Positions 1 to 64,000 of a DNA stretch of 64,000 nucleotides are shown here, piece by piece. Numbering within the stretch: position 1 is the stretch's first letter; each line of letters opens with the position of its first letter. The notes below the pieces were generated by a model. It made no database searches and was not told the origin of the DNA. It saw only the letters and a program-made list of their open reading frames with translations. Both the position numbers and the translations under genes were made by a program. The DNA comes from Planctomycetota bacterium (GTDB taxonomy: Bacteria > Planctomycetota > Planctomycetia > JALXBF01), in contig JALXBF010000039.1 of NCBI GenBank assembly GCA_026991575.1, forward strand, positions 1 to 64,000. Direction: 5' to 3'.

Positions 1-737
1 GTCCCCGTGAAGATGAGGTCGCCCGGCTCCAGCGTAAACACCTGTGAGATGTACGCGACTAGCTCCTCCACCTTGAAAATGAACTCGCGCGTGTTTGAGT
101 CCTGCATCACCTCCCCGTTCAGCCTCAACCGGATCGGCAAGTTGTTCGGGTCGAGTTCATCGGCCGTGACTAGCATCGGACCAACCGGCGCAAACGTATC
201 GAACGACTTGCCACACAACCACTGCTTGCCCGGCTTGTGCAGCTGCCAGTCACGAGCCGAAACGTCATGGCCACATGTGTAGCCCGCCACGTGTTCGCCA
301 GCCCTCTCCTTCGGAATGAACCGCCCCCCTCTCCCGATGACGATCACCAACTCGGCCTCGTAGTCGACCTGCTCGGAGACTGGTGGCAGCACAATCGGGT
401 CCTCCGGACCGATCAAGGCATTGGAAAGCTTCGAAAACAGGACCGGTTCGTCCGGAATCGGCGCACCGCTCTCGACGGCGTGGTCTCGGTAGTTCAAGCC
501 AACACAAATGATCTTGCGCGGGTCAGGCACCGGCGCACACAGCCGAACCGAATCGCCCGTGTGCGTAGCGGTGGCGCCGGACAGAGCCGCCCGCAGCCGG
601 GAGAGAGCTTCCGGGCCGCCGGCCAGAAACGCGCGCATCTGCTCCGGGAAGCCGAGCGATGCTAGAGTCACGTAGCCCCCGGGAACTTCGGCCGCAGCCA
701 ACCGCTTGCCACCTGCCTCGATCGTCACCAGCTTCAT
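1..737 (-). CDS. Fumarylacetoacetate hydrolase family protein (partial, 3' end outside window)
   Basis: Minus-strand reading MKLVTIEAGGKRLAAAEVPGGYV...KIICVGLNYRDHAVESG...VDYEAELVIVIG...GYTCGHDVSARDWQ...LEPGDLIFTGT; classic FAH motifs. Absent from the ORF track because it runs off the window edge. Confidence 0.9.
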   Translation of the reverse strand, partial: MKLVTIEAGGKRLAAAEVPGGYVTLASLGFPEQMRAFLAGGPEALSRLRAALSGATATHTGDSVRLCAPVPDPRKIICVGLNYRDHAVESGAPIPDEPVLFSKLSNALIGPEDPIVLPPVSEQVDYEAELVIVIGRGGRFIPKERAGEHVAGYTCGHDVSARDWQLHKPGKQWLCGKSFDTFAPVGPMLVTADELDPNNLPIRLRLNGEVMQDSNTREFIFKVEELVAYISQVFTLEPGDLIFTG

Positions 738-828
738 CGCATTCCTCCACGTGGCCAGGAAACACGTTATGCTACGAGACAGAACGGCCCTTGACCACCG
801 TGGCCCCCACGGGATCCGCGCCAACGCG

Positions 829-1737
829 ATGAAGACGGCAGACAAGCAGCATGGCAGTACACCTGTGCCGCTGCTGGTTGACACGGACATCGGCGACAAC
901 ATCGACGATAGCTTCGCCCTCGCGCTTGCGGCCCGCTGCACCGCCACACGGTTGATCGGTGTCACCACCGTCTACGGCGACACCACCACACGGGCACGGC
1001 TAGCGGCGGGCGTGCTGGAACTGTGCGGTCTCGATTGTCCCATTACGCCGGGCTGTGCCGTTCCGCTACTTGAGCCGACCGCTAAGGTGGAGCAGCCTCC
1101 CCTGCTGGCCGATTGCTTGCCCCAGGGCAACTTCCGCCCGCTGGGCGCGTCGGCCGTGGAGCTGTGGTCGGCTGCCACCGAAGGGGGCGCGATGCAGGCA
1201 GCCCTGCTTTGCATCGGCCCGCTCACGAACCTCGCCCTCGCGCTCCGCTGCCGACCGGACCTGTTCCGCATGCTCCAAATCCTGATCATGGCCGGCAGCC
1301 TCGCCTGCCCGGTGGCCGAAACCAACGTGCGGCTCGATCCAGAAGCGGCCTACATTGTCGTTCACGCCAACGTGCCCGTTACGGTGGTCCCGCTGGACGT
1401 GACACAACGCTGTGCCTTCGAGCAGGCCACGATCGACCGGCTCGCACAGCACGACGATCCGCTACTGCGTCAGCTAGGCCGCGGCTCGAGACAGTTCCTC
1501 ATCCGCAAAGACCGCGCCCAGGTCGTACCCCACGATGCCGTGGCGCTGACGGCATTGTTGCACCCGGAGTGGTTCGCATTCGAGCAAGGCTGGTTGGAGG
1601 TGCTCCTGCACCCGCCGAGCGAACGGGGCCGAGTAGTATTCAGGCCGGGACGGTCTGGTCCGGTGACGGTAGCCGTTGATGTCGATCGCGCGGCGGTCCT
1701 GGATTACATGCTGCAAGCAATCGGCGTGAAGCCATGA
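829..1737 (+). CDS. Nucleoside hydrolase (IUNH family)
   Basis: N-terminal LLVDTDIGDNIDDSFALALAARC and IGPLTNLALAL motifs typical of inosine-uridine-preferring nucleoside hydrolases; start placed at ATG 829 inside ORF 706..1737. Confidence 0.88.
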   Translation: MKTADKQHGSTPVPLLVDTDIGDNIDDSFALALAARCTATRLIGVTTVYGDTTTRARLAAGVLELCGLDCPITPGCAVPLLEPTAKVEQPPLLADCLPQGNFRPLGASAVELWSAATEGGAMQAALLCIGPLTNLALALRCRPDLFRMLQILIMAGSLACPVAETNVRLDPEAAYIVVHANVPVTVVPLDVTQRCAFEQATIDRLAQHDDPLLRQLGRGSRQFLIRKDRAQVVPHDAVALTALLHPEWFAFEQGWLEVLLHPPSERGRVVFRPGRSGPVTVAVDVDRAAVLDYMLQAIGVKP

Positions 1738-3053
1738 GCAACCCACCGGGGATCCTGCGCCGAGCCGCCCGCCGCTGGCCACTGTTGAGCTCGGTCCTGC
1801 TGGGAGCCGCCCTGCTGAGCCTGATTCCGTTCGGCGATCCGCCGCAGCGAATGGCCGACGGACTGGTCGTTGCCGAACTTGCGCTCTTCGCCCTGGTTGC
1901 CCTGTGGTCGGTCCTCGGCGACCAGACGTCGTCGCCACCTGGGTCGGCGGCCACCGGCCGGTACACGGATGCCGTACTCGGCCTCGCGCTCTATGGCCCC
2001 TGGCTGTGGCTGTGGCTTCCACGCATAACGGCAACCAGGCCGGTGCTGGACGATGTCATCTACCTTCGAACGGCAACGGAACCGTCGCTTACCGGTCTGT
2101 TTGAGCCGCACAACGAGCACTGCGTGTTCTTGCCGAAGCTCTTTACGACGGCTGCCGTGCAGATCGCGGCGGCAGCCGGCGTTGAGCCGACAGTGCTCGG
2201 GCGCAGCGGGCTGTTTCTAATGTTCTTCCTCGCGGCGGCGCGAGCGATGCGTGTAGCTACCGGATCAGTCCCGGCTACCGCCGCAGGCCTGGCGTTTCTT
2301 GCCTTCGTGCCCGCGACCACCGAAGCCGTCTGCTGGTACTCGGCATCGCTGTGGTTGATCGGGCCTGTGTTGTTCCTTTTTGCGCTGCCCGATGCGTACC
2401 ATGGCCGCCGCCCATGGCTGGTGGCCGCTGCCGCGGCACTCGGCCCCTTCGCGTTCTGGTCAGGCGCTCTGGTGGGCCCCGGCCTTGCCGGTGCCGCCTG
2501 GGCGGGCACGGCAACCGGGTACCGCGGCAGCCAACCCGTCCGCAGGACCGCCCTCTTTGCGCTTGCGGGAACCGTCACAGGCACGTTGCTCTGCATGCTG
2601 ATTGCCGCCAGAGGACAGCGGCACCTGGCGTGGCACAGCCTGGCCAACCTGACCGTCTGGGAGCGGGCCACGGTGTTCAGCGGACGATTCCTGGCAGACC
2701 ACGCGTTCGGAGGGCTACCCGCCGTCTCGGAAGAACACCTCGGACCGTTCGCATACCCGCTCCGTCTGGCTGCGGTCCTGGTGGGACTGGTGTGTTTGCT
2801 GGCACTAAGCCGCCCACGGCGTCTGGTGGGCGTGCTCGTTGGTGTAGCGGCTGCTAGCTATGCGATGAGCTTCCTGGCACGGGCGGATCTGGCGTACGAG
2901 CTGGCGCTGCGGCACAGCGACCGGTATCACATCTGGGGCCACCTAGCCGTTAGCTGGCTGGTCGCCGGCGCGGTTGCCGGCGGGACGCAGGTGGTCAGCA
3001 GGTGGCTGACGGCGAGGCGCTCGTTGCAGGTTGCATCGGCAAGGAGCCCGTAG
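1734..3053 (+). CDS. Multi-spanning membrane protein of unknown function
   Basis: Long ORF, many hydrophobic segments, ATGA overlap with the preceding gene. Confidence 0.75.
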   Translation: MSNPPGILRRAARRWPLLSSVLLGAALLSLIPFGDPPQRMADGLVVAELALFALVALWSVLGDQTSSPPGSAATGRYTDAVLGLALYGPWLWLWLPRITATRPVLDDVIYLRTATEPSLTGLFEPHNEHCVFLPKLFTTAAVQIAAAAGVEPTVLGRSGLFLMFFLAAARAMRVATGSVPATAAGLAFLAFVPATTEAVCWYSASLWLIGPVLFLFALPDAYHGRRPWLVAAAAALGPFAFWSGALVGPGLAGAAWAGTATGYRGSQPVRRTALFALAGTVTGTLLCMLIAARGQRHLAWHSLANLTVWERATVFSGRFLADHAFGGLPAVSEEHLGPFAYPLRLAAVLVGLVCLLALSRPRRLVGVLVGVAAASYAMSFLARADLAYELALRHSDRYHIWGHLAVSWLVAGAVAGGTQVVSRWLTARRSLQVASARSP

Positions 3054-3134
3054 CCGGGCCTAGGCAGCACAGCCGATCGCACGCCGCGCGGTGAGAAGCA
3101 CCGGTCGAGGCGCGGGCCGTGGGCCAATGGGGAG

Positions 3135-4676
3135 TCAGGTGTTGCCACCGGAACCAGCAACAAGCCGCTCCGGACTGCCAGGACAGTCCTCGTCGCGGCG
3201 CACTCGCCCCAGCGACTGCATAGCTTCGCGCACGTAGCGCGGCAGATAGAACATCCGCTGGTGGGCAAAGCCGTCGTAAAAGCGGGTCGGCTCCGTGAGC
3301 CGCTCGGCCAGCAAGCGGTCCACCTCCTCGACCGATAGCGACAAGGGCGATCGCAGCGACTCGTCACCCGCGATGGTAAACGACCAATCGGTGGTGAACG
3401 ACGGCATGTACGTGGCACCGACGTGCACCGTGGGGAACACCTCGCGGATGGTACGGTAGATGGTGGCGAAGCTGGTCAGGCCGTACAGCGAGACCGCGTC
3501 CGACTGCACGACCACGACGCCCCCGGGGTTCAGGATGCCGCGGACCTTCTCGTAGAACTCGACCGTGAACAGCCGTGCTGAGAGGCTGTCGCCGATCGGG
3601 TTGGTCAGATCGAGCACGACGGCATCGAACTGTTCGGTGCAGTTCTCCACGTACGCGCGACCGTCGCCAAAGTGGAATCGGACGGCCGGGTGATCGAACG
3701 CACCGGCGTGGAAGCCGGGCAGGTACCGCCGGCAGGCTTCGACCACCTGGGGATCCAACTCCGCCATGATGACCCGTTCGACGGAACGGTGCTTAAGCAC
3801 CTCGCGGATGGTAGCACCTTCGCCACCCCCTACAACCAGTACGCGCTTAGGGCCCGGGTGCAGCAAGAATGCCGGATGAACCAGGCACTCATGATAGATG
3901 TGCTCGTCGGCCTCGTAGCTCTGCACTTCGCCGTCGAGCACCAGGCACCTGCCGTAGGCTTCCGTCTCGAGGATGTCGATCTCCTGAAACTCACTCCGCT
4001 CGCGGCAGATCTGGCGGCGAATGGCGTGGGCTGTGTACTCCCAGGGGCTAGCCCAGTCGTGAAGCCAGCGATGGGGTCCCCAAGTCTGGCCGATGTACTT
4101 GAACGCTTCGGCCGCACGCCGAGCCCAGTCTTTCATGTCCGGCGGTGGCGGGGTTGTGTCGGCCTGACCGGTGGCGGACTCGTCACCGGCGGACGGCTCG
4201 CCGGCGTAGCCGCCGTTGGGCTGAGCGTTGACGTAAGCGGCGAATTCGGAACCGTTGCCGCGGCCCGCTGCTGCGGAGACGGCGGCCAGGGCCCCGACGC
4301 GGGCTCTACGGCGGCTGATCCGCCGGTAACCGGCGCCTCGAGGCAGTTCGGCCTCCTCAAACCGTTCCGCGCCGAGGGCCCGAGCCAGATGTTCCCGGGC
4401 CAGCCGCGGCGTGAGGCTCTCGCCGCACAAGTACAGATCCATGCTGCAGATCTCGTACTCCGGCCAGGTGTGAATGGCCAGGTGGCTCTGGGCCAACACC
4501 GCAACGACGCTGATACCCATCGGGGCGAAACGGTGGGAGTGGATCCCCAGTACAGTAGCGCCCGCTGCCCGGGCAGCTTCACGGACGTGGTGCCGCAGGT
4601 ACGGCTCATCGTCCAACAACCGGGGGTCACACCCGTAAAGCTCCGAGACCAGTTGTCGACCGAGTAGGATCCCCAC
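3135..4676 (-). CDS. Fusion protein: S-adenosylmethionine decarboxylase-like (SpeD) domain + spermidine synthase-like (SpeE) domain
   Basis: N-term LAQSHLAIHTWPEYEICSMDLYLCG (SpeD processing/active-site region); C-term CLVLDGEVQSYEADEHIYHECLVHPA...VLVVGGGEGATIREVLKH...AELDPQVVEACRRYLP (spermidine synthase). Confidence 0.9.
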   Translation of the reverse strand: MGILLGRQLVSELYGCDPRLLDDEPYLRHHVREAARAAGATVLGIHSHRFAPMGISVVAVLAQSHLAIHTWPEYEICSMDLYLCGESLTPRLAREHLARALGAERFEEAELPRGAGYRRISRRRARVGALAAVSAAAGRGNGSEFAAYVNAQPNGGYAGEPSAGDESATGQADTTPPPPDMKDWARRAAEAFKYIGQTWGPHRWLHDWASPWEYTAHAIRRQICRERSEFQEIDILETEAYGRCLVLDGEVQSYEADEHIYHECLVHPAFLLHPGPKRVLVVGGGEGATIREVLKHRSVERVIMAELDPQVVEACRRYLPGFHAGAFDHPAVRFHFGDGRAYVENCTEQFDAVVLDLTNPIGDSLSARLFTVEFYEKVRGILNPGGVVVVQSDAVSLYGLTSFATIYRTIREVFPTVHVGATYMPSFTTDWSFTIAGDESLRSPLSLSVEEVDRLLAERLTEPTRFYDGFAHQRMFYLPRYVREAMQSLGRVRRDEDCPGSPERLVAGSGGNT

Positions 4677-5024
4677 GGCAGTACCCCCCGCCTAGAGGCC
4701 CTGGGTGACACGAACCGACGACACGTCACGGCGTGAAGCCGTTGCCGAGAAAGCAGGCTTTGTCATTCTACCTCTGTTTCAAGTCCTGACCACCGCTCTC
4801 GGCAGCCGCCGCGGACAACTCCCTGCAGCGTCCCCGGCTTGGCATAATGGGTAGTTGCCCAACCGGTGCTGGCTAGTCGGCCGGCGGCCCAGTCGCACGC
4901 CACGTTCCGGTCCCGGCGGTGTCGGGCAACGGGGCAGCGTGGGCCGTCCGCACCGGCGCCGTCTGCCCGGGCCGCGAGCCGGCCCCCTTCTGTCACCAGC
5001 GCGCATCAGCCATCGTGAACATCC

Positions 5025-6290
5025 ATGGAACGCCTTGTCAATCTGTTCGGGCTTGTCGTTCTGATCGGCATCGCGTGGGCTCTGTCCACGAATCGCAAGC
5101 AGGTCAACTGGGGGCTGGTCCTGAAGGGCATCGCCCTGCAGCTTTTGTGTGCGTTCCTCGTGCTGCGCACCCCCTGGGGCAGGCCGTTCTTCGCCGGCGC
5201 GCGTCAGGTCGTGATCTTCGTGCTGGATGCCAGCAAGGCGGGCACCGAATTCGTGTTTGGGGCGTTGGCCAACGAGACGGTGTTCGGCCAGGCGATGGGG
5301 GACCAGTCGCGCTGGGGATTCATCTTCTTCGTGCAGGTGACCGGAACCATCATCCTGGTCTCCTCGCTCATGGCCGCACTCTACTACGTAGGCATCATGC
5401 AGCGAATCGTCTGGGCCATGGCCAAGCTGATGCAGGTAGTGATGGGGCTGAGTGGGTCGGAGTCGCTTGCCGCAGCGGCGAACGTGTTTGTCGGCCAGAC
5501 CGAGGCGCCTCTGGTGATCCGCCCCTACCTGGAACGGATGACTCGTTCGGAGCTGATGGCCCTGATGACCGGGGGCATGGCGACGATTGCGGGGGGGGTC
5601 ATGGCTGCCTACGTGGGCATGCTCAAGGACGAGTTTCCTGACATTGCCGGACATCTGCTGGCGGCCAGCGTGATGTCGGCCCCAGCCGCATTGGTTCTGG
5701 CAAAGATCATGGTGCCGGAGACCGAGCAAAGCGAGACGATGGGCACCGTGCCGCTGGACTACGAGAAGAACGGCTACAACCTGATTGACGCCATCTGCCG
5801 CGGCGCCTCCGAGGGCCTGCGGCTATCGCTCAACGTGATGGCCATGCTCGTTGCGTTCATCGCTCTGATCTACCTGTGCAACGCCATCCTTTCGGGCGTG
5901 GGCCGTCTCTTCGGCGTGCCTGGCTTGACGCTCGAGCAGCTCTTTGGCTACGTGGGTGCCCCGCTGGCACTGGTCCTCGGCGTGCCCCCCCGTGACGCTC
6001 TCACCGTTGGCCAGCTCCTCGCCGAGCGAACCATCCTGAACGAATTCGTGGCGTACTCCCATCTGGCCGAGATCCTGCAGTCCGGTTCGCTCAGCGAGCG
6101 TTCGACCGTGATCTCGACCTACGCTCTCTGTGGCTTCGCGAACTTTTCGTCGATCGCCATTCAGGTTGGGGGTATCGGCGTGCTGGTGCCGAATCGGATT
6201 CAGGACCTGGCCGAACTCGGACTACGCGCCATGCTGGCCGGAACGCTCGCCTGCTTCATGACCGCCACCATTGCGGGCGTGCTTGTCTGA
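5025..6290 (+). CDS. Concentrative nucleoside transporter (CNT/NupC family)
   Basis: GQTEAPLVIRPYLERMTRSELMALMTGGMATIAGGVMAAYVGML and C-terminal CGFANFSSIAIQVGGIG motifs. Confidence 0.92.
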   Translation: MERLVNLFGLVVLIGIAWALSTNRKQVNWGLVLKGIALQLLCAFLVLRTPWGRPFFAGARQVVIFVLDASKAGTEFVFGALANETVFGQAMGDQSRWGFIFFVQVTGTIILVSSLMAALYYVGIMQRIVWAMAKLMQVVMGLSGSESLAAAANVFVGQTEAPLVIRPYLERMTRSELMALMTGGMATIAGGVMAAYVGMLKDEFPDIAGHLLAASVMSAPAALVLAKIMVPETEQSETMGTVPLDYEKNGYNLIDAICRGASEGLRLSLNVMAMLVAFIALIYLCNAILSGVGRLFGVPGLTLEQLFGYVGAPLALVLGVPPRDALTVGQLLAERTILNEFVAYSHLAEILQSGSLSERSTVISTYALCGFANFSSIAIQVGGIGVLVPNRIQDLAELGLRAMLAGTLACFMTATIAGVLV

Positions 6291-6315
6291 GCCGCCTAGC
6301 CGGTCACTAGGCGGC
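6291..6315. terminator. Perfect 9-bp inverted repeat between convergent genes (candidate bidirectional terminator)
   Basis: GCCGCCTAG-CCGGTCA-CTAGGCGGC lying between stop 6290 (+) and stop 6307 (-); no clear T-tract. Confidence 0.4.
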
Positions 6316-7353
6316 ACGTCTCGCCTGCTCGCTGTCGGCGTCCGGCTCGAGGCCGGCGAGCCTGACAGCCTCGGCCAGCGTGGCACACATCCGCTCGATT
6401 CGGCTGCGTAGCGGCCCTTCTGCCAGCAACAACGCCGGCGGCTCCGCGTCACTGATCAGCGACCGGAAGTAGCGGGCAAAGAAGCGCGCCACCTGCTCCC
6501 TGCGGTACGTGCCCAGGCGGTCCTGATAGCGCGCGGGCCCCTGGCACCACCGCCACCATAGCCGCTGCCAAAGAGGCGGCTGCAGGCTGCGGTCGGTAAG
6601 CGATGTGTCCGCCAGACGCCGCTTCAGCTTCAACAGCATTCTGGCGCGTCGACCGATCACCGGCAGCAGCATGCCCGCCAGCCCGCCCACATGCTGCAGT
6701 TCAGGCCGATCCAGATGAACGATGCGGCGACCATCCAGCAGCAGCAACATGTTCAGCACCTTAGCCGTGTCGTACGCCCAGCCACGGTAGCCTTTCTGCC
6801 AGAGCAGGCGACGCACCGCGTCGGGCAGGAACTCCGGTGCGTCGTACCGCTCGAACCCGATGCGCCATCGCTGCATGACCTCACGAAGCGGTCCGGTTCG
6901 ATAAACGGCGAAGAACGTCACGCCCAGGGTTTCGCCGCGTGGACCGACGAGCCGCTTACCTTCGAAGCCGTCCCGCGCCTGATCCGCTTCCAGTGCCAGG
7001 TGATACCCGGCCGTGACCACGTCAGCCGTCTGCACCGCGTCATGGACCTGGTTGGCAACCGGCCCGGTGATGAAGAAATCCACGTCGACGAATGCGAAGT
7101 AGGGTTCCCTCCAGTCGGTGAACAGCCGGTTCAGCACAATACCATGGGGCAAGGGGGTGTGTTCCGGAATCACGTGCACAGCGGTCCGCGGGAGGCCGGC
7201 GGCCACGCGGTGCAGTTCGAGCAGCTCGGTGCGGGCCAGACCATTGCTGACTAGGACAAATCGCCAGGGGGTCCAGTGCAGCATGGAGGCCAGCGCGCAG
7301 TGCGCCAGCTTGACCGATCCGGGTGTTACCACGATGTGAAAGGTCAGCCTCAT
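6307..7353 (-). CDS. Putative glycosyltransferase (GT-A-like, DxD-type), paralog A
   Basis: MRLTFHIVVTPGSVKLAHCALASML...LPHGIVLNRLFTDWREPYFAFVDVDFFITGPV; DxD-like VDVD motif; clear similarity to the next gene. Confidence 0.7.
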   Translation of the reverse strand: MRLTFHIVVTPGSVKLAHCALASMLHWTPWRFVLVSNGLARTELLELHRVAAGLPRTAVHVIPEHTPLPHGIVLNRLFTDWREPYFAFVDVDFFITGPVANQVHDAVQTADVVTAGYHLALEADQARDGFEGKRLVGPRGETLGVTFFAVYRTGPLREVMQRWRIGFERYDAPEFLPDAVRRLLWQKGYRGWAYDTAKVLNMLLLLDGRRIVHLDRPELQHVGGLAGMLLPVIGRRARMLLKLKRRLADTSLTDRSLQPPLWQRLWWRWCQGPARYQDRLGTYRREQVARFFARYFRSLISDAEPPALLLAEGPLRSRIERMCATLAEAVRLAGLEPDADSEQARRAA

Positions 7354-7387
7354 CGCACCATCCCAACTTCGCTCGCTGCACGCTCGC

Positions 7388-8515
7388 CTACGCTGCACGT
7401 GACCATCGGTACTGGGCAGCCCCGGGTGGCTGGGCTACTCGGTCTGCAAACCGCGCGAACGCTCGCTGGATCACGGCGCACATCTCGGCCAGCCGGTGCC
7501 GCAATGCTTTGTCTTGGAGCCGCATGACCGGACGCGGGGCACCGTCCACAAGGTGCTTGAGGTAAGCGGCAAAGTACTCGGCAATACAAGAGCGTAACGC
7601 CAGCAGCCGGGCAGCCTCCTCGCTGCGCCGCACGCCACGGCCGCCCCTTCCCGATCCGTTGCCCCCCAGGTACAAGAGCTGCAGCCGACGCAGCCGCCGC
7701 TCCGTGATCACCGTCCGGCGACCGAGTAGCCGGAGCGGTTCTACCTGGAGCTGCAGTCGCCAGTCGCCACCTGGTGCGAGCGCCCGGGCAATGCCACCGA
7801 TGTGGCACAGTTCGGGCAAGTCCTCATAGCAGATGGCCATGCCCTCCAGGTTCATGAGCGCGTTGAGCAGTTTCGCGGTATCAAAGGGTGGTCGCAGAAT
7901 GCCGTGTCGCCGTAGCAGCTCTGCCACCGGCCCTGGTATGTAATCGGGAAACAGGTAACGCTCGAACAGAATCCCCCACTTGCGGCGAATCCGCTCGACT
8001 GCTGCCCGGCGGTAGATCGCAAAGAACGTGGTAGCCAGCGGCATGTGACCGGGCCCGAAAAGGCAGCGGCCATGGAAGCCCCCCTCGACGATCTCGCCGC
8101 GCAGGCCGACATGATAACAGCTGCTGAAGACGTCGTACCTGGTGAGCCGCTCAAGCACCGGCCGCTCAAACGGGCCGACCGCAAAGATGTCGGGATCGCA
8201 GAAGGCGAAGTACTCGCCGTCGTGAAAGCGGTCAAACAGCAACGACAGCACCAGGCCGTGCGGCAACATCCGCGGCGCCGAGAAGAAGGTAACCTCCAAC
8301 CGGTCCGTCCGACCGGCCAACGCACGCAACTCCGTCGCCTCGGCCGGCTGCACCGCGTTGCCCACTAGCCGGAACCGAAACCGGGACTGATCCATCAGGC
8401 TGTACAGCGCGACTTTAAGGTAGCGGACTGTGCCGGGTGTGTAGACGATGTTGAACGTGATCGCCTCCGGGTCAGGCGGTCCCATTGTGGTAAACTCTCT
8501 GTTGCTGCTGTCCAT
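7388..8515 (-). CDS. Putative glycosyltransferase (GT-A-like, DxD-type), paralog B
   Basis: ITFNIVYTPGTVRYLKVALYSLM...LPHGLVLSLLFDRFHDGEYFAFCDPDIFAVGPF; colinear with paralog A. Start 8515 (or 8485) chosen within ORF 7388..8701. Confidence 0.7.
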   Translation of the reverse strand: MDSSNREFTTMGPPDPEAITFNIVYTPGTVRYLKVALYSLMDQSRFRFRLVGNAVQPAEATELRALAGRTDRLEVTFFSAPRMLPHGLVLSLLFDRFHDGEYFAFCDPDIFAVGPFERPVLERLTRYDVFSSCYHVGLRGEIVEGGFHGRCLFGPGHMPLATTFFAIYRRAAVERIRRKWGILFERYLFPDYIPGPVAELLRRHGILRPPFDTAKLLNALMNLEGMAICYEDLPELCHIGGIARALAPGGDWRLQLQVEPLRLLGRRTVITERRLRRLQLLYLGGNGSGRGGRGVRRSEEAARLLALRSCIAEYFAAYLKHLVDGAPRPVMRLQDKALRHRLAEMCAVIQRAFARFADRVAQPPGAAQYRWSRAA

Positions 8516-8523
8516 CGCCCCGG

Positions 8524-9309
8524 CTAACCGGCTTTCCGCCTGAGCATCCCCGTCATCAACGCGTGCCGCTGGAGGTAGTCGTACAGCTCCGCCACTTCGC
8601 CCGTCAGCGGCTCGGTACACCCGGCACGGTGGTTCACAAAGCCGCGACAGTAAAACTGCCGTGCGGCTGCGTCGTCGTAACGCAGGCCGAGAGCCGCGCA
8701 CAGCCGCTCGTACTGGGCCAGGTACTCCTCCCCCTGGAGATCGAACGAAACCAGCGGGAACGCAAGGCGACGATGCCAGTCAACCAGCCGCCGGTTGTAG
8801 TGCGTCCACAGCGCGATGCCTTCTTCAAGGGACATCTTGTTGCGCGTCCGCAGCGATTCGGCCACAGCGACCGGATGGCGGAAGGTGCCGACGCAGCGGT
8901 ACCGGCGCACGACAGGCAACCACAAGTGCAACGTCAACACCATACGGGGATCCTTGATCGCCCACGGCTCGAACTTGCTGTACGGCTGCAGCGCCGCTCG
9001 CAACTCCGACCAGGACGCTGCATCGGCCGGGATCGTCTCAGGGGGGTGCCGCCAGGAGCCACCCAGTCTTCTCAAGATGCGCTCGTTCAAAGTCCAAACC
9101 CGATCGTCCTCCAGGTTGCCCCGCGGATTAAACCGGTTCCAGCGGGGAACGCGGCAGAGCCGAACGCCGGAGGTCTCCAGCAGTCCGGTCAGACAGGAAG
9201 TACCGCTGCGATGCATTCCGAGCACGAACAGGCCTTCGGTCTCAATCGGACCCCGGGGTCCGTACAGCAGCCGCTCCAGGACGGCACGTATTCGTTGGCG
9301 AGTCGACAT
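8524..9309 (-). CDS. Sulfotransferase family protein
   Basis: LFVLGMHRSGTSCLTGLLETSGV (PAPS-binding P-loop-like) and WAIKDPRMVLTLHLWLPVV motifs. Confidence 0.85.
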   Translation of the reverse strand: MSTRQRIRAVLERLLYGPRGPIETEGLFVLGMHRSGTSCLTGLLETSGVRLCRVPRWNRFNPRGNLEDDRVWTLNERILRRLGGSWRHPPETIPADAASWSELRAALQPYSKFEPWAIKDPRMVLTLHLWLPVVRRYRCVGTFRHPVAVAESLRTRNKMSLEEGIALWTHYNRRLVDWHRRLAFPLVSFDLQGEEYLAQYERLCAALGLRYDDAAARQFYCRGFVNHRAGCTEPLTGEVAELYDYLQRHALMTGMLRRKAG

Positions 9310-9511
9310 TCGTATCCCCATCCGAATCACCTCAGCTGTACACACCGGCGCTGGCCAGCTATTCCTTGCGGTTTGCCCTGAACACGTCAACACGGACCGC
9401 CCGCTCGCCAGGACTCCTTGCTTGCCCGGGCAGCAGGCGGGCGCGGTCTACGTTGCCCTGAGTGGCCGGGTCTGATAAGACCGAAGGCTACTTCAGCACG
9501 GAGTGCGCACG

Positions 9512-10294
9512 ATGCTTGGCCAGTGGCAACTGTTTCGGGTCTTCTTCTGGCGTCGGTTCCAGCTGGACGCCACCCACGGAACCGGCCTGTTCTGGTACGT
9601 GGCCGACGCTGCGCTGTACATCGCGGTGCACGTGCTTGTGTTCTCGCGTGTGGCGGCGATGAAGCACGAGCAGCTACCGGATTACTTGCCGCCGGTCGTG
9701 GCCCACGGCGCGTTCGTGTGCTGCGGTATTCTGCCCTGGAAATCACTGGCCAATGCGGGCAGTGTCGCCACGCGCACGTTCCGCGCCAACGGAACCTTCC
9801 TGCGGAAAACATCGGTCAAGCCAGCGTTCTTTGCGGTGCTGGATGCGAGCCATCAGATGGTGCAGTTCTTGAGCGTGCTGGCGTTGATGTTCTTGCTGCT
9901 GGTGGCGCTCGGCTATCGGCCTGGCCTCGCGCTATTGCAACTGCCGCTTGTGCTGATGGCTCACTTCGGGCTGCTGCTTTCGGTCGCTCTGGGCTGTGCA
10001 GCGATCGGGGTGTTCATGCCCGGCATGGCTGCCCTGTGGGGAATGCTCGCGCGCATCATGCTCTGGACAACGCCCATCGTCTACCCGCGCGGCTTGCTGC
10101 CCGAACCCCTGGTAGCCGTGCTCCGCTGGAGCCCCTTGTGGCAGTTGGTCGACGCCTACCGCGACATCATCGCCCGCGATCGATTCATGACCGCTCCCCA
10201 ATGGGCGGCGATTGCGCTGACCGTTGCCGTTTGCCTTGGCCTGGCCTGGCTGATCTACGAGACGCTAGAGGAAGATGTACGGGATTTTGCCTAG
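9512..10294 (+). CDS. ABC-2 type polysaccharide export permease (Wzm-like)
   Basis: About 260 aa, six hydrophobic segments, ARIMLWTTPIVYPRGLLPEPLVAVLRWSPLWQLVDAYRDII typical of the ABC-2 exporter C-terminus. Confidence 0.85.
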   Translation: MLGQWQLFRVFFWRRFQLDATHGTGLFWYVADAALYIAVHVLVFSRVAAMKHEQLPDYLPPVVAHGAFVCCGILPWKSLANAGSVATRTFRANGTFLRKTSVKPAFFAVLDASHQMVQFLSVLALMFLLLVALGYRPGLALLQLPLVLMAHFGLLLSVALGCAAIGVFMPGMAALWGMLARIMLWTTPIVYPRGLLPEPLVAVLRWSPLWQLVDAYRDIIARDRFMTAPQWAAIALTVAVCLGLAWLIYETLEEDVRDFA

Positions 10295-10299
10295 CTCAA

Positions 10300-10315
10300 C
10301 AGCGGCACGCCGCTG
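10300..10315. terminator. Short hairpin between convergent permease and ATPase genes
   Basis: CAGCGG-CACG-CCGCTG in the 21-nt gap between stops 10294 (+) and 10316 (-). Confidence 0.35.
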
Positions 10316-11932
10316 CTATGCGGCCTGAGGCGACGCGCGGCCGGATCGGCGCGAGACAGCCTCGATCCGCAGCACCAACGGCTCACGCCCTGGCGCCAGC
10401 CGGCGGACCTCTCCAGCCTCGTCCACCGGCACAAGCACCAGAAGCACCGCCCTGCCCGTCCAGCTCTCCGGCACCGCTGCACGGAAGATCCCGTCTCCAG
10501 CACACCTGCACCGAACCGTTTGGCCGCCGGCGGGGAACTCGATCCTGAAGGAAATCCCGTTCGGCACGCGGTCCACGTGCAGTTCAAGCCAGCTCGTGCC
10601 GACGGGCAGGTAGATGAAGAACTCGGCCGGTCCCACGGGACCGAATCGCCCCCGGCTGCAACACCAGCCGGACCGGAGCCAGGTGCGCGTTTCGGGATCG
10701 GTAAAGTCCAGTCGGCTGGGCACTGTGCCTGCGAGCCTAGCCGCATCGAGCGGTTCCTCCGCCCAAGTCACGCCGGCTGATTGCAGCTCCGTCTCCTCCT
10801 GAGGCTCGCGCACCAGCAACGACTCGGGCAGCACGCGCGACTCGTAGAAGCGATCGCCGTAGAGCGGCCGGGCGGTGCCAAGCCGGCACATGACGTCATA
10901 GACGCCTGGCAGTCGCGGTGCCCGGAACGTTACCGTCAACCGATGGAACCCCTGCGACAGCTCCAGCCCCCCGGGGAACTGGCGGGACAGCAATACCGAA
11001 CGGCCTGGCTTCTCGCTCTGGTCCACGCAGTTGATGGCTAGCTCCACTGCCGTGGTGGGCCGACTGCAATACAAGTCGACCACACACGTGATTGGTTCCA
11101 GCGGTTCAATTTCCAGCGGCTCTTGCCCTTGGCCCGCCTGTAGCCTGACGGCGAGGATGGTGGCGGCCCCGGCACGCTCCTGCCGGCGCGGTCCGCTTAG
11201 CACGACGCTTCGCCCGCGCATGCTGTAAGCCCGGATCACTTGCTCGACCGGGCCTTCTTCCATGACGCGACCGTACTCGATCCAGATTGCCCGCTGGCAG
11301 AGCTCGCGGGCACGCCTTGCGCTATGCGTGGCGTAGATCAGAGTCACGCCGCGATCCAGCAGCGCACGGACTCGTTGGGCCGCGCGCAGGCGGAACACAT
11401 GATCGCCCGCACTCAGTGCTTCGTCGGCCAGCAGGACCTGCACGTCAAGGTGGCTGGCAATGGAGAACCCCAGGCGGCTGCGCATGCCCGAGGAGTACTC
11501 CCGCACGGGACGGTCCAGGTACTCGCCCAGTTCAGAGAAGGCCGCAATGGCGTCGATCTGTTCGTCGGTCTCCTCGGCAGTTAACCCCATCATCAGCGCG
11601 GCCAGGCGGATGTTTTGGCGACCGGTGAGCGTTGGCGCAAAGCCGAGCCCCAGCTCCAACACGGCACCGACCCGGCCGCGAAGCACGTAACTTCCCTCCG
11701 TCGGCGCGCACGCACCGGCCAGAATCCTCAACAGCGTGCTCTTGCCCGCCCCGTTCGGTCCGATCACCGCAAGCGACTGGCCAGCGGACAGCTCAAACGA
11801 GACATGCCGCAATGCCCATAGTTGACGGTGGAGCTTCAGGCCCGGAAGCAGCGCCTCCAGCAGGCGGTACTCTGAGCGACGGTACAGCTTGAAGCACTTG
11901 CCCAGGTTGCGAACGCTGACGGACGCTTCCAT
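10316..11932 (-). CDS. ABC transporter ATP-binding protein, polysaccharide export type (Wzt-like) with long C-terminal extension
   Basis: Walker A GPNGAGKSTLLRILAG, signature EYSSGMRSRLGFSIA, Walker B VLLADEAL; C-terminal beta-rich region plus a further roughly 120-aa segment. Confidence 0.9.
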   Translation of the reverse strand: MEASVSVRNLGKCFKLYRRSEYRLLEALLPGLKLHRQLWALRHVSFELSAGQSLAVIGPNGAGKSTLLRILAGACAPTEGSYVLRGRVGAVLELGLGFAPTLTGRQNIRLAALMMGLTAEETDEQIDAIAAFSELGEYLDRPVREYSSGMRSRLGFSIASHLDVQVLLADEALSAGDHVFRLRAAQRVRALLDRGVTLIYATHSARRARELCQRAIWIEYGRVMEEGPVEQVIRAYSMRGRSVVLSGPRRQERAGAATILAVRLQAGQGQEPLEIEPLEPITCVVDLYCSRPTTAVELAINCVDQSEKPGRSVLLSRQFPGGLELSQGFHRLTVTFRAPRLPGVYDVMCRLGTARPLYGDRFYESRVLPESLLVREPQEETELQSAGVTWAEEPLDAARLAGTVPSRLDFTDPETRTWLRSGWCCSRGRFGPVGPAEFFIYLPVGTSWLELHVDRVPNGISFRIEFPAGGQTVRCRCAGDGIFRAAVPESWTGRAVLLVLVPVDEAGEVRRLAPGREPLVLRIEAVSRRSGRASPQAA

Positions 11933-12579
11933 GCAGCCTCCCTGCCGGTAGCACACCACACCCGGCGCAGCCCATTCTAGAGAACCAGCTCACCGGGGAA
12001 AAGAAGAGCTTCGACAACCTCCTCAGATGCTGCGCCCCTTGCCAGAGCGGTGGGTGAGGAGCTCTCACTGGATGCGCTAATCGCCGTCTCAGCACCCGCC
12101 ATCGGGCTCATGGAGTTTGACCTCCTACCCGACGGCACGGAGCCGCTGCTCCTTCCGCTTCTGTGTCACGGCAGACCTGACAAGCGTCCGCGACGAGCCG
12201 CTCCTGCTGGCATGTGCCCCAAACAACGCCCGCGGCCAGACCGTCCTCACCGGGCCGCTTCCCGCTGCCAAGGCCGGGTGCGCCGCGGGGACCTCATGGC
12301 ATGCTTCCGCCGGGAGCTCGCCCAGGTGCCTCCATGGAAGACCGTAGCCTCGACACGGTAGGAGCTTAGCGTACCGCCCCCAGATGAGCAAAGCTTTACA
12401 AACTGCCCGGAGACTCGTCCCCGAGCGCGCCAGGCGAGGGCTGGGTAGAGGCAGGGCGCGGTCGGGTCGTATCGAGACCGCCGAACGCAACCATCGCACG
12501 ACAGCCAAACCGCGCCCGTCTGGGCACAACACGCGCGGGATGTCGCGACGATGTGGTGAACGGTGCGCTTCTGAGGCGT

Positions 12580-13629
12580 CTAGTTGCTCGCGTCGGAGCG
12601 TTCCTGCAGTGGTTCAATGCGCACCGTGTAGGGCCGGTCTTTACCCTGGACAAACAGCAAGACGTTGGTCGCCGGGGGCACTGCGCCACCGGAAACGAGA
12701 GCCTCAATGACGCACGTCACCGCATTAGCGTGGCGATCCTGTTGACGCACAACCCACGGTTGGCGGACCTGAACCTGGCGCAGCTGCATGCGCTCGTCCC
12801 GGAATGTCACGTACACGATCGCTCGCCACAGCCCGTCTTCAACCCTTAGCGCCGGGACGACCCGGGGCACTTTGACCGGTGGTTCTATGAGTTTTGGGCG
12901 AAACGGGATCAGCAGGTCTGAACGCAGTTCCTTGCCGTCCTCGGTCCGGTACCAGATGCGTAGGTACAGAGTCTCCGTACCGTCCAGTGCGTTCGCATGC
13001 TCGCACTCCCAGGTGTACTCTACCGTCAGCGTCTGCTTCCCGGTTACCCGCCAGGTTAACCCCGGGATCTTGCGCACCTCGTCCGGCTCGTACCGCAGGA
13101 GAGTGATTCCCGGTTTGGGTACCAATCGCAGCTGGCCGTGCACGGTCTGTCCGGGGTCGACCGGTAGCTGCACCTCGGGAGTGATGGGCTGGAAGCCGTC
13201 CACAGGATCGATCCGCTCCGCTCGCAGCTCGATTTGAACCACAGGCTGGTCCGGGTCATTGCAGCGCAACGGGAGCACGAAGCGATACGTCCGCCGGGTG
13301 CTGTTCGGTACGACACTCACTTTCAGACGTGCTTCACCGCCCGGAGCGACAGCCAGCGGAGACAGCTCTACGCTCCACGCAGATCCAGCTTTTGGCTCCT
13401 CGAAAACCAGCGTCTCGTTCCCCACGTTGCGCAACGCGAGTTCACCTTCCAGCGGCTGATCAGGATACCCCCGGCCCAGATCCAAGACGTGAGTGCTTAC
13501 CTCCACGCGCGGTCCAGAACGATCGCAGCCGAGGCACATGAGGATAAGTAAGCAGAGCGCCGAGTGTGTCAGGCAGCTGTCGGTGAACGAACCGATGCCG
13601 CCCGCGGTATTTGCGATTACTGGCTGCAT
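12580..13629 (-). CDS. DUF1573-like secreted lipoprotein lacking the usual Cys motif
   Basis: Lipobox-like LLILMCLGC; VLDLGRGYPDQPLEGELALRNVGNETLVFEEP...RCNDPDQPVVQIEL resembles DUF1573 repeats. Confidence 0.65.
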   Translation of the reverse strand: MQPVIANTAGGIGSFTDSCLTHSALCLLILMCLGCDRSGPRVEVSTHVLDLGRGYPDQPLEGELALRNVGNETLVFEEPKAGSAWSVELSPLAVAPGGEARLKVSVVPNSTRRTYRFVLPLRCNDPDQPVVQIELRAERIDPVDGFQPITPEVQLPVDPGQTVHGQLRLVPKPGITLLRYEPDEVRKIPGLTWRVTGKQTLTVEYTWECEHANALDGTETLYLRIWYRTEDGKELRSDLLIPFRPKLIEPPVKVPRVVPALRVEDGLWRAIVYVTFRDERMQLRQVQVRQPWVVRQQDRHANAVTCVIEALVSGGAVPPATNVLLFVQGKDRPYTVRIEPLQERSDASN

Positions 13630-15452
13630 GGCGTTTTCCTCTTGGCCTGGCCGTCCCCGGTTGGGAACCGGTACACGAACACCGACGTCCCCAGGACGTA
13701 GTCCGGCTCTCGGTTCAGGTAATGACGATAGGCACCTCGTGGTACGGTAAACCATCGTTCAGCGTCCACTGGGAAGCCTCCGGGTAAGCCGGTTACGAAC
13801 GTGGCGGACAACAGGTGCCAACCCGGCGGTGGGTGATCCGGAAGCTCGCGATGCTGCACAGCCGTCTGCGTCAGCGGTCCGAATGGGGGCGGGTTCTGTT
13901 CGACACCCCAGAGCGCGATGGGCACAAACGTGCGGAAAGCGATGTAGACGGGCAGCGTGTCGCGGCGTGCCTGTAGCCACCGTTTCACTGCGTACAGATC
14001 CTGGCCCCAGTCGATGTTGGAGTCAGCCAGGTAGTGAATGGCCCGTTGCGGCGGCCACGCCAACCAGTTGAAGTAGCCTAGATGATAGGGAGTGGCGGCG
14101 GTAACGGTGACCGCCAGACAAATCAGCACGACGGCGACGCCGGTTGCCAACCGCCGGGCCCACCGGTCCTGCAAGCCCCTGAGGCACCCGGCCACTGCCA
14201 CGCCACAAAACATGCACCAAAACGGTGTTCCCTGCAGCACGTACCGCAGGTGGTGGTTGAACCCGCTTTTTGCTGACGCCACCGTGAGTACGGCCACCGC
14301 TGGTAAGGCAAGTGCCAGCGCGATCCGGCTGGGCGAGCGAATGAACATGGCCAGCGCACTGACGGAGAGCAGTAGCCAGGGCAGTGGTTGTTTGAGCGTC
14401 AGGGCCACGACGTAGTAGTGTGGCCATCCGCCGTTGCGTACCTCCCCCAACAGGTAGGAAGCCAAGCGAGCTTCAAAGTCCGTTTGCTGCAGGTCGAGGC
14501 CATGAAGGGCCGCAACGGGCACGGGCAGCGGCACGTCAGCGACGAGTCGCAGCAGATGCTGAGTCGGACCACCTCGCGCCTCCGGGGCTTGTCCGGTGAG
14601 TTTCTGGAACAGATGCGACCGAAACGCCTCGCGCGCCGGCCGATGAAACAGACCGGTGAAGCCGTATGCGGCCGTGAATACGAACCATGCAGCCGCAGCG
14701 TAGACTGCCCAACCGGACACACGGACCACGAATCGGCTGTGCTCGGCTGCCGGACGTCGTGTCAACAGCACGAAGAGAGGCAGGCATGGGAGTAGAACGA
14801 GGGCAGTGAACTTGCCCGCCATGGCAGCGCCGATCAGGGCACCTGCGATCACCATCGTGCTCAGTGCCGCGTGGCGGGCATTCCAGAGAGCAGCAAAAGC
14901 GGCCAGGCCAAGCACCGCGGCGCCGACGTCGGGTGTAATAAGGTGCCCGTGTCCCAGAACCAGTGGGTCGAACGCCCACAGGCTGGCTGCAACTGCGGCA
15001 GCCCAGACTCCGCCAAGCTGAAGCCCCCAGTACCAGATAATGACCGTTCCAACCAACGAAAGTACGGTGCTGAGCAGCCGGCAGTGGGTAAGAACTTCGA
15101 CGTACCGACGCGGCCCCAGCAGCACGGCCATTCGAGGCGCCAGCCAGAACTCCGGTCGATACTCGGGGGCTTCCTCCAGGCTGATGCGATCCAGCGACGC
15201 CGACGCGCCGGCGGCCGGGAGCGTGTACAGCAGGCGCAGCAGCGGCGGGTTCACCGCGTAGTACTCCCAGTCCCCGTACCGCCACTGCACCAGTCCCGCT
15301 GCAAGGTGACCCGCCTCGTCAATCGTCACGAAGTCGCGGCGCGCTTCCACCACCAGCATGCTGCCCTGCGCCGCAAGCAACACGACCATCAGCCAACACC
15401 GCCGCGACCGACAGCGATCCGCCACCTTCCGCAACGCCGCGATCGCGAACAT
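13617..15452 (-). CDS. Membrane glycosyltransferase (ArnT/GT39-like)
   Basis: FVTIDEAGHLAAGLVQWRYGDWEYYAVNPPLLRLLYTLP plus many TM segments; NIDWGQDL motif. Confidence 0.85.
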   Translation of the reverse strand: MFAIAALRKVADRCRSRRCWLMVVLLAAQGSMLVVEARRDFVTIDEAGHLAAGLVQWRYGDWEYYAVNPPLLRLLYTLPAAGASASLDRISLEEAPEYRPEFWLAPRMAVLLGPRRYVEVLTHCRLLSTVLSLVGTVIIWYWGLQLGGVWAAAVAASLWAFDPLVLGHGHLITPDVGAAVLGLAAFAALWNARHAALSTMVIAGALIGAAMAGKFTALVLLPCLPLFVLLTRRPAAEHSRFVVRVSGWAVYAAAAWFVFTAAYGFTGLFHRPAREAFRSHLFQKLTGQAPEARGGPTQHLLRLVADVPLPVPVAALHGLDLQQTDFEARLASYLLGEVRNGGWPHYYVVALTLKQPLPWLLLSVSALAMFIRSPSRIALALALPAVAVLTVASAKSGFNHHLRYVLQGTPFWCMFCGVAVAGCLRGLQDRWARRLATGVAVVLICLAVTVTAATPYHLGYFNWLAWPPQRAIHYLADSNIDWGQDLYAVKRWLQARRDTLPVYIAFRTFVPIALWGVEQNPPPFGPLTQTAVQHRELPDHPPPGWHLLSATFVTGLPGGFPVDAERWFTVPRGAYRHYLNREPDYVLGTSVFVYRFPTGDGQAKRKTPCSQ

Positions 15453-15459
15453 TTCCCCC

Positions 15460-16761
15460 TCACGACAAACCGTTCCCCACCGTGCGACGACGTAACCACA
15501 TCACCGTCGCCAGCAACGCCGTTACCACCGCACCAAGCCCGGCCGCAGCCCAGTACCACCACCGCCCCTCACTTCTAGCCACATCCGTCACCACCACCAC
15601 CGGCGCCGGTACCGTAAACTCTTCCACTAGCTCCCCAGCTTCGTTCAGCTTGTACACCAGCGTGTGCGGCAGCCAGTCGTACGCCAACTCCTCCGCCCGT
15701 GTGTCCCCATACGAAAACTCCTTCAGCTCAACTCGAACGCTCACCATCGGCAGCAGCTTGTCCGCTTGCGGCGCATAGTCCTCCTGCACGACCGTCAACA
15801 ATTCCGGGATGATCACCCCCGGCACCACCTCCCGCCAACGCTTCACCTCCGCCAGGTACCTCATCGCTATGATGCGTTTCCCAGTGGCAAGGCTCTCCTT
15901 CCAGCACACGTATTCCGACCGAGCGGCCGCCCAGCCGTCCAACGGCAGGAACCACGTGCGTGACCGTACCTCGCCGAGGAGGCGCAGTTTTCTACCCTCG
16001 GTCTCCACTTCCTCCTTCGTCCTGTGGTACTCTTCCACCAGCACCGCGGTGCGTCCATCAAGTTTCTCCACCCCTACGATCCGAGGCGTCTCGCTGTGAC
16101 TCTCCACCAATGTCGGTAGTGGGCTCGGCTCCCTTCGATACAACTCCAGTAATTCAATTACGCGTCTTCCGTGCCAGCTCTGCGCATAAGCATAGCCCTG
16201 CGGCCAGAATAGCGGCCACTTCGCCTCCGGCGGCGCTGGTCCCATGTTGCCCAGCCGGTAGGGCTGCTGCGGCAACAGCTCTGGATCATACAGGAACCCG
16301 CTCCAGTTCTTGTATCCTTCGACCGTGTAAAGGTAGATGTCTCTTGTGCGCTTCACCGCAAAGCGGAGTGGCTCCAACTCCACGGGCTCCTCGTACTCCC
16401 CATACTCGTCCCAAAGAATCCCCACATCGGGCACCTGCACGTAACGGATCACGCTCCGCTTCGCATGCGCAAAGTTAGACGCATGATGCAGCCACAGTTG
16501 ACCCCGGGCCACCCGCAAACCCGTTTCCGGATCAGTCTTCGGAGGCAACCGATCTTCGGGCAGCCACCGGTTTTCGTACGTGACCTCGTACCGCAGCCTG
16601 ACCGGAAGTCGTCGCCACACCTCCTGCGCCGACCGAATGCCCTCGATCACGGCGTCTACGCCCCGTGCATCTCCCGCCCAACTACCGCGCCCCCAGACGG
16701 GAGCTATTCCAAGAACCCCTACCAGCAACATGCGTCCGAACCAGTGTGCCCCGCGCATCAT
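15460..16761 (-). CDS. Secreted/periplasmic protein of unknown function with a C-terminal TM segment
   Basis: N-terminal signal-like segment; C-terminal WWYWAAAGLGAVVTALLATVMWLRRR. Confidence 0.65.
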   Translation of the reverse strand: MMRGAHWFGRMLLVGVLGIAPVWGRGSWAGDARGVDAVIEGIRSAQEVWRRLPVRLRYEVTYENRWLPEDRLPPKTDPETGLRVARGQLWLHHASNFAHAKRSVIRYVQVPDVGILWDEYGEYEEPVELEPLRFAVKRTRDIYLYTVEGYKNWSGFLYDPELLPQQPYRLGNMGPAPPEAKWPLFWPQGYAYAQSWHGRRVIELLELYRREPSPLPTLVESHSETPRIVGVEKLDGRTAVLVEEYHRTKEEVETEGRKLRLLGEVRSRTWFLPLDGWAAARSEYVCWKESLATGKRIIAMRYLAEVKRWREVVPGVIIPELLTVVQEDYAPQADKLLPMVSVRVELKEFSYGDTRAEELAYDWLPHTLVYKLNEAGELVEEFTVPAPVVVVTDVARSEGRWWYWAAAGLGAVVTALLATVMWLRRRTVGNGLS

Positions 16762-16984
16762 TGTCTGTCTCCGGGGTCGTGCCACACCGCGGTTGTGTCA
16801 GACCGCAAAAGGGGCGTCGAGAACACAGAGCCTTTACGTTTAGCCGATGACAATGTCGGCCATTGGTTGGCGGCCTAGCGACATACACGCACACGAAACC
16901 CTGTAACGCCAGCTTGCGCCCCACGGCATCCCCTGGCGCAGCGATCGAGTTCGGTGGTCTTTTAGCACTTCCTGCACTTGATCT

Positions 16985-17300
16985 CTACCCCGCTACCTCT
17001 GCGCTGGTTGCAATCCGATGCCGCATGTTTGCCAGGCATAACCTGGCTGAGACGGACGGTGCGGGGTCGAGGCAGCACCAGTACTCGTGGACGTTGTTAA
17101 AGTAATACACCGCACAAGAGCCATGGCAGTAGTTCATCAGTTTGCAGTCCGCGTCGTGGATCGTGTGTGCCTCGAAATACGGAGGCGCGGCCAGATACGT
17201 ATCGGCGTCATTGGCTTCCACCAAAGCCCATAGGCCGATCCCTACCAGGAACAGGGCGCAGATCCCGAACGCCAGCTTCGAACAGGAGAAACTTCGTCAT
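16985..17300 (-). pseudogene. Small Cys-rich secreted protein, reading frame interrupted by one base near the start (frameshift or sequencing error)
   Basis: AGGAGG then ATG at 17300. ATG frame gives MTKFLLFEAG... and stops after 30 codons; the +1 frame gives ...KLAFGICALFLVGIGLWALVEANDADTYLAAPPYFEAHTIHDADCKLMNYCHGSCAVYYFNNVHEYWCCLDPAPS.... Confidence 0.6.
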
Positions 17301-17302
17301 CT

Positions 17303-18313
17303 CTACACCTCCTGGTTCGTTTGGCCAGACGGTTCTTCCAGATGGGGGACCAGCACACGGATGCGAACCTTCTTGCCATCCGGAAGTACCAGCTCGACCC
17401 TAGCGTCGCCTACTCGCTCGTCCGTGCTCAGTCGAAGCAAGGCGGCACCGGTAGTATGCAGCGGCACAAGCTCAGCATGCCACTTGCCCGACGAAGCGTG
17501 CACCACTTCCAACACCGTACGGCGTTCCACGTGAGCAGGCACGGGTTGCTCAGCCACGAGTTGGCCATTCTTCCATACCGCCACCACGACGCTTGGTACC
17601 GCTAGTCGGCGCTCAGGCAACTTGACGATCAACGGGATCTGTGCCGGTACGGGCCTCGACGTCCCTCCCTCGTCGATGACGTTTAGAACCAGTTCCACTT
17701 GTCCCGTCGGGGGCCCGACGAGGCGGGCCGCTTTGGCCTCGAGGTGCAACATCCACGGCGGACCGCTCACAGTCGCGTCAACGCCCAATACAGTGCAGTT
17801 CTCCACGCGCACGCCGCGCACCGTGACCCCTTCGACGGGATAGAGCGGTACGGAGAGCCGCACGGTGTGCGTGTCGACGGCGTTGGCGTCTAGCACGATC
17901 TTCTTCGGCGACTGCACCGCTGAGCGTCGCCGCACGACGAAGCGTAACGTGACCTCGCGTCGGTCCGGATCGTTCGTGTGAAGGACGACCCAGCCGGAAG
18001 TTTGGGCACGGCCAAACGGCACACGCACGCGCAGGTGAATGGCTCCTTCATCCCCGGGTGCGATCCGATCAGGCCTTAACTCGGCCGCAAGACAGGAACA
18101 GGACTTCTGACCCAACCCAAGTTCTAGCGGAGCGTCGCCGCGGTTGTAGACGCGCAGCGTCGCCTCCCGCACTTCACCAGGCCAGCCCTCCCCGAAATCG
18201 TACGGGCAGCTCAACACCTCGATCACCGGTCGGGCCGGCGCACACCCACCGATCACTGCAGCCGCCAGACACGCCCACCATCCGCGTGCCTGTCGCTCTC
18301 CGCCCCCCGTCAT
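17303..18313 (-). CDS. DUF1573 domain lipoprotein
   Basis: Lipobox AAVIGGC; YDFGEGWPGEVREATLRVYNRGDAPLELGLGQKSCSCLAAEL...VVLHTNDPDRREVTLRF. Confidence 0.82.
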   Translation of the reverse strand: MTGGGERQARGWWACLAAAVIGGCAPARPVIEVLSCPYDFGEGWPGEVREATLRVYNRGDAPLELGLGQKSCSCLAAELRPDRIAPGDEGAIHLRVRVPFGRAQTSGWVVLHTNDPDRREVTLRFVVRRRSAVQSPKKIVLDANAVDTHTVRLSVPLYPVEGVTVRGVRVENCTVLGVDATVSGPPWMLHLEAKAARLVGPPTGQVELVLNVIDEGGTSRPVPAQIPLIVKLPERRLAVPSVVVAVWKNGQLVAEQPVPAHVERRTVLEVVHASSGKWHAELVPLHTTGAALLRLSTDERVGDARVELVLPDGKKVRIRVLVPHLEEPSGQTNQEV

Positions 18314-18376
18314 GGCTCCAACTGCTCCCCTCGACTTGGCCAACCGCCGCTATCTCACACAGAGGACGACACTTAC

Positions 18377-18407
18377 ATTATCCTCCTCTCCTCCTCCTCC
18401 TTGTCAA
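18377..18407 (-). promoter_or_regulatory. Candidate sigma-70-type promoter (TTGACA - 19 bp GGA-repeat spacer - GATAAT)
   Basis: Minus strand: TTGACA AGGAGGAGGAGGAGAGGAG GATAAT, about 60 nt upstream of the DUF1573 ORF start at 18313. Confidence 0.55.
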
Positions 18408-18807
18408 CCTGCCCGCCAGCACCGGGATGCGTTTCAGCTCTTGCAGCGTGTCCGTCGGAACATGCCGTGGACTCAGGGCGCGCGCAGCTGGGCTCCCTGG
18501 CAACGGGCACACAGGCCGGTCGAGACGATAGCATGCACCACATCCGCTGCAAGAGCGGGATCACACGCCCGGACAGGCGGGCTTGGGACCGCTTCAGGCG
18601 ATCGGACGAACCGAACACCTGCACAGGCTAACGCGATGCAACATCGCCGCGGCGGGACGGGTATCATCATCGCGTGCGCTACCGGACTGTCGTCTCCGAG
18701 CCCCATGCTGTCGCTGATGCTCAGCCGAACATCGGGCCGCACACGCGAATAGTCCCGTAAATGCTCAGTGTGGACACATCGCATGCGTTTGGCTTGCCCG
18801 GCCCTTG

Positions 18808-18937
18808 TGTCCGTGCATCTCTTCACAACCTCGCATTCACGGACAGAATCCGAGGGCCATGTGATGGAGCATGGCCCCGGATTCTTTGCCCAGAGAACTG
18901 TGGAAGAAGCCACCACCTCCAAGCGCAAGGGTGGTGG
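18808..18937. other. Cluster of three strong inverted repeats (candidate structured RNA)
   Basis: TGTCCGTG/CACGGACA (18808-18845) directly abutting GAATCCG(A)GGGCCATG/CATGGCCCCGGATTC (18846-18884), then CCACCACC/GGTGGTGG (18910-18937). Confidence 0.4.
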
Positions 18938-19314
18938 GCCGGGGCGCCGGGCGTGGCGGAAGCGTGCGAAAAAGCTCGAGGGATCGGTCGCGGAGCAGAT
19001 GGTGAATGTCGGGCATCCGGGGATCGAGAACCAAAAACTAGCCCGTCTAGGTAGCAATCCGGAAGCGCAGCTGAAGAGGCAAACTAGCTCGCCGATGCCC
19101 AGAACCCGGTCTAGCGACCCAGCAGGTCGATCCTGTTCGCCATACTCACGGATTGCCTTCTTGCAACGCATCGGCCAGGCCTTGATGGCCTGCAGTGCCG
19201 CCAGTCCCCTCGCCATCCATGTGCTGCCACCGAGCTCACCGCCGTCTGGCAGCCGCCCCCCGCTGGGCAGTCACTGTCTAGCAGACCGGTTGGTACCGTC
19301 GGCACGCTGTCGGA

Positions 19315-19995
19315 CTATTCTTCCGCGTAACCAACAACGATTAGTCGCAGCACCAGCTGCTTGCCGCCGCTGCCTCGGGCCTTAACGGTCATGATCGCAT
19401 ACTCATGCCCCTCGTCCCACACCATCTCGGGCAGTTTCCCGGGCTTCTCAGGCGGAGTCATCAGGTATAGAATCGCCGGATGATCCGACATCGCCGCGTT
19501 CTTGCTGAGTTCCATCATCTCCTCTGGATCCATCCTGTCCGGCTTCGTGTCCTCGTCGGCCAGTTGCAGCGTCAGGAAATCGCGTGTCTCCGACGTGCCC
19601 AGATGGTTGCCGTCCTCGAGCTGCAGGCAGTAGCGCAGCGTGTATACGCCCGGATCGATGATTTGCTGGCGGAAGTCCTCAAAATCACTCCCCTTCGGTA
19701 CTCGGAGCGCACCGATCAAGTCTCCCGATTGAAACGGGTACTTGATGTTTAGCGTCGGCTTGAAGCCTTCGGCAACCGGCAGCTGCTTGCGGAACCAGAT
19801 CTCACACCAGGGATTGCCATCCGCGTCTGTGACGCGGTACATGGTATCGGACAGCTCCTTGCGAATCGCTGCGGACAGTTCGCTCGGTGGCTCTTGCTGG
19901 ACGACCTCAACCTTGTACGGAGGGTTTGGTTCAACCAGGGCGGGGAAACTTAGCAGAACGGCAGCCAGAAGGGTGCTGAAGGAGGCAAGCTTCAT
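19315..19995 (-). CDS. Secreted protein of unknown function
   Basis: Signal peptide MKLASFSTLLAAVLLSFPALVEP; coding-like amino-acid composition. Confidence 0.75.
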   Translation of the reverse strand: MKLASFSTLLAAVLLSFPALVEPNPPYKVEVVQQEPPSELSAAIRKELSDTMYRVTDADGNPWCEIWFRKQLPVAEGFKPTLNIKYPFQSGDLIGALRVPKGSDFEDFRQQIIDPGVYTLRYCLQLEDGNHLGTSETRDFLTLQLADEDTKPDRMDPEEMMELSKNAAMSDHPAILYLMTPPEKPGKLPEMVWDEGHEYAIMTVKARGSGGKQLVLRLIVVGYAEE

Positions 19996-20167
19996 CGCAC
20001 GCTCCCAACAGATGCAGGCGTCACAGGTGTCGGATCATGGTGGGTCGGACCGGCGGGCAGGAACCGGGCGCGCGAAGTGTGCCGCCACCTAAGCGGACCC
20101 GGTGGCAAACCCTCCGCGCGCCCGCTCCTGCCCCAGTCGGTGGGCGGATTGCGCGGCGGCGGCCGCG

Positions 20168-20836
20168 TTAGTCGGTCACGTAGAAGGTTCCGATAAACGC
20201 GCTGCGCTTCTCAGGGCTCGACCAGGTTGTCTTCAGCCCCTTACCGCGGAACGTATGCCGCGTGGCCACCACGGCCTGGAAGCCGGGATTTAGCTGTACC
20301 AGCGGCTCGTAGTAGACGTACTCGTTGACGCACGTGCTGTCAGCAGCCGTGGCGGGCCGGGTCCGAAGCTCAACGTCCTTGCCGGCCCTCAGCACAACGC
20401 GGCCTTCACCGAGCTGGCGGAATTCGATCTCCGCAGGCTGCACCCGGACGACGTTCTCCAGCAGCTTACCGGCCATACGGCGAGCGAACCGAACCAGGGC
20501 GTCGCGCTGGGCTTTCGTGGCGCGAGCGTCCACGTAGACGACGCTGTAGGCCGGATACGGGTTGCGGAATGGCGTACCCAGGGTCGCCTGAGCTTCCACG
20601 GCTGCAACGATCTTTAGTCCCGCAAGATCTACGCCATCGAGTTTGCCCTCGGTAATGTGCCAGGCTAGTACCGCCTGGCTCCCGGCCAAGTTCACTTCCG
20701 ACTCAGCAAAGCACGGTCCGACATAAACGTCGCAGGTGCGAGCCTCAATGTAGCGGCCGGAAATCTGCGCATGAGCCACCGACGAGAGCAACACCGCTGC
20801 GAGAAACGCGCCAAAAGCACCAATCACGCCGCGCAT
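20168..20836 (-). CDS. DUF1326-like secreted protein
   Basis: Signal peptide then ISGRYIEARTCDVYVGPCFAESEVNLAGSQAVLAWHITEGKLDGVDLAGL. Confidence 0.78.
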   Translation of the reverse strand: MRGVIGAFGAFLAAVLLSSVAHAQISGRYIEARTCDVYVGPCFAESEVNLAGSQAVLAWHITEGKLDGVDLAGLKIVAAVEAQATLGTPFRNPYPAYSVVYVDARATKAQRDALVRFARRMAGKLLENVVRVQPAEIEFRQLGEGRVVLRAGKDVELRTRPATAADSTCVNEYVYYEPLVQLNPGFQAVVATRHTFRGKGLKTTWSSPEKRSAFIGTFYVTD

Positions 20837-20901
20837 CTGTGATTCTCCTCCGCTAAGAGCACTGCCCGTTGCCCGAGCGGCGGTCACCGCCGCGACCGAC
20901 T

Positions 20902-21255
20902 CTAGACGCCAAAAGAGCTACCGCAGCCACACGTCCGGCGGGCATTCGGGTTGTTGAACACGAAGCCGCGGCGATCGAGACCTTCGTAGAAGTCGAGTTC
21001 GGTGCCTTTCAGATACATCAAGCTCCGCTTGTCGACCACGAGCCGGATGCCGTGCTGCTCGAACAGCTCGTCGGTCTCCGGGTCGTAGCGGTCATCGAAC
21101 CGCAGGTCGTACTGAAAGCCGCTGCAGCCGCCTCCCTGAATCCCCATGCGAAGTACGACGTTCTCGGGCAGGCTGTCCTTCTGCTCGTCCATGATACGCT
21201 TCACTTCTTTGGCGGCTCGTTCGGTGAGGGTGATGGCTAGGTGAGTCGTGGACAT
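20902..21255 (-). CDS. Iron-sulfur cluster assembly accessory protein (IscA/ErpA/HesB family)
   Basis: GIQGGGCSGFQYDL and C-terminal CGCGSSF cysteine motif. Confidence 0.93.
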   Translation of the reverse strand: MSTTHLAITLTERAAKEVKRIMDEQKDSLPENVVLRMGIQGGGCSGFQYDLRFDDRYDPETDELFEQHGIRLVVDKRSLMYLKGTELDFYEGLDRRGFVFNNPNARRTCGCGSSFGV

Positions 21256-21361
21256 TGCTGGCTCTCCTGTCAGTCGCGCCCGTGACAAACCGCCACTGTT
21301 CACACCAACTAAGTATATCGATTGCCGTTGATCTGAGCGAGCCGCCCGGCCAGCAGCCTGC

Positions 21362-22543
21362 TCAATCCGAGCGGCTCTTCCAGATGGCGCTCATCTCGCG
21401 CAGCTTCCGCACAGCCGCCACCACGCGCTCGGCCACAAAATCGACCTCTTCCTCCGTATTCGGCCTACCCAGCCCGAAGCGCAGGCTCGCCCGGGCCAGC
21501 TCCTCGCTGCGGCCGATCGCCTCAAGCACGTGGCTCGGATGCGGCGTAGCCGACGTGCAGGCCGAACCGGAGCTCAATGCCACCTCCGGCAGACTCATCA
21601 GTAGCGCCTCGCCATCGACGTAGGCAAAGCTCAGGTTAAGGTTGCCCGGCAGCCGCCGTTGCGGATGCCCGTTCAGGTAGACGTCTTCCAGGGCAGTGAG
21701 GATTCGCTCCTGGAGCCGATCCCGTAGCCGGGCCAGTCGGTTCATCTCCGCTTCCAATAGCTCGCCGGCAAGCTGACAGGCAGCCCCGAAACCGACGATC
21801 AGCGGCACGGGCAACGTTCCGCTACGTAGCCCACGTTCGTGACCGCCGCCATCCAGCAGCGGCGCGAGCCGCACCGGCGGGCGGCCCCGCCGGACGTACA
21901 ACGCTCCTACCCCCTTCGGGCCATACAGCTTGTGCGCCGAACAGCTGAGCAGATCCACTGACCAGTCGCGAACGTTGACCGGAATGTGGCCCACCGCCTG
22001 TGTTGCATCCGTGTGGAACAGCACGCCATGCTCGCGAGCAATTGCCCCGATCTCGGCAACATAGTGAATCGTGCCGATTTCGTTGTTGGCCGCCATGATC
22101 GAAATCAGCACCGTGTCCGGTCGAATCGCGCGGCGCACGTCGTCCGGATCGACCAGGCCATAGCGGTCCACCGGCAGGACCGTCAGCTGCCACCCCTCAC
22201 GCTCCAGCCGCCGACACGGGTCAAGCACGGCATGATGCTCGGTGGCAGACGTGATGATGTGGCGACCTCGGGACGCGTGCATCCACGCAACCCCTTTGAT
22301 CGCCAGGTTATTCGCCTCCGTAGCCCCGGACGTGAAGACAATCTCCCGTGGCTCTGCCCCGATCAACGCCGCGACCTGGCCGCGGGCTCGCTCCACCGCC
22401 TCCGCCGCCCGGCGACCGAACTCATGTGTGACGCTGGCGGCATTGCCGAATTCGTCACAGAAATACGGCAGCATCGCCTCCAGCACGCGGCGGTCTACCG
22501 GCGTCGTGGCGTGATGGTCCATGTAGATCGGCAGCTTCACCAT
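21362..22543 (-). CDS. Cysteine desulfurase (NifS/IscS family)
   Basis: [42 protein letters not shown] (PLP lysine), [17 protein letters not shown] (active Cys loop). Confidence 0.94.
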
Positions 22544-22693
22544 GGCCGTCTGCTCCGGGGACAACGTCCCGTTCTGTTCATTGTCCGGCCCGGACTTGAC
22601 AGAAACAATCACCGCGCGATCCCATGGCCGACCACGGTAGCTTGCCGGGACGTCAACGCTTGCTTAACGCTGGCCGGCGGCCCCTCAACGAAG

Positions 22694-23536
22694 CTACCGC
22701 TGGGCGTCTGCGGTCCGGCCCATCGAAGCTAGACCCAACACGCGGCGTAACGACGTGATAGCCACCTCGGCAACCTGACGAGCATCCATCTGCCACAAGA
22801 CCGGGTTGAACAGCTCGACCGACACAGGCCCCTCGTAGCCGATTGCCCGCAACCGCTCAACGATCGGCCCGACGTCCCAGTCACCCTCACCGGGTAAGAT
22901 CCGGTCCGAATCGCGTGCCACCTCACGCAACAGACCCGCGACGTCGCAAAGCTGCACGTGGAAGAGGTTCTGCACCGTGAGCAACTCAAGGTCCGCCAGC
23001 TTGCTCGGACCGGTGTAGAAGTGGAATACATCCAGGCAGACGCCAACGTTGTCGGTTCCGAGTTCCTCCACCAGCTGGACGGCCGTCTCCAAGTTGTTGC
23101 CAAACGCTCCGCGTCCCTGAAACTCCAGAGCCAGCCGCACTCCGTACTCTGCCGCCCGCTCGGCCGCCTGTCGCAACCGGTCCATCGCCCGGGCCAGCTG
23201 CTGAGCGTCGAGCGCGCGGCCGAAGTCCAGGGGGACGACCAGGGTGCGCACGCCCAGGGCGCGGAGCAGCGGCAAGCGACGCTCCAGCAGTTTCATCGAC
23301 TCCTGTGCCACGGCGGGCACCTCGTTGACCAGGCCACCCTGTGGCGCAGCGACCGGAAAGAAAAGCTGTAGATCTGCCACCTGCTGCTTGATGTGATCCA
23401 GGTCGTGCTCCTTGAGCTGCTCCTCCAGCTTCGGCAACCACAGTTCCACATGCCAGCAGCCGGCCTGGGCATAGGCCGCCAGATCATCCAGGAACGACGT
23501 GCTCAACGTCACCGCTTGACTGACACACGGAATCAT
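22694..23536 (-). CDS. Sugar phosphate isomerase/epimerase (xylose-isomerase-like TIM barrel)
   Basis: RLALEFQGRGAFGNNLETAVQLVEELGTDNVGVCLDVFHFYTGPS...VQLCDVA...LPGEGDWDVGPIVERLRAIGYEGPVSVELFN. Confidence 0.88.
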   Translation of the reverse strand: MIPCVSQAVTLSTSFLDDLAAYAQAGCWHVELWLPKLEEQLKEHDLDHIKQQVADLQLFFPVAAPQGGLVNEVPAVAQESMKLLERRLPLLRALGVRTLVVPLDFGRALDAQQLARAMDRLRQAAERAAEYGVRLALEFQGRGAFGNNLETAVQLVEELGTDNVGVCLDVFHFYTGPSKLADLELLTVQNLFHVQLCDVAGLLREVARDSDRILPGEGDWDVGPIVERLRAIGYEGPVSVELFNPVLWQMDARQVAEVAITSLRRVLGLASMGRTADAQR

Positions 23537-23757
23537 GGCGGCCTCTACCGTTGCAGACCCGCGCCACACCCGGCTGCTTCAACGGATTGTAGGACGCCAG
23601 CTGCTGGCCAGCGCGGCGTGCGTGCATCGAAAGGCAACGAGGAACGACGCCAGGCTTCGCGGGCTCTGCGCGGTAGCCGGTGCCCGCCACAGAGTGCGTG
23701 GCACGATGGTGTAGGCCCGAGAGCTACGGCGACAGTGCGGCGCGTTCGCAACGCTTC

Positions 23758-24465
23758 TCAGGCGGCCTGGCGTAGCGGTGGTGACCAGTGGCTCTGTTCG
23801 GTCGGTTCGGGCTCCACACGGCCTGCCATCGGCTTGCAGGCCACACCAACGGTGAGGATGAACGGGGCCAGACCTAGCTTGGCCTCTTGCCACACGTCAA
23901 CGAAACCGGCACGGGCAAAGAGTTCGCGGAATCGTCGGGCGGAGGCGTGCTTGACCGGCCCCTCCACGGTCACGACGCAGAAGTCGTAGATGAACCGGCC
24001 CCAGAGGCCGTCGCGGTAGCCGTCGATGATCATCAGCCGGCCTGCCGGCTTCAGTACCCGGTACATCTCCTCCACGGCTCGCTCCTGGTTCGGGAAGTGG
24101 TGGAAGCAGTTCGAGCAGGTCACGACATCGAAGGTGTTATCTCGGAACGGAATCGCCTCACCATCGGCCTGGACGACGTGAGCCGAGCCGTTGAAACGGC
24201 GGAGCCGACTAGCCCCCTGCCGGACCATGCCCCCGCAGAGATCAAGTCCCCAGACCTGGGCGGCACGGCCCTCGCACAGCAGCCGCTCCAGGAACTGGCC
24301 AGTGCCACAGCCCACATCCAGTACGCGTACCGGTTGAGCAACTGGCAACTCCTGAGCCAGGCGCGCGTGGGAGGGGCCGAAGAGAAGCCGCTGTAGGATG
24401 CTCCGATCGTAGCCCCGGCTCCAGTTCTCGAACTGCTCCATGGCATCCTGTTTCTTGTAGCTCAT
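23758..24465 (-). CDS. Class I SAM-dependent methyltransferase
   Basis: VRVLDVGCGTGQFLERLL...DVVTCSNCFHHFPNQERAVEEMYRVLKPAGRLMIIDG. Confidence 0.9.
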   Translation of the reverse strand: MSYKKQDAMEQFENWSRGYDRSILQRLLFGPSHARLAQELPVAQPVRVLDVGCGTGQFLERLLCEGRAAQVWGLDLCGGMVRQGASRLRRFNGSAHVVQADGEAIPFRDNTFDVVTCSNCFHHFPNQERAVEEMYRVLKPAGRLMIIDGYRDGLWGRFIYDFCVVTVEGPVKHASARRFRELFARAGFVDVWQEAKLGLAPFILTVGVACKPMAGRVEPEPTEQSHWSPPLRQAA

Positions 24466-24792
24466 CTGTCCTCCCGGACGTTGTTTTCCCGTGCCCGCGT
24501 CGAGCAAGTACCGTGCCGCCGGCCATCCGTACCCGCCAATCCCCCTGGCGCAGCCGATTCGGCCGTGTGCCCGCTCCCTTGGCCCCCGGTGTGGCCGCGT
24601 CTGACGGGGCCATCCTTACCGTTACCATCGGCAAAGATTGCGAATCCTTGCAAAATTTTCACGGTCCCGCCGCTCTTCGCCCTACCACCGCCCACCCCGA
24701 CGTTCTCGCCGGAGGTACCCACCAACCCGCCGCACGGGTCCGGCCACGTAAAGAGACGCAGCAGCGACGGCGGTGGGCGCTAGAATCGGTCG

Positions 24793-25695
24793 ATGGCAAC
24801 CGCATGGCAAGAAAAGCTGCTTGTGTTCTGTTTCTCACTGGCGGCGCTGACGGCAGCCGCTTCCGGCTGGCGTGTGTTCCGGCTGTGGCCGCTTCTCAGG
24901 CAGACCACGCTGGCGCCTGCGCTGTGGTGGTTGGGCCTGCTGCTGGCGCTGGCCTTTGCCGAAGCAGCCAGCTACGCGATCGGTCCGCATCTGGTCGTGC
25001 ACCACAGTCTGGCGATCCTAACTGCGATCGGCTTCGTGCTGCCAACGATCTACGTGCTCTGTACGCGCAGGCCGCGCCTACTGGCTAGCCACGCCTTGGT
25101 GGCACTGTTCCTGCTGATCACGTCCAACGACCTGTGGCTGCAGCTTTACACCGGGCAGTTCGGGGTCGAAGGAAGGCCGGCGCTGCATCAGGTGCGGTTC
25201 CTGTACCTGTGTCTGTTCACGGCGCTGGTAGCCGGCAATTACGTGTTGTCGCGGCTGAGGGTGGCCATTTTCGCCGCAACGCTTGGCGCCTTTGCCCATC
25301 TGCTCTCCGTGGGCCCGTGGCCGAAGCCATGGGAACCGTGGGCCCGAGCGATCGGGCTGTTGCTCATCGTGGCCGCCCCCCTTTTTCCCGTGCGGCTGGC
25401 CCCGGTGCCAGATCGCATTCGGTGCATCGTACGCTGTTTCGTTGACCTATGGGGTGTGGTCTGGTGGGAGCATGTGCGGGAACGGTTCAACGACGCTGCC
25501 AGGCGGCGGCGCTGGCCGGTGCGACTAACGTTGTCCGGTCTGGTCGATGCCGACAGCGAACAGCCGGTGGCTGGGAACCGAGTGGATCGTGCAGTCGAAG
25601 AGGAACTGCTGAGGCTGCTGGAGAGGTTCGCGCCCCGCGAGTTCTTCACCACCGCGTGTGCATCGGCCAGCCGTGGCCACCCATCCGATGGGTAG
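24793..25695 (+). CDS. Membrane protein of unknown function
   Basis: About seven hydrophobic segments followed by a soluble C-terminal region. Confidence 0.7.
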   Translation: MATAWQEKLLVFCFSLAALTAAASGWRVFRLWPLLRQTTLAPALWWLGLLLALAFAEAASYAIGPHLVVHHSLAILTAIGFVLPTIYVLCTRRPRLLASHALVALFLLITSNDLWLQLYTGQFGVEGRPALHQVRFLYLCLFTALVAGNYVLSRLRVAIFAATLGAFAHLLSVGPWPKPWEPWARAIGLLLIVAAPLFPVRLAPVPDRIRCIVRCFVDLWGVVWWEHVRERFNDAARRRRWPVRLTLSGLVDADSEQPVAGNRVDRAVEEELLRLLERFAPREFFTTACASASRGHPSDG

Positions 25696-25770
25696 CGCCC
25701 TGCGTCGGCCGCCACGATCGGGTACAGCCCCCGCCAGGGGAAAGGCACAAGAAGCGGCGGCGCGGCATCG

Positions 25771-26775
25771 CTACTGGCTACGGTGCTGCTGGGTCTGGAC
25801 CATCTGGTCCACGATGTTAAGCACGTAGGGAATCGCCTGTTCGATCGGCATCTCCAGTACCGCGCCAGCCGCACGGCGGTGGCCGCCACCACCGAAGCGG
25901 CCTGCAAGCACCGTGCTGTCAATGTCGTCCTTGGATCGGAAGCTGACCTTGGTCCGGTCGCGATCCAGTTCGATGAATAGCAACCCGACACGCGCTTCGG
26001 CAATGGTCAACGTGTAGTTGACCACGTCCTCGGTATCCTGTGACAGGGCGCCTGTTTCCTGCAGGTCGCGCATCCTGATGTAGGTGTAGGAGACTGCCCC
26101 ACCTGGGCTGATTTGCAGCCGCTCCAGGGCCCGGCCCATGAGATGAAGGCGTGCGAGGCTGTTTTCCTCGAAGACCCGCCTGTAGACGTATTCCGGTCGG
26201 GCACCAGCGTCCACCAGCTCCGCAGCGACGTAGAGCACGCGGGCGGATGTGCTGGAAAAGCGGAACCAGCCGGTATCGGTTGCTACGGCCGTGAAGAGTG
26301 CTTCGGCAATGGGCTGGGTCAACCGGCAGCCGAGCACCTGGAGGGCCTCCAGCACGAGGATCCCGCAGGCAGGCACGGATGTGTCCTTCAGCATCAGCGC
26401 GTTCAGATCGTCCTCACTGACGTGGTGATCGATGACAACCCGCTTTGCGGTACTACGCTCGACCAGGGGACGGACCGGACCGAGTTGATCCCAGGTGCTG
26501 GTGTCGACGACGATCACGACGTCGGCTTGCATCACGAGCGGTTCAGCGCGGGGATCGGCCGCTTCGATGATGCATTCGTCCGGATCGAGGAACTGGTACC
26601 GCTGCGGCGCCGGGCTAGGATTGACGATGGCTGCGTCCTTGCCTAGCTCGCGCAGGGCATGACTGAGCGCCACGGCACAGCCCAGCGAGTCGCCGTCCGG
26701 CCGGACGTGGCTGGTGACCACGAAGCGTTGGTTGCTCTCTACAGTTTCGGTCCAGCGCTGCCAATCCACCGCCAT
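25771..26775 (-). CDS. nrnA: DHH/DHHA1 phosphoesterase, NrnA-like (oligoribonuclease/PAP phosphatase type)
   Basis: VVTSHVRPDGDSLGCAVALSHAL, VIVVDTSTWDQL, VVIDHHVSEDD, GRFGGGGHRRAAG. Confidence 0.88.
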   Translation of the reverse strand: MAVDWQRWTETVESNQRFVVTSHVRPDGDSLGCAVALSHALRELGKDAAIVNPSPAPQRYQFLDPDECIIEAADPRAEPLVMQADVVIVVDTSTWDQLGPVRPLVERSTAKRVVIDHHVSEDDLNALMLKDTSVPACGILVLEALQVLGCRLTQPIAEALFTAVATDTGWFRFSSTSARVLYVAAELVDAGARPEYVYRRVFEENSLARLHLMGRALERLQISPGGAVSYTYIRMRDLQETGALSQDTEDVVNYTLTIAEARVGLLFIELDRDRTKVSFRSKDDIDSTVLAGRFGGGGHRRAAGAVLEMPIEQAIPYVLNIVDQMVQTQQHRSQ

Positions 26776-26947
26776 GGGCTGCTCCTGTCGACCGGACAGC
26801 TGGTCAGCTGGCCGACCGGTCTGGAGGGGGTCGGCCCGATCGGACAGAGAATCAACCATTATGCGGCCCTGGGGCTTTCGTGAGAAGAGCCTGGTGAGCG
26901 GGCGCGGTCCGCTTGCTCCTGTAGCGAACACTCGCTCACGACCCCCG

Positions 26948-27925
26948 TCACGCCTCGCCCCGGTTCCCCTCGGCGATCGCTTTCGCTCGGGCCACGTCCT
27001 CTTGGAGCTGCCTGCGTAAGGCGTCTGGCCCGTCAAAGCGGACGACGTCGCGCAGCCTGGCCAGGAAAGTTATCTCGATCCGCTCCCCCAGCAGTTCGCC
27101 CTCGAAGTCGATCAGATGGGCTTCGACACGGGGGCTGAGTTCGGCAAACGTCGGGGCCGGGCCGATGTGCACGGCCGCGGCGTAGCTGCGGTCAGCGACG
27201 TGCGCCAGGCCGGCATACACCCCGTCGCCTGGCACAAGGGTCTCGATGAAGCCGACATTTGCGGTGGGGAAGCCGAGCTGACGGCCCCGGCCCGCCCCGG
27301 CGCAGACGAGGCCTGCAAGCCGGTACGGGCGGCCGAGCAGTTCGCGTGCTGCCGCGACATCGCCGGCCCGCAGCAGGGCCCGGATCCGTGAGCTTGAAAC
27401 AGGCTGACCGTCACGTACGACCGGTGGCACGATGGTCACCGCGACACCGCAGCGTTCACCGAGCTCGCGCAGCCGGTGCGCGTCTCCGCCGCGGTTCTTG
27501 CCGAACGTGAAATTCGGCCCCTCGACAATGCCTTTGATTGCCAGTTTCTCGCAGAGGACGCCGACGAAGAACTGCTCCGCAGTCAGTTCCAGCAGCTCGT
27601 GGTCGACGTGCACAGCCAGCACGAAGTCCGCGCCGGCGGCACGGAGCAGGTTGGCTCGAACCGGAATCGTGCTCAGCGGGGGGTAGGGTACCCGGGGGCG
27701 AAGCACGGCGGCAGGCGCCGGGTCGAAGGTGATGGCGACGGTGGCCACGGAAAGCCTGGCGGCTTCGGCCCGTGCGCAGCCGATGAGCTTCTGGTGACCC
27801 AGGTGCACGCCGTCGAAATTGCCGATCGACACCACCGCCCCGCGCAGTGCGGCCGGCAGGTCGTGGCGCAGCAGGTTCACCCGCCAGAAGGGCCGTTCTG
27901 CAAGTTCGGTCACGGAGGCGTTCAT
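26948..27925 (-). CDS. ribF: Bifunctional riboflavin kinase/FAD synthetase
   Basis: VVSIGNFDGVHLGHQKLI, SSSRIRALLRAGDVAAARELLGRPY, GRGRQLGFPTANVG. Confidence 0.93.
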   Translation of the reverse strand: MNASVTELAERPFWRVNLLRHDLPAALRGAVVSIGNFDGVHLGHQKLIGCARAEAARLSVATVAITFDPAPAAVLRPRVPYPPLSTIPVRANLLRAAGADFVLAVHVDHELLELTAEQFFVGVLCEKLAIKGIVEGPNFTFGKNRGGDAHRLRELGERCGVAVTIVPPVVRDGQPVSSSRIRALLRAGDVAAARELLGRPYRLAGLVCAGAGRGRQLGFPTANVGFIETLVPGDGVYAGLAHVADRSYAAAVHIGPAPTFAELSPRVEAHLIDFEGELLGERIEITFLARLRDVVRFDGPDALRRQLQEDVARAKAIAEGNRGEA

Positions 27926-28788
27926 TCTGACCGGTTCAGTTCCTGGAGCGCGTCGGCGATGAACAGCAGCAGGTCGCTGGCGATCAAGGCCGTCTCGGTC
28001 AGCTCCAGCGCAGCGTGGTCGCCGGCCAGCCCGTGCACGTAGACAGCAGCCACCGCGGCATCGAACGCGTCACGGTACTGTGCCCAGAAGGCCACCATCA
28101 AGCCGCTGAGGACATCGCCGGTTCCGCCGGTGGCCATGCCGGGATTGCCGGTCGGGTTCACATACAGCCGCTGGCCGTCGGTCACCACCGTGCCATAGCC
28201 CTTCAGGACGACGATCGTCCCGGTGGCTTCTGCGAAGGCGCGGGCCAGCTCGGTCCGCTGGGCTTGGATCTCTGCGACACTGCGTCCGGTCAGTCTGGCG
28301 AATTCGCCCGGGTGGGGGGTGATGATCGTAGGCTGTTCCCGAGCGCGAAGCAGCTCAAGGTCGGTGCCGACAGCATTGAGGCCGTCCGCATCCAGCACCA
28401 GCGGCCGCCTAATACGGGGCAACATGGCGCGTACGGCAGGCCATGCTTCCTGGCCCAGCCCAGGACCGACGAGGACATAATCGTTGCTCTCTGCCAAGCG
28501 GAGCACCTCGGCAACCGCCTCGTCGCCGACCGCCCCCTGTTCGGTCTCCGGCAGTGGCCACGTCAGGTAGGAAGGCTCGTAGGCGGCGACGACTGGCCAG
28601 ATCTCGCGGGGGCATGCCACCCGGACCAGGCCTGCGCCGCCGCGCAGTGCCGCGGCACCAGATAGACAGGCAGCACCGGCCATGCCGCGGCTACCTGCCA
28701 CAATCAGGATGCGTCCGTAGTTGCCCTTGTGGCTGTCCGGCGCACGAGGCGACAGTCTCGGCACCCGAGTCACCTGCTTAACGGCCAT
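27922..28788 (-). CDS. nnrD: ADP/ATP-dependent NAD(P)H-hydrate dehydratase
   Basis: HKGNYGRILIVAGSRGMAGAACLSGAAALRGGAGLV, VDADGLN-type LVLDADGLNAV, TPHPGEFARL, NPTGNPGMATGGTGDVLSG. Confidence 0.93.
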   Translation of the reverse strand: MAVKQVTRVPRLSPRAPDSHKGNYGRILIVAGSRGMAGAACLSGAAALRGGAGLVRVACPREIWPVVAAYEPSYLTWPLPETEQGAVGDEAVAEVLRLAESNDYVLVGPGLGQEAWPAVRAMLPRIRRPLVLDADGLNAVGTDLELLRAREQPTIITPHPGEFARLTGRSVAEIQAQRTELARAFAEATGTIVVLKGYGTVVTDGQRLYVNPTGNPGMATGGTGDVLSGLMVAFWAQYRDAFDAAVAAVYVHGLAGDHAALELTETALIASDLLLFIADALQELNRSE

Positions 28789-29602
28789 CGTCTCCCCCCT
28801 TACTTGTGTCCTGGTTCGCGGCCCGAAGCCGCTGGAGTTCGTTGCGGACCAGGCCGATACGGCGTGCAATCAGCGCCGCGACATAGCCACCGTTGAAGCC
28901 GGAGTCAACGTTGACCACGGCAACGTTCGAAGCACAGCTGGTGAGCATCGCGTGTAGCGGGGTCAGGCCCCAGAGATGGGCGCCGTAGCCGACGGAGGTG
29001 GGAACACCAATGACCGGACAGGCCACCAGACCGCCCACGACACTGGGCAACGCCCCTTCCATGCCGGCAACGACCACGATCGCATCGGCGTCGGCCAGGA
29101 GCTTCGTATGCCGCAGCAAGCGGTGGATCCCCGCCACCCCTACGTCCGCCACCGTACTGACGTGCGTGCCCAATGCCTCGGCCGTCACCCGGGCTTCCTC
29201 AGCCACCGGCAGGTCGCTCGTGCCGGCCGAGACCACCACCACGTGCCCCGCCCGTTCGACCCTTTTGCCGGGAGACCACCATAGCGTGCGTGCCAGCTCG
29301 TTATAGGTCATGTCCGGGAAGTGCTTGAGCACCTGATCGGCCAGCTCGCGCGAGACTCGCGTGCAGAGGCAGTCCTGTCCGGCTTCGCGCAACGTGCCCA
29401 CGATCTGCACCACCCACTCGGGCCGCTTCCCCTGACAGAAGACCACCTCGGGAAAGCCGCACCGGACGGCCCGATGCAGATCGATCGTGGCCGTTTCCAG
29501 CTCGGCAACCACGCCGGTGCGCAGCTGCTTGAGCGCATCGTCCACCGACAGTTGGCCCGCCCGAACGGCCTCCAACAGTTCACGCAGTTCCTCGGGCCGC
29601 AT
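28778..29602 (-). CDS. larB: Nickel pincer cofactor biosynthesis protein LarB (AIR carboxylase-like)
   Basis: GFPEVVFCQGKRPEWVVQIV, VVVSAGTSDLPVAEEARVTAEALG, VVAGMEGALPSVVGGLVACPVIGVPTSVGYGA. Confidence 0.9.
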   Translation of the reverse strand: MRPEELRELLEAVRAGQLSVDDALKQLRTGVVAELETATIDLHRAVRCGFPEVVFCQGKRPEWVVQIVGTLREAGQDCLCTRVSRELADQVLKHFPDMTYNELARTLWWSPGKRVERAGHVVVVSAGTSDLPVAEEARVTAEALGTHVSTVADVGVAGIHRLLRHTKLLADADAIVVVAGMEGALPSVVGGLVACPVIGVPTSVGYGAHLWGLTPLHAMLTSCASNVAVVNVDSGFNGGYVAALIARRIGLVRNELQRLRAANQDTSKGGDDGR

Positions 29603-29628
29603 CGGATGCTCCGCACCGCCTCGGTGTT

Positions 29629-30972
29629 TCAGCCGGACCAGTGGCGTTCGACGAACGTCGTGTCGTAACGCCCCTCACAGAAGGCGCTATGCTCGAGGAT
29701 CTCGCGGTGGAACGGAATGGTCGTCTTGATCCCTTCGATCGTGAACTCCTCAAGCGCACGCAGCATGCAGCGGATGGCGGCGTCGCGGTCAGGCCGATGC
29801 ACGATCAGCTTGGCCACCAGACTATCGTAATGCGGCGGGATCATGTAGCCCTCACAGGCGTGGGTATCCAGACGGACACCCGGTCCACCGGGGGGAATAA
29901 ACCGAGTGATTCGGCCTGGCGTAGGGCGAAAACCGTTATAAGGATCCTCTGCATTGACACGACACTCGATCGATGCGCCGTGCTGAGGGATCTCCTCTTG
30001 GCGGAACGGTAACCGTTCGCCGGCAGCGATCCGGATCTGCCACTGCACGATATCGATCCCGGTGACCATCTCCGTGATCGGGTGCTCGACCTGGATCCGC
30101 GCGTTCGCCTCGATGAAGTAGAAGTTCTGGTCCTCGTCCATCAAGAACTCGCAGGTGCCGGCGTTCGTGTAGCCGGCTTCGCGGCACAGCCGCACGGCAG
30201 CTTCGCACACGGCCTGCCGCACCTCGGGCCGCAACCCCGGCGCCGGCGTCTCTTCAATCAGCTTCTGATGCCGCCGCTGGACGGAGCATTCCCGTTCCCA
30301 CAAGTGCAGCACGTTGCCGTGGTGGTCGGCCAACACCTGCACCTCAATGTGACGGGGCCGTTCGATGTACTTCTCGATATAGACCGTCGGATCCTTGAAG
30401 GCGGCCTGAGCTTCCGCCCGGGCTTGTTTCAGGCAGTTCTGCAGCGACATGTCATTGCGCGCAATCCGCATGCCTCGCCCCCCTCCCCCTGCAGCCGCCT
30501 TGATCATCACCGGATAACCGATTTCGCGCGCGATGCGCAACGCCTCCTTATCCGTTTCCACCGGCCCGGGACTGCCCGGGATCACCGGCACGTCGGCCCG
30601 GCGTGCCAGCTCGCGTGCTTCGACCTTGTTGCCCAACAACCGCATGCTCTCTTCCGGCGGCCCGATGAACTCAATCTTGCACGAGCGGCACACCTCAGCA
30701 AACGACGGGTTCTCGGCCAGGAACCCGTAGCCGGGATGGATCGCATCGACATCCGCCACCTCAGCAGCAGAAATGATGCGGGCAATATCCAGATAACTTT
30801 CCTTGCTCGGCGCAGGTCCGATGCAGATGACGCGATCGGCTACCCGTAGGTAGGGCGCGTCGCGATCGGCTTCACTGCAGACAGCCACGACCTCGATGCC
30901 GAGCTCCTTGCATGCGCGGAAGACGCGTAACGCGATCTCGCCGCGATTGGCAACCAGTATGCGCTGGAACAT
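29629..30972 (-). CDS. accC: Acetyl-CoA carboxylase biotin carboxylase subunit
   Basis: [61 protein letters not shown]. Confidence 0.97.
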
Positions 30973-30973
30973 C

Positions 30974-31558
30974 CTAGCCTGCGGGATCCACCAGGAACAA
31001 AGGTTGGCCGTACTCCACCGGCTGACCGTTCTCGACCAGGACCTTTACAATCGTGCCGGAGACTTCCGCCGGAATCTCATTGAAGACCTTCATCGCCTCG
31101 ATCAGGCAGACGATCGTATCCGGCTCGACGTGACTGCCCACGTCCACGAAGGGCGGTTTGTCCGGGGCCGGCGCTGCGTAGAAGGTGCCGACCATCGGGC
31201 TCTTGATCTCCACATACTTACCCGCCTCCGTCTCGGTCGCTTCCCCCGTGCCGCCAGCAGATGACCCCTGAGGAGCATCCGCTGCTACGGAGCCGGCCGC
31301 CGCCGCCGCTGGAGGCGGTGCTGCAGCGGGCTGGGCCGGCGACGGCTGCGCAACGTACGGCAACGGGAAGCCATAGGGTGCTACCGGGGCCGGCGCCGAT
31401 GCACCTGCGCCCTTGCCCCGTAACCGGATCCGTCGATCACCGTCCTGCCAGTAGATCTCCTCCAGCTCATAGTCCTTCATTAGCTGAACCAGGCTCCGGA
31501 TCTGCTCGACCGGCACCTGGCCGCTGTCGGTTTGCTTTCTGCCTTTTGAACCAGCCAT
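30974..31558 (-). CDS. accB: Acetyl-CoA carboxylase biotin carboxyl carrier protein
   Basis: C-terminal [40 protein letters not shown]. Confidence 0.97.
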
Positions 31559-31623
31559 CGACTCGCTCTCCGCACCCGCCTCACCAGCGGATGGCCGGAC
31601 GGCCCAGCCCCGGCAGCCATCAC

Positions 31624-32727
31624 TCAGTCGACGGTGATCACCGCCGGCAGCGTGCTGAGCAGTTCAGCACCGTCTGCAGTGATCAGCACGTCCTCTTCCA
31701 GACGCACACCATACTCGCCCGGCACGTACACCGCGGGCTCGATCGTAACCACCATGCCCGCCAGCAGCCGAACATCTGAGCCGGCGCGCAGGAACGGCCG
31801 CTCATGCACCTCAAGGCCAATGCCGTGGCCCAGACCGTGCCGGAAGATCCCCGCGGCGCCGGCCCGCTCCAGTTCTTCAGTCGCCCACCGGTGCGCTTCA
31901 GCAGCCGTCACCCCGGGACGCAACGCGTCGATTACCCGCTGCTTACTGCGGTTCACCGCCTCAATCGCCCGCTCCAAAGAAGGCAGCATTCTAGTTCGGG
32001 CTATGATACGGGTCAAGTCGCTGACGTACTGGCCATAACATGCCCCCCAGTCGACCAGGACACCCGCCTCCAGCGATAGCCGCTCCGTTGCACTCAAACT
32101 CGCATGCGGCATGGCCGCGCGCGGCCCACTGGCCACAATCGGTCGAAACGACTCGTCCACCGCCCCCCTTCGCCGCATAGCCGCGTTCAACAGCCCGGCA
32201 AATTCAGCCTCCGTTGGCGGCCGCGCCCAGTCGACCTGCGCAACCACTTCCCGCAACGCCTCCTCGGCCACCCGCACCGCCTGCCGGATCGCAGCCACCT
32301 CCTCCGGCTCCTTCACCGCTCGGAACTCCTCCACCACGTCCCGCACAGGACACCAGCTCAGGTGTGGCAGCAGCGGCTGGAGCTGCTCAATCCACGCGAC
32401 CGTCATCGCGTGCGCCTCATACGCCAGCACCTCCAGCTGCCGGTCACGAAGCACAGCAGCCAAGAAACTCAGCGGCTCCTGCTGCCCCGTGTCACGGATC
32501 GCCACCGCAAGCCCAGGACACTCTTCAGCAAGCTGCTGCTCATAACGGCTGTCGCTAACCAACACCGCATCGTCGCGCGTCACCACCAGGTAGCTCGAAT
32601 CGCCCGTGAAACCGGTCAGATACTGGACGTTCGCTTCGGCCACCACCAGCAGGCCGTCCAGTGGTCTCTCGGCCAACCACTGCCACAGCTTCGCACATCG
32701 TCGCCGCCATAGCGGTTCGTCGCTCAT
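31624..32727 (-). CDS. Xaa-Pro peptidase, M24 family
   Basis: [59 protein letters not shown]. Confidence 0.94.
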
Positions 32728-32728
32728 A

Positions 32729-33808
32729 TCAGCCTCGCACCTTCGCGCGTGTCGCCGCCAGCTCGGCCATCACCTCCCGCAGAACCTGGCCTGCATAGTC
32801 GATCATCTCGCGCGTCACGTCCAGGTGTGTGCAGGCACGCAGCGTCTGTGGTCCACCAACCCCGAGCAGCACGTGCCGCTGCCTGGCCCGCTCGGCCACC
32901 TCCGCGGCCGTGGCCACCGTCGGGTGCACCTCAAACCAGATGATGTTCGTGTGCACGTCCGGCGGATCCAGCACCAGGCCGTCGATCTCATCGATGACTC
33001 GAGCGAGACGTTGTGCGTTCTCGTGGTCCTCGTGCAGCCGTTCGATGTGGTGTTCCAGCGCATACAGAGCGGCGGCAGCAATCACCCCCGCCTGACGCAT
33101 GCCACCACCGAAGACCTTCCGAATCCGCCGCGCCCGTGCAATCAGCTCGCGCGGACCGGCCAACGCCGAGCCGACGGGCGCACCGAGGCCTTTCGAGAAG
33201 CAGACCGACACGGTGTCGAAATGGCGCGCATACTCGCAGGCAGCAACGCCCGTGGCAACCACCGCATTGAACAGCCGAGCGCCATCCAGATGCGTTCGCA
33301 GCCCATGCTCATGCGCCCACGCGCAGATCCGTTCAATATTCGCCAGCGGGAAGATCCGCCCACCGCCCCGATTGTGCGTGTTCTCCAGACAGACCAGCCG
33401 GGTCTGGGCATAGTGCTCGTTCGTCGGCCGAATCATCCCCTCGAAATCGTCCACGTCCAGGACACCGTAACGGCCTGGGATCGGCCGGCACATCACGTGG
33501 CTGAGCACCGCCGGTCCGCCGGCCTCATAGTTGTAGATGTGACAACTAGCCTCCACCAGGATCTCATCACCCGGCTGTGTATGCACCCGTACGGCAATCT
33601 GGTTGGACATCGTGCCCGACGGCACATACAGGGCTGCTTCCTTGCCCAGTAACTCCGCCACCCGCTCCTGGAGCCGGTGCACCGTGGGGTCCTCATCGTA
33701 AACGTCATCGCCCACCTCGGCAGCGGCCATCGCACGCCGCATACCCTCAGTCGGTTTCGTCACCGTGTCGCTGCGCAGATCCACGGGTGCACTGAACGGA
33801 TAACTCAT
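32729..33808 (-). CDS. Low-specificity threonine aldolase-type PLP enzyme (GntG family)
   Basis: [35 protein letters not shown]...[14 protein letters not shown]...[14 protein letters not shown]. Confidence 0.92.
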
Positions 33809-33876
33809 CGCCGGTTCCCCGAAGGGTCCCACTCTAGAATCGAACAATCGGTTTCACCATCACTGGATAGCACGCC

Positions 33877-35229
33877 GTGCGCATCGCCTTCATTATTGCA
33901 GGTACGGGTAGCACCTACTGCGGCAGCTGCTTGCGGGACCACTGCTACGCCCGCCAGCTCATCGCGCTTGGCGATGACGTGGTCCTGGTGCCTGCCTACC
34001 TGCCACCCCGCTTCGAGCATGACACCCCCCGTCCGGAACCGACCGTGGTGCTGGGTGGGGTGAGCATCTACCTTCTGGCCAGCTTCCCCTGGGCTCGCCA
34101 ACTTCCGGCACTTCTGCTCCGCAGTCTCGACCAGCCATGGCTTCTAACGCTTCTGGGCCGCGGGGGTCACGCTACCGATGCCGCGCGCCTGGGCCCGTTG
34201 GCCGTCGAGATGCTGAAAGGCCCCCACGGCGCAGCGGCACCGGAATTCGAGCGGGCCGCGGACCTCATCTCCCGACGCATCGCTCCGGACGTCGTGATCC
34301 TGCCCAACCTGATGCTCAGCTCACTTGCCCCCATGCTCCGCACGCGCGGCATTCGGACCGTGGTCATCGCAGCCGGCGAAGCAGCGTTTATCAGCCAGCT
34401 CGGTGAGCAGCCGGCGCGTGCAGTCTGGCACTGGATCGCACACTGGCTGCCCGAAACTGATGCGGTCGTAAGCTACAGCCGCTACTACGCCCGCTACCTG
34501 CAACAGCGTCTCGGCCGGCCGGTACCGATCGCGCTGCTGCCGCTGCCAGTGGATTGCCCCCCGGAGCCATCCCAACCGACAGGACGCGGCCACACTGTTC
34601 GCGTCCTCTTCTTCTCCAGGCTGGTCCCGGAGAAAGGCCTGGACCTGCTCGTGGAGGCTCTGGGCCGGTTGAGGCGCGAGCAACCCGGGCTGCCGTTTCG
34701 GCTCGAGATTGCTGGGAGCGGAGCGTCCGCGCGCGACGGTTTCCTACGCACCGTCCGCGCACGAGCCGACGAACTGCTCGGTCGGGAACAGTGGCACTAC
34801 TACGGGGAACTCACCGGCACAGAGAAGTGGCAACGGCTGTATGAAGCCGACCTCTGGGTGCTACCCAGTCGAACGGATGACTCCCAGAACCTGGCCGCCC
34901 TCGAAGCGATGGCCGCAGGCACGGCCATCGTGGTCCCCGCACGAGGATGGTATCCGGAGTTGGTTGAAAACACCCGAGGCGGTGTCCTGTACCGCCCTGA
35001 TGATCAAGCAGCGCTGACCGACGCCATCGCCCGACTAGTGGCAGACCACGCCCTGCGGCACACGCTCGGCCGGCAAGCGATGGTGCAAGTCCGCGCACAG
35101 CACGCTGCGGAGATTGCCACCAGGGCACTGCGCCAGTTGCTGGCACGTGTGGCCGGCAAGAGCCCGGAGCCGGCCGCAGCAGAGCCGGAACAACCGCACG
35201 ACCGGCCGACGGCTCAGGCCGACCCGTAG
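33877..35229 (+). CDS. Glycosyltransferase family 4
   Basis: TGSTYCGSCLRDH..., RVLFFSRLVPEKGLDLLVEALGRL, LPSRTDDSQNLAALEAMAAGTAIVV. Confidence 0.88.
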   Translation: MRIAFIIAGTGSTYCGSCLRDHCYARQLIALGDDVVLVPAYLPPRFEHDTPRPEPTVVLGGVSIYLLASFPWARQLPALLLRSLDQPWLLTLLGRGGHATDAARLGPLAVEMLKGPHGAAAPEFERAADLISRRIAPDVVILPNLMLSSLAPMLRTRGIRTVVIAAGEAAFISQLGEQPARAVWHWIAHWLPETDAVVSYSRYYARYLQQRLGRPVPIALLPLPVDCPPEPSQPTGRGHTVRVLFFSRLVPEKGLDLLVEALGRLRREQPGLPFRLEIAGSGASARDGFLRTVRARADELLGREQWHYYGELTGTEKWQRLYEADLWVLPSRTDDSQNLAALEAMAAGTAIVVPARGWYPELVENTRGGVLYRPDDQAALTDAIARLVADHALRHTLGRQAMVQVRAQHAAEIATRALRQLLARVAGKSPEPAAAEPEQPHDRPTAQADP

Positions 35230-35328
35230 GGGGCCCCCATGCGCAGGCGGCGATCGGGCTACGGCCCATAGCGAAACGGCAACGATCCGAGCCAACAAGC
35301 ACCGCACCCAACGGGAGCCAGACGCGCT

Positions 35329-35784
35329 ATGGCCAAGGAATTCGTAACCCGACGTCGGGTTGCTTTTGCAGAAACCGACATGGCCGGCATCGTACACTTC
35401 GCGAACTACTTCCGGTACATGGAAGACGCCGAGCATGAGCTGTGGCGGAGCACGGGGATCAGCGTGGTGCATCGCCGGGAAGATGGCAGCCTGCTGACCT
35501 GGCCCCGCGTGCACGCATCTTGCAACTACCGCAAGCCGATCCGGTTCGAGGACGAGGTGGAAATCGGCGTCCGAGTCAGCCGCTCTGGCAGCAAAGCGCT
35601 GCGATTCAGGTTCAGCTTTCGGCTGGCCGGCGAAGAAGTGGCCGAAGGCGTGCTCGTTGCGGTATGCTGTCTGTTCCGGGACGGTCATCTGGAAGCTGTT
35701 CCCATCCCGGACGAGGTGCTTAACCGATTGACGCCCTACCTTGAACCGGCCGACGCAACGCCCCCTGACGAGGCAGGTGCATGA
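35329..35784 (+). CDS. Acyl-CoA thioesterase (4-hydroxybenzoyl-CoA thioesterase/YbgC-like hotdog)
   Basis: RRRVAFAETDMAGIVHFANYFRYMEDAEHELWR. Confidence 0.9.
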   Translation: MAKEFVTRRRVAFAETDMAGIVHFANYFRYMEDAEHELWRSTGISVVHRREDGSLLTWPRVHASCNYRKPIRFEDEVEIGVRVSRSGSKALRFRFSFRLAGEEVAEGVLVAVCCLFRDGHLEAVPIPDEVLNRLTPYLEPADATPPDEAGA

Positions 35785-36743
35785 GTTTCTTAAGGGACCT
35801 TCTGGCGCGCATCGCCGCAGAGGCTGGCAGCTTACCCGAAGCCGCCCCGCTTCGCGACGCGATCCGCCAGACGCAGGGCAGCGATGGCGGCTGGCCCGGG
35901 CGTAGCGGCGAGAGCGACCCGTACTGGACAGGGTTTGCACTCCGCTGCGCGCACGTGCTGGGCATCGATGACCAGCGCCTCTGGCGCGCTGCAGCCACCT
36001 ACCTTCAGCGAGTCAGCGACCGGACAGTCGACCTGATCGATGGCGCGTCGGTGCTGCTCAGCCTGGTGCTCGTGCAGCGAAGCCGACCGGATGCGTTGGA
36101 CGGTGTCGCTCTCAGGTCGATCACCGAACGGCTACTAGCCGAACTCGAGCAGGCCCGTACGCCCGAAGGGGGATACCGCAAGAGTCGCCGGTCGGCCAGT
36201 GGCAGCACGTACGCCACGTTCCTGGCACACCTCTGTTACGAAGAACTGCACCGGCCCATGCCGCAACGGGCCCAGGTTGTGCGGTTCCTGCTGGAACGCC
36301 AGCAACCGGATGGCGGCTTCTTTGAGGTTCGGGCGGGCAAGCTGAGCGGTACAAACCCTACGGCCGCTGCTCTTGTGACGTTGCGCGGCGAGCGGGACTT
36401 CGACACGTCGCGACGCAGGCAGGCGGTGCGCTTCCTGCTGGAACTGTACAGTCCGTTGGGTGGCTTCTGCGCAAACCGAAAAGTGCCACTGCCCGACCTG
36501 CTATCCACCTTCACCGCGCTGGCCGCCCTGGACAGCCTCGGCATCACGCTGCCGGAGGCCGCGCTGGAGCAGACCGAAGCATTCGCCCGTTCGCTTCAGC
36601 GGCCTGATGGCGGCTTTTCAGCTGCCCCTTGGGACCTGGAGACGGACCCGGAGTATAGCTTCTACGCCATTGGCACACTGGCGCTGGCCCGTTTGATGCG
36701 TTGCCCGACCCGGACCCGCACCACGTGCCAGCAACACCGGTGA
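35781..36743 (+). CDS. Prenyltransferase/squalene-oxidase repeat protein (protein prenyltransferase beta-subunit-like)
   Basis: Repeated QxxxGGF/W units: QGSDGGWPG, TPEGGYRKS, QQPDGGFFEV, SPLGGFCAN, QRPDGGFSAA; four-nt overlap with the preceding gene. Confidence 0.82.
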   Translation: MSFLRDLLARIAAEAGSLPEAAPLRDAIRQTQGSDGGWPGRSGESDPYWTGFALRCAHVLGIDDQRLWRAAATYLQRVSDRTVDLIDGASVLLSLVLVQRSRPDALDGVALRSITERLLAELEQARTPEGGYRKSRRSASGSTYATFLAHLCYEELHRPMPQRAQVVRFLLERQQPDGGFFEVRAGKLSGTNPTAAALVTLRGERDFDTSRRRQAVRFLLELYSPLGGFCANRKVPLPDLLSTFTALAALDSLGITLPEAALEQTEAFARSLQRPDGGFSAAPWDLETDPEYSFYAIGTLALARLMRCPTRTRTTCQQHR

Positions 36744-36758
36744 GGAACCCTACCCGCC

Positions 36759-37439
36759 ATGCCGATCGTTGCAGCAAGAGGGTTGGTCAAGGAGTTCGCT
36801 ACGCCGGGTGAAGTGTTGCGGGTGCTCGATGGCGTGGACCTGACCGTGGAACCCGCCGAGGCTATCGCCATCGTAGGCCCCTCAGGCTCCGGCAAGAGCA
36901 CCCTGCTGCACATCCTGGGCACGCTGGACCGTCCGACGGCCGGCTCTCTGTACCTGCTGGACTGCGATCCGTTCAGTCTGTCCGAGCGCGCCCTGGCACG
37001 GTTTCGCAATCGCCACATCGGGTTTGTGTTTCAGGAGCACTATCTGCTGCCGCAGCTGACCGCGCTGGAGAACGTGCTTGTGCCGACGATCGTAGCCGAA
37101 AGCGCCGACCGTCACGGACCACTGCAGCGAGCCCAGAGCCTACTTGCCCGCGTGGGCTTGGCCCAGCGGGTTCACCACTTGCCGGGGGAGCTCTCCGGTG
37201 GCGAGCGGCAGCGGGTCGCCATCGTGCGGGCACTGATCAACCAGCCGGAGCTGGTGCTGGCCGATGAGCCGACGGGCAATCTGGATCCGGCCACGGCCGG
37301 CGAGGTGGCTGACCTGCTACTGGAGCTGTGTCGGGACCAGCAGGTGGCAATGGTCGTGGTGACGCACAACATGGAGCTGGCCGCGCGCATGGACCGCCGG
37401 CTGAGGCTGCATCAGGGCAAGTTGGTGGCCGACAGCTAA
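36759..37439 (+). CDS. ABC transporter ATP-binding protein (LolD/MacB-type)
   Basis: VGPSGSGKSTLLHILGTLDRPT, LSGGERQRVAIVRALINQPELVLADEPTGNLD. Confidence 0.94.
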   Translation: MPIVAARGLVKEFATPGEVLRVLDGVDLTVEPAEAIAIVGPSGSGKSTLLHILGTLDRPTAGSLYLLDCDPFSLSERALARFRNRHIGFVFQEHYLLPQLTALENVLVPTIVAESADRHGPLQRAQSLLARVGLAQRVHHLPGELSGGERQRVAIVRALINQPELVLADEPTGNLDPATAGEVADLLLELCRDQQVAMVVVTHNMELAARMDRRLRLHQGKLVADS

Positions 37440-37490
37440 CAGGGCGGGGCGTGCGGCGGCGGGCAAAACCGGCTGCGCTGTGGCGGGAGC

Positions 37491-40400
37491 CTATTCGCGG
37501 CGGAGCGTCTGGACAATCGGCAGGCGAACTGCGACGACCACGGCCAGCAGCGATGAGGCGATCCCCGTAACAAACACGGCCACCAACAGGAGAGCCAGCG
37601 ACCCAAGCGGCAGCGACTCGGCCGTGCGCAACAGCTGAGGCAAGATCGCCACCAGTGCGGCGGCCGTACCCAGTGCCATGCCGCTGACCATGAGCCAGCC
37701 CGATTCGCTGACGACCAGCCACGCCAGCGCCCAGCGGCTGAACCCCACCGCGCGCAGCAGAGCAAGCTCGCCGGCTCGCTCCAGCACCGACCGCCATAGC
37801 ACGGTACCCAGCCCCACTGTCCCCAGCAGCAGCCCGAGCCCCCCGAGCAAGGCGAACGTGTCCAGATACGTGTTCTCCACCGCGTAATACTGGGCCAGTC
37901 GATCCACCGTAAGCATGCCGTCGAAACCGTACTCGGCCAGCTCCTGTTCCAGAAAGCCGAGCATTCGTCGGGCTTGTTCCGGCGCACACTCAACCAGAAA
38001 CATGCGGTAGCCCTCGTGGAACGGAAACAGCCGGAGGAAGTCCTCTTCGGCGATGAGTACCTCGCTCTGGAAGATGCTCCGCCGCAGCGTCGCAACGAGC
38101 CGCAGAGTGGCATGCTGCCCGAGGTCGTCCGTGATCGTGAGCTGATCCCCTGGAGCCAGGTGGAGAATCCACATCGCGGTCTGGTCGTCGGCAAAGCAGG
38201 GTATGCCCTGGTTGGCCTTGCCACGGTCTGAGCCGAGCGCAAGCCAGGGGTTTTCCGCGTCCACCTCGGAAAGCATGGCAGCAAACCGGAAGCCCCCCCG
38301 TCGTCTCAGTGTCGGCGGCACGCCCAGAACAGTGGGCTCGGTCGGCCGGTAGACGTTCAAGCAGCTTGTGTCATCGCCGGGCCGGTACCGCAGCGGGTAG
38401 ATCGTCAGCTGCCGCCACTCGGCGGCGTCGGGTCGCTCGATCACCAGCTCTGCGCGCTGGTCGGGATCGTTCAGGTTGGCGAAGATTGGCACGGTGGTCG
38501 TGCCGATGATGGCGAAACCGCCGTAGCTGGTCTGCTTCTCGGCAGTAAGCTGTTCAGGCTCGTGCCGATTCGCGCCAACGGCGACCAGCATGAACGTGGC
38601 ACAGGCAACGAGGGAAACGATCAGCATCGTGCGGGTCGGACGATACCGCGCGCCCCGCGCCCCCAGCCAGAGCAGACCGCTCAGACCACAGGGAACATGG
38701 CGACGCACCGGATGGCGTGCCAACCGGTCGTGCACCAAGAACAGCCCGGCCAGCAAGAGGCAAACGCCCGCGGTGAAGAAGCCCGCCACGGGCTGTTCAA
38801 GCAGGGTTGCCCAGACGACGGCCGCCAGGCCGATGGCGCTGAAGCCGCCGGCGAGCCACCGGTCGCGCCATCGCGCTGGAGCCTGGCGAACCTGTGCCAG
38901 CTGGACGCGGCCGGCAAGCAGCTCGCGCACGCCGAGCTGTCGGTAACCCCGCAGTGACAGGGCATAGACGGGCACAGCCAGCAGGATCGCAGCCACCGCC
39001 CCGACCAGCGTGGCGAACGGGTCGAAGTAGAAGGACAGCTCATAGAGCCGAAGGGCCGCATGCCAGCGGGTGCGTAGCGCGCCGATCATCGCAGCGGCAT
39101 AACCTGCACCGCCAATTGCGCCCACTGCCGCGCAGAGCACCAGCACAGGCAGCGATTCGAGGAACAGCAGCCGAAACGCATCGCCATAGGTAAACCCCAC
39201 CGCATAGAGCAACCCGATCTGCTGGAGCCGCCGGACCACGAAGAGCCGTAACAGGGTCGCCGTGAGCAGCAAGCCGGCGGCGAGCAGAAATAGGGAAAAA
39301 CCGAGGAACAGGCCGCGGAAGTCGGTCGATCCCTGAGCCGCAGCGAGCGCGGCGCGGCGGACAGGAACAACCGTCAGACCGATCTGCTGTAACGGCAGCC
39401 TCTCGACCAACCGCCGGGCCAGCGCCCGGGCTAGCTCAGTCGGTGGCAGCGACTCGTGGGCGCAGCGGATCGACGTCCACACGCCCCAGCGACTCCGCCA
39501 GAGCCGCTCGGCCGCCACCGGGCTGACGAATGCCTTGGGTGTAGTCGTGTACCGCTCCCAGTACGCTTCATCGACCGGTCGGATCTTACTGAAGTCGACC
39601 GGGAAGGGTGCGTCCCATTGGGTCATCCGTCTGGCATCGGTCAGCCCTGGATAGCGTGGGACCAGGTGAGGATTGGCCGCAACCCCTTCGATGCGCACGA
39701 TACCCTTGAGCCGGAAGCGGGCGGCCTGCTCCACGAGCGTCCCGCTTTGCGTGCTGACAAAGTACGACAGCACGATCGTATCGCCCGGCCGTGCCCCCAG
39801 GTCGCGTGCGGCCCAGGTGTTCAGGTAGATCTCATCCGGCTCAATCCCCGGGGCGGTTTGCCCGTTGGTCAGCGTGAGCCCCCCCAGCGGCGGCGGCAAC
39901 GACACGTCCAGTGCCGCAACAATCGAATACGGGATTTCGCCCGGTTTGCCTTCGATGCGGATCGAGGTCGCCACCTGGATTGCCGTGCGTGCCACGTAAG
40001 CCGAAAGCTCGCGCGCCACGGCCTCAGCCGCCTCCACCACCCGATCGTGCAGCACCATACGGTCGGACTCGATCGAAACATACCCGCGTGCATCCACTCG
40101 CAGCCGCAGCCCGAGATCCTCCGGCCGAAGCCGGTCGCGCCAGCCACCGAGCAGGCGATGCAGGAACGGAGGGTCGTCGCGGTCGGTTGCCAACAGAACG
40201 GTGTTGACCTTCCCCTCAGCACGGGTCCACCGTTGAGCAAGTGCAAGCGGCACGTACAGGTTCAGCGGTGGTCGGGTTCCTGGCCTCAGCGACAGCTCAC
40301 TCAGTGTGTCCCGTGCGTGCAGGATGTGCTCTAATCGGACGGGCTCTCCCGGTTTGAGCACCTGGTCCTTACGTCCCAGCACGAACTCACGCGGGATAGC

Positions 40401-40946
40401 GGAGTGGACTTGCGTGCGTACCACAAGTTCTGCCGGCGCGCGCTCGATGCCGAGCTCTCGTGCCAGGAATTCATTGATCGCGGCGATCGGCTCATCGCCG
40501 CTGCGTGCCAGTTGCTGGAGCACACTCTGTTGCCGGCGATCGACCGAGGCTGTGGCAAGGAAACGCACCAGCGGTTCGCTGATGCCGATCAAGTTGACCT
40601 GCGCGGCCAGTGCCCGCTGGCGGCCCTGCTCGTCCACCACAGACACAACGCACGGCGTGATCACGGTGGCTGCGCCGGAGCGTACACCGCGCAGGCGAAC
40701 CAGCTCACCGGCCGCACGTTCCGTCACCAGACGGCGTCCGAGGACGGCTACGCGCGTCGGGCCGATGCGGCGCAAGGCAAGCGTCTCCAGGGAGCGCTGC
40801 ACGCTGTGGGCCACTTGAAGAGAGCCGCTGATGACCAGCGCGGCGATTGCCAGGGCGAGGCCCGCGACCAGGTGCATCGCTCGGTAGTAACACAGGCCAC
40901 GGACCGTTAACCCGAGCAGCGTCAGCCTGGCTGGTTTTCCGGACAC
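37491..40946 (-). CDS. Large FtsX-like ABC permease (about 1150 aa)
   Basis: N-terminal TM, long periplasmic region, C-terminal FtsX-like TM bundle ([35 protein letters not shown]). Confidence 0.88.
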   Translation of the reverse strand: [1151 protein letters not shown]

Positions 40947-42067
40947 AGCAGCGTCGTCTCCGAATCGGTACGCTTGCCCTCGGCTTCGGTCAGTTCATAA
41001 GCGAGGCTTTTCCATGGTAGCCGACCGGGACTGTGGCCTGCCTGGGTGGCGCGACCGATGCGCAGCAGGAAGCCAAGTCGCTCACCGTTGAGCCCGGGGA
41101 TCAGCTGACTGATACGTGCTTGCAGCTCGTCAACCGCCGCGTACGGCAGCAACTGATGTCGTGCCATGTTGTGCAACACCGGCAGCGACATCATCGGCTG
41201 GGCCACGACATGCTCGCGGGTGAGAATAAGCCAGAACAGTTGGACGAGCATGCCGATAAGCACATCGGTGGTCGGATGCCAGTCCGGAGCGATTACAGCC
41301 GCTACCGCCGGGCTGCCAGCCACGAGCCGGTAGGTGCGCGCGGCCACGGAAGAGGGAAACAGAAGGTAACGTAGCACCCGGGGCGGGAGCTTCAGACAGA
41401 ACCGCAGCAGGCTGGTCTGAGTCCGTGCCAGGGCAAGCGTCTCCAGGGGCAGACCTTCCGGCGCGTCCGCCCCCCCGCATTGCTCCGCCTTCCGAATCGC
41501 ATCCAGGAACGCGGCTCGTGCCGCGTCGTCGCCGAAAAGTACCCGGTCCGCTCTGCTGATGACCTCGGCAACGGCGCGGATCACGGCCGGCTCGGTGATC
41601 AGCTCGACACGCAAGGCGGCGGTGGCTGCGTCGGACAGCCCCAGGCAGCGGGTCCACGCCAGAAATTGACGCGTCGCCTCGGCGGCCAACCGTGCGAGGT
41701 CCCCCCCCCTGAGCTCCCCTCCGAACGGCGCCCGGTTCGTGTATCGGATCCGCAGAATCGGCGGAATCTCGCCCGGCGGCTCTGCCGCAGGCAGGTCCGA
41801 GACCACAATGGTGCCGCCGGTGTGGATCTGCATGGGTGGAAACGGTCGACTGTTGTGCTGGTGGGTGTAGAGGACGTTGGCAAGGAACGCTCCCAGGCTG
41901 ATCCGCGCCATCGTATTGCCCGCGTTCATCGGGCTCGGATCGCGGGCCGGGTCGCAGCCAAGCGCGATGATGCCACGGGAACGGTCAAGCCCGAATGCCC
42001 AGGGCTGGAGATTGTCGCCGGAAGGGGCCAGCATACCGGCTGTCATCCATGTATCCAGCCAGTCCAT
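40922..42067 (-). CDS. Nitroreductase-family protein (divergent, Acg-like)
   Basis: MLAPSGDNLQPWAFGL, ISLGAFLANVL, RYTNRAPFG. Confidence 0.75.
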   Translation of the reverse strand: MDWLDTWMTAGMLAPSGDNLQPWAFGLDRSRGIIALGCDPARDPSPMNAGNTMARISLGAFLANVLYTHQHNSRPFPPMQIHTGGTIVVSDLPAAEPPGEIPPILRIRYTNRAPFGGELRGGDLARLAAEATRQFLAWTRCLGLSDAATAALRVELITEPAVIRAVAEVISRADRVLFGDDAARAAFLDAIRKAEQCGGADAPEGLPLETLALARTQTSLLRFCLKLPPRVLRYLLFPSSVAARTYRLVAGSPAVAAVIAPDWHPTTDVLIGMLVQLFWLILTREHVVAQPMMSLPVLHNMARHQLLPYAAVDELQARISQLIPGLNGERLGFLLRIGRATQAGHSPGRLPWKSLAYELTEAEGKRTDSETTLLCPENQPG

Positions 42068-42098
42068 CGGCTCGTCTCCTCGGAAACTACTGCCTGCG

Positions 42099-43643
42099 CT
42101 AGGCGTCCTCTTGCTGGACCAGGGCGAGCGCACGCTCGAGCCGCTGGAGCGCGCGCTCTTTACCGAGGATCTCGACTAGCTCGAACACTCCCGGACCAAT
42201 CGTCTGTCCGGACGTGGCCACCCGAAGCGGGTGAATCACCTTGCCAGCACCGACGCCGAGCTCCTCAGCCAGGCCACGTACCACCTCTTCGATGTGCGCC
42301 GCGTCGAACGGTTCCAGGCCGGCTAGTCGCTCGCGCAACCGGGCCAGCACAACCGGCACGTGCTCTTTGAGCAACACCTTCTGGACCGCCTTGGGGTCAT
42401 AATCAACCTCGTCCTTGAAAAAGAACCCCCCGTACACGATGACGTCGGTGAACACCTTCATGCGATCACCGAGTGCTTCGATCACGCGCCGGATCAGGCT
42501 CCTGGTCGACTCGTCGACCGGGTCACCGACAAGCCCGGCTCGCTGGAGAAAGGGAATCGTGCCGGCGACTTTCTGCTCCAGCGGCAGCTCGCGCATGTAC
42601 TCGCCTTGAAGCCAGTAGAGCTTGTCCGGATCAAAGCTAGCAGGGCTCTTATGGATGCGTTCTAAAGAAAAGTTCTCGATGAGCACCTGGCGGGGGATCT
42701 TCTCCGTGCGGTCATCCAGTGACCAGCCCAGTCGGGCCAGCCCGTTCAGAACGGCATCGGGCAAGTAGCCCAGGTGGATGTAATAGTCCAGCATCACCGG
42801 ACTGGGCACCTCCTCCGGCTTAAAGCCCAGCTTCAGGAACCGTGCCACGTTCTCCTCCGTCTGGTACCGCTCCAGATGCCGCTTGGACAGTTTCGCCTTC
42901 GATCCCGGTGCGGCCACGTACGGCACGTGAGCGAACTGCGGGGGAGTGATGTCGAACGCCTCGTACAGCAGCAGCTGCACGAACGTGTTCGTGAGGTGTT
43001 CCTGAGCGCGGATGACGTGGGTAATCTGCATGCTAGCATCGTCGACGACGGTGGCGAAGTTGTACAGCGGCATGCCATTGGCCCGGACGAGAACCACGTC
43101 GCCAATGTCGTTGGTGTTGCGCTCCACAGGGCCAAGCACCACGTCGACGAACCGAATCACCCGGTCCGGCTCCACCTTCAGGCGCAGCACGTAGGGCATG
43201 CCGGCCTCGATCCGCCGCTGCTGCTCCTGTGTGGGTAACGCACGGCACCGCCCGCTGTAGCGGTACGGTCGCTTCGCCTGTCGAGCCTCTTGCCGCTCGC
43301 GCTCGATCTCTTCCGGGGTACAGAAGCACGGATAGGCGCGGCCGCGGCTGCGCAGCCGTTCGGCGAACTCACGGTAGACCTCCAACCGTTGGGATTGGTA
43401 ATAGGGCCCGTGTGGGCCGTCGACGCCCGGTCCCTCGTCCCAGTGAAGCCCCAGCCAGCGGAGGCCGGCCAGGATCGGCTCCAGCGCCTCCTCGCGGTGA
43501 CGCTCCACGTCAGTGTCGTCGATCCGAAGCACAAACTGGCCGCCAAAGCGGCGGGCCAGCGCCCAGTTGAAGATCGCGGTGCGCACACCACCGATGTGCA
43601 GGTAACCGGTCGGGCTGGGTGCAAAACGGGTTCGTACAGTCAT
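42099..43643 (-). CDS. gltX: Glutamyl-tRNA synthetase
   Basis: RFAPSPTGYLHIGGVRTAIFNWALAR, LRIDDTDVER, GSKAKLSKRH. Confidence 0.97.
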   Translation of the reverse strand: MTVRTRFAPSPTGYLHIGGVRTAIFNWALARRFGGQFVLRIDDTDVERHREEALEPILAGLRWLGLHWDEGPGVDGPHGPYYQSQRLEVYREFAERLRSRGRAYPCFCTPEEIERERQEARQAKRPYRYSGRCRALPTQEQQRRIEAGMPYVLRLKVEPDRVIRFVDVVLGPVERNTNDIGDVVLVRANGMPLYNFATVVDDASMQITHVIRAQEHLTNTFVQLLLYEAFDITPPQFAHVPYVAAPGSKAKLSKRHLERYQTEENVARFLKLGFKPEEVPSPVMLDYYIHLGYLPDAVLNGLARLGWSLDDRTEKIPRQVLIENFSLERIHKSPASFDPDKLYWLQGEYMRELPLEQKVAGTIPFLQRAGLVGDPVDESTRSLIRRVIEALGDRMKVFTDVIVYGGFFFKDEVDYDPKAVQKVLLKEHVPVVLARLRERLAGLEPFDAAHIEEVVRGLAEELGVGAGKVIHPLRVATSGQTIGPGVFELVEILGKERALQRLERALALVQQEDA

Positions 43644-44308
43644 CGTCCGCTCACGGATCGGCCGTCCTGTTCGGTGAGGCATCCTATCACCCAACGGCCA
43701 ACATGAGCAACGGGAGATCGTTGAGTTTCCTCCGGCTCCCACTCGGCTCTGGCCCACGCGCTACCGAAGCAGGTTGCTGGAACGCGGCTCGGGGAGAGCC
43801 GGCGGATGAACGACTTGTCGACGACCCACACGCAGGAATTTGCTGCGTCCGCCGGCGCCGTCCAACCACCGTAGCAGGCAGGGCCGGAAAGGCCCACTGC
43901 CCGCCTTCTCCACGCAAGCCATTGCACGAGGTTGCGTTCCTCACGAACATGCGATCGGCCGCCCAGACCCACGCGCTGCCGGCTAGCGGCAGCAGCCCAT
44001 CGGTACCGTCGCCTGGCCAGCCGCGCCGGAAGAGCTGCGGTCGGGCCGCGGCCACGAAGAGCCGGCATGCTGGCCAGTGCTTCTTCAGAATGGCCGAAGC
44101 ACTGGTTCACTGCCTGCCTCCGGCCCCAGCGTCCCTCTTGCTGGGCCACGGCACGACGACGCTTTTCATGGCAGGGTGCGCGACGCGGTCCGCGAACCGA
44201 CGCAACCGATGCCGTCAGAAGCTGGCACGGTGGCTAGTAGTACAGGCCGGTCAGGCCAGCCGGGCCGTGCCACCGACTCGGGCGTGCGCACAGAAAAATC
44301 CCGCCCCA

Positions 44309-44325
44309 CTGGCACGATTGTTGCA
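44309..44325 (+). promoter_or_regulatory. Sigma-54 (-24/-12) promoter CTGGCACGATTGTTGCA
   Basis: Full match to YTGGCACGrNNNTTGCW; GG and GC separated by exactly 10 nt; about 180 nt upstream of the FlgM-like gene. Confidence 0.8.
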
Positions 44326-44397
44326 AGAGCCTATCCTCCGGCTGGTCGCTGATCAAGCGGTTCGTGGCCTGATCCGATGACGAAACACGGCGTTCGC

Positions 44398-44455
44398 ACT
44401 TGCTGGGAGGCAAGTTCGGGTCTTGAAACAACGGCAATGCCGGGAGGCCGCATTG
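44398..44455 (+). promoter_or_regulatory. Two tandem leader hairpins displaying GGGAG in their loops
   Basis: ACTTGC-TGGGAG-GCAAGT (44398-44415) and CAATGC-CGGGAGGCC-GCATTG (44435-44455) between the sigma-54 promoter and the ATG at 44509. Confidence 0.45.
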
Positions 44456-44508
44456 TAGCGCTTACAGCGACGATTGCTTCGTGGCACGCCATCGGCGAGG
44501 AGGACACC

Positions 44509-44763
44509 ATGGAGATCCACAGTGCACATGGTCTGCGAGCTCCCGAACCGGCATTGCGCCGGCTGAACACCCGCCGCAGCGCTACGGCAGCTACCTCTGC
44601 GGCCTACGCCGACGAGCTGGAACTGTCGCTGGCCGATGCCGCGGTGCGCCGGTCCCTGCGAATCGCGCAGATCCAGGAAGAGATCGCGGCCGGCACGTAC
44701 GACTCGATCGAGCGGCTCGCTGCGACGGTGTATCGCCTGGTTAACGAGCTGAACCTGGATTAG
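44509..44763 (+). CDS. FlgM-like (anti-sigma-28 family) small protein
   Basis: VRRSLRIAQIQEEIAAGTYDSIERLAATVYRLVNELNLD resembles the FlgM C-terminus; GAGGAG SD upstream of ATG. Confidence 0.72.
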   Translation: MEIHSAHGLRAPEPALRRLNTRRSATAATSAAYADELELSLADAAVRRSLRIAQIQEEIAAGTYDSIERLAATVYRLVNELNLD

Positions 44764-44970
44764 CGCCGCCACTCGCCGCAGCAGAGCCCGCTCGAGCAAG
44801 CCAGAGCGACGCACCTGCATCGAGCACCTCTGCGATCTGTGCGCCCCCGTGCGACGGCCCTACGCCACCCCCCGGTCCATCCCCGCTCGGTCCGGCAGAG
44901 CCGTGACTTTTCGGCCGCCAGGCCCGATACTAAAACGGGCCTTGCAGAACCGATTCGGGAGGCGACGCGA

Positions 44971-45456
44971 TTGGAAACCCGCAGGGACCATGACCCGGCC
45001 AGCAGCGCCGAGGAAAAGTTCGCCGAGTACCTCGCGTTGCGAGGCAAACGGCTCTCGCGCGCGCAGCGTGAGCTGGTGCGGTACATCTTCAGCTATCACG
45101 ACCACTTTACCGCCACCAAGCTCATCGACGATATCCGCGCCAAAGGCATGAAGATCAGCCGCGCCACCGTCTACCGCACCCTGGCACGGCTGGTCGACGC
45201 TGGTCTACTGCGAACGCATCGCTTCGAAGACCAGGTGGCCTACGAACACCAGTACGGCTACCCGGAACACGATCACCTCTACTGCCGCAACTGCGGCAAG
45301 ATCGTGGAGTTTACCGCTCCACAGCTCGCCGAGCTGCGCGAACACGTCGCGCGCGAACACCGATTCCGGGCCCAAAGCCACCGCTTCATCATCACTGGCC
45401 TGTGCGAAAGCTGCGCATTGCAGCAGGCCAGACGGCGCAAGGTCGACTTCATCTAA
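44971..45456 (+). CDS. Fur-family transcriptional regulator
   Basis: KISRATVYRTLARLVDAGLLRTHRFED..., EHDHLYCRNCGKIVEF, GLCESC. TTG start at 44971 preceded by GGGAGG. Confidence 0.9.
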   Translation: METRRDHDPASSAEEKFAEYLALRGKRLSRAQRELVRYIFSYHDHFTATKLIDDIRAKGMKISRATVYRTLARLVDAGLLRTHRFEDQVAYEHQYGYPEHDHLYCRNCGKIVEFTAPQLAELREHVAREHRFRAQSHRFIITGLCESCALQQARRRKVDFI

Positions 45457-45490
45457 CGGAACCGCCCCACCGGCCCGGCACCGCTACCAG

Positions 45491-46474
45491 CTATGAGCCG
45501 CTCGTGATGGTCTCGATACCCAGCAGCCTGAAATCGCTCGCCAACCCACCGTCGTCTTCGTACGTGTCCGTGCCCGGACCGCCATGCACGGTCAGCACCC
45601 CGTAGCAGGCACCGGCGTACGAGGCAAGATCATCGCCCGAGCCGAGCAGAATAAAGGCGTTCTGGCCAAAGACCGCCGAATCGTACACCTCCACCGTATC
45701 ACCACCCGAACCGGCAAAAACGTATGTCCTGCCCTCATACATCCCTTTCAACTCGACGCTGTCCGCACCCCCTCCGGTAAAGATGAGTAGCTCGCCAGCT
45801 ACTGCAGAACCGGTCCCCAGCTCCACGTGGTCCTCACCAAGATTGGCCGCAATCGTCAGCACGGCGCCAAAGTCCCCGTTCAAGTCAGCATGGTTGTTGC
45901 CATGGCCCAGGTTGATCAGCGCACCGCGTCCAACGGTCGCATTCAGCCCCATCTCCACTATGTCATCGCCCTGGCCCATCAGCGCAAGTAGCCCTCGATC
46001 CACGTCGCCATTCAGCGTGAAGGTGTCGTTGCCGGAGCGGCCCCGGACGATCAAGTTCCGTTCGATGCGGCTGCTTCCGGCCAGCGTCAAGGCGTCGTTG
46101 CCACCACCGAGGTCAACCACCGCCGTGCGGCGAACGTTGCCGCCCAGCACGGTGACGGTATCATTGCCGCGACCGGTCGTCACCAACAGCGCCCGCATGA
46201 TGTCGCTGTTGGACAGATCGATCGTGACGTTGTCATGGACGACTGCGTTGTGTCTGCCGATGATGACCCGCACGGACTTGGTCACTCCCGCAAACGTCCC
46301 CACTTCGACCCCGTCATCGACCACCCGGAACTCCCCGATGTCGACGCTGTTGATCTCGACCGCTCCATCAGGCCTGCCCCAGACGACCAGATTGCCCCCG
46401 ACCACCTTGGCGGACACGGTCAGTAGCTCGCGTGGCTCAAGCCGCTCGACCTGCAGGCGAACACGTTTGCGCAT
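45491..46474 (-). CDS. LEPR-XLL domain surface protein with GxGxD-rich tandem repeats
   Basis: MRKRVRLQVERLEPRELLTVSA then about 10 repeats of 21-24 aa with G-x-G-[ND]-[DN]. Confidence 0.8.
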   Translation of the reverse strand: MRKRVRLQVERLEPRELLTVSAKVVGGNLVVWGRPDGAVEINSVDIGEFRVVDDGVEVGTFAGVTKSVRVIIGRHNAVVHDNVTIDLSNSDIMRALLVTTGRGNDTVTVLGGNVRRTAVVDLGGGNDALTLAGSSRIERNLIVRGRSGNDTFTLNGDVDRGLLALMGQGDDIVEMGLNATVGRGALINLGHGNNHADLNGDFGAVLTIAANLGEDHVELGTGSAVAGELLIFTGGGADSVELKGMYEGRTYVFAGSGGDTVEVYDSAVFGQNAFILLGSGDDLASYAGACYGVLTVHGGPGTDTYEDDGGLASDFRLLGIETITSGS

Positions 46475-46770
46475 GGCATCATCTCCACGGTTACGATGGT
46501 GTAACGCAAGCTCGGACCGCTGGCGAAATGCACGACGACCCCCGGCGACCGCGATCACTATAGCGGGGACGGCTTGGGGTGTCGAGCCGGGCTTCTGATC
46601 GCGGTAACCACGGCGCCCCGGGACACCAGCAGCCCGCGAGCGTACCGGCCAGCCACGACGGCAACCCATCCAACCTCACAAAGCCGGACCGCAGCCTGCA
46701 AAAGGCCGACGGTGCGACAGGCATGCGGCACGCACTGCCACGAAGCCAGCGATTTAGCCGGAGCAGTCCG

Positions 46771-47148
46771 ATGAGCAGCAAGGCACCGACCATAGCGGCA
46801 GCCGTACTGACTCAGACCAACATGGTGGTGCTGACCGACTGGCTGCACGCTGCTCTCGCTCAGCACAACGCCTCGCCGAGCGCGCCTGCCGCAGCACGGC
46901 AACTGCTAACGTTGCTGGCCGACGGCGACCATGCCGGTTGGAACGTGGCGGTTGCCGTGTTCGCCGAACCCGAACACGTTTGCCTCGCCTTCGATTGCAT
47001 CCCGCTCGCACAGCAAGACCCGGCAGCGTACGGACGCGCGCTCTCGCACCATTCGTGGCAGGCCAACGTGACGGTGACGGTCCAGTGGGGGCCACAGCAC
47101 CTGCGCGCTCTCCTGCGCGTGCCGCATGGCTGCGTGTCCGAACATTGA
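46771..47148 (+). CDS. Hypothetical protein
   Basis: 125-aa ORF with coding-like composition; an overlapping minus-strand ORF looks arginine-rich and shadow-like. Confidence 0.5.
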   Translation: MSSKAPTIAAAVLTQTNMVVLTDWLHAALAQHNASPSAPAAARQLLTLLADGDHAGWNVAVAVFAEPEHVCLAFDCIPLAQQDPAAYGRALSHHSWQANVTVTVQWGPQHLRALLRVPHGCVSEH

Positions 47149-47216
47149 AGGCCCTCCAGCAGCTTCTCCTCGGTAGCAGACGGAACGGGCGGGGGGTCAT
47201 TGCCGGCCCTGGCCGG

Positions 47217-48074
47217 CTAACGCTTGCTCTTCCGTCTAGCGGGCCGCCGTCGTGCCGAAGTGCCTCGTGCGGTGGTCGTGACATCGGACCTGTAGTCAGG
47301 CGCCGGACCGTGCCGCCGGCTGGTACGGCTGCGAACCACGCGACTGTACCGCTGCGCCAGGCGCGGATCACCTTCGCGTGCAAGCATCCGAGAGAGCCGA
47401 TCCGCTTCGCGCAGCGGCTCCGGTATGCGGTACTTCCCGCTTGAGGCGGCCAGCGTGATCTGAATGGCGCTAGCCAGGTCCACCAGGTGGCCCACCGAGA
47501 CAAACACGGGCCGCACGCCGGATCGCGTGCGTACGGCAGCGCCGACGACTTCGTCCCCGTCGCGCAACGGAGTCCACTCGCCGCGCTCAGGCGTCGGTTC
47601 TTCGTACTGGCCCACAAGCACACTTTTCGCGCAGCCCACGCTGGGCATCTCGAGCAAGACGCCCAGGTGGCAGGCCAGTCCGAAGCGGCGCGGGTGAGCG
47701 TAGCCGTGGCCGTCCACTAGCAAGCAGTCGGGCCGCACGGCCAGCTGCTCTAGAGCCGCCAGCAGCGCGGGCGCTTCCCGAAACGACAGCAGCCCGGGCA
47801 CGTACGGAAACGTAACAGGCAGCACCGCCACCGAGCGGTCTATCAGCTCCAGTGGGGTCAGCCGGTAGACGGCGACAACGGCGTAGACGTGGCTTCGTCC
47901 CGGCCCAAAGGCCACGTCCAGCCCGGCCACAGTCTCAGGGGGACGAAGCAGCCGGTCCATCCTGACCCGCCCAGCCAGCTCCCGTTGAAGCTGAATCGCT
48001 TCGGCCGGAGTCAGGTTCCAGTCATGGCGGGCAGCCTGTGTGGTTCCGGTCACGTTCGCTCCGCTGGCGGCCAT
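47217..48074 (-). CDS. nfi: Endonuclease V with basic C-terminal tail
   Basis: VAGLDVAFG..., YVPGLLSFREAPALLAAL, CLLVDGHGYAHPRRFGLACHLGVLL, GCAKSVLVG. Confidence 0.92.
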   Translation of the reverse strand: MAASGANVTGTTQAARHDWNLTPAEAIQLQRELAGRVRMDRLLRPPETVAGLDVAFGPGRSHVYAVVAVYRLTPLELIDRSVAVLPVTFPYVPGLLSFREAPALLAALEQLAVRPDCLLVDGHGYAHPRRFGLACHLGVLLEMPSVGCAKSVLVGQYEEPTPERGEWTPLRDGDEVVGAAVRTRSGVRPVFVSVGHLVDLASAIQITLAASSGKYRIPEPLREADRLSRMLAREGDPRLAQRYSRVVRSRTSRRHGPAPDYRSDVTTTARGTSARRRPARRKSKR

Positions 48075-48099
48075 AACAGGTGGTGCTATCGGGGGCTTG

Positions 48100-48699
48100 T
48101 CAGCTCAGTGTGCCCTTGGTCGACGGAATGTCACGGATCCGAGGATCCAGGTCGACCGCCTGACGCAGCGCCCGAGCCGTCGCCTTGAACACCGCTTCGG
48201 CAATGTGGTGAGAGTTGCGGCCATGATGTAGGAGCACGTGCAGGTTCAAGCCGGCGTTGTTGCTGAACGCACGCCAGAACTCCTCCATCAACTCCAGCGG
48301 AAACTCGCCGACACGTTCCGTCGGGAACGCGACGCACCAGACCAGGAAAGGGCGCCCGCTGAGGTCAACGGCGGCCGTGACCAGCGCTTCCTCCATCGGC
48401 ACGGTAGCGGATCCGAAACGGCGAATGCCCCGTTTCTCGCCCAGCGCCTCGGCCAGTGCCTGTCCCAACACAATGCCCACGTCTTCGACCGTGTGGTGAG
48501 CGTCCACCTCGAGGTCACCGCGTGCCGAGAGCTGGAGGTCGAAGGCGGCATGGCGAACCAGCGTCTTGAGCATGTGGTCAAAGAAACCGATACCGGTAAA
48601 GACCTGCGCTGCGCCTGTGCCGTCCAGGCTCAGTTCAAGCTGGATCTCGGTTTCGAGCGTCTTGCGGGAAAGCGACGTCTTGCGTGCCGCGTCGGTCAT
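48100..48699 (-). CDS. hisB: Imidazoleglycerol-phosphate dehydratase
   Basis: TGIGFFDHMLKTLVRHAAFDLQL, DAHHTVEDVGIVLGQAL, GRNSHHIAEAVFKATARALRQAV. Confidence 0.96.
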   Translation of the reverse strand: MTDAARKTSLSRKTLETEIQLELSLDGTGAAQVFTGIGFFDHMLKTLVRHAAFDLQLSARGDLEVDAHHTVEDVGIVLGQALAEALGEKRGIRRFGSATVPMEEALVTAAVDLSGRPFLVWCVAFPTERVGEFPLELMEEFWRAFSNNAGLNLHVLLHHGRNSHHIAEAVFKATARALRQAVDLDPRIRDIPSTKGTLS

Positions 48700-48708
48700 G
48701 AACCACTC

Positions 48709-49770
48709 CTAAGGCTTCTTCACGCACTCTGCTACAGCCGACAGAAACCGGTCCATCTGATCGTCCGATCCGATGCTAATCCGGACCCCGTCACCGTACG
48801 GGCCATAGTCCAGGTAGCGGACCAGGATCCGACGGCTGCGCAGGCATGCGGCAAACGGTTTCGGAGCCAACGGGCCCGCCGTACACCAGAGGAAATTCGT
48901 CTCGGAATCCAACACCTCAAAGCCGAACTCGCGCAATCGCCGGCACACCCACTCTCGCGTGCGGCAAATGCGTTCAACGTTCTGCCTCATATGTGCCCGG
49001 TCGCTGAGTGCCGCCACCGCCAGCCGGATCGCAACCGCGTCGCAGTTGTACGAGTCCTTGACGCGGCTCAGCCCCTCGACGACCTCGGGCCGAGCGACCA
49101 GGTACCCGAACCGGATACCAGCCAGCGAATAGCTCTTGCTCAAGGTACGCACCACGATCAGGTTCGGGAGCCGCTTCACCAGCGACACACAGCTACAACC
49201 GGCAAAGTCGGCGTAAGCCTCGTCGACGACCAGCGGGCAGTTGACGCTCCGGGCCAGCTCTTCGATGGTCGCCTCCGAAACACACGTGCCGGTGGGCGAA
49301 TTCGGATTGGCCAGAAAGATCAACGACGCGGACCGGTACAGTGATGGGTCGCACGGCGGGCACCAGCAGCGGTCGAACGGGTAGGCAACGAAGTGGGCCC
49401 CCTGGATTTCGGCCAGCGTCTGGTAGAGAAGGTAACTGGGTGTGAACGAGACCACGAGGCCGCCCTGGTCGACGAAGCTGCGCGTCAGGATCGTGAGCAG
49501 GTCGTCGGATCCATTGCCGCAAAGCACCCAGGATGGCTCACAGTCGTGCAACTCGGCGATCACGCGGCGGGCCTCATCAGCCAGCGGATCTGGATAAAGC
49601 CGGAGTTCGCCGGGATCGATCGCCTGGAGTGTCCTGGCAACGAGGGGCGAAGGTGGATAGGGGTTCTCGTTCGTGTTCAGCTTCAGCAGCGGTAAGCCCG
49701 GCGATGGCTGCTCGCCAGGAACGTATCCGTGCATCCGCCGCACGTTGTCGCGAAAATACGCCGGTAGCAT
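48709..49770 (-). CDS. hisC: Histidinol-phosphate aminotransferase
   Basis: KLNTNENPYPPSPLV, VLCGNGSDDLLTIL, FLANPNSPTGT, RTLSKSYSLAGIRFGYLVA. Confidence 0.94.
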   Translation of the reverse strand: MLPAYFRDNVRRMHGYVPGEQPSPGLPLLKLNTNENPYPPSPLVARTLQAIDPGELRLYPDPLADEARRVIAELHDCEPSWVLCGNGSDDLLTILTRSFVDQGGLVVSFTPSYLLYQTLAEIQGAHFVAYPFDRCWCPPCDPSLYRSASLIFLANPNSPTGTCVSEATIEELARSVNCPLVVDEAYADFAGCSCVSLVKRLPNLIVVRTLSKSYSLAGIRFGYLVARPEVVEGLSRVKDSYNCDAVAIRLAVAALSDRAHMRQNVERICRTREWVCRRLREFGFEVLDSETNFLWCTAGPLAPKPFAACLRSRRILVRYLDYGPYGDGVRISIGSDDQMDRFLSAVAECVKKP

Positions 49771-49842
49771 CCGCTCCAGTCCGAGCCTCGGAACAAGCGC
49801 TTCCAGGGAATCGCTTCCATTATTCGATCCTGGCGCCGGCGA

Positions 49843-50700
49843 TCATGCAGCGCGGCTCCTGCCGCTGACAGCCTCCTTCGGGGCGGCAGCGGCGGTCGCG
49901 CATGCTGCAGCCGCCGTCGTGGCAACGGCAGGACCAACCTGAACAACGACCAGGCGGCTGCCACCGGCACTGGTCGACACGGTGTGGCCGCGTGCGGCCG
50001 TAACGTGGACCTGTTCCCGGACGAAAGCGGCCACGGCGGCGATGAGGAACAGTGTTCCCTGAGCCTCCAGCAGTTCCTCCAGAACGATTTCCGCTACGTC
50101 CTCGGTGGGCCAGAACAGCTCGAGCTGACCGAGTGCGGCGATCAAGAAGCAGGCAGCCCCCGCACCAATTGCCAATCTCGGCCACAATCGCGTGACGATC
50201 AGGTAGCGGCACATGCCGGCAAATGCCACTGCCAGCAGCACGGCGTACGGAACGGCCCAGTACAGAGATCCATCGCCGTAGAGACGGGTGGCGAAGAGCC
50301 GCACGCACAGCTCTTTGAATGCCTCGTGCAAGCTCCCGCCCTCGTCCATGCTCATCAGCGCGAAGACACCAGCTGCCCACCCCCAGCAGGCCAGCTCACG
50401 GCGACTTGCCGATTTGACCGCCCTCAGCGCCAGCGCCGCCAGGCACAGCACTGCCAGCGCAAAGAGCGCCACCGTATTCAGCCATGCGTTCAAGGACCCT
50501 TCACCGTCCAGATCGAGTGCCGCGATGACACCATCTGTCGGGCGAGCCCACTGAGCGAGCGTGAAGCTGAACGCATAGCCGAGGCCGGTCAGTAGATTGA
50601 AGGTCGTTGCAGCTGTCCAGGCGTAGAGGCGCATCCTGGCGGACGGGAATAGTTTTGGGTGGATCAGCGACGAACCGTGGGTCTGCTGAAGCATGGCCAA
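49843..50700 (-). CDS. Membrane protein of unknown function
   Basis: Several hydrophobic segments; C-terminal Ala/Val-rich region. Confidence 0.65.
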   Translation of the reverse strand: MAMLQQTHGSSLIHPKLFPSARMRLYAWTAATTFNLLTGLGYAFSFTLAQWARPTDGVIAALDLDGEGSLNAWLNTVALFALAVLCLAALALRAVKSASRRELACWGWAAGVFALMSMDEGGSLHEAFKELCVRLFATRLYGDGSLYWAVPYAVLLAVAFAGMCRYLIVTRLWPRLAIGAGAACFLIAALGQLELFWPTEDVAEIVLEELLEAQGTLFLIAAVAAFVREQVHVTAARGHTVSTSAGGSRLVVVQVGPAVATTAAAACATAAAAPKEAVSGRSRAA

Positions 50701-50940
50701 GCCTCTCGGGCCGTGCTCGTGTCGCCGGGGGGGCTGGAGCCGAAGCGAGTGCTGCGGCGCGCGGCTGCCTTCGTCACCATGACCCGCACCGCGGCCCCGA
50801 TCACCGCGTGGTGAGAACGTGGCATCATTGTGCGATTGCGGCCGCAGCGGTCAAGGTTGACTCACGCCGCCATTCCGCCATAATCGGCCCCGGTGTCGGT
50901 GAACGGGCCGTGCGCCAAGGTCACGCGCTTGGAGTCACGG

Positions 50941-52641
50941 ATGACCAGGCGGACAGCACGGTGGATCGTCCTGCTGTTGACGATCGCCAGTGCCGCTGCA
51001 CATGCATGGGTAATTGCACGAGCGGTCGCGCCGGCTCAAGACGCGATCCGCTTCGCCCACCAGTTGCGCCGCTTCCAACAGGAACCGCTGCTCGATGTGC
51101 TGCGTTCCGAAGCCCAACACCCCCTCTATCCGCTGCTTTCCGCCGGCGTGGCCACTGTGCTGGCACGACTCCGACCGGACCAACCGCTCGAAAATGCCGT
51201 GCTCGCTCTTCAGCTGATCTCAGCCCTGTGCGGCGTGCTGCTCGTGCCCGTCACGTACCTCATTGCCCGTCAGGTCGCGGCGCGCGAGCCTGCGCTGTGG
51301 GCGACAGCGTTGTTGAATCTTTCGCCGCGTGTCATTGAGGTCTCCTCTGACGGGCTCTCGGACGCTTTGCACCTGTTCCTGGTGGCCATCGCGAGTCTTT
51401 TCTTCTGCAGACTCCTTCGCTCCCGCCATCGGCTGCGTGCGGGCCTGGCCGCCGGTCTCGCCACCGGCGCAGCGTACTGGGTCCGACCGGAGGGGATTAT
51501 GGTGGGAGTGGCAGCGGCGCTGGCCGCCATGGTGACGTTGCCCGCACTAGGGCGCGACCGCCGCATGCGTGTCGCACTTGCCTACACGCTGGGCGGTACT
51601 GCCGCCGTTGTCATGCTCGGGCTGTTCGTAGCGGCCACCGGTCGTTTGACCACGAAGGCCACGCCCGGCAAACTCCTTGGGATACCGAGTGGCCAGCTCG
51701 CAGTAGCACGAAGCCAGGCGATCCCGCCGTTCAAGCAAGCTTCCGTTCAGCAGAACCGCTCCGCCACTGCAACAGTGAAGCCGGTCAGCCGACGGCTGAG
51801 CCAAGAGGCCGTGCGTCGGTTGTCGGCCCGAAACCGTCGCCCGCCGGAGGCCACCGGCCATAATCCCACGCCCCGGCGACAACCTTTCTGGGCAGCACTG
51901 CGGGAGTATGGTTCCGAGCTGGGCTCAGCCTACCACTATCTACCGTTGATCTTCGTGCTCCCCGGTCTGGTCTGCCTTCCGCAGCTGCGGCACGCGCGCC
52001 ATACGATCCTGCTGCTAACGATCATCTTCCTGCTGTACACTGCGACGGTCTTCCTGCTGTATATCCGCGTGGGTTACCTGTCGATGCGGCATGTGCTAGT
52101 GCCGGCATTGGCCCTGGCTCCCACGATCGGGCTGGGCTGCGCCCGGTCCGTGAGCGCGCTGGCCCGATGGCTCAACCGGTCACAGTCGGTCACACGGTTG
52201 CTTAGCCGCCGGTCGCTGCAGCCGTCGGCAGTCGCCGGTCTGCTGACCAGCGTGGTCATCGCTTGCGTCTTCCTACCGCGACTTTGCCAGCCGCTGCACC
52301 ACTCCCGCGCCGGCGCAATGGAAGCAGCGGAATGGCTGCGTGCGCACGCGGAGCCGGACGACGCAGTACTCGACCTGCACCTGCTGTCCGGTGCGTACGC
52401 GAACCTGCCCACGTACCCGCTTGCCAAGCACCGGATAGCCCTGCGCGACCGCCGGCTCCGGTTCGTGATCATCGACGTCGATGACCTGCGCCGCAAAGAT
52501 CCCCCCTACTCGACGCTGCTCCGCCTACTCCGCCGCCGTGGCCGCCTGGTGGCCGTCTTTCCGAGCCAGCCGGACGTTGAGCCCAGCGTGCTTGTATACG
52601 AGCTCCCCCGGCCCACACGCACGGCACGCAGAACGCGTTGA
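50941..52641 (+). CDS. ArnT/GT39-like membrane glycosyltransferase with basic insertion
   Basis: QHPLYPLLSAGVATVLARL, LWATALLNLSPRVIEVSSDGLSDALHLFL, multiple TMs. Confidence 0.8.
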   Translation: MTRRTARWIVLLLTIASAAAHAWVIARAVAPAQDAIRFAHQLRRFQQEPLLDVLRSEAQHPLYPLLSAGVATVLARLRPDQPLENAVLALQLISALCGVLLVPVTYLIARQVAAREPALWATALLNLSPRVIEVSSDGLSDALHLFLVAIASLFFCRLLRSRHRLRAGLAAGLATGAAYWVRPEGIMVGVAAALAAMVTLPALGRDRRMRVALAYTLGGTAAVVMLGLFVAATGRLTTKATPGKLLGIPSGQLAVARSQAIPPFKQASVQQNRSATATVKPVSRRLSQEAVRRLSARNRRPPEATGHNPTPRRQPFWAALREYGSELGSAYHYLPLIFVLPGLVCLPQLRHARHTILLLTIIFLLYTATVFLLYIRVGYLSMRHVLVPALALAPTIGLGCARSVSALARWLNRSQSVTRLLSRRSLQPSAVAGLLTSVVIACVFLPRLCQPLHHSRAGAMEAAEWLRAHAEPDDAVLDLHLLSGAYANLPTYPLAKHRIALRDRRLRFVIIDVDDLRRKDPPYSTLLRLLRRRGRLVAVFPSQPDVEPSVLVYELPRPTRTARRTR

Positions 52642-52893
52642 GCGGCCGCAGCCGCGGCTCCCCCTTTCCCCCTCTCGGCCGCATCGACGCGCTGTCGCAA
52701 CCACGGCCCCGTGAACCAAGCCGCCGACAGCCCCCCGGCCGTGCCATCGCACCCTCCCACGAATCGTTCGCCCGTGCACAACCTTCTGCGGGAAACGGCG
52801 CCTTATACTGGGTGCTTGATCAGCACTGCCTGCTCCGCATCCCGTCGCCCGTCCTCGGCTAGACCACGGGAGCCGTGGAAAGGTGAGAACACC

Positions 52894-55074
52894 ATGAACG
52901 CCCACACCTGGCGCTGGATTCTGGCGCTGTTGCTGGCCGGGGCAGGTCCTCTCAGCAGATCTCCCCAGCTTGCGGCGGCCGACCCGGTCGACGTGCAGCT
53001 GGACAGGGCTGCTCCGCCCTCGGGTGTCAGACTCGACGTGCAACCGGACACAGTGTGGATTAGCTGGGCAACTGGCAGGGCGGACGAACCGACCGCTCGA
53101 CTCGTTCTGACTCGCCGGCCAGACCATCCGGCCCTGATCCGCAGCCTGGCGATCCGGACAGCCGATGGTCGCTGGCAGACGGTGGCCTCGGAGCTCGAGC
53201 CGGTCTGGTTCCTAACGGTCGGCACGCGGCGGGTTCCTCCCGGGAAACCGAGCTGGCAGAAATGGTTCGTCTTTTTTGACAACCCGGCCAGGCGCCCCCA
53301 TGAGACGTTCACGGTCCAAGCCAGACTCGACCGGATTGCGATCCGTTGGGATCATCCGGGGGTGGTCATCGATTGTGGCAGTTTGTCGGCTGGACCGTTC
53401 CGCGGGCGTCGCCGGCTAATCATTTACCCCGGTTGCGACCTACTGCACTGCGTCGCCGCTCTGTCCACCGAGCGCGATCGCCTGGCCATCGTCTACGACG
53501 CCGGTGTTCTTGATCGTGCCGGGGGCGCGTGGCAAACGTACGGCTGGATCGACACAGAGGATCGGTTTCGCGCGGCGGAACTGGACCGCTTCCAGCGCGC
53601 TGCACCACTGCGTGTGCGGTACCGGACGGTTGCCGCAACGGCCGCCGGCGGATCGCTAGCCTGCTTCGCTCCGCCACATCAGTTCCAGTTCCCACGCGAC
53701 TGGACCGACAACCTCGGCTTTGTGTGGGCCGGCCCCCACTATCGCGGCAGCTCAGCACCGGCCGGCATCGGGATCCGTCAGCCGAAGACCGGTGGCGGAG
53801 CATGGGTCCCGTGGTTCAATGCACCGCCAAACCGGGAACATCGGCTAAGCTTTTTCATCTGTTGGACCAGCGGAACCGCTGAAGAGGCCATACGCTTCGT
53901 TCGCCGGTACACGAACGACGACCGGTTCGTGGCGCTGCCCGGCTACCGCACCTTCACCAGCCACTATCACATGGCCGTGGCCGTCACGGCGATGCAGCGG
54001 GCTGCTGAGGGCAAACGGCCGTTGGATCCACCCGAGTTCGTGCGGGTATTCAAGCGGATGGGCGTGGAAATGGTGCACCTGGCTGAGTTCCACGGTGATG
54101 GGCACCAGAAGGATCCCGGTCCGCTGAGGCTGAAAGAGCTGTCGTGGATGTTCCGTGAGTGTCGCCGACTGTCAGACGAGACGTTCCTGCTCATTCCCGG
54201 AGAGGAGGTGAACACATTTCTGGGGCTACCGCCCAGGCCAGGTCGGCATCCGGGCCACTGGATGAGCCTGTTCCCCAGGCCGGTGTACTGGATCATGCAC
54301 CGTGGCGAAGACCAGCCGTTCGTTACGACAGACGCCCGATACGGCAAGGTGTACCGTGTGGGGTCTACTGCGGACATGATGCGGCTGCTGGAGCGCGAGC
54401 ACGGGCTTGTCTGGACCGCACACCCGCGCATCAAGGCATCGAGCTGGACACCGGACGTGTTCCGCGACCAGCCGTGGTTCCTGGCCGACTATTGGCTCGG
54501 TGCCGCGTGGAAGGCGATGCCTGGCGACTTGTCCGAAGACCGGCTCGGGATCCGTGCGCTCGACCTGCTGGACGACATGGCCAACTGGGGAGTGCGAAAG
54601 TATGTGCTGGGCGAGGTGGACGTGTTCAAGATTGACCACACGCACGAGCTGTACAGCCACATGAACATCAACTACGTGAAACTGGCGGAGCTTCCTCGCT
54701 TTGACCAGGGGTGGCAACCGGTTCTGACCGCGTTACGCTCCGGGAGGTTCTTCGTGTCTACAGGCGAGGTGCTGATTCCCATGTTTACGGTGGCGGGCCG
54801 CGAGTCGGGGCAGACGGTTCGCGGTGTGAATGATGGTCCGGTGACGGTCCGCTTTCGGGTGCGGTGGACGTTTCCGCTGAAATCGGTGTGGTTGGTCAGT
54901 GGCGATGGCAAGCAGGTGAGGCGTCGGCGGATTGATGCGCTTCCGGCCGGGGCATTTGGGGAGCGTGAGTTTGAGTTGACGGTGGACTTGAGTGGCCAGC
55001 GGTGGGTTAGGTTGGAGGCATGGGACGTGGCAGTCAACGGCGCGTTCACGCAGCCTGTTTGGTTGGAACCGTAG
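52894..55074 (+). CDS. Secreted CehA/McbA-like (PHP-related) metallohydrolase-like protein
   Basis: Signal peptide; HYHMAV...HLAEFHGDGH...LLIPGEEVN...LVWTAHPRIK; C-terminal LRSGRFFVSTGEVLIPMFTV. Confidence 0.6.
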   Translation: MNAHTWRWILALLLAGAGPLSRSPQLAAADPVDVQLDRAAPPSGVRLDVQPDTVWISWATGRADEPTARLVLTRRPDHPALIRSLAIRTADGRWQTVASELEPVWFLTVGTRRVPPGKPSWQKWFVFFDNPARRPHETFTVQARLDRIAIRWDHPGVVIDCGSLSAGPFRGRRRLIIYPGCDLLHCVAALSTERDRLAIVYDAGVLDRAGGAWQTYGWIDTEDRFRAAELDRFQRAAPLRVRYRTVAATAAGGSLACFAPPHQFQFPRDWTDNLGFVWAGPHYRGSSAPAGIGIRQPKTGGGAWVPWFNAPPNREHRLSFFICWTSGTAEEAIRFVRRYTNDDRFVALPGYRTFTSHYHMAVAVTAMQRAAEGKRPLDPPEFVRVFKRMGVEMVHLAEFHGDGHQKDPGPLRLKELSWMFRECRRLSDETFLLIPGEEVNTFLGLPPRPGRHPGHWMSLFPRPVYWIMHRGEDQPFVTTDARYGKVYRVGSTADMMRLLEREHGLVWTAHPRIKASSWTPDVFRDQPWFLADYWLGAAWKAMPGDLSEDRLGIRALDLLDDMANWGVRKYVLGEVDVFKIDHTHELYSHMNINYVKLAELPRFDQGWQPVLTALRSGRFFVSTGEVLIPMFTVAGRESGQTVRGVNDGPVTVRFRVRWTFPLKSVWLVSGDGKQVRRRRIDALPAGAFGEREFELTVDLSGQRWVRLEAWDVAVNGAFTQPVWLEP

Positions 55075-55095
55075 CGCGGGATGGTATCGATTCAG

Positions 55096-55179
55096 TGCGA
55101 GAGGCGGGACTCGAACCCGCACGCCCGTGAGGGCACAGGATCCTAAATCCTGCGCGTCTGCCAGTTCCGCCACTCTCGC
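55096..55179 (-). tRNA. tRNA-Leu (anticodon UAG)
   Basis: GCGAGAGTGGCGGAACTGGCAGACGCGCAGGATTTAGGATCCTGTGCCCTCACGGGCGTGCGGGTTCGAGTCCCGCCTCTCGCA; 7-bp acceptor stem, loop TT-TAG-GA, class II variable arm, GGTTCGAGTCC T-loop; CCA not encoded. Confidence 0.96.
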
Positions 55180-55409
55180 ATACACGCCGCGGATCCACTC
55201 TATGCTTGGACCTACGCGCGGCACTGTCAAGCACAGGATACCGCCCACGGATAGAATCCGGCTCTTGTGCGGGGAACCGAATGCTCCAGGGACCGCCCCA
55301 ACGGGATGCTCACTTGGGTAGCCGGTCTGCTCACCGGCTTGACGCCCTGGTCAACGCCGTTGGGATTTTAGAATGCAGTGATTCGTTTCGGGGCGCCAAG
55401 GGCAAACCA

Positions 55410-55772
55410 ATGCCGGAGCGATTCGTGCTCATCGCCGGCCGCACGGCGCGGCAAGGGACGACGTTGAACAAGTCGAAGCTGGCGGGGGAGTACCTGGAAG
55501 AAATCTCCACCGTGTACATTGCCCCCGAGGACGCAGAGCGCCTGGGGCTGCGCGACGGCCAGCGGGTACGGCTGAGCAGTGACCACGGGTCCGTAGTGCT
55601 GCGGTGCCGCCGGGCGCGTAAGGACGAGCTGGCACCGGGAGTCTTGTTCCTGCCTTACGGCGATGCTTCCAGCCGACTAATGGGTGCCGACACTCACGGC
55701 ACGGGTATGCCCGACAGCAAAGGGCTTGACGTCGTGCTCGAACCGCTTCCGGACACAACGTCGAGGGGGTGA
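55410..55772 (+). CDS. fwdD: Formylmethanofuran dehydrogenase subunit D-like (molybdopterin dinucleotide-binding domain)
   Basis: FVLIAGRTARQGTTLNKSKLAGEYLEEISTVYIAPEDAERLGLRDGQRVRLSSDHGSVVLR. Confidence 0.82.
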   Translation: MPERFVLIAGRTARQGTTLNKSKLAGEYLEEISTVYIAPEDAERLGLRDGQRVRLSSDHGSVVLRCRRARKDELAPGVLFLPYGDASSRLMGADTHGTGMPDSKGLDVVLEPLPDTTSRG

Positions 55773-55773
55773 T

Positions 55774-57105
55774 ATGTCCGCAGAGAACGGCCGCAAACTG
55801 GTCCGCGATGTGACCTGCACGTTTTGCGGGTGCGTTTGTGATGACATCGTGCTGGAGGTTGAGGGCAACCGGATTGTCAAGGCGCGCAACGCGTGTGTGC
55901 TCGGCACAGCCTGGTTCCTGAACCACGCGCCCGCGACGCTGCCCGCATGCCGGATCGACGGCAAACCGGCACCGCTGCAGGAGGGCATCCGGTTGGCCGC
56001 CGAGATCCTGGCCGAGGCGCGGTATCCGTTAATCTACGGGTTGAGCGACACGACCAGCGAAGCGCAGCGCGTCGCCTGTCGCCTAGCCGACCGCATCGGC
56101 GCCTGCCTCGACACGACCACCTCCGTGTGCCACGGTCCTAGCGGTATGGCCTTTCAGGGCGTAGGCGAAGTGACCTGCACGCTGGGCGAAATCAAGCACC
56201 GCGCGGACCTGGTCGTGTTCTGGGGGTGTAACCCGGCCGAGTCCCATCCGCGCCACTTCACGCGCTACTCGACCATGCCTCGAGGCTTCCTCGTACCGCG
56301 CGGACGGAAGGACCGTACGGTAGTCGTGGTTGACGTGCGCAAGACGAAGAGTGCCGCAGCGGCCGACATCTTCATCCGCATCCGTCCCAGGAGCGACTTC
56401 GAAGCGCTCTGGACGTTACGCGCTCTGGTGCGCGGCCGCCACGTGGACCCTGACGAAGTGACGCGCTTGACCGGCGTTTCGTTCGAAACATGGCGCGAGC
56501 TGGCCGAGCGCATGCGGACCTGTCGTTTTGGCGTGCTGCTGTTCGGAATGGGTCTGTCGATGACGCGGGGCAAGCACTTGAACGTGGCCGCAGCGCTTGC
56601 GCTGGCCCGCGACCTCAACGAGCACGGCCGGTTCGCGGCCAAGCCGATGCGAGGCCACGGGAATGTCACTGGTGCGGACAACGTCGTGGCCTGGCAGACC
56701 GGCTTTCCATTCGGTGTGGGCCTGAACCGGGGCTACCCGCGGTTCAACCCTGGGGAATTCACCGCAACCGATGTGCTCTGTCGGGGCGAAGCGGATGCTG
56801 CGCTGATCATCGCGGCCGACCCGGCGGCGAACTTCGCCGAACCGGCGCGGCAGCACCTGCGGCGCATTCCGGTGATTTCACTCGACCCGAAGGACACGCC
56901 AACGGCCCGCCTGGCCCGGGTCGCTTTCTGCACCGCCCCGTACGGGATCAGCACACCCGGCACGGTCTACCGCATGGACGATGTGCCCATCTACTTGAGG
57001 CCGGCACTGCCGTCACCGCATCCGAGTGACCAGCAGGTGCTTGAGCTCCTGGACCAGGCCGTCGCGGAGGCGCTGCTCCGCCGTACGGGCTCCCCCGTGC
57101 GCTAG
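55774..57105 (+). CDS. fwdB: Formylmethanofuran dehydrogenase subunit B
   Basis: CTFCGCVCDDIVLEVEGNRIVKARNACVLG, TSVCHGPSGMAFQGVGEVTCTLGEIKHRADLVVFWGCNPAESHPRH. Confidence 0.9.
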   Translation: MSAENGRKLVRDVTCTFCGCVCDDIVLEVEGNRIVKARNACVLGTAWFLNHAPATLPACRIDGKPAPLQEGIRLAAEILAEARYPLIYGLSDTTSEAQRVACRLADRIGACLDTTTSVCHGPSGMAFQGVGEVTCTLGEIKHRADLVVFWGCNPAESHPRHFTRYSTMPRGFLVPRGRKDRTVVVVDVRKTKSAAAADIFIRIRPRSDFEALWTLRALVRGRHVDPDEVTRLTGVSFETWRELAERMRTCRFGVLLFGMGLSMTRGKHLNVAAALALARDLNEHGRFAAKPMRGHGNVTGADNVVAWQTGFPFGVGLNRGYPRFNPGEFTATDVLCRGEADAALIIAADPAANFAEPARQHLRRIPVISLDPKDTPTARLARVAFCTAPYGISTPGTVYRMDDVPIYLRPALPSPHPSDQQVLELLDQAVAEALLRRTGSPVR

Positions 57106-57188
57106 TGTGGTCGCCAGCTGCAGGAAGGCGTTCCGCACGCGTAAGGTCAGCATGGTAACCTGGAGACGGCGTCCGGCTGACACTCCGC

Positions 57189-58880
57189 TCAGGCCCCTCC
57201 CCGCTCACCACAATCCGGCGGCCTGTTCTGCGCGTTCCTGCCCGGGTTGGGCATGTGGACGGCCGTCGGATGGCTATCAGGCCCCGGCACGGACCGCAGG
57301 CTCATGCGGTGCTGGCCTGAGCGTACGGCCTCTTCCACGGCGCGCACCAGCGAATTGGCACTGGCTGCATCCTGGACCTCGATCATCGACGGCCAGCACC
57401 GGAACGCTGCCTCAATGACGCGCGGATCCCACTGGCTACCGGCTCCTTCCGCGAAGATCTTACGAATCTGCTCCGGGTCGCGGCGGCGGCGGTAGGCTCG
57501 GTCACTGTACATTGCATCGAAGGCGTCTGCCACGGCCAGGATGCGTCCGTCCATGCTGATCTGCTCGCCGGCAACCCCGTCCGGATACCCTTTGCCGTCG
57601 TACCGCTCATGATGGTGTCGTACGGCCGGAATGAGCTGGCGGAACCAGCGGACCTGCTCCAGGATCGCAACGCCGATCTCCACGTGCGACATGATGTGCT
57701 CACGCTCCTCAGGCGTCAGCGGCCCGGGTTTCTTCAGCACGGCGTCATCGATCCCGATTTTGCCGATATCGTGCAGCAGGCCGGCAAGGTACAGGTTTGA
57801 GCAGCGGGTGTCGTCCAGGCCCAGTTGCTGGCCCAGCAGAACCGCAAGCTTAGCGACTCGGTGACTATGGCCACGGGTGTAGTCGTCCTTTGCGTCGATG
57901 GCTGCGGTCAGGGCGCGCATCAAGCCAAGGAGCAGCTCCTTGAACTGGCCGGACAACTGGCGAAACTGCTGATCATTCGCTACGGCTGCTGCGACCGGAC
58001 GGAGTGCTTCGGCAAGTTCGCGGGCTGTACCTTCGTCCAGCCACCGGCACATGGCTACCAACCAGCCGGGGGGCTTGGACTGGTTGCCGGCAACGATCAG
58101 GCACTGCGGCGCGATGCCGTAGCTGCGGCGTGCCTCGTCGACCGTAGCCAGCCAACATCCCGGCGCGAACGGGCGGAGACGTTTGATGGCCCGGCCGACC
58201 ACCCGGCGGTACTCGGCCGGATCGAGTGCGACGGCCCCGGCGAGCACAGGCCGCTGCGCAGGCGCGGCGGGGATCCAGGCGAGCGAGTCCAGTTGGAGCG
58301 TTTCGCACAGACCGGCAAGCAAGCTGGCCACCACGCGGCTTCCGCCCCCCGCGGCCGCACGCCGCGAGCTGGAACCGTACAGGAGCGACAGCAGCGAGGG
58401 TAGTGTCGAGAGGATCAGGCCGTGGTTCGATTTGTCCTCAGAACCTTGCCCCGAACGCATCCGATCCACAACCGCCTGCGCCCAGCGGCGCAGGACGGCC
58501 GCGCCGGTTTCGCTGTCCTGCGCGAGCAGTTTGCCGAGCATGGACGGAGCAGCAGTGCCGCCGGCCGCACTCACGATGCGCGCCACGGCCACGCCCCGTA
58601 GCTGCCCTCCTTGCCACACCGGCAAGGCCAGAGCCCACACGTCGCGGTCCACTTCCTCCAGTTGCGCCGCCTGGCGCTCGTGGGCCAACTCCACGAGCTC
58701 CAACGCTGTCAGTGGCAGCTCAAACGGCAAATGACCCGGCAAGACCGGCACCGGCACAAACACAAATGGCACGCCGAACTCACGGTACAGCTCATCGAAG
58801 AGGCGATTGGCACCGGTTTCCCCCGCCTTCGGCCCGTCCCACGGAACTGCGGGCCAGGTCGTGAACATCGAACTCGACAT
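57189..58880 (-). CDS. HD-GYP domain phosphohydrolase (putative c-di-GMP phosphodiesterase family)
   Basis: DDYTRGHSHRVAKLAVLLGQQLGL, AGLLHDIGKIGIDDAVLKKPGPLTPEEREHIMSHVEIG, HHERYDGKGYPDG. Confidence 0.94.
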   Translation of the reverse strand: MSSSMFTTWPAVPWDGPKAGETGANRLFDELYREFGVPFVFVPVPVLPGHLPFELPLTALELVELAHERQAAQLEEVDRDVWALALPVWQGGQLRGVAVARIVSAAGGTAAPSMLGKLLAQDSETGAAVLRRWAQAVVDRMRSGQGSEDKSNHGLILSTLPSLLSLLYGSSSRRAAAGGGSRVVASLLAGLCETLQLDSLAWIPAAPAQRPVLAGAVALDPAEYRRVVGRAIKRLRPFAPGCWLATVDEARRSYGIAPQCLIVAGNQSKPPGWLVAMCRWLDEGTARELAEALRPVAAAVANDQQFRQLSGQFKELLLGLMRALTAAIDAKDDYTRGHSHRVAKLAVLLGQQLGLDDTRCSNLYLAGLLHDIGKIGIDDAVLKKPGPLTPEEREHIMSHVEIGVAILEQVRWFRQLIPAVRHHHERYDGKGYPDGVAGEQISMDGRILAVADAFDAMYSDRAYRRRRDPEQIRKIFAEGAGSQWDPRVIEAAFRCWPSMIEVQDAASANSLVRAVEEAVRSGQHRMSLRSVPGPDSHPTAVHMPNPGRNAQNRPPDCGERGGA

Positions 58881-59083
58881 GTTGCTTCCCTCGATCGAAC
58901 GCGAATCGATCCCTGGCAGCGTTGCTGACAGCCCGCCACGGGTATCTACATTGCGGATTGCGCTTCGTCAAACCGCCTGGCATCACCTCCCCACAGGCGT
59001 GCTGCCTGACACCACGAGCTACGGTTGAGAGAGGCGTGGCAGGAGCATGTCTGATCGGGTTGGCCACCATCACTGGTCGTGCT

Positions 59084-62000
59084 ATGAGCAAAGGAACCAA
59101 GCCGGAATCCTCCGCACATTCGCTCCAGGCAGGCTGGCCTATGGACGGCGGCGCCGTGGTGCCCTGGTTGCCGGAGGAAAGCGACGAGCAACCGGAGGGC
59201 ACGGTGCCAGAGCCGATCACGCTCGGCGGATTGTTCCAGATGTGCAGCCTGTCGGGGGAGGCGGTATCGGCTGCTTCGGTCGCGGCGGTACCGTTCGACG
59301 CGCTGGATGTTGGCGACGAACTCGCAGGCTACCGCCTGATCTTGCGGCTGGGCAAGGGAGCATTCGGTCGTGTTTTCCTGGCCGAAGAGCAGAACCTGGC
59401 GCGCCGGCTGGTCGTGGTCAAGGTTTCGCAACGACAGTTAGATGAGCCGCACGCTCTGGCCCGGCTGCAGCACAGCCACATCGTGCCGATCTATTCGCTG
59501 CACGACGACCCGATCACCGGGCTTCAGGCCATCGTCATGCCGTACCTGGGCGGCACGACGATGGATCGAATCCTGCGCACCATCGGAGATCCCACCCGAA
59601 ACACGCTCTCCGGCCGCGATCTGCTTCGGATCGTCGACGGCTACACGGCCGCCGTGTATCGGCGGCTGCAGGAAGTGAACCACCTCCCTGAGAGCAGCGG
59701 GGCGGGCCAGCGCGACTGGCGCGAATCGTTCCGGTCGCTGGCCAGCCTGGTGGACATCCGCTCAGTGACCGTGTCGGCATCTTCGGTCGATATGGCCTCT
59801 TATCTGGACGACGAGGACCGGCCGGCGCAGTCCGGCCCGGCGCGCGACTGGCTCGGTGCCCTGGTTCGCAAGCTCCGTTATGACCCGGTACCGTTGGGGG
59901 ACTCCCCCCGTGCCGCGCTCAGTGCACTGTGTTACGAACGGGCGGTCCAATGGATCGGTGCGCGCCTGGCCGAAGCGCTCTATCACGCCCACAGCCGCGG
60001 TGTGCTGCACCGCGACGTCAAGCCCGGCAACATCCTCATCGGCCAGGACGGCCGGCCCATGCTGCTGGACTTCAACCTCGCGTACGTCAGCTCCGAGCAA
60101 GCACAGCAGCGATGCATCGGGGGCACGTTGCCGTACATGGCTCCAGAACATCTGGAGGCCTTCGCGCGGGGCGACAGTGGCGAAGGCACCGTCGATGAGC
60201 GTGCGGATATCTACTCGTTGGGCGTCGTGCTCTACGAGCTGCTCACCGGCCGGTGCCCGTTCCCAACAGACCGTTCCGCGTCCACGCGCCAACGGCTTCA
60301 GCAACTAATTGAGAGTCGCCGGCAGCTGCCCCCCTCCGTCCGTAGCCTCAATCCGCGGGTCTCGCCTGCCTTCGCCGCCATCATTCAGAAATGCCTCCAG
60401 CCAGACCCGGCAGACCGCTATCAGTCCACGGCCCACCTGGCCGAAGACCTCCAGCGCGACCTTGAGTCGCTGCCGCTGCGGTACACTGCGGAGCCCAGCC
60501 TGCGCTACCGAGCACAGAAATGGTGCCGGCGACATCCGAAGATCACGCTCGCCGGTGCGATTGTCACCATCGGGTTGGCCGTCATCGCTGTGCTTGGCAT
60601 GGCACTGGCATCGGCCGGCCAGCGGATCGCCCGCATAGACCTGGCCCAGCAGCGCGCGCGGTTCGCCCGACTGTTCCAGCAAACTCAGCTGCTCACGTAC
60701 GCCGCCGTGGGCGAGCCTGGCTCCAAGGCGTTTCAGACCGCGTGGCGCAGCTGTGAGGAAGCGCTGCAGATGGTGCGTGACGCCGGACTGGTGCCGGCAG
60801 AGTCGCTGGCCAAGCCGGAGCAGGTGGACGAGGTCTTCTTCATGGCAGCGTTGCTGACCAAGGCACGCGCTGGCGCCACGCACGATGCCGAGCGACGTCG
60901 GCAGCTCTATGAGCAGGCCCTGCGCTACCTGCGCGAGGCCCGGGCGTTGAACGCGCCGCCGAGCAGAGCGTCCCTGCTGCTGGCAGCCGAATTGCACACC
61001 CTACTGGGCAACACCACCCAGGCTACAGAGCTGCGTCAGCAGGCCGAAGAGCGACCACTCAGCACCGCACACGACCTCGCCATGGAAGCCACCCGTGTGG
61101 CGGCTCGCCGTGACTTCGAGCAAGCCATCCCGCTGTTCCAGCGCGCGCTGCAGCTTGATCCGGGAAACTTCTGGGCCGCCTTCGGGTTGGCGGTCTGTTA
61201 TCAGGCGCTGGGTCAGGTAGATGAAGCATTGGCCGCTTACTTTGCCGCCGCCAATGCGTGGCCCGAGTGCGGTTGGGTCTACTTGAACCGCGGTCAGCTG
61301 CTGGCCAACGCCGGCCGCTATGCCGACGCCCTGGCCGATTTGAATCACGCGATCAAGTTGTTGAGCAACGTCGGCCTGGCCTACGCGGCCCGAGGCAGTG
61401 TTCTGCTCAGGCTCCGCCGCTACGAGCAAGCGGCCGAGGATCTCCGGCAGGCAGTTGCCCTGGGCCCGGTGGACACGCGTCTGTTGACGGCCTACGGTAC
61501 GGCGCTGGCATGGTCGGGCCAAATCGCCCGCGCGCTGGAGGTGTTCGAGCGGGCGGCGACGATCCAAGGGGCCGGCGATTCGGTGGCTATTGCTGCCGCG
61601 TCCGCTCTGGCAGATCGCGCACCACGCACGGCCATGAGCTGGCTGGACCGTGCACTGCGCGGCAACCCGCGCAACCCGCAAGCACTGTACTTGCGGGGCT
61701 ACATCCTGGCAGAGAAGCTGGACCGGCCCGAGTTGGCTCAGCTCGCGCTGGAGCAGTGCCTGAAGATCAAACCGCACCACACATCTGCCCTGGCCCTGGC
61801 GGCCCTGTTGGATGCGCGCGCCGGAAGAGACGCACGCGCGCGTCGGCGCGCGGAGCTGGCCGAGGCCATGACGGCAACCGCAGCCGATCTGTACACGCTG
61901 GCGAGCTGCTATGCGCGCCTGGCCGAGCGGGAGCCGCGCTGGAAAGCGCGCTGCGTGGAGCTGCTGCGGCGCGCCGCGGCCGCGGGCGCGGATCTGTCCC

Positions 62001-62191
62001 GGCTGCGCGACGATGCCGATTTCGCCCACCTGTGGCAAGACCGGGTTGCCGCTCGGCTGCTCGAGGAACTCCTCACGCGCACCGCTTCAGAACCTGCTCC
62101 GCCACCCGACGTGCTGCATCCCGATGCAACGCAGCCAACTCGGCTGCAGCCCCTGCACCCGGCCGACCCGACCGTTCCAGCAGCTCAATGA
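59084..62191 (+). CDS. Serine/threonine protein kinase with C-terminal TPR repeats
   Basis: YRLILRLGKGAFGRVFLAEEQNL, HSRGVLHRDVKPGNILIGQDGRPMLLDFNLA, GGTLPYMAPEHLEAF; TM segment then TPR-like helices. Start at ATG 59084 inside the longer ORF. Confidence 0.94.
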   Translation: MSKGTKPESSAHSLQAGWPMDGGAVVPWLPEESDEQPEGTVPEPITLGGLFQMCSLSGEAVSAASVAAVPFDALDVGDELAGYRLILRLGKGAFGRVFLAEEQNLARRLVVVKVSQRQLDEPHALARLQHSHIVPIYSLHDDPITGLQAIVMPYLGGTTMDRILRTIGDPTRNTLSGRDLLRIVDGYTAAVYRRLQEVNHLPESSGAGQRDWRESFRSLASLVDIRSVTVSASSVDMASYLDDEDRPAQSGPARDWLGALVRKLRYDPVPLGDSPRAALSALCYERAVQWIGARLAEALYHAHSRGVLHRDVKPGNILIGQDGRPMLLDFNLAYVSSEQAQQRCIGGTLPYMAPEHLEAFARGDSGEGTVDERADIYSLGVVLYELLTGRCPFPTDRSASTRQRLQQLIESRRQLPPSVRSLNPRVSPAFAAIIQKCLQPDPADRYQSTAHLAEDLQRDLESLPLRYTAEPSLRYRAQKWCRRHPKITLAGAIVTIGLAVIAVLGMALASAGQRIARIDLAQQRARFARLFQQTQLLTYAAVGEPGSKAFQTAWRSCEEALQMVRDAGLVPAESLAKPEQVDEVFFMAALLTKARAGATHDAERRRQLYEQALRYLREARALNAPPSRASLLLAAELHTLLGNTTQATELRQQAEERPLSTAHDLAMEATRVAARRDFEQAIPLFQRALQLDPGNFWAAFGLAVCYQALGQVDEALAAYFAAANAWPECGWVYLNRGQLLANAGRYADALADLNHAIKLLSNVGLAYAARGSVLLRLRRYEQAAEDLRQAVALGPVDTRLLTAYGTALAWSGQIARALEVFERAATIQGAGDSVAIAAASALADRAPRTAMSWLDRALRGNPRNPQALYLRGYILAEKLDRPELAQLALEQCLKIKPHHTSALALAALLDARAGRDARARRRAELAEAMTATAADLYTLASCYARLAEREPRWKARCVELLRRAAAAGADLSRLRDDADFAHLWQDRVAARLLEELLTRTASEPAPPPDVLHPDATQPTRLQPLHPADPTVPAAQ

Positions 62192-63293
62192 CCACCTGGC
62201 CAAGCACGGCCGGTTCGATGCACCCCGGGGGCGCTTCGGAAACGATCGGCCAGCCTAACCGATCGGCAACGTAGCAGGCGTTCTGGCGTTGGTGATCATC
62301 CGCGGCGTGGGGGTATGGAATCAGGACACATGGCACCTGGCACACCGCCGCCTCAGCGATGGCCGACGCGCCGGCCCGCATGACGAGCAGATCGGCCATG
62401 CGATACAAGTCGTCCATCTCCGCCACATGGGGGACCACGCACGCCTCCAGCGCTCGGTCGGCATACATGCGCCGCACTGCAGGCCAGTGACGGACCCCGG
62501 TCTGGTGCACGATCCAGACCTGCCGATCCGCCAGCATCTCAGCCAGTTTGACAGTGGCGTGATTCAAGCTCTGAGCCCCCTGGCTCCCACCCACCGCGGC
62601 AACCACGCGGGGCGTCCCCTCGGGCCGCTCGGCCACGCGCCTCACAGCGGCAGCCCGCACGATCCGGTCGCGTACCGGGACCCCGGTCACCAGCGCCGGG
62701 CAGCGCGGGTTCATCCGCCGTAGCGTCTCGGGAGTACCCGCGCAGACCAGGTCGGCTAACGCCAGCAGACAGCGGTTGGCTCGGCCCGGGACTACGTTCG
62801 GTTCGAAAAGCACCACGTGCCAACCCAGGCTCCGCGCGGCCACAGCTGCCGGAACCGCAGCATATCCGCCAAACGATACCAACACGCCTCTGCGCGCGAA
62901 CCTGGTCAGCACGCCGCGGAGCCAGGCGAGGACGGCGGCCGAACCGGCCAGATAGCGGCCCAACGCCCTAAGGCCGGTCTCCCGCTTCTGCATCGGCACC
63001 ACACGCCGCTCGACCCCCTCGGGCAACTGGCCGCTCAAGTCGACACCTCTGTCACCGGTGGTACCCAGCAACATGATGGGTAACTCAGGCGCCAGCCGGC
63101 GCAGCTGTTCAGCGAGCGCGACGGCCGGGTAGAAGTGTCCGCCGGTCCCGCCTGCGGCCAGCACCACACCACAGCGTGCCCGCAGGGAACCCACCTCAAC
63201 TGGTAATTGCCTCAGCTCCACGGTGCGCCTCCGTGCTGGTCCATTTCCCCCTCTCGCCTGGCAGCTTGTACCTTCTTGGCCAGTAATGCTCAA
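62073..63293 (-). CDS. murG: UDP-N-acetylglucosamine--N-acetylmuramyl-(pentapeptide) transferase
   Basis: VLAAGGTGGHFYPAVALAEQL, VSFGGYAAVPAAVAARSLGWHVVLFEPNVVPGRANR, MRAGASAIAEAAVCQVPCVLIPYPHAADDHQRQNA. Confidence 0.95.
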   Translation of the reverse strand: MSITGQEGTSCQARGGNGPARRRTVELRQLPVEVGSLRARCGVVLAAGGTGGHFYPAVALAEQLRRLAPELPIMLLGTTGDRGVDLSGQLPEGVERRVVPMQKRETGLRALGRYLAGSAAVLAWLRGVLTRFARRGVLVSFGGYAAVPAAVAARSLGWHVVLFEPNVVPGRANRCLLALADLVCAGTPETLRRMNPRCPALVTGVPVRDRIVRAAAVRRVAERPEGTPRVVAAVGGSQGAQSLNHATVKLAEMLADRQVWIVHQTGVRHWPAVRRMYADRALEACVVPHVAEMDDLYRMADLLVMRAGASAIAEAAVCQVPCVLIPYPHAADDHQRQNACYVADRLGWPIVSEAPPGCIEPAVLGQVVIELLERSGRPGAGAAAELAALHRDAARRVAEQVLKRCA

Positions 63294-64000
63294 GCCGCCG
63301 CGCCGTCGGCCGACTCAAGGCTTCGGCAGCGGCTCAGGCCCAGAACCAGGCCTACGGCAAGCAGGCTGGCCGTCAGATTCGAACCGCCGTAGCTGATGAA
63401 CGGCAGCCCGATGCCTTTCGGTGGCAGCAGCGCAAGCACGACGGCAATGTGAATGAGCGCCTGCAGCGTCAGGGCCAGGACAAGGCCGCGGACGGCCAGC
63501 TGACCGAAGGCCGTCGGTGCAGCTGCGGCCAGCAGCCAGCCGCTCCAGAGAAACGCAACCCAGCCGGCAATGATCAACAGGGCGCCGACCAGGCCGAGTT
63601 CCTCGCCGATGACCGCGAACACGTAGTCCGTGCTGGCTTCTGGCAAGAAACCGAGCTTCTGCCAGCCGGCACCCAGACCCGTGCCCCATAGGCCCCCTGA
63701 GACAAACGAAAGGATCGATTGCTTCACCTGGTAGGGCGCGTCGGCCAGATGGGACCACGCTTGCACGAAGCCGACGATGCGCGCCATGCGGTACGGTTCG
63801 GCCAGAAGCGCCAGGACGGTCACAGCACCGCCTGCGATGCCCAGGGCAACCAGGTGCGTAACAGGCAACCCGCCAAGAAAGGCCACGGCCAAGGTCAGCA
63901 CGGCGATCAGCAAGCCACCGCCGAAATCGGGTTCAGCCACCACCAGTGCGGCGGCAATGAGTCCCGGGCCCAGACAACCAAACGTATCGGGCCAGCGCCA
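63290..64000 (-). CDS. ftsW: FtsW/RodA/SpoVE-family protein, likely FtsW (5' part outside window)
   Basis: LGPGLIAAALVVAEPDFGGGLLIAVLT...GLWGTGLGAGWQKLGFLPEASTDYVFAVIGEELG...GLPFISYGGSNL; 4-nt overlap with murG. Confidence 0.93.
   Translation of the reverse strand, partial: WRWPDTFGCLGPGLIAAALVVAEPDFGGGLLIAVLTLAVAFLGGLPVTHLVALGIAGGAVTVLALLAEPYRMARIVGFVQAWSHLADAPYQVKQSILSFVSGGLWGTGLGAGWQKLGFLPEASTDYVFAVIGEELGLVGALLIIAGWVAFLWSGWLLAAAAPTAFGQLAVRGLVLALTLQALIHIAVVLALLPPKGIGLPFISYGGSNLTASLLAVGLVLGLSRCRSLESADGAAA

Follow-up and report, generated by a model that had tools for sequence, protein, structure and literature searches.

A divergent flgM gene beside fur in a planctomycete genome, preceded by candidate sigma-54 and sigma-28 promoters

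The flgM-fur locus

We analyzed a 64-kb stretch of planctomycete DNA, referred to here as the window. The 865 nt separating flgM from gltX (minus strand, start at 43643) contain an element of the −24/−12 type recognized by sigma-54, and the next gene after flgM, in the same orientation, is of the Fur family (Table 1).

Table 1 Genes and candidate regulatory features around flgM in the window.
Feature	Position	Strand	Basis and remarks
gltX (glutamyl-tRNA synthetase)	42099-43643	-	PF00749, E = 1.6e-93; divergent neighbour bounding the intergenic region
TGGCACG, extra copies	44223-44229; 44266-44272; 44482-44488	+; -; +	Role unexplained
−24/−12 sigma-54 consensus element, TGGCACGATTGTTGCA	44310-44325	+	12/12 fixed positions matched
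Predicted sigma-54 transcription start	44335-44337	+	~12 nt past the GC, from promoter geometry
Sigma-28-type element, TCAA-N16-TCCGATGA	44353-44380	+	Weaker version of the element in family f2; P = 0.002 versus shuffles
flgM (84-aa anti-sigma-28 factor)	44509-44763	+	FlgM family profile, GGAGGA ribosome site; single genome copy
Sigma-28-like element before fur, TAAA-N14-ACCGATTC	44931-44956	+	Top-scoring site of the window with spacings of 14-16 allowed
fur (Fur-family metal-responsive regulator)	44971-45456	+	PF01475, E = 5.4e-25; TTG start; conserved flgM neighbour

The flgM open reading frame (ORF) has a ribosome site of its own. A longer version opening with an ATG at 44377 was discarded, since 44509 is the point from which homology and the ribosome site begin. 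A first-pass annotation, made from the letters and ORFs of the window, had called the gene FlgM-like and suggested a search against the Pfam FlgM profile PF04316. With this protein alone, that search remained below threshold (17.1 bits, cut-off 25), as did TIGR03824 (19.6 bits, cut-off 40.75), whereas both profiles were matched by all 22 aligned family members at E ≤ 0.01 (best value, 3e-11). The profile of the family also retrieved solved FlgM structures, namely 1rp3_B (Aquifex FlgM, E = 1.6e-5) and 9wsf_B (E = 4.1e-7), and the FlgM-like assignment was thereby borne out at the family level. Since the protein scores below the curated cut-offs on its own while all 22 family members match, we classed it as a divergent FlgM homologue rather than a member of the curated profiles; judged by these alignments, it is a planctomycete FlgM in a fast-changed version. 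A single-protein search found homologues in 29 of 198 Planctomycetia genomes, and searching with the 22-member alignment recovered the FlgM family in 195 of the 198, almost always as a single copy.

Like the FlgM proteins of PF04316, TIGR03824 and Aquifex 1rp3, the protein is short and carries a D-x-[LV]-x-[IL]-S motif as well as a C-terminal R...I..E/QI..G.Y segment, and one copy is encoded in a genome that also contains FliA. It differs in lacking ~8 residues that its relatives have between the serine and the R48 helix, and in the position of its gene, which lies beside fur and apart from the flagellar cluster.

The downstream gene had been correctly read as fur, as its PF01475 match attests. 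Across the class, a same-strand Fur-family gene is located ≤1.2 kb downstream of flgM in 78 of 108 loci, representing 14 of 16 sampled families. We found no description of this pairing in the open-access literature, subscription papers being outside the search. The flgM gene is probably transcribed toward fur and perhaps forms one transcription unit with it. Beyond fur, the window encodes at 45494-46474 on the minus strand a repeat-rich predicted extracellular protein with an N-terminal motif of the planctomycete LEPR-LLT type (PF07595, sub-threshold).

Candidate promoters upstream of flgM

Direct inspection of the window placed CTGGCACGATTGTTGCA at 44309-44325, with GG at 44311-44312 and GC at 44323-44324. 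The N10 spacing and every fixed position of the sigma-54 consensus, as claimed in the first pass, were thus verified. The exact match, TGGCACGNNNNTTGCW, occurs once in the 64-kb window; two further sites with at most one mismatch to the consensus are both situated away from the flgM region. The element is oriented toward flgM and ends 183 nt ahead of its ATG. As the first-pass annotation had also stated, no credible ORF intervenes, this stretch holding only antisense or composition-type ORFs and the in-frame flgM extension from 44377.

Genome-wide counts were used to weigh a real site against chance. The 4.96-Mb genome contains 16 exact matches to the sigma-54 consensus, compared to seven for the reversed pattern and an expectation of 2.3-3.7 per genome (0.03-0.05 per 64 kb) from first- to fourth-order Markov models built on 441 kb of the same genome. 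Exact matches are, therefore, enriched roughly 2- to 7-fold, an enrichment that does not make a single match proof, and roughly half to four fifths of them would be real sites. At one mismatch the counts were 110 versus 102, an excess of nearly nil; taken by themselves, these counts would suggest a chance motif only, a reading weakened by the excess of exact matches. One of the latter (contig C8, 4767-4782) is found ~180 nt ahead of glnA, encoding glutamine synthetase, a classical sigma-54 target. Another precedes the gene for a MotA/ExbB-type protein by ~160 nt, and the remaining ones are partly in noise-like places. The genome also encodes RpoN and ~16 strong matches to enhancer-binding proteins, the machinery that the first-pass annotation had proposed looking for. 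On the basis of the observed, reversed and expected exact-match counts, the −24/−12 element before flgM is therefore probably, although not certainly, a real sigma-54 promoter.

Conservation was studied at flgM loci from 108 class-level genomes, a sample in which the order is represented by this genome alone. Within 300 nt upstream of flgM, the best −24/−12 scores at the 108 loci followed the shuffled distribution with two exceptions, this genome (12/12) and G194 (11/12). Conservation of the element in relatives, put forward as a check in the first pass, was absent at the class level, with none of the sampled relatives closer than class.

A second type of promoter emerged from the same loci. 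In family f2, flgM is preceded at a distance of ~160-215 nt by a clear sigma-28-type element, TAAA-N16-GCCGATAA. A motif built from this element as seed scored far above shuffles across all loci. The share of this signal contributed by family f3 resembles a sigma-70 promoter, and outside f2 the enrichment is modest (four loci versus 0.4 expected at the strictest threshold). In the window, the weaker version lies between the sigma-54 element and flgM; sites scoring equal to or above it number two in 128 kb, counting both strands. The sigma-28-like element before fur has a spacing of N14, unlike the N16 of the relatives. In f3 loci (for example, L173 and L161), a sigma-70-like TTGAAT ... TATGAT recurs ~71-77 nt before flgM. 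Neither a sigma-70 promoter nor a terminator was found in the flgM region of the window. The flgM leader gave no Rfam match and its folding was not unusual (z = −0.30), so that a riboswitch or another non-coding RNA was dismissed there.

The heptamer TGGCACG is present in four copies (three plus, one minus) within 270 bp of the flgM upstream region (44223-44488), the first three spaced 43-44 bp apart; each of the other 107 flgM upstream regions contains none or one. Within the window, ~2% of comparable 7-mers cluster as tightly. The cluster may reflect chance or the operator of another regulator, and part of the sigma-54 match could itself belong to such a repeated operator.

These data bear on an alternative in which the −24/−12 match is fortuitous or otherwise not a promoter, flgM depends, as it does in relatives, on the sigma-28-type element and perhaps on a housekeeping promoter too, and TGGCACG serves another regulator as a repeated operator. 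The seven exact matches that even the reversed pattern yields, the lack of conservation across the 108 loci, the sigma-28-type element shared with relatives and the four clustered heptamers all argue for it. Against it stand a perfect match in the correct orientation and at the correct distance, the low Markov expectation and the lack of a sigma-70-type promoter in the region, and we regard it as rather unlikely.

Flagellar genes elsewhere and the role of the circuit

The first-pass annotation had noted an absence of flagellar genes nearby and raised the possibility of a non-flagellar sigma/anti-sigma circuit under RpoN control. The observation is accurate for the window; the genome, however, carries a full set of flagellar genes on other contigs, which is why none was seen. 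FliA (sigma-28) is encoded on contig C8 (22265-22933; 269.8 bits, above cut-off), and a flagellar cluster on contig C179 comprises FlhA, FliF, FlhB, FliM/N, MotA, FliG and FlgE. A flagellar circuit is, thus, the most likely reading, and a novel one is not needed.

Gene arrangements vary among genomes. In the genome studied here, fliA (locus L137 of C8, 2241-3568) is on a different contig from flhA and adjoins the gene for a 100-aa protein consisting of a FliG C-terminal domain only. In many relatives, fliA is only a few kb from flhA. Relative G097 exhibits the gene order flhA-fliA-flgM-fur, and in G010 the distance from flgM is ~5 kb to fliA and ~9 kb to flhA.

Among 34 FlhA-negative Planctomycetia genomes (mostly family f4, also f8), 31 retain a FliA-family sigma factor together with an FlgM-like gene, although FliF is still present in two of the 34 and some are incomplete, so that flagellar loss is not proven in each. 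The pair can, therefore, outlive the export gate, a point in favour of a non-flagellar sigma-28/FlgM circuit. For the genome studied here, we nonetheless consider such a circuit very improbable, given its flagellar genes and an FlgM that keeps its N-terminal segment. The idea that genomes without FlhA can be recognized by an FlgM lacking this segment was discarded, as the N terminus of family f4 is divergent with or without FlhA.

In FlhA-negative genomes, a downstream Fur-family gene accompanies ten of 11 sampled flgM loci. A broader scenario, in which a class-wide sigma-28/FlgM/Fur module outlived the flagellum in several lineages, couples sigma-28 activity to the sensing of metals or redox state and here gained direct sigma-54 control, is speculative, and we would not expect it to hold. 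The flgM-fur pairing spans the class and includes lineages that lack the export gate, so that the function of sigma-28 and FlgM in the absence of a flagellum becomes a testable question.

The same pairing, seen in nearly three quarters of the class-level loci, and the exact sigma-54 site ahead of glnA are compatible with a nutrient or metal input. Here, an NtrC-type activator acting with sigma-54, or else Fur itself, would raise FlgM and halt motility during starvation, with flgM-fur as one response unit. Gene pairing is, however, not evidence of shared regulation, and we judge this explanation improbable.

Sigma-54 sites of at least 9/12 were lacking at the examined flagellar operon heads (flgB/flgC and flgE), and near fliA the matches are weak, reaching 9/12 at most. 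In the absence of such sites at the operon heads, an RpoN tier for flagella is not visible in this organism.

Proposed regulation of flgM and comparison with known systems

Taking the evidence together, we lean modestly toward a reading in which flgM, lying ahead of fur, is a flagellar checkpoint gene and has two candidate promoters stacked before it, one for sigma-54 and one for sigma-28. In this model, RpoN and an enhancer-binding protein would produce FlgM in the middle stage of flagellar assembly, and FlgM would keep FliA inactive. Once the hook-basal body is ready, FlgM would be exported or titrated, and the freed FliA could drive late genes including flgM, creating a feedback loop. Flagellar regulation in Planctomycetes is, to our knowledge, almost undescribed. 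If the sigma-54 site is used, RpoN would act directly on the sigma-28 brake in these bacteria.

The ingredients resemble those of RpoN-tiered flagellar hierarchies in Campylobacter, Vibrio and Helicobacter, which likewise combine RpoN, FliA, FlgM and enhancer-binding proteins; in contrast to these systems, the flagellar operon heads here are without visible sigma-54 sites. Pseudomonas flgM is not RpoN-dependent (PMC3930126), which counts against the sigma-54 reading. A survey of sigma-54 regulons across phyla predicted that motility genes of Planctomycetia have sigma-54 promoters, as does a COG2747 (FlgM) gene in Liquorilactobacillus nagelii (PMC12316311); its text names neither a planctomycete flgM nor the flgM-fur pair. 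In Campylobacter jejuni, flgM is transcribed with RpoN-dependent genes and additionally from its own FliA promoter (PMC11187230). Because of this dual supply in C. jejuni and the predicted sigma-54 motility promoters of Planctomycetia, the proposed sigma-54 and sigma-28 wiring of flgM is, by analogy, a variant of known practice. The two arrangements differ in the route of the RpoN input, which reaches C. jejuni flgM by read-through from flgI/flgJ, whereas the candidate site described here lies directly before flgM.

Follow-up and report, generated by a model that had tools for sequence, protein, structure and literature searches.

A cysteine-type fwdD-fwdB pair in a planctomycete genome, predicted to encode part of a metal-dependent formylmethanofuran dehydrogenase

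Accounts of bacterial C1 oxidation via methanofuran usually give a metal-free hydrolase complex as its last step. Redox-type relatives of archaeal formylmethanofuran dehydrogenase have also been described in bacteria. Planctomycete P2 carries a selenocysteine FmdB and an fmdDBAC operon, together with a Cys form (Kim et al. 2016, PMC4807772), and the Hakuba actinobacterial FwdABCD combines a redox-type FwdB with the Wood-Ljungdahl pathway (PMC7325909). A superfamily survey lists bacterial FwdB-family members, and fwdD is stated to be absent from planctomycetes (PMC5020050). In the open-licence literature we found no study of a purified bacterial version of the enzyme, and subscription papers may hold more. 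The fwdD-fwdB pair described here is not new in kind: it belongs, as a cysteine-type member, to a bacterial group that is known but uncharacterised, and the 2016 description of a redox-type planctomycete FwdB reduces the novelty implied by an earlier note on this DNA. What we add is a Cys-type member whose genome has no Fhc-type copy, the type's wide distribution, and its association with cofactor genes.

The pair lies in a 64,000-nucleotide stretch of planctomycete DNA (the window) from a draft genome of 4.96 Mb in 191 contigs (97.8% complete, 0.5% contamination). Elsewhere in the window, a 513-aa ORF at 3135-4676 looks by eye like a fusion of S-adenosylmethionine decarboxylase and spermidine synthase. 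On the forward strand, fwdD (55410-55772; ATG at 55410, TGA at 55770-55772) encodes the 120-aa molybdopterin-dinucleotide-binding subunit of formylmethanofuran dehydrogenase, and fwdB (55774-57105; ATG at 55774, stop at 57103-57105) encodes its 443-aa Mo/W catalytic subunit. One base separates the fwdD stop from the fwdB ATG, as the earlier note had reported. FwdB matched the NCBIfam subunit B model TIGR03129 (E 5.4e-149, 496 bits; cut-off 328) and archaeal FwdB 5T5I chain B (E 9.5e-117), values that rule out chance similarity, and its full-length matches to solved archaeal FwdB chains (E 2e-93 to 1e-116) settle its fold. FwdD diverges more than FwdB from known models. It scored 69.5 bits against the strict NCBIfam FwdD model, under the cut-off of 175, but exceeded the cut-off for PF01568 (58 bits; cut-off 26.8) and matched solved archaeal FwdD chains (E 1.8e-19 for 8RJA chain D, to 6.7e-9), which bears out the earlier identification of a separate pterin-binding subunit. 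Contamination by an archaeal contig can be dismissed, since the rest of the window's genes appear bacterial, and the nearest matches of its FwdB (65-72%) are almost entirely from planctomycete genomes.

All seven key residues of the window FwdB coincide with those of archaeal FwdB in an alignment to the M. wolfeii FwdB of known crystal structure (chain B of 5T5I), which has four cluster ligands, a metal ligand (C118) and an active-site arginine (Arg288). C15, C18 and C22 (codons within 55816-55839, forward strand, as for all codons given here) aligned to archaeal C9, C12 and C16, the first three [4Fe-4S] ligands, and C41 (55894-55896), 19 residues past C22, aligned to the fourth, C35. The cluster motif is thus C-x2-C-x3-C plus a distant cysteine (NAC). 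The earlier note had read CTFCGCVCDDI as the cluster-ligand motif; this stands for C15, C18 and C22, but C20 is an extra, non-ligand cysteine. Its assignment of VCHGPSG to the Mo/W ligand region agrees with the alignment, in which C119 and H120 (56128-56133) fall on the metal ligand Cys118 and on His119. R293 (56650-56652) aligned to the active-site Arg288. His119 and the gate lysine of FwdA are discussed in PMC11656701. From these sequence features and the comparisons below, we consider it likely that fwdDB encodes the BD module of a working Mo/W-bisPGD formylmethanofuran dehydrogenase that ends formaldehyde oxidation in CO2 and replaces Fhc.

One alternative, which we regard as unlikely, is an Fhc-like formyltransferase/hydrolase, in which FwdA would give free formate, FwdB and FwdD would serve as scaffold, and a separate formate dehydrogenase would make CO2. 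A hydrolase complex of this kind is known from M. extorquens, whose Fhc is the bacterial relative that has been characterised. Sequence comparison within the phylum argues against this alternative. Among 392 genomes scanned, 25 had a FwdB above the curated cut-off, and 17 of these had a redox-type protein, with Cys at the metal-ligand codon in eight and an in-frame TGA in nine. An Fhc-type copy was also present in seven of the 17 and absent from ten. All 80 loci recovered from named genomes, whose titles are nearly all planctomycete, carried the motifs CTFCGCVC and SVCHG, so that with Sec in nine others the redox clade as sampled is invariant in its cluster and metal ligands. Most planctomycete Fhc-type copies, by contrast, aligned with Gly, Ser or a deletion at the metal-ligand position. 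This answers in part whether all planctomycete homologs have the residues: in most Fhc-type copies the metal ligand is gone, but a planctomycete FwdB of the redox type had already been described (PMC4807772). Two proteins of the Fhc-type clade (L021 and L023, around 1501-2745) still have Cys where archaeal FwdB has Cys118 and are possible intermediates between dehydrogenase and scaffold. Three records titled Euryarchaeota, Nitrospirae and Ardenticatenaceae (L083, L137 and L142) contain closely similar redox-type loci, which may be mislabelled bins or transfers.

The nine TGA genes (L012-L020) carry the TGA exactly at the Cys118 position, followed about 20 nt downstream by a conserved hairpin, and selB was above the cut-off in all nine genomes. 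Sequencing error was rejected as the cause of a codon shared by nine genomes with the downstream hairpin and selB in all. A selenocysteine ligand would be of use only if the metal site is catalytic. Most of these loci hold fwdD, fwdB, fwdA and fwdC together, with fwdA and fwdC in eight of nine. The source genome of the window also holds selB, yet its FwdB uses Cys. In another genome (G266, L054:9117-19208), a stretch of about 9 kb holds both an Fhc-type and a selenocysteine-type fwdB, with the same orientation.

Phylogeny placed the window FwdB with the archaeal and redox-type proteins. In a tree of 51 FwdB sequences, which included five archaeal chains and no proteobacterial FhcB, a branch with 100/99 support parted the redox-type (Cys and Sec) and archaeal proteins from the planctomycete Fhc-type, and the window protein sat outside the Fhc-type clade. 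Its nearest kin were from Gemmatales and other planctomycete metagenome bins (72%), its own family being absent from the comparison set.

Gene neighbourhoods also differed between the two types, with fwdD and cofactor genes located beside the redox type only. We found fwdD next to fwdB at 79 of 96 redox-type loci and at none of the 22 Fhc-type loci, and these predicted genes contradict the published absence of fwdD from planctomycetes (PMC5020050). Six redox-type loci (L044, L045, L047, L081, L083 and L103) had no recognisable fwdD in the fetched flanks; it may be elsewhere or too diverged. Genes for AOR, MoaD, MobA or MoeA occurred in 22 of 52 Cys-type loci of at least 15 kb and in none of the 22 of Fhc type (Fisher p 1.5e-4), although p-values overstate the evidence here, as the loci are inter-related and the redox-type and Fhc-type sets come from different samples. 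None of these four cofactor genes was found in the nine Sec-type loci. Six Pirellulales loci (L073, L082, L088, L090, L102 and L130) share a neighbourhood of AOR, MoaD-like, fwdDB, fwdA, MobA, fwdC and MoeA-like genes. A conserved neighbour family (c18) considered as mch proved to be ftr, since its match in the source genome is the ftr locus. Taken together, the ligand alignment, the split in the tree and the association with fwdD and cofactor genes support the earlier reading of the pair as part of a probable metal-dependent formylmethanofuran dehydrogenase.

The source genome also encodes the A and C subunits and the remaining steps of the pathway. The genes fwdA, fwdC and ftr, correctly placed outside the window by the earlier note, are all on other contigs, and the genome search that it had proposed also found mch, a methylene-H4MPT dehydrogenase gene, fae and Mo/W-cofactor genes. 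FwdA (contig C6, 723 bits) and FwdC (contig C34, 280 bits) were above their cut-offs; ftr adjoins fwdC, mch is on contig C60, and fae and the methylene-H4MPT dehydrogenase gene are adjacent on contig C36. FwdA was closer to archaeal FwdA, whose best three chains scored 494-505 bits, than to M. extorquens FhcA (365 bits), and it has a lysine aligned to Lys64 of archaeal FwdA. On the minus strand of contig C34, the order is moeA, a moeA-PBP fusion, ftr, fwdC and a gene for an Rce1-like protease, and on contig C105 a MobA-like gene comes after one for an AOR-family aldehyde oxidoreductase. The cofactor genes close to fwdC-ftr speak indirectly for a Mo/W-bisPGD in the predicted enzyme. AOR-family aldehyde oxidoreductases are typically tungsten enzymes, and further AOR-family matches occur on other contigs. 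A weak MoaD-like match (E 6.6e-4) with an internal stop carries no weight. Dispersal of fwdDB, fwdA and fwdC-ftr over three contigs counts against the dehydrogenase reading, and some contig of the 191-contig draft may be wrongly binned.

The window copy was the sole FwdB in the genome, with neither an Fhc-type FwdB nor a second copy found; two other weak matches in the FwdB search were NapA, a nitrate reductase, and the alpha subunit of a formate dehydrogenase. The genome does encode the alpha subunit of a cytoplasmic formate dehydrogenase (768 bits; cut-off 666), and with this separate enzyme the hydrolytic route via free formate would also be workable. Also in favour of the Fhc-like alternative, no dedicated electron-transfer subunit was noticed near the genes: a search of ORFs around the fwd genes at 20 loci for a ferredoxin-type motif (C..C..C...C) gave no nearby ferredoxin partner. 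NF042910 was rejected as a model for such a subunit because it is FwdC.

In the dehydrogenase reading, FwdA, a dinuclear-metal amidohydrolase, would free formate from formyl-methanofuran, and the formate would move inside the complex to the FwdB metal and be oxidised there to CO2. Two electrons would exit via the FwdB [4Fe-4S] cluster to a putative ferredoxin-like acceptor. In this genome, where an Fhc-type FwdB is missing, the fae-mtd-mch-ftr route of formaldehyde oxidation would end in the complex, with CO2 as its direct product. We infer metal content, activity, oxidative direction and electron acceptor, the direction from the presence of fae and mtd in the genome. Since the formylmethanofuran dehydrogenase reaction is reversible, CO2 reduction is conceivable, and a true dehydrogenase might run reductively to fix CO2 into the H4MPT pathway, as its archaeal homologs fix CO2, with AOR-family enzymes, some of which reduce ferredoxin, as a possible source of low-potential electrons and with a precedent in actinobacteria that combine redox-type FwdB and the Wood-Ljungdahl pathway (PMC7325909); we consider this improbable, as adjacent fae and methylene-H4MPT dehydrogenase genes are a formaldehyde-oxidation signature.

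Bacteria that keep the metal-dependent dehydrogenase, with or without the hydrolase version, make the conversion of dehydrogenase to hydrolase directly testable. The same group allows a test of whether bacteria obtain CO2 and low-potential electrons from formyl-methanofuran. More tentatively, and as a scenario we find plausible but somewhat short of probable, the Mo/W formylmethanofuran dehydrogenase might be the only terminal enzyme of H4MPT-dependent formaldehyde oxidation in some planctomycetes, among them the source organism, with its electrons going to a ferredoxin pool that a co-located tungsten aldehyde oxidoreductase also uses, and Fhc might be a derived, metal-free version of a complex whose original form is still at work in these bacteria.

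Compared with known systems, the predicted complex resembles archaeal Fwd/Fmd (5T5I, 8RJA) in its full-length FwdB with all [4Fe-4S] and Mo/W ligands, its separate FwdD, the Lys64-equivalent lysine of its FwdA and the presence of FwdC. It differs in having its genes on three contigs with no FwdF or FwdG seen near them, and in a host with fae and mtd for formaldehyde oxidation. With planctomycete P2 it shares a redox-type FwdB accompanied by FwdD, FwdA and FwdC in a planctomycete, but compared with the selenocysteine FmdB of P2 its ligand is Cys, its genes are dispersed and its genome has no second FwdB. The Hakuba system is likewise bacterial, retains the [4Fe-4S] domain and Cys118 of FwdB, and lacks fwdF and fwdG; it differs in its fwdDBA-ftr-fwdC operon and Wood-Ljungdahl setting, with methanopterin-synthesis genes not seen. 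The Fhc complexes, both M. extorquens FhcABCD (6S6Y) and the planctomycete Fhc-type, share the fold family and the pathway position after Ftr. However, planctomycete Fhc-type loci are without fwdD and have mostly lost the Mo/W ligand, whereas the window pair has both, and M. extorquens FhcB matches the window FwdB weakly (E 7.3e-15) compared with archaeal FwdB (E 2e-93 or better).
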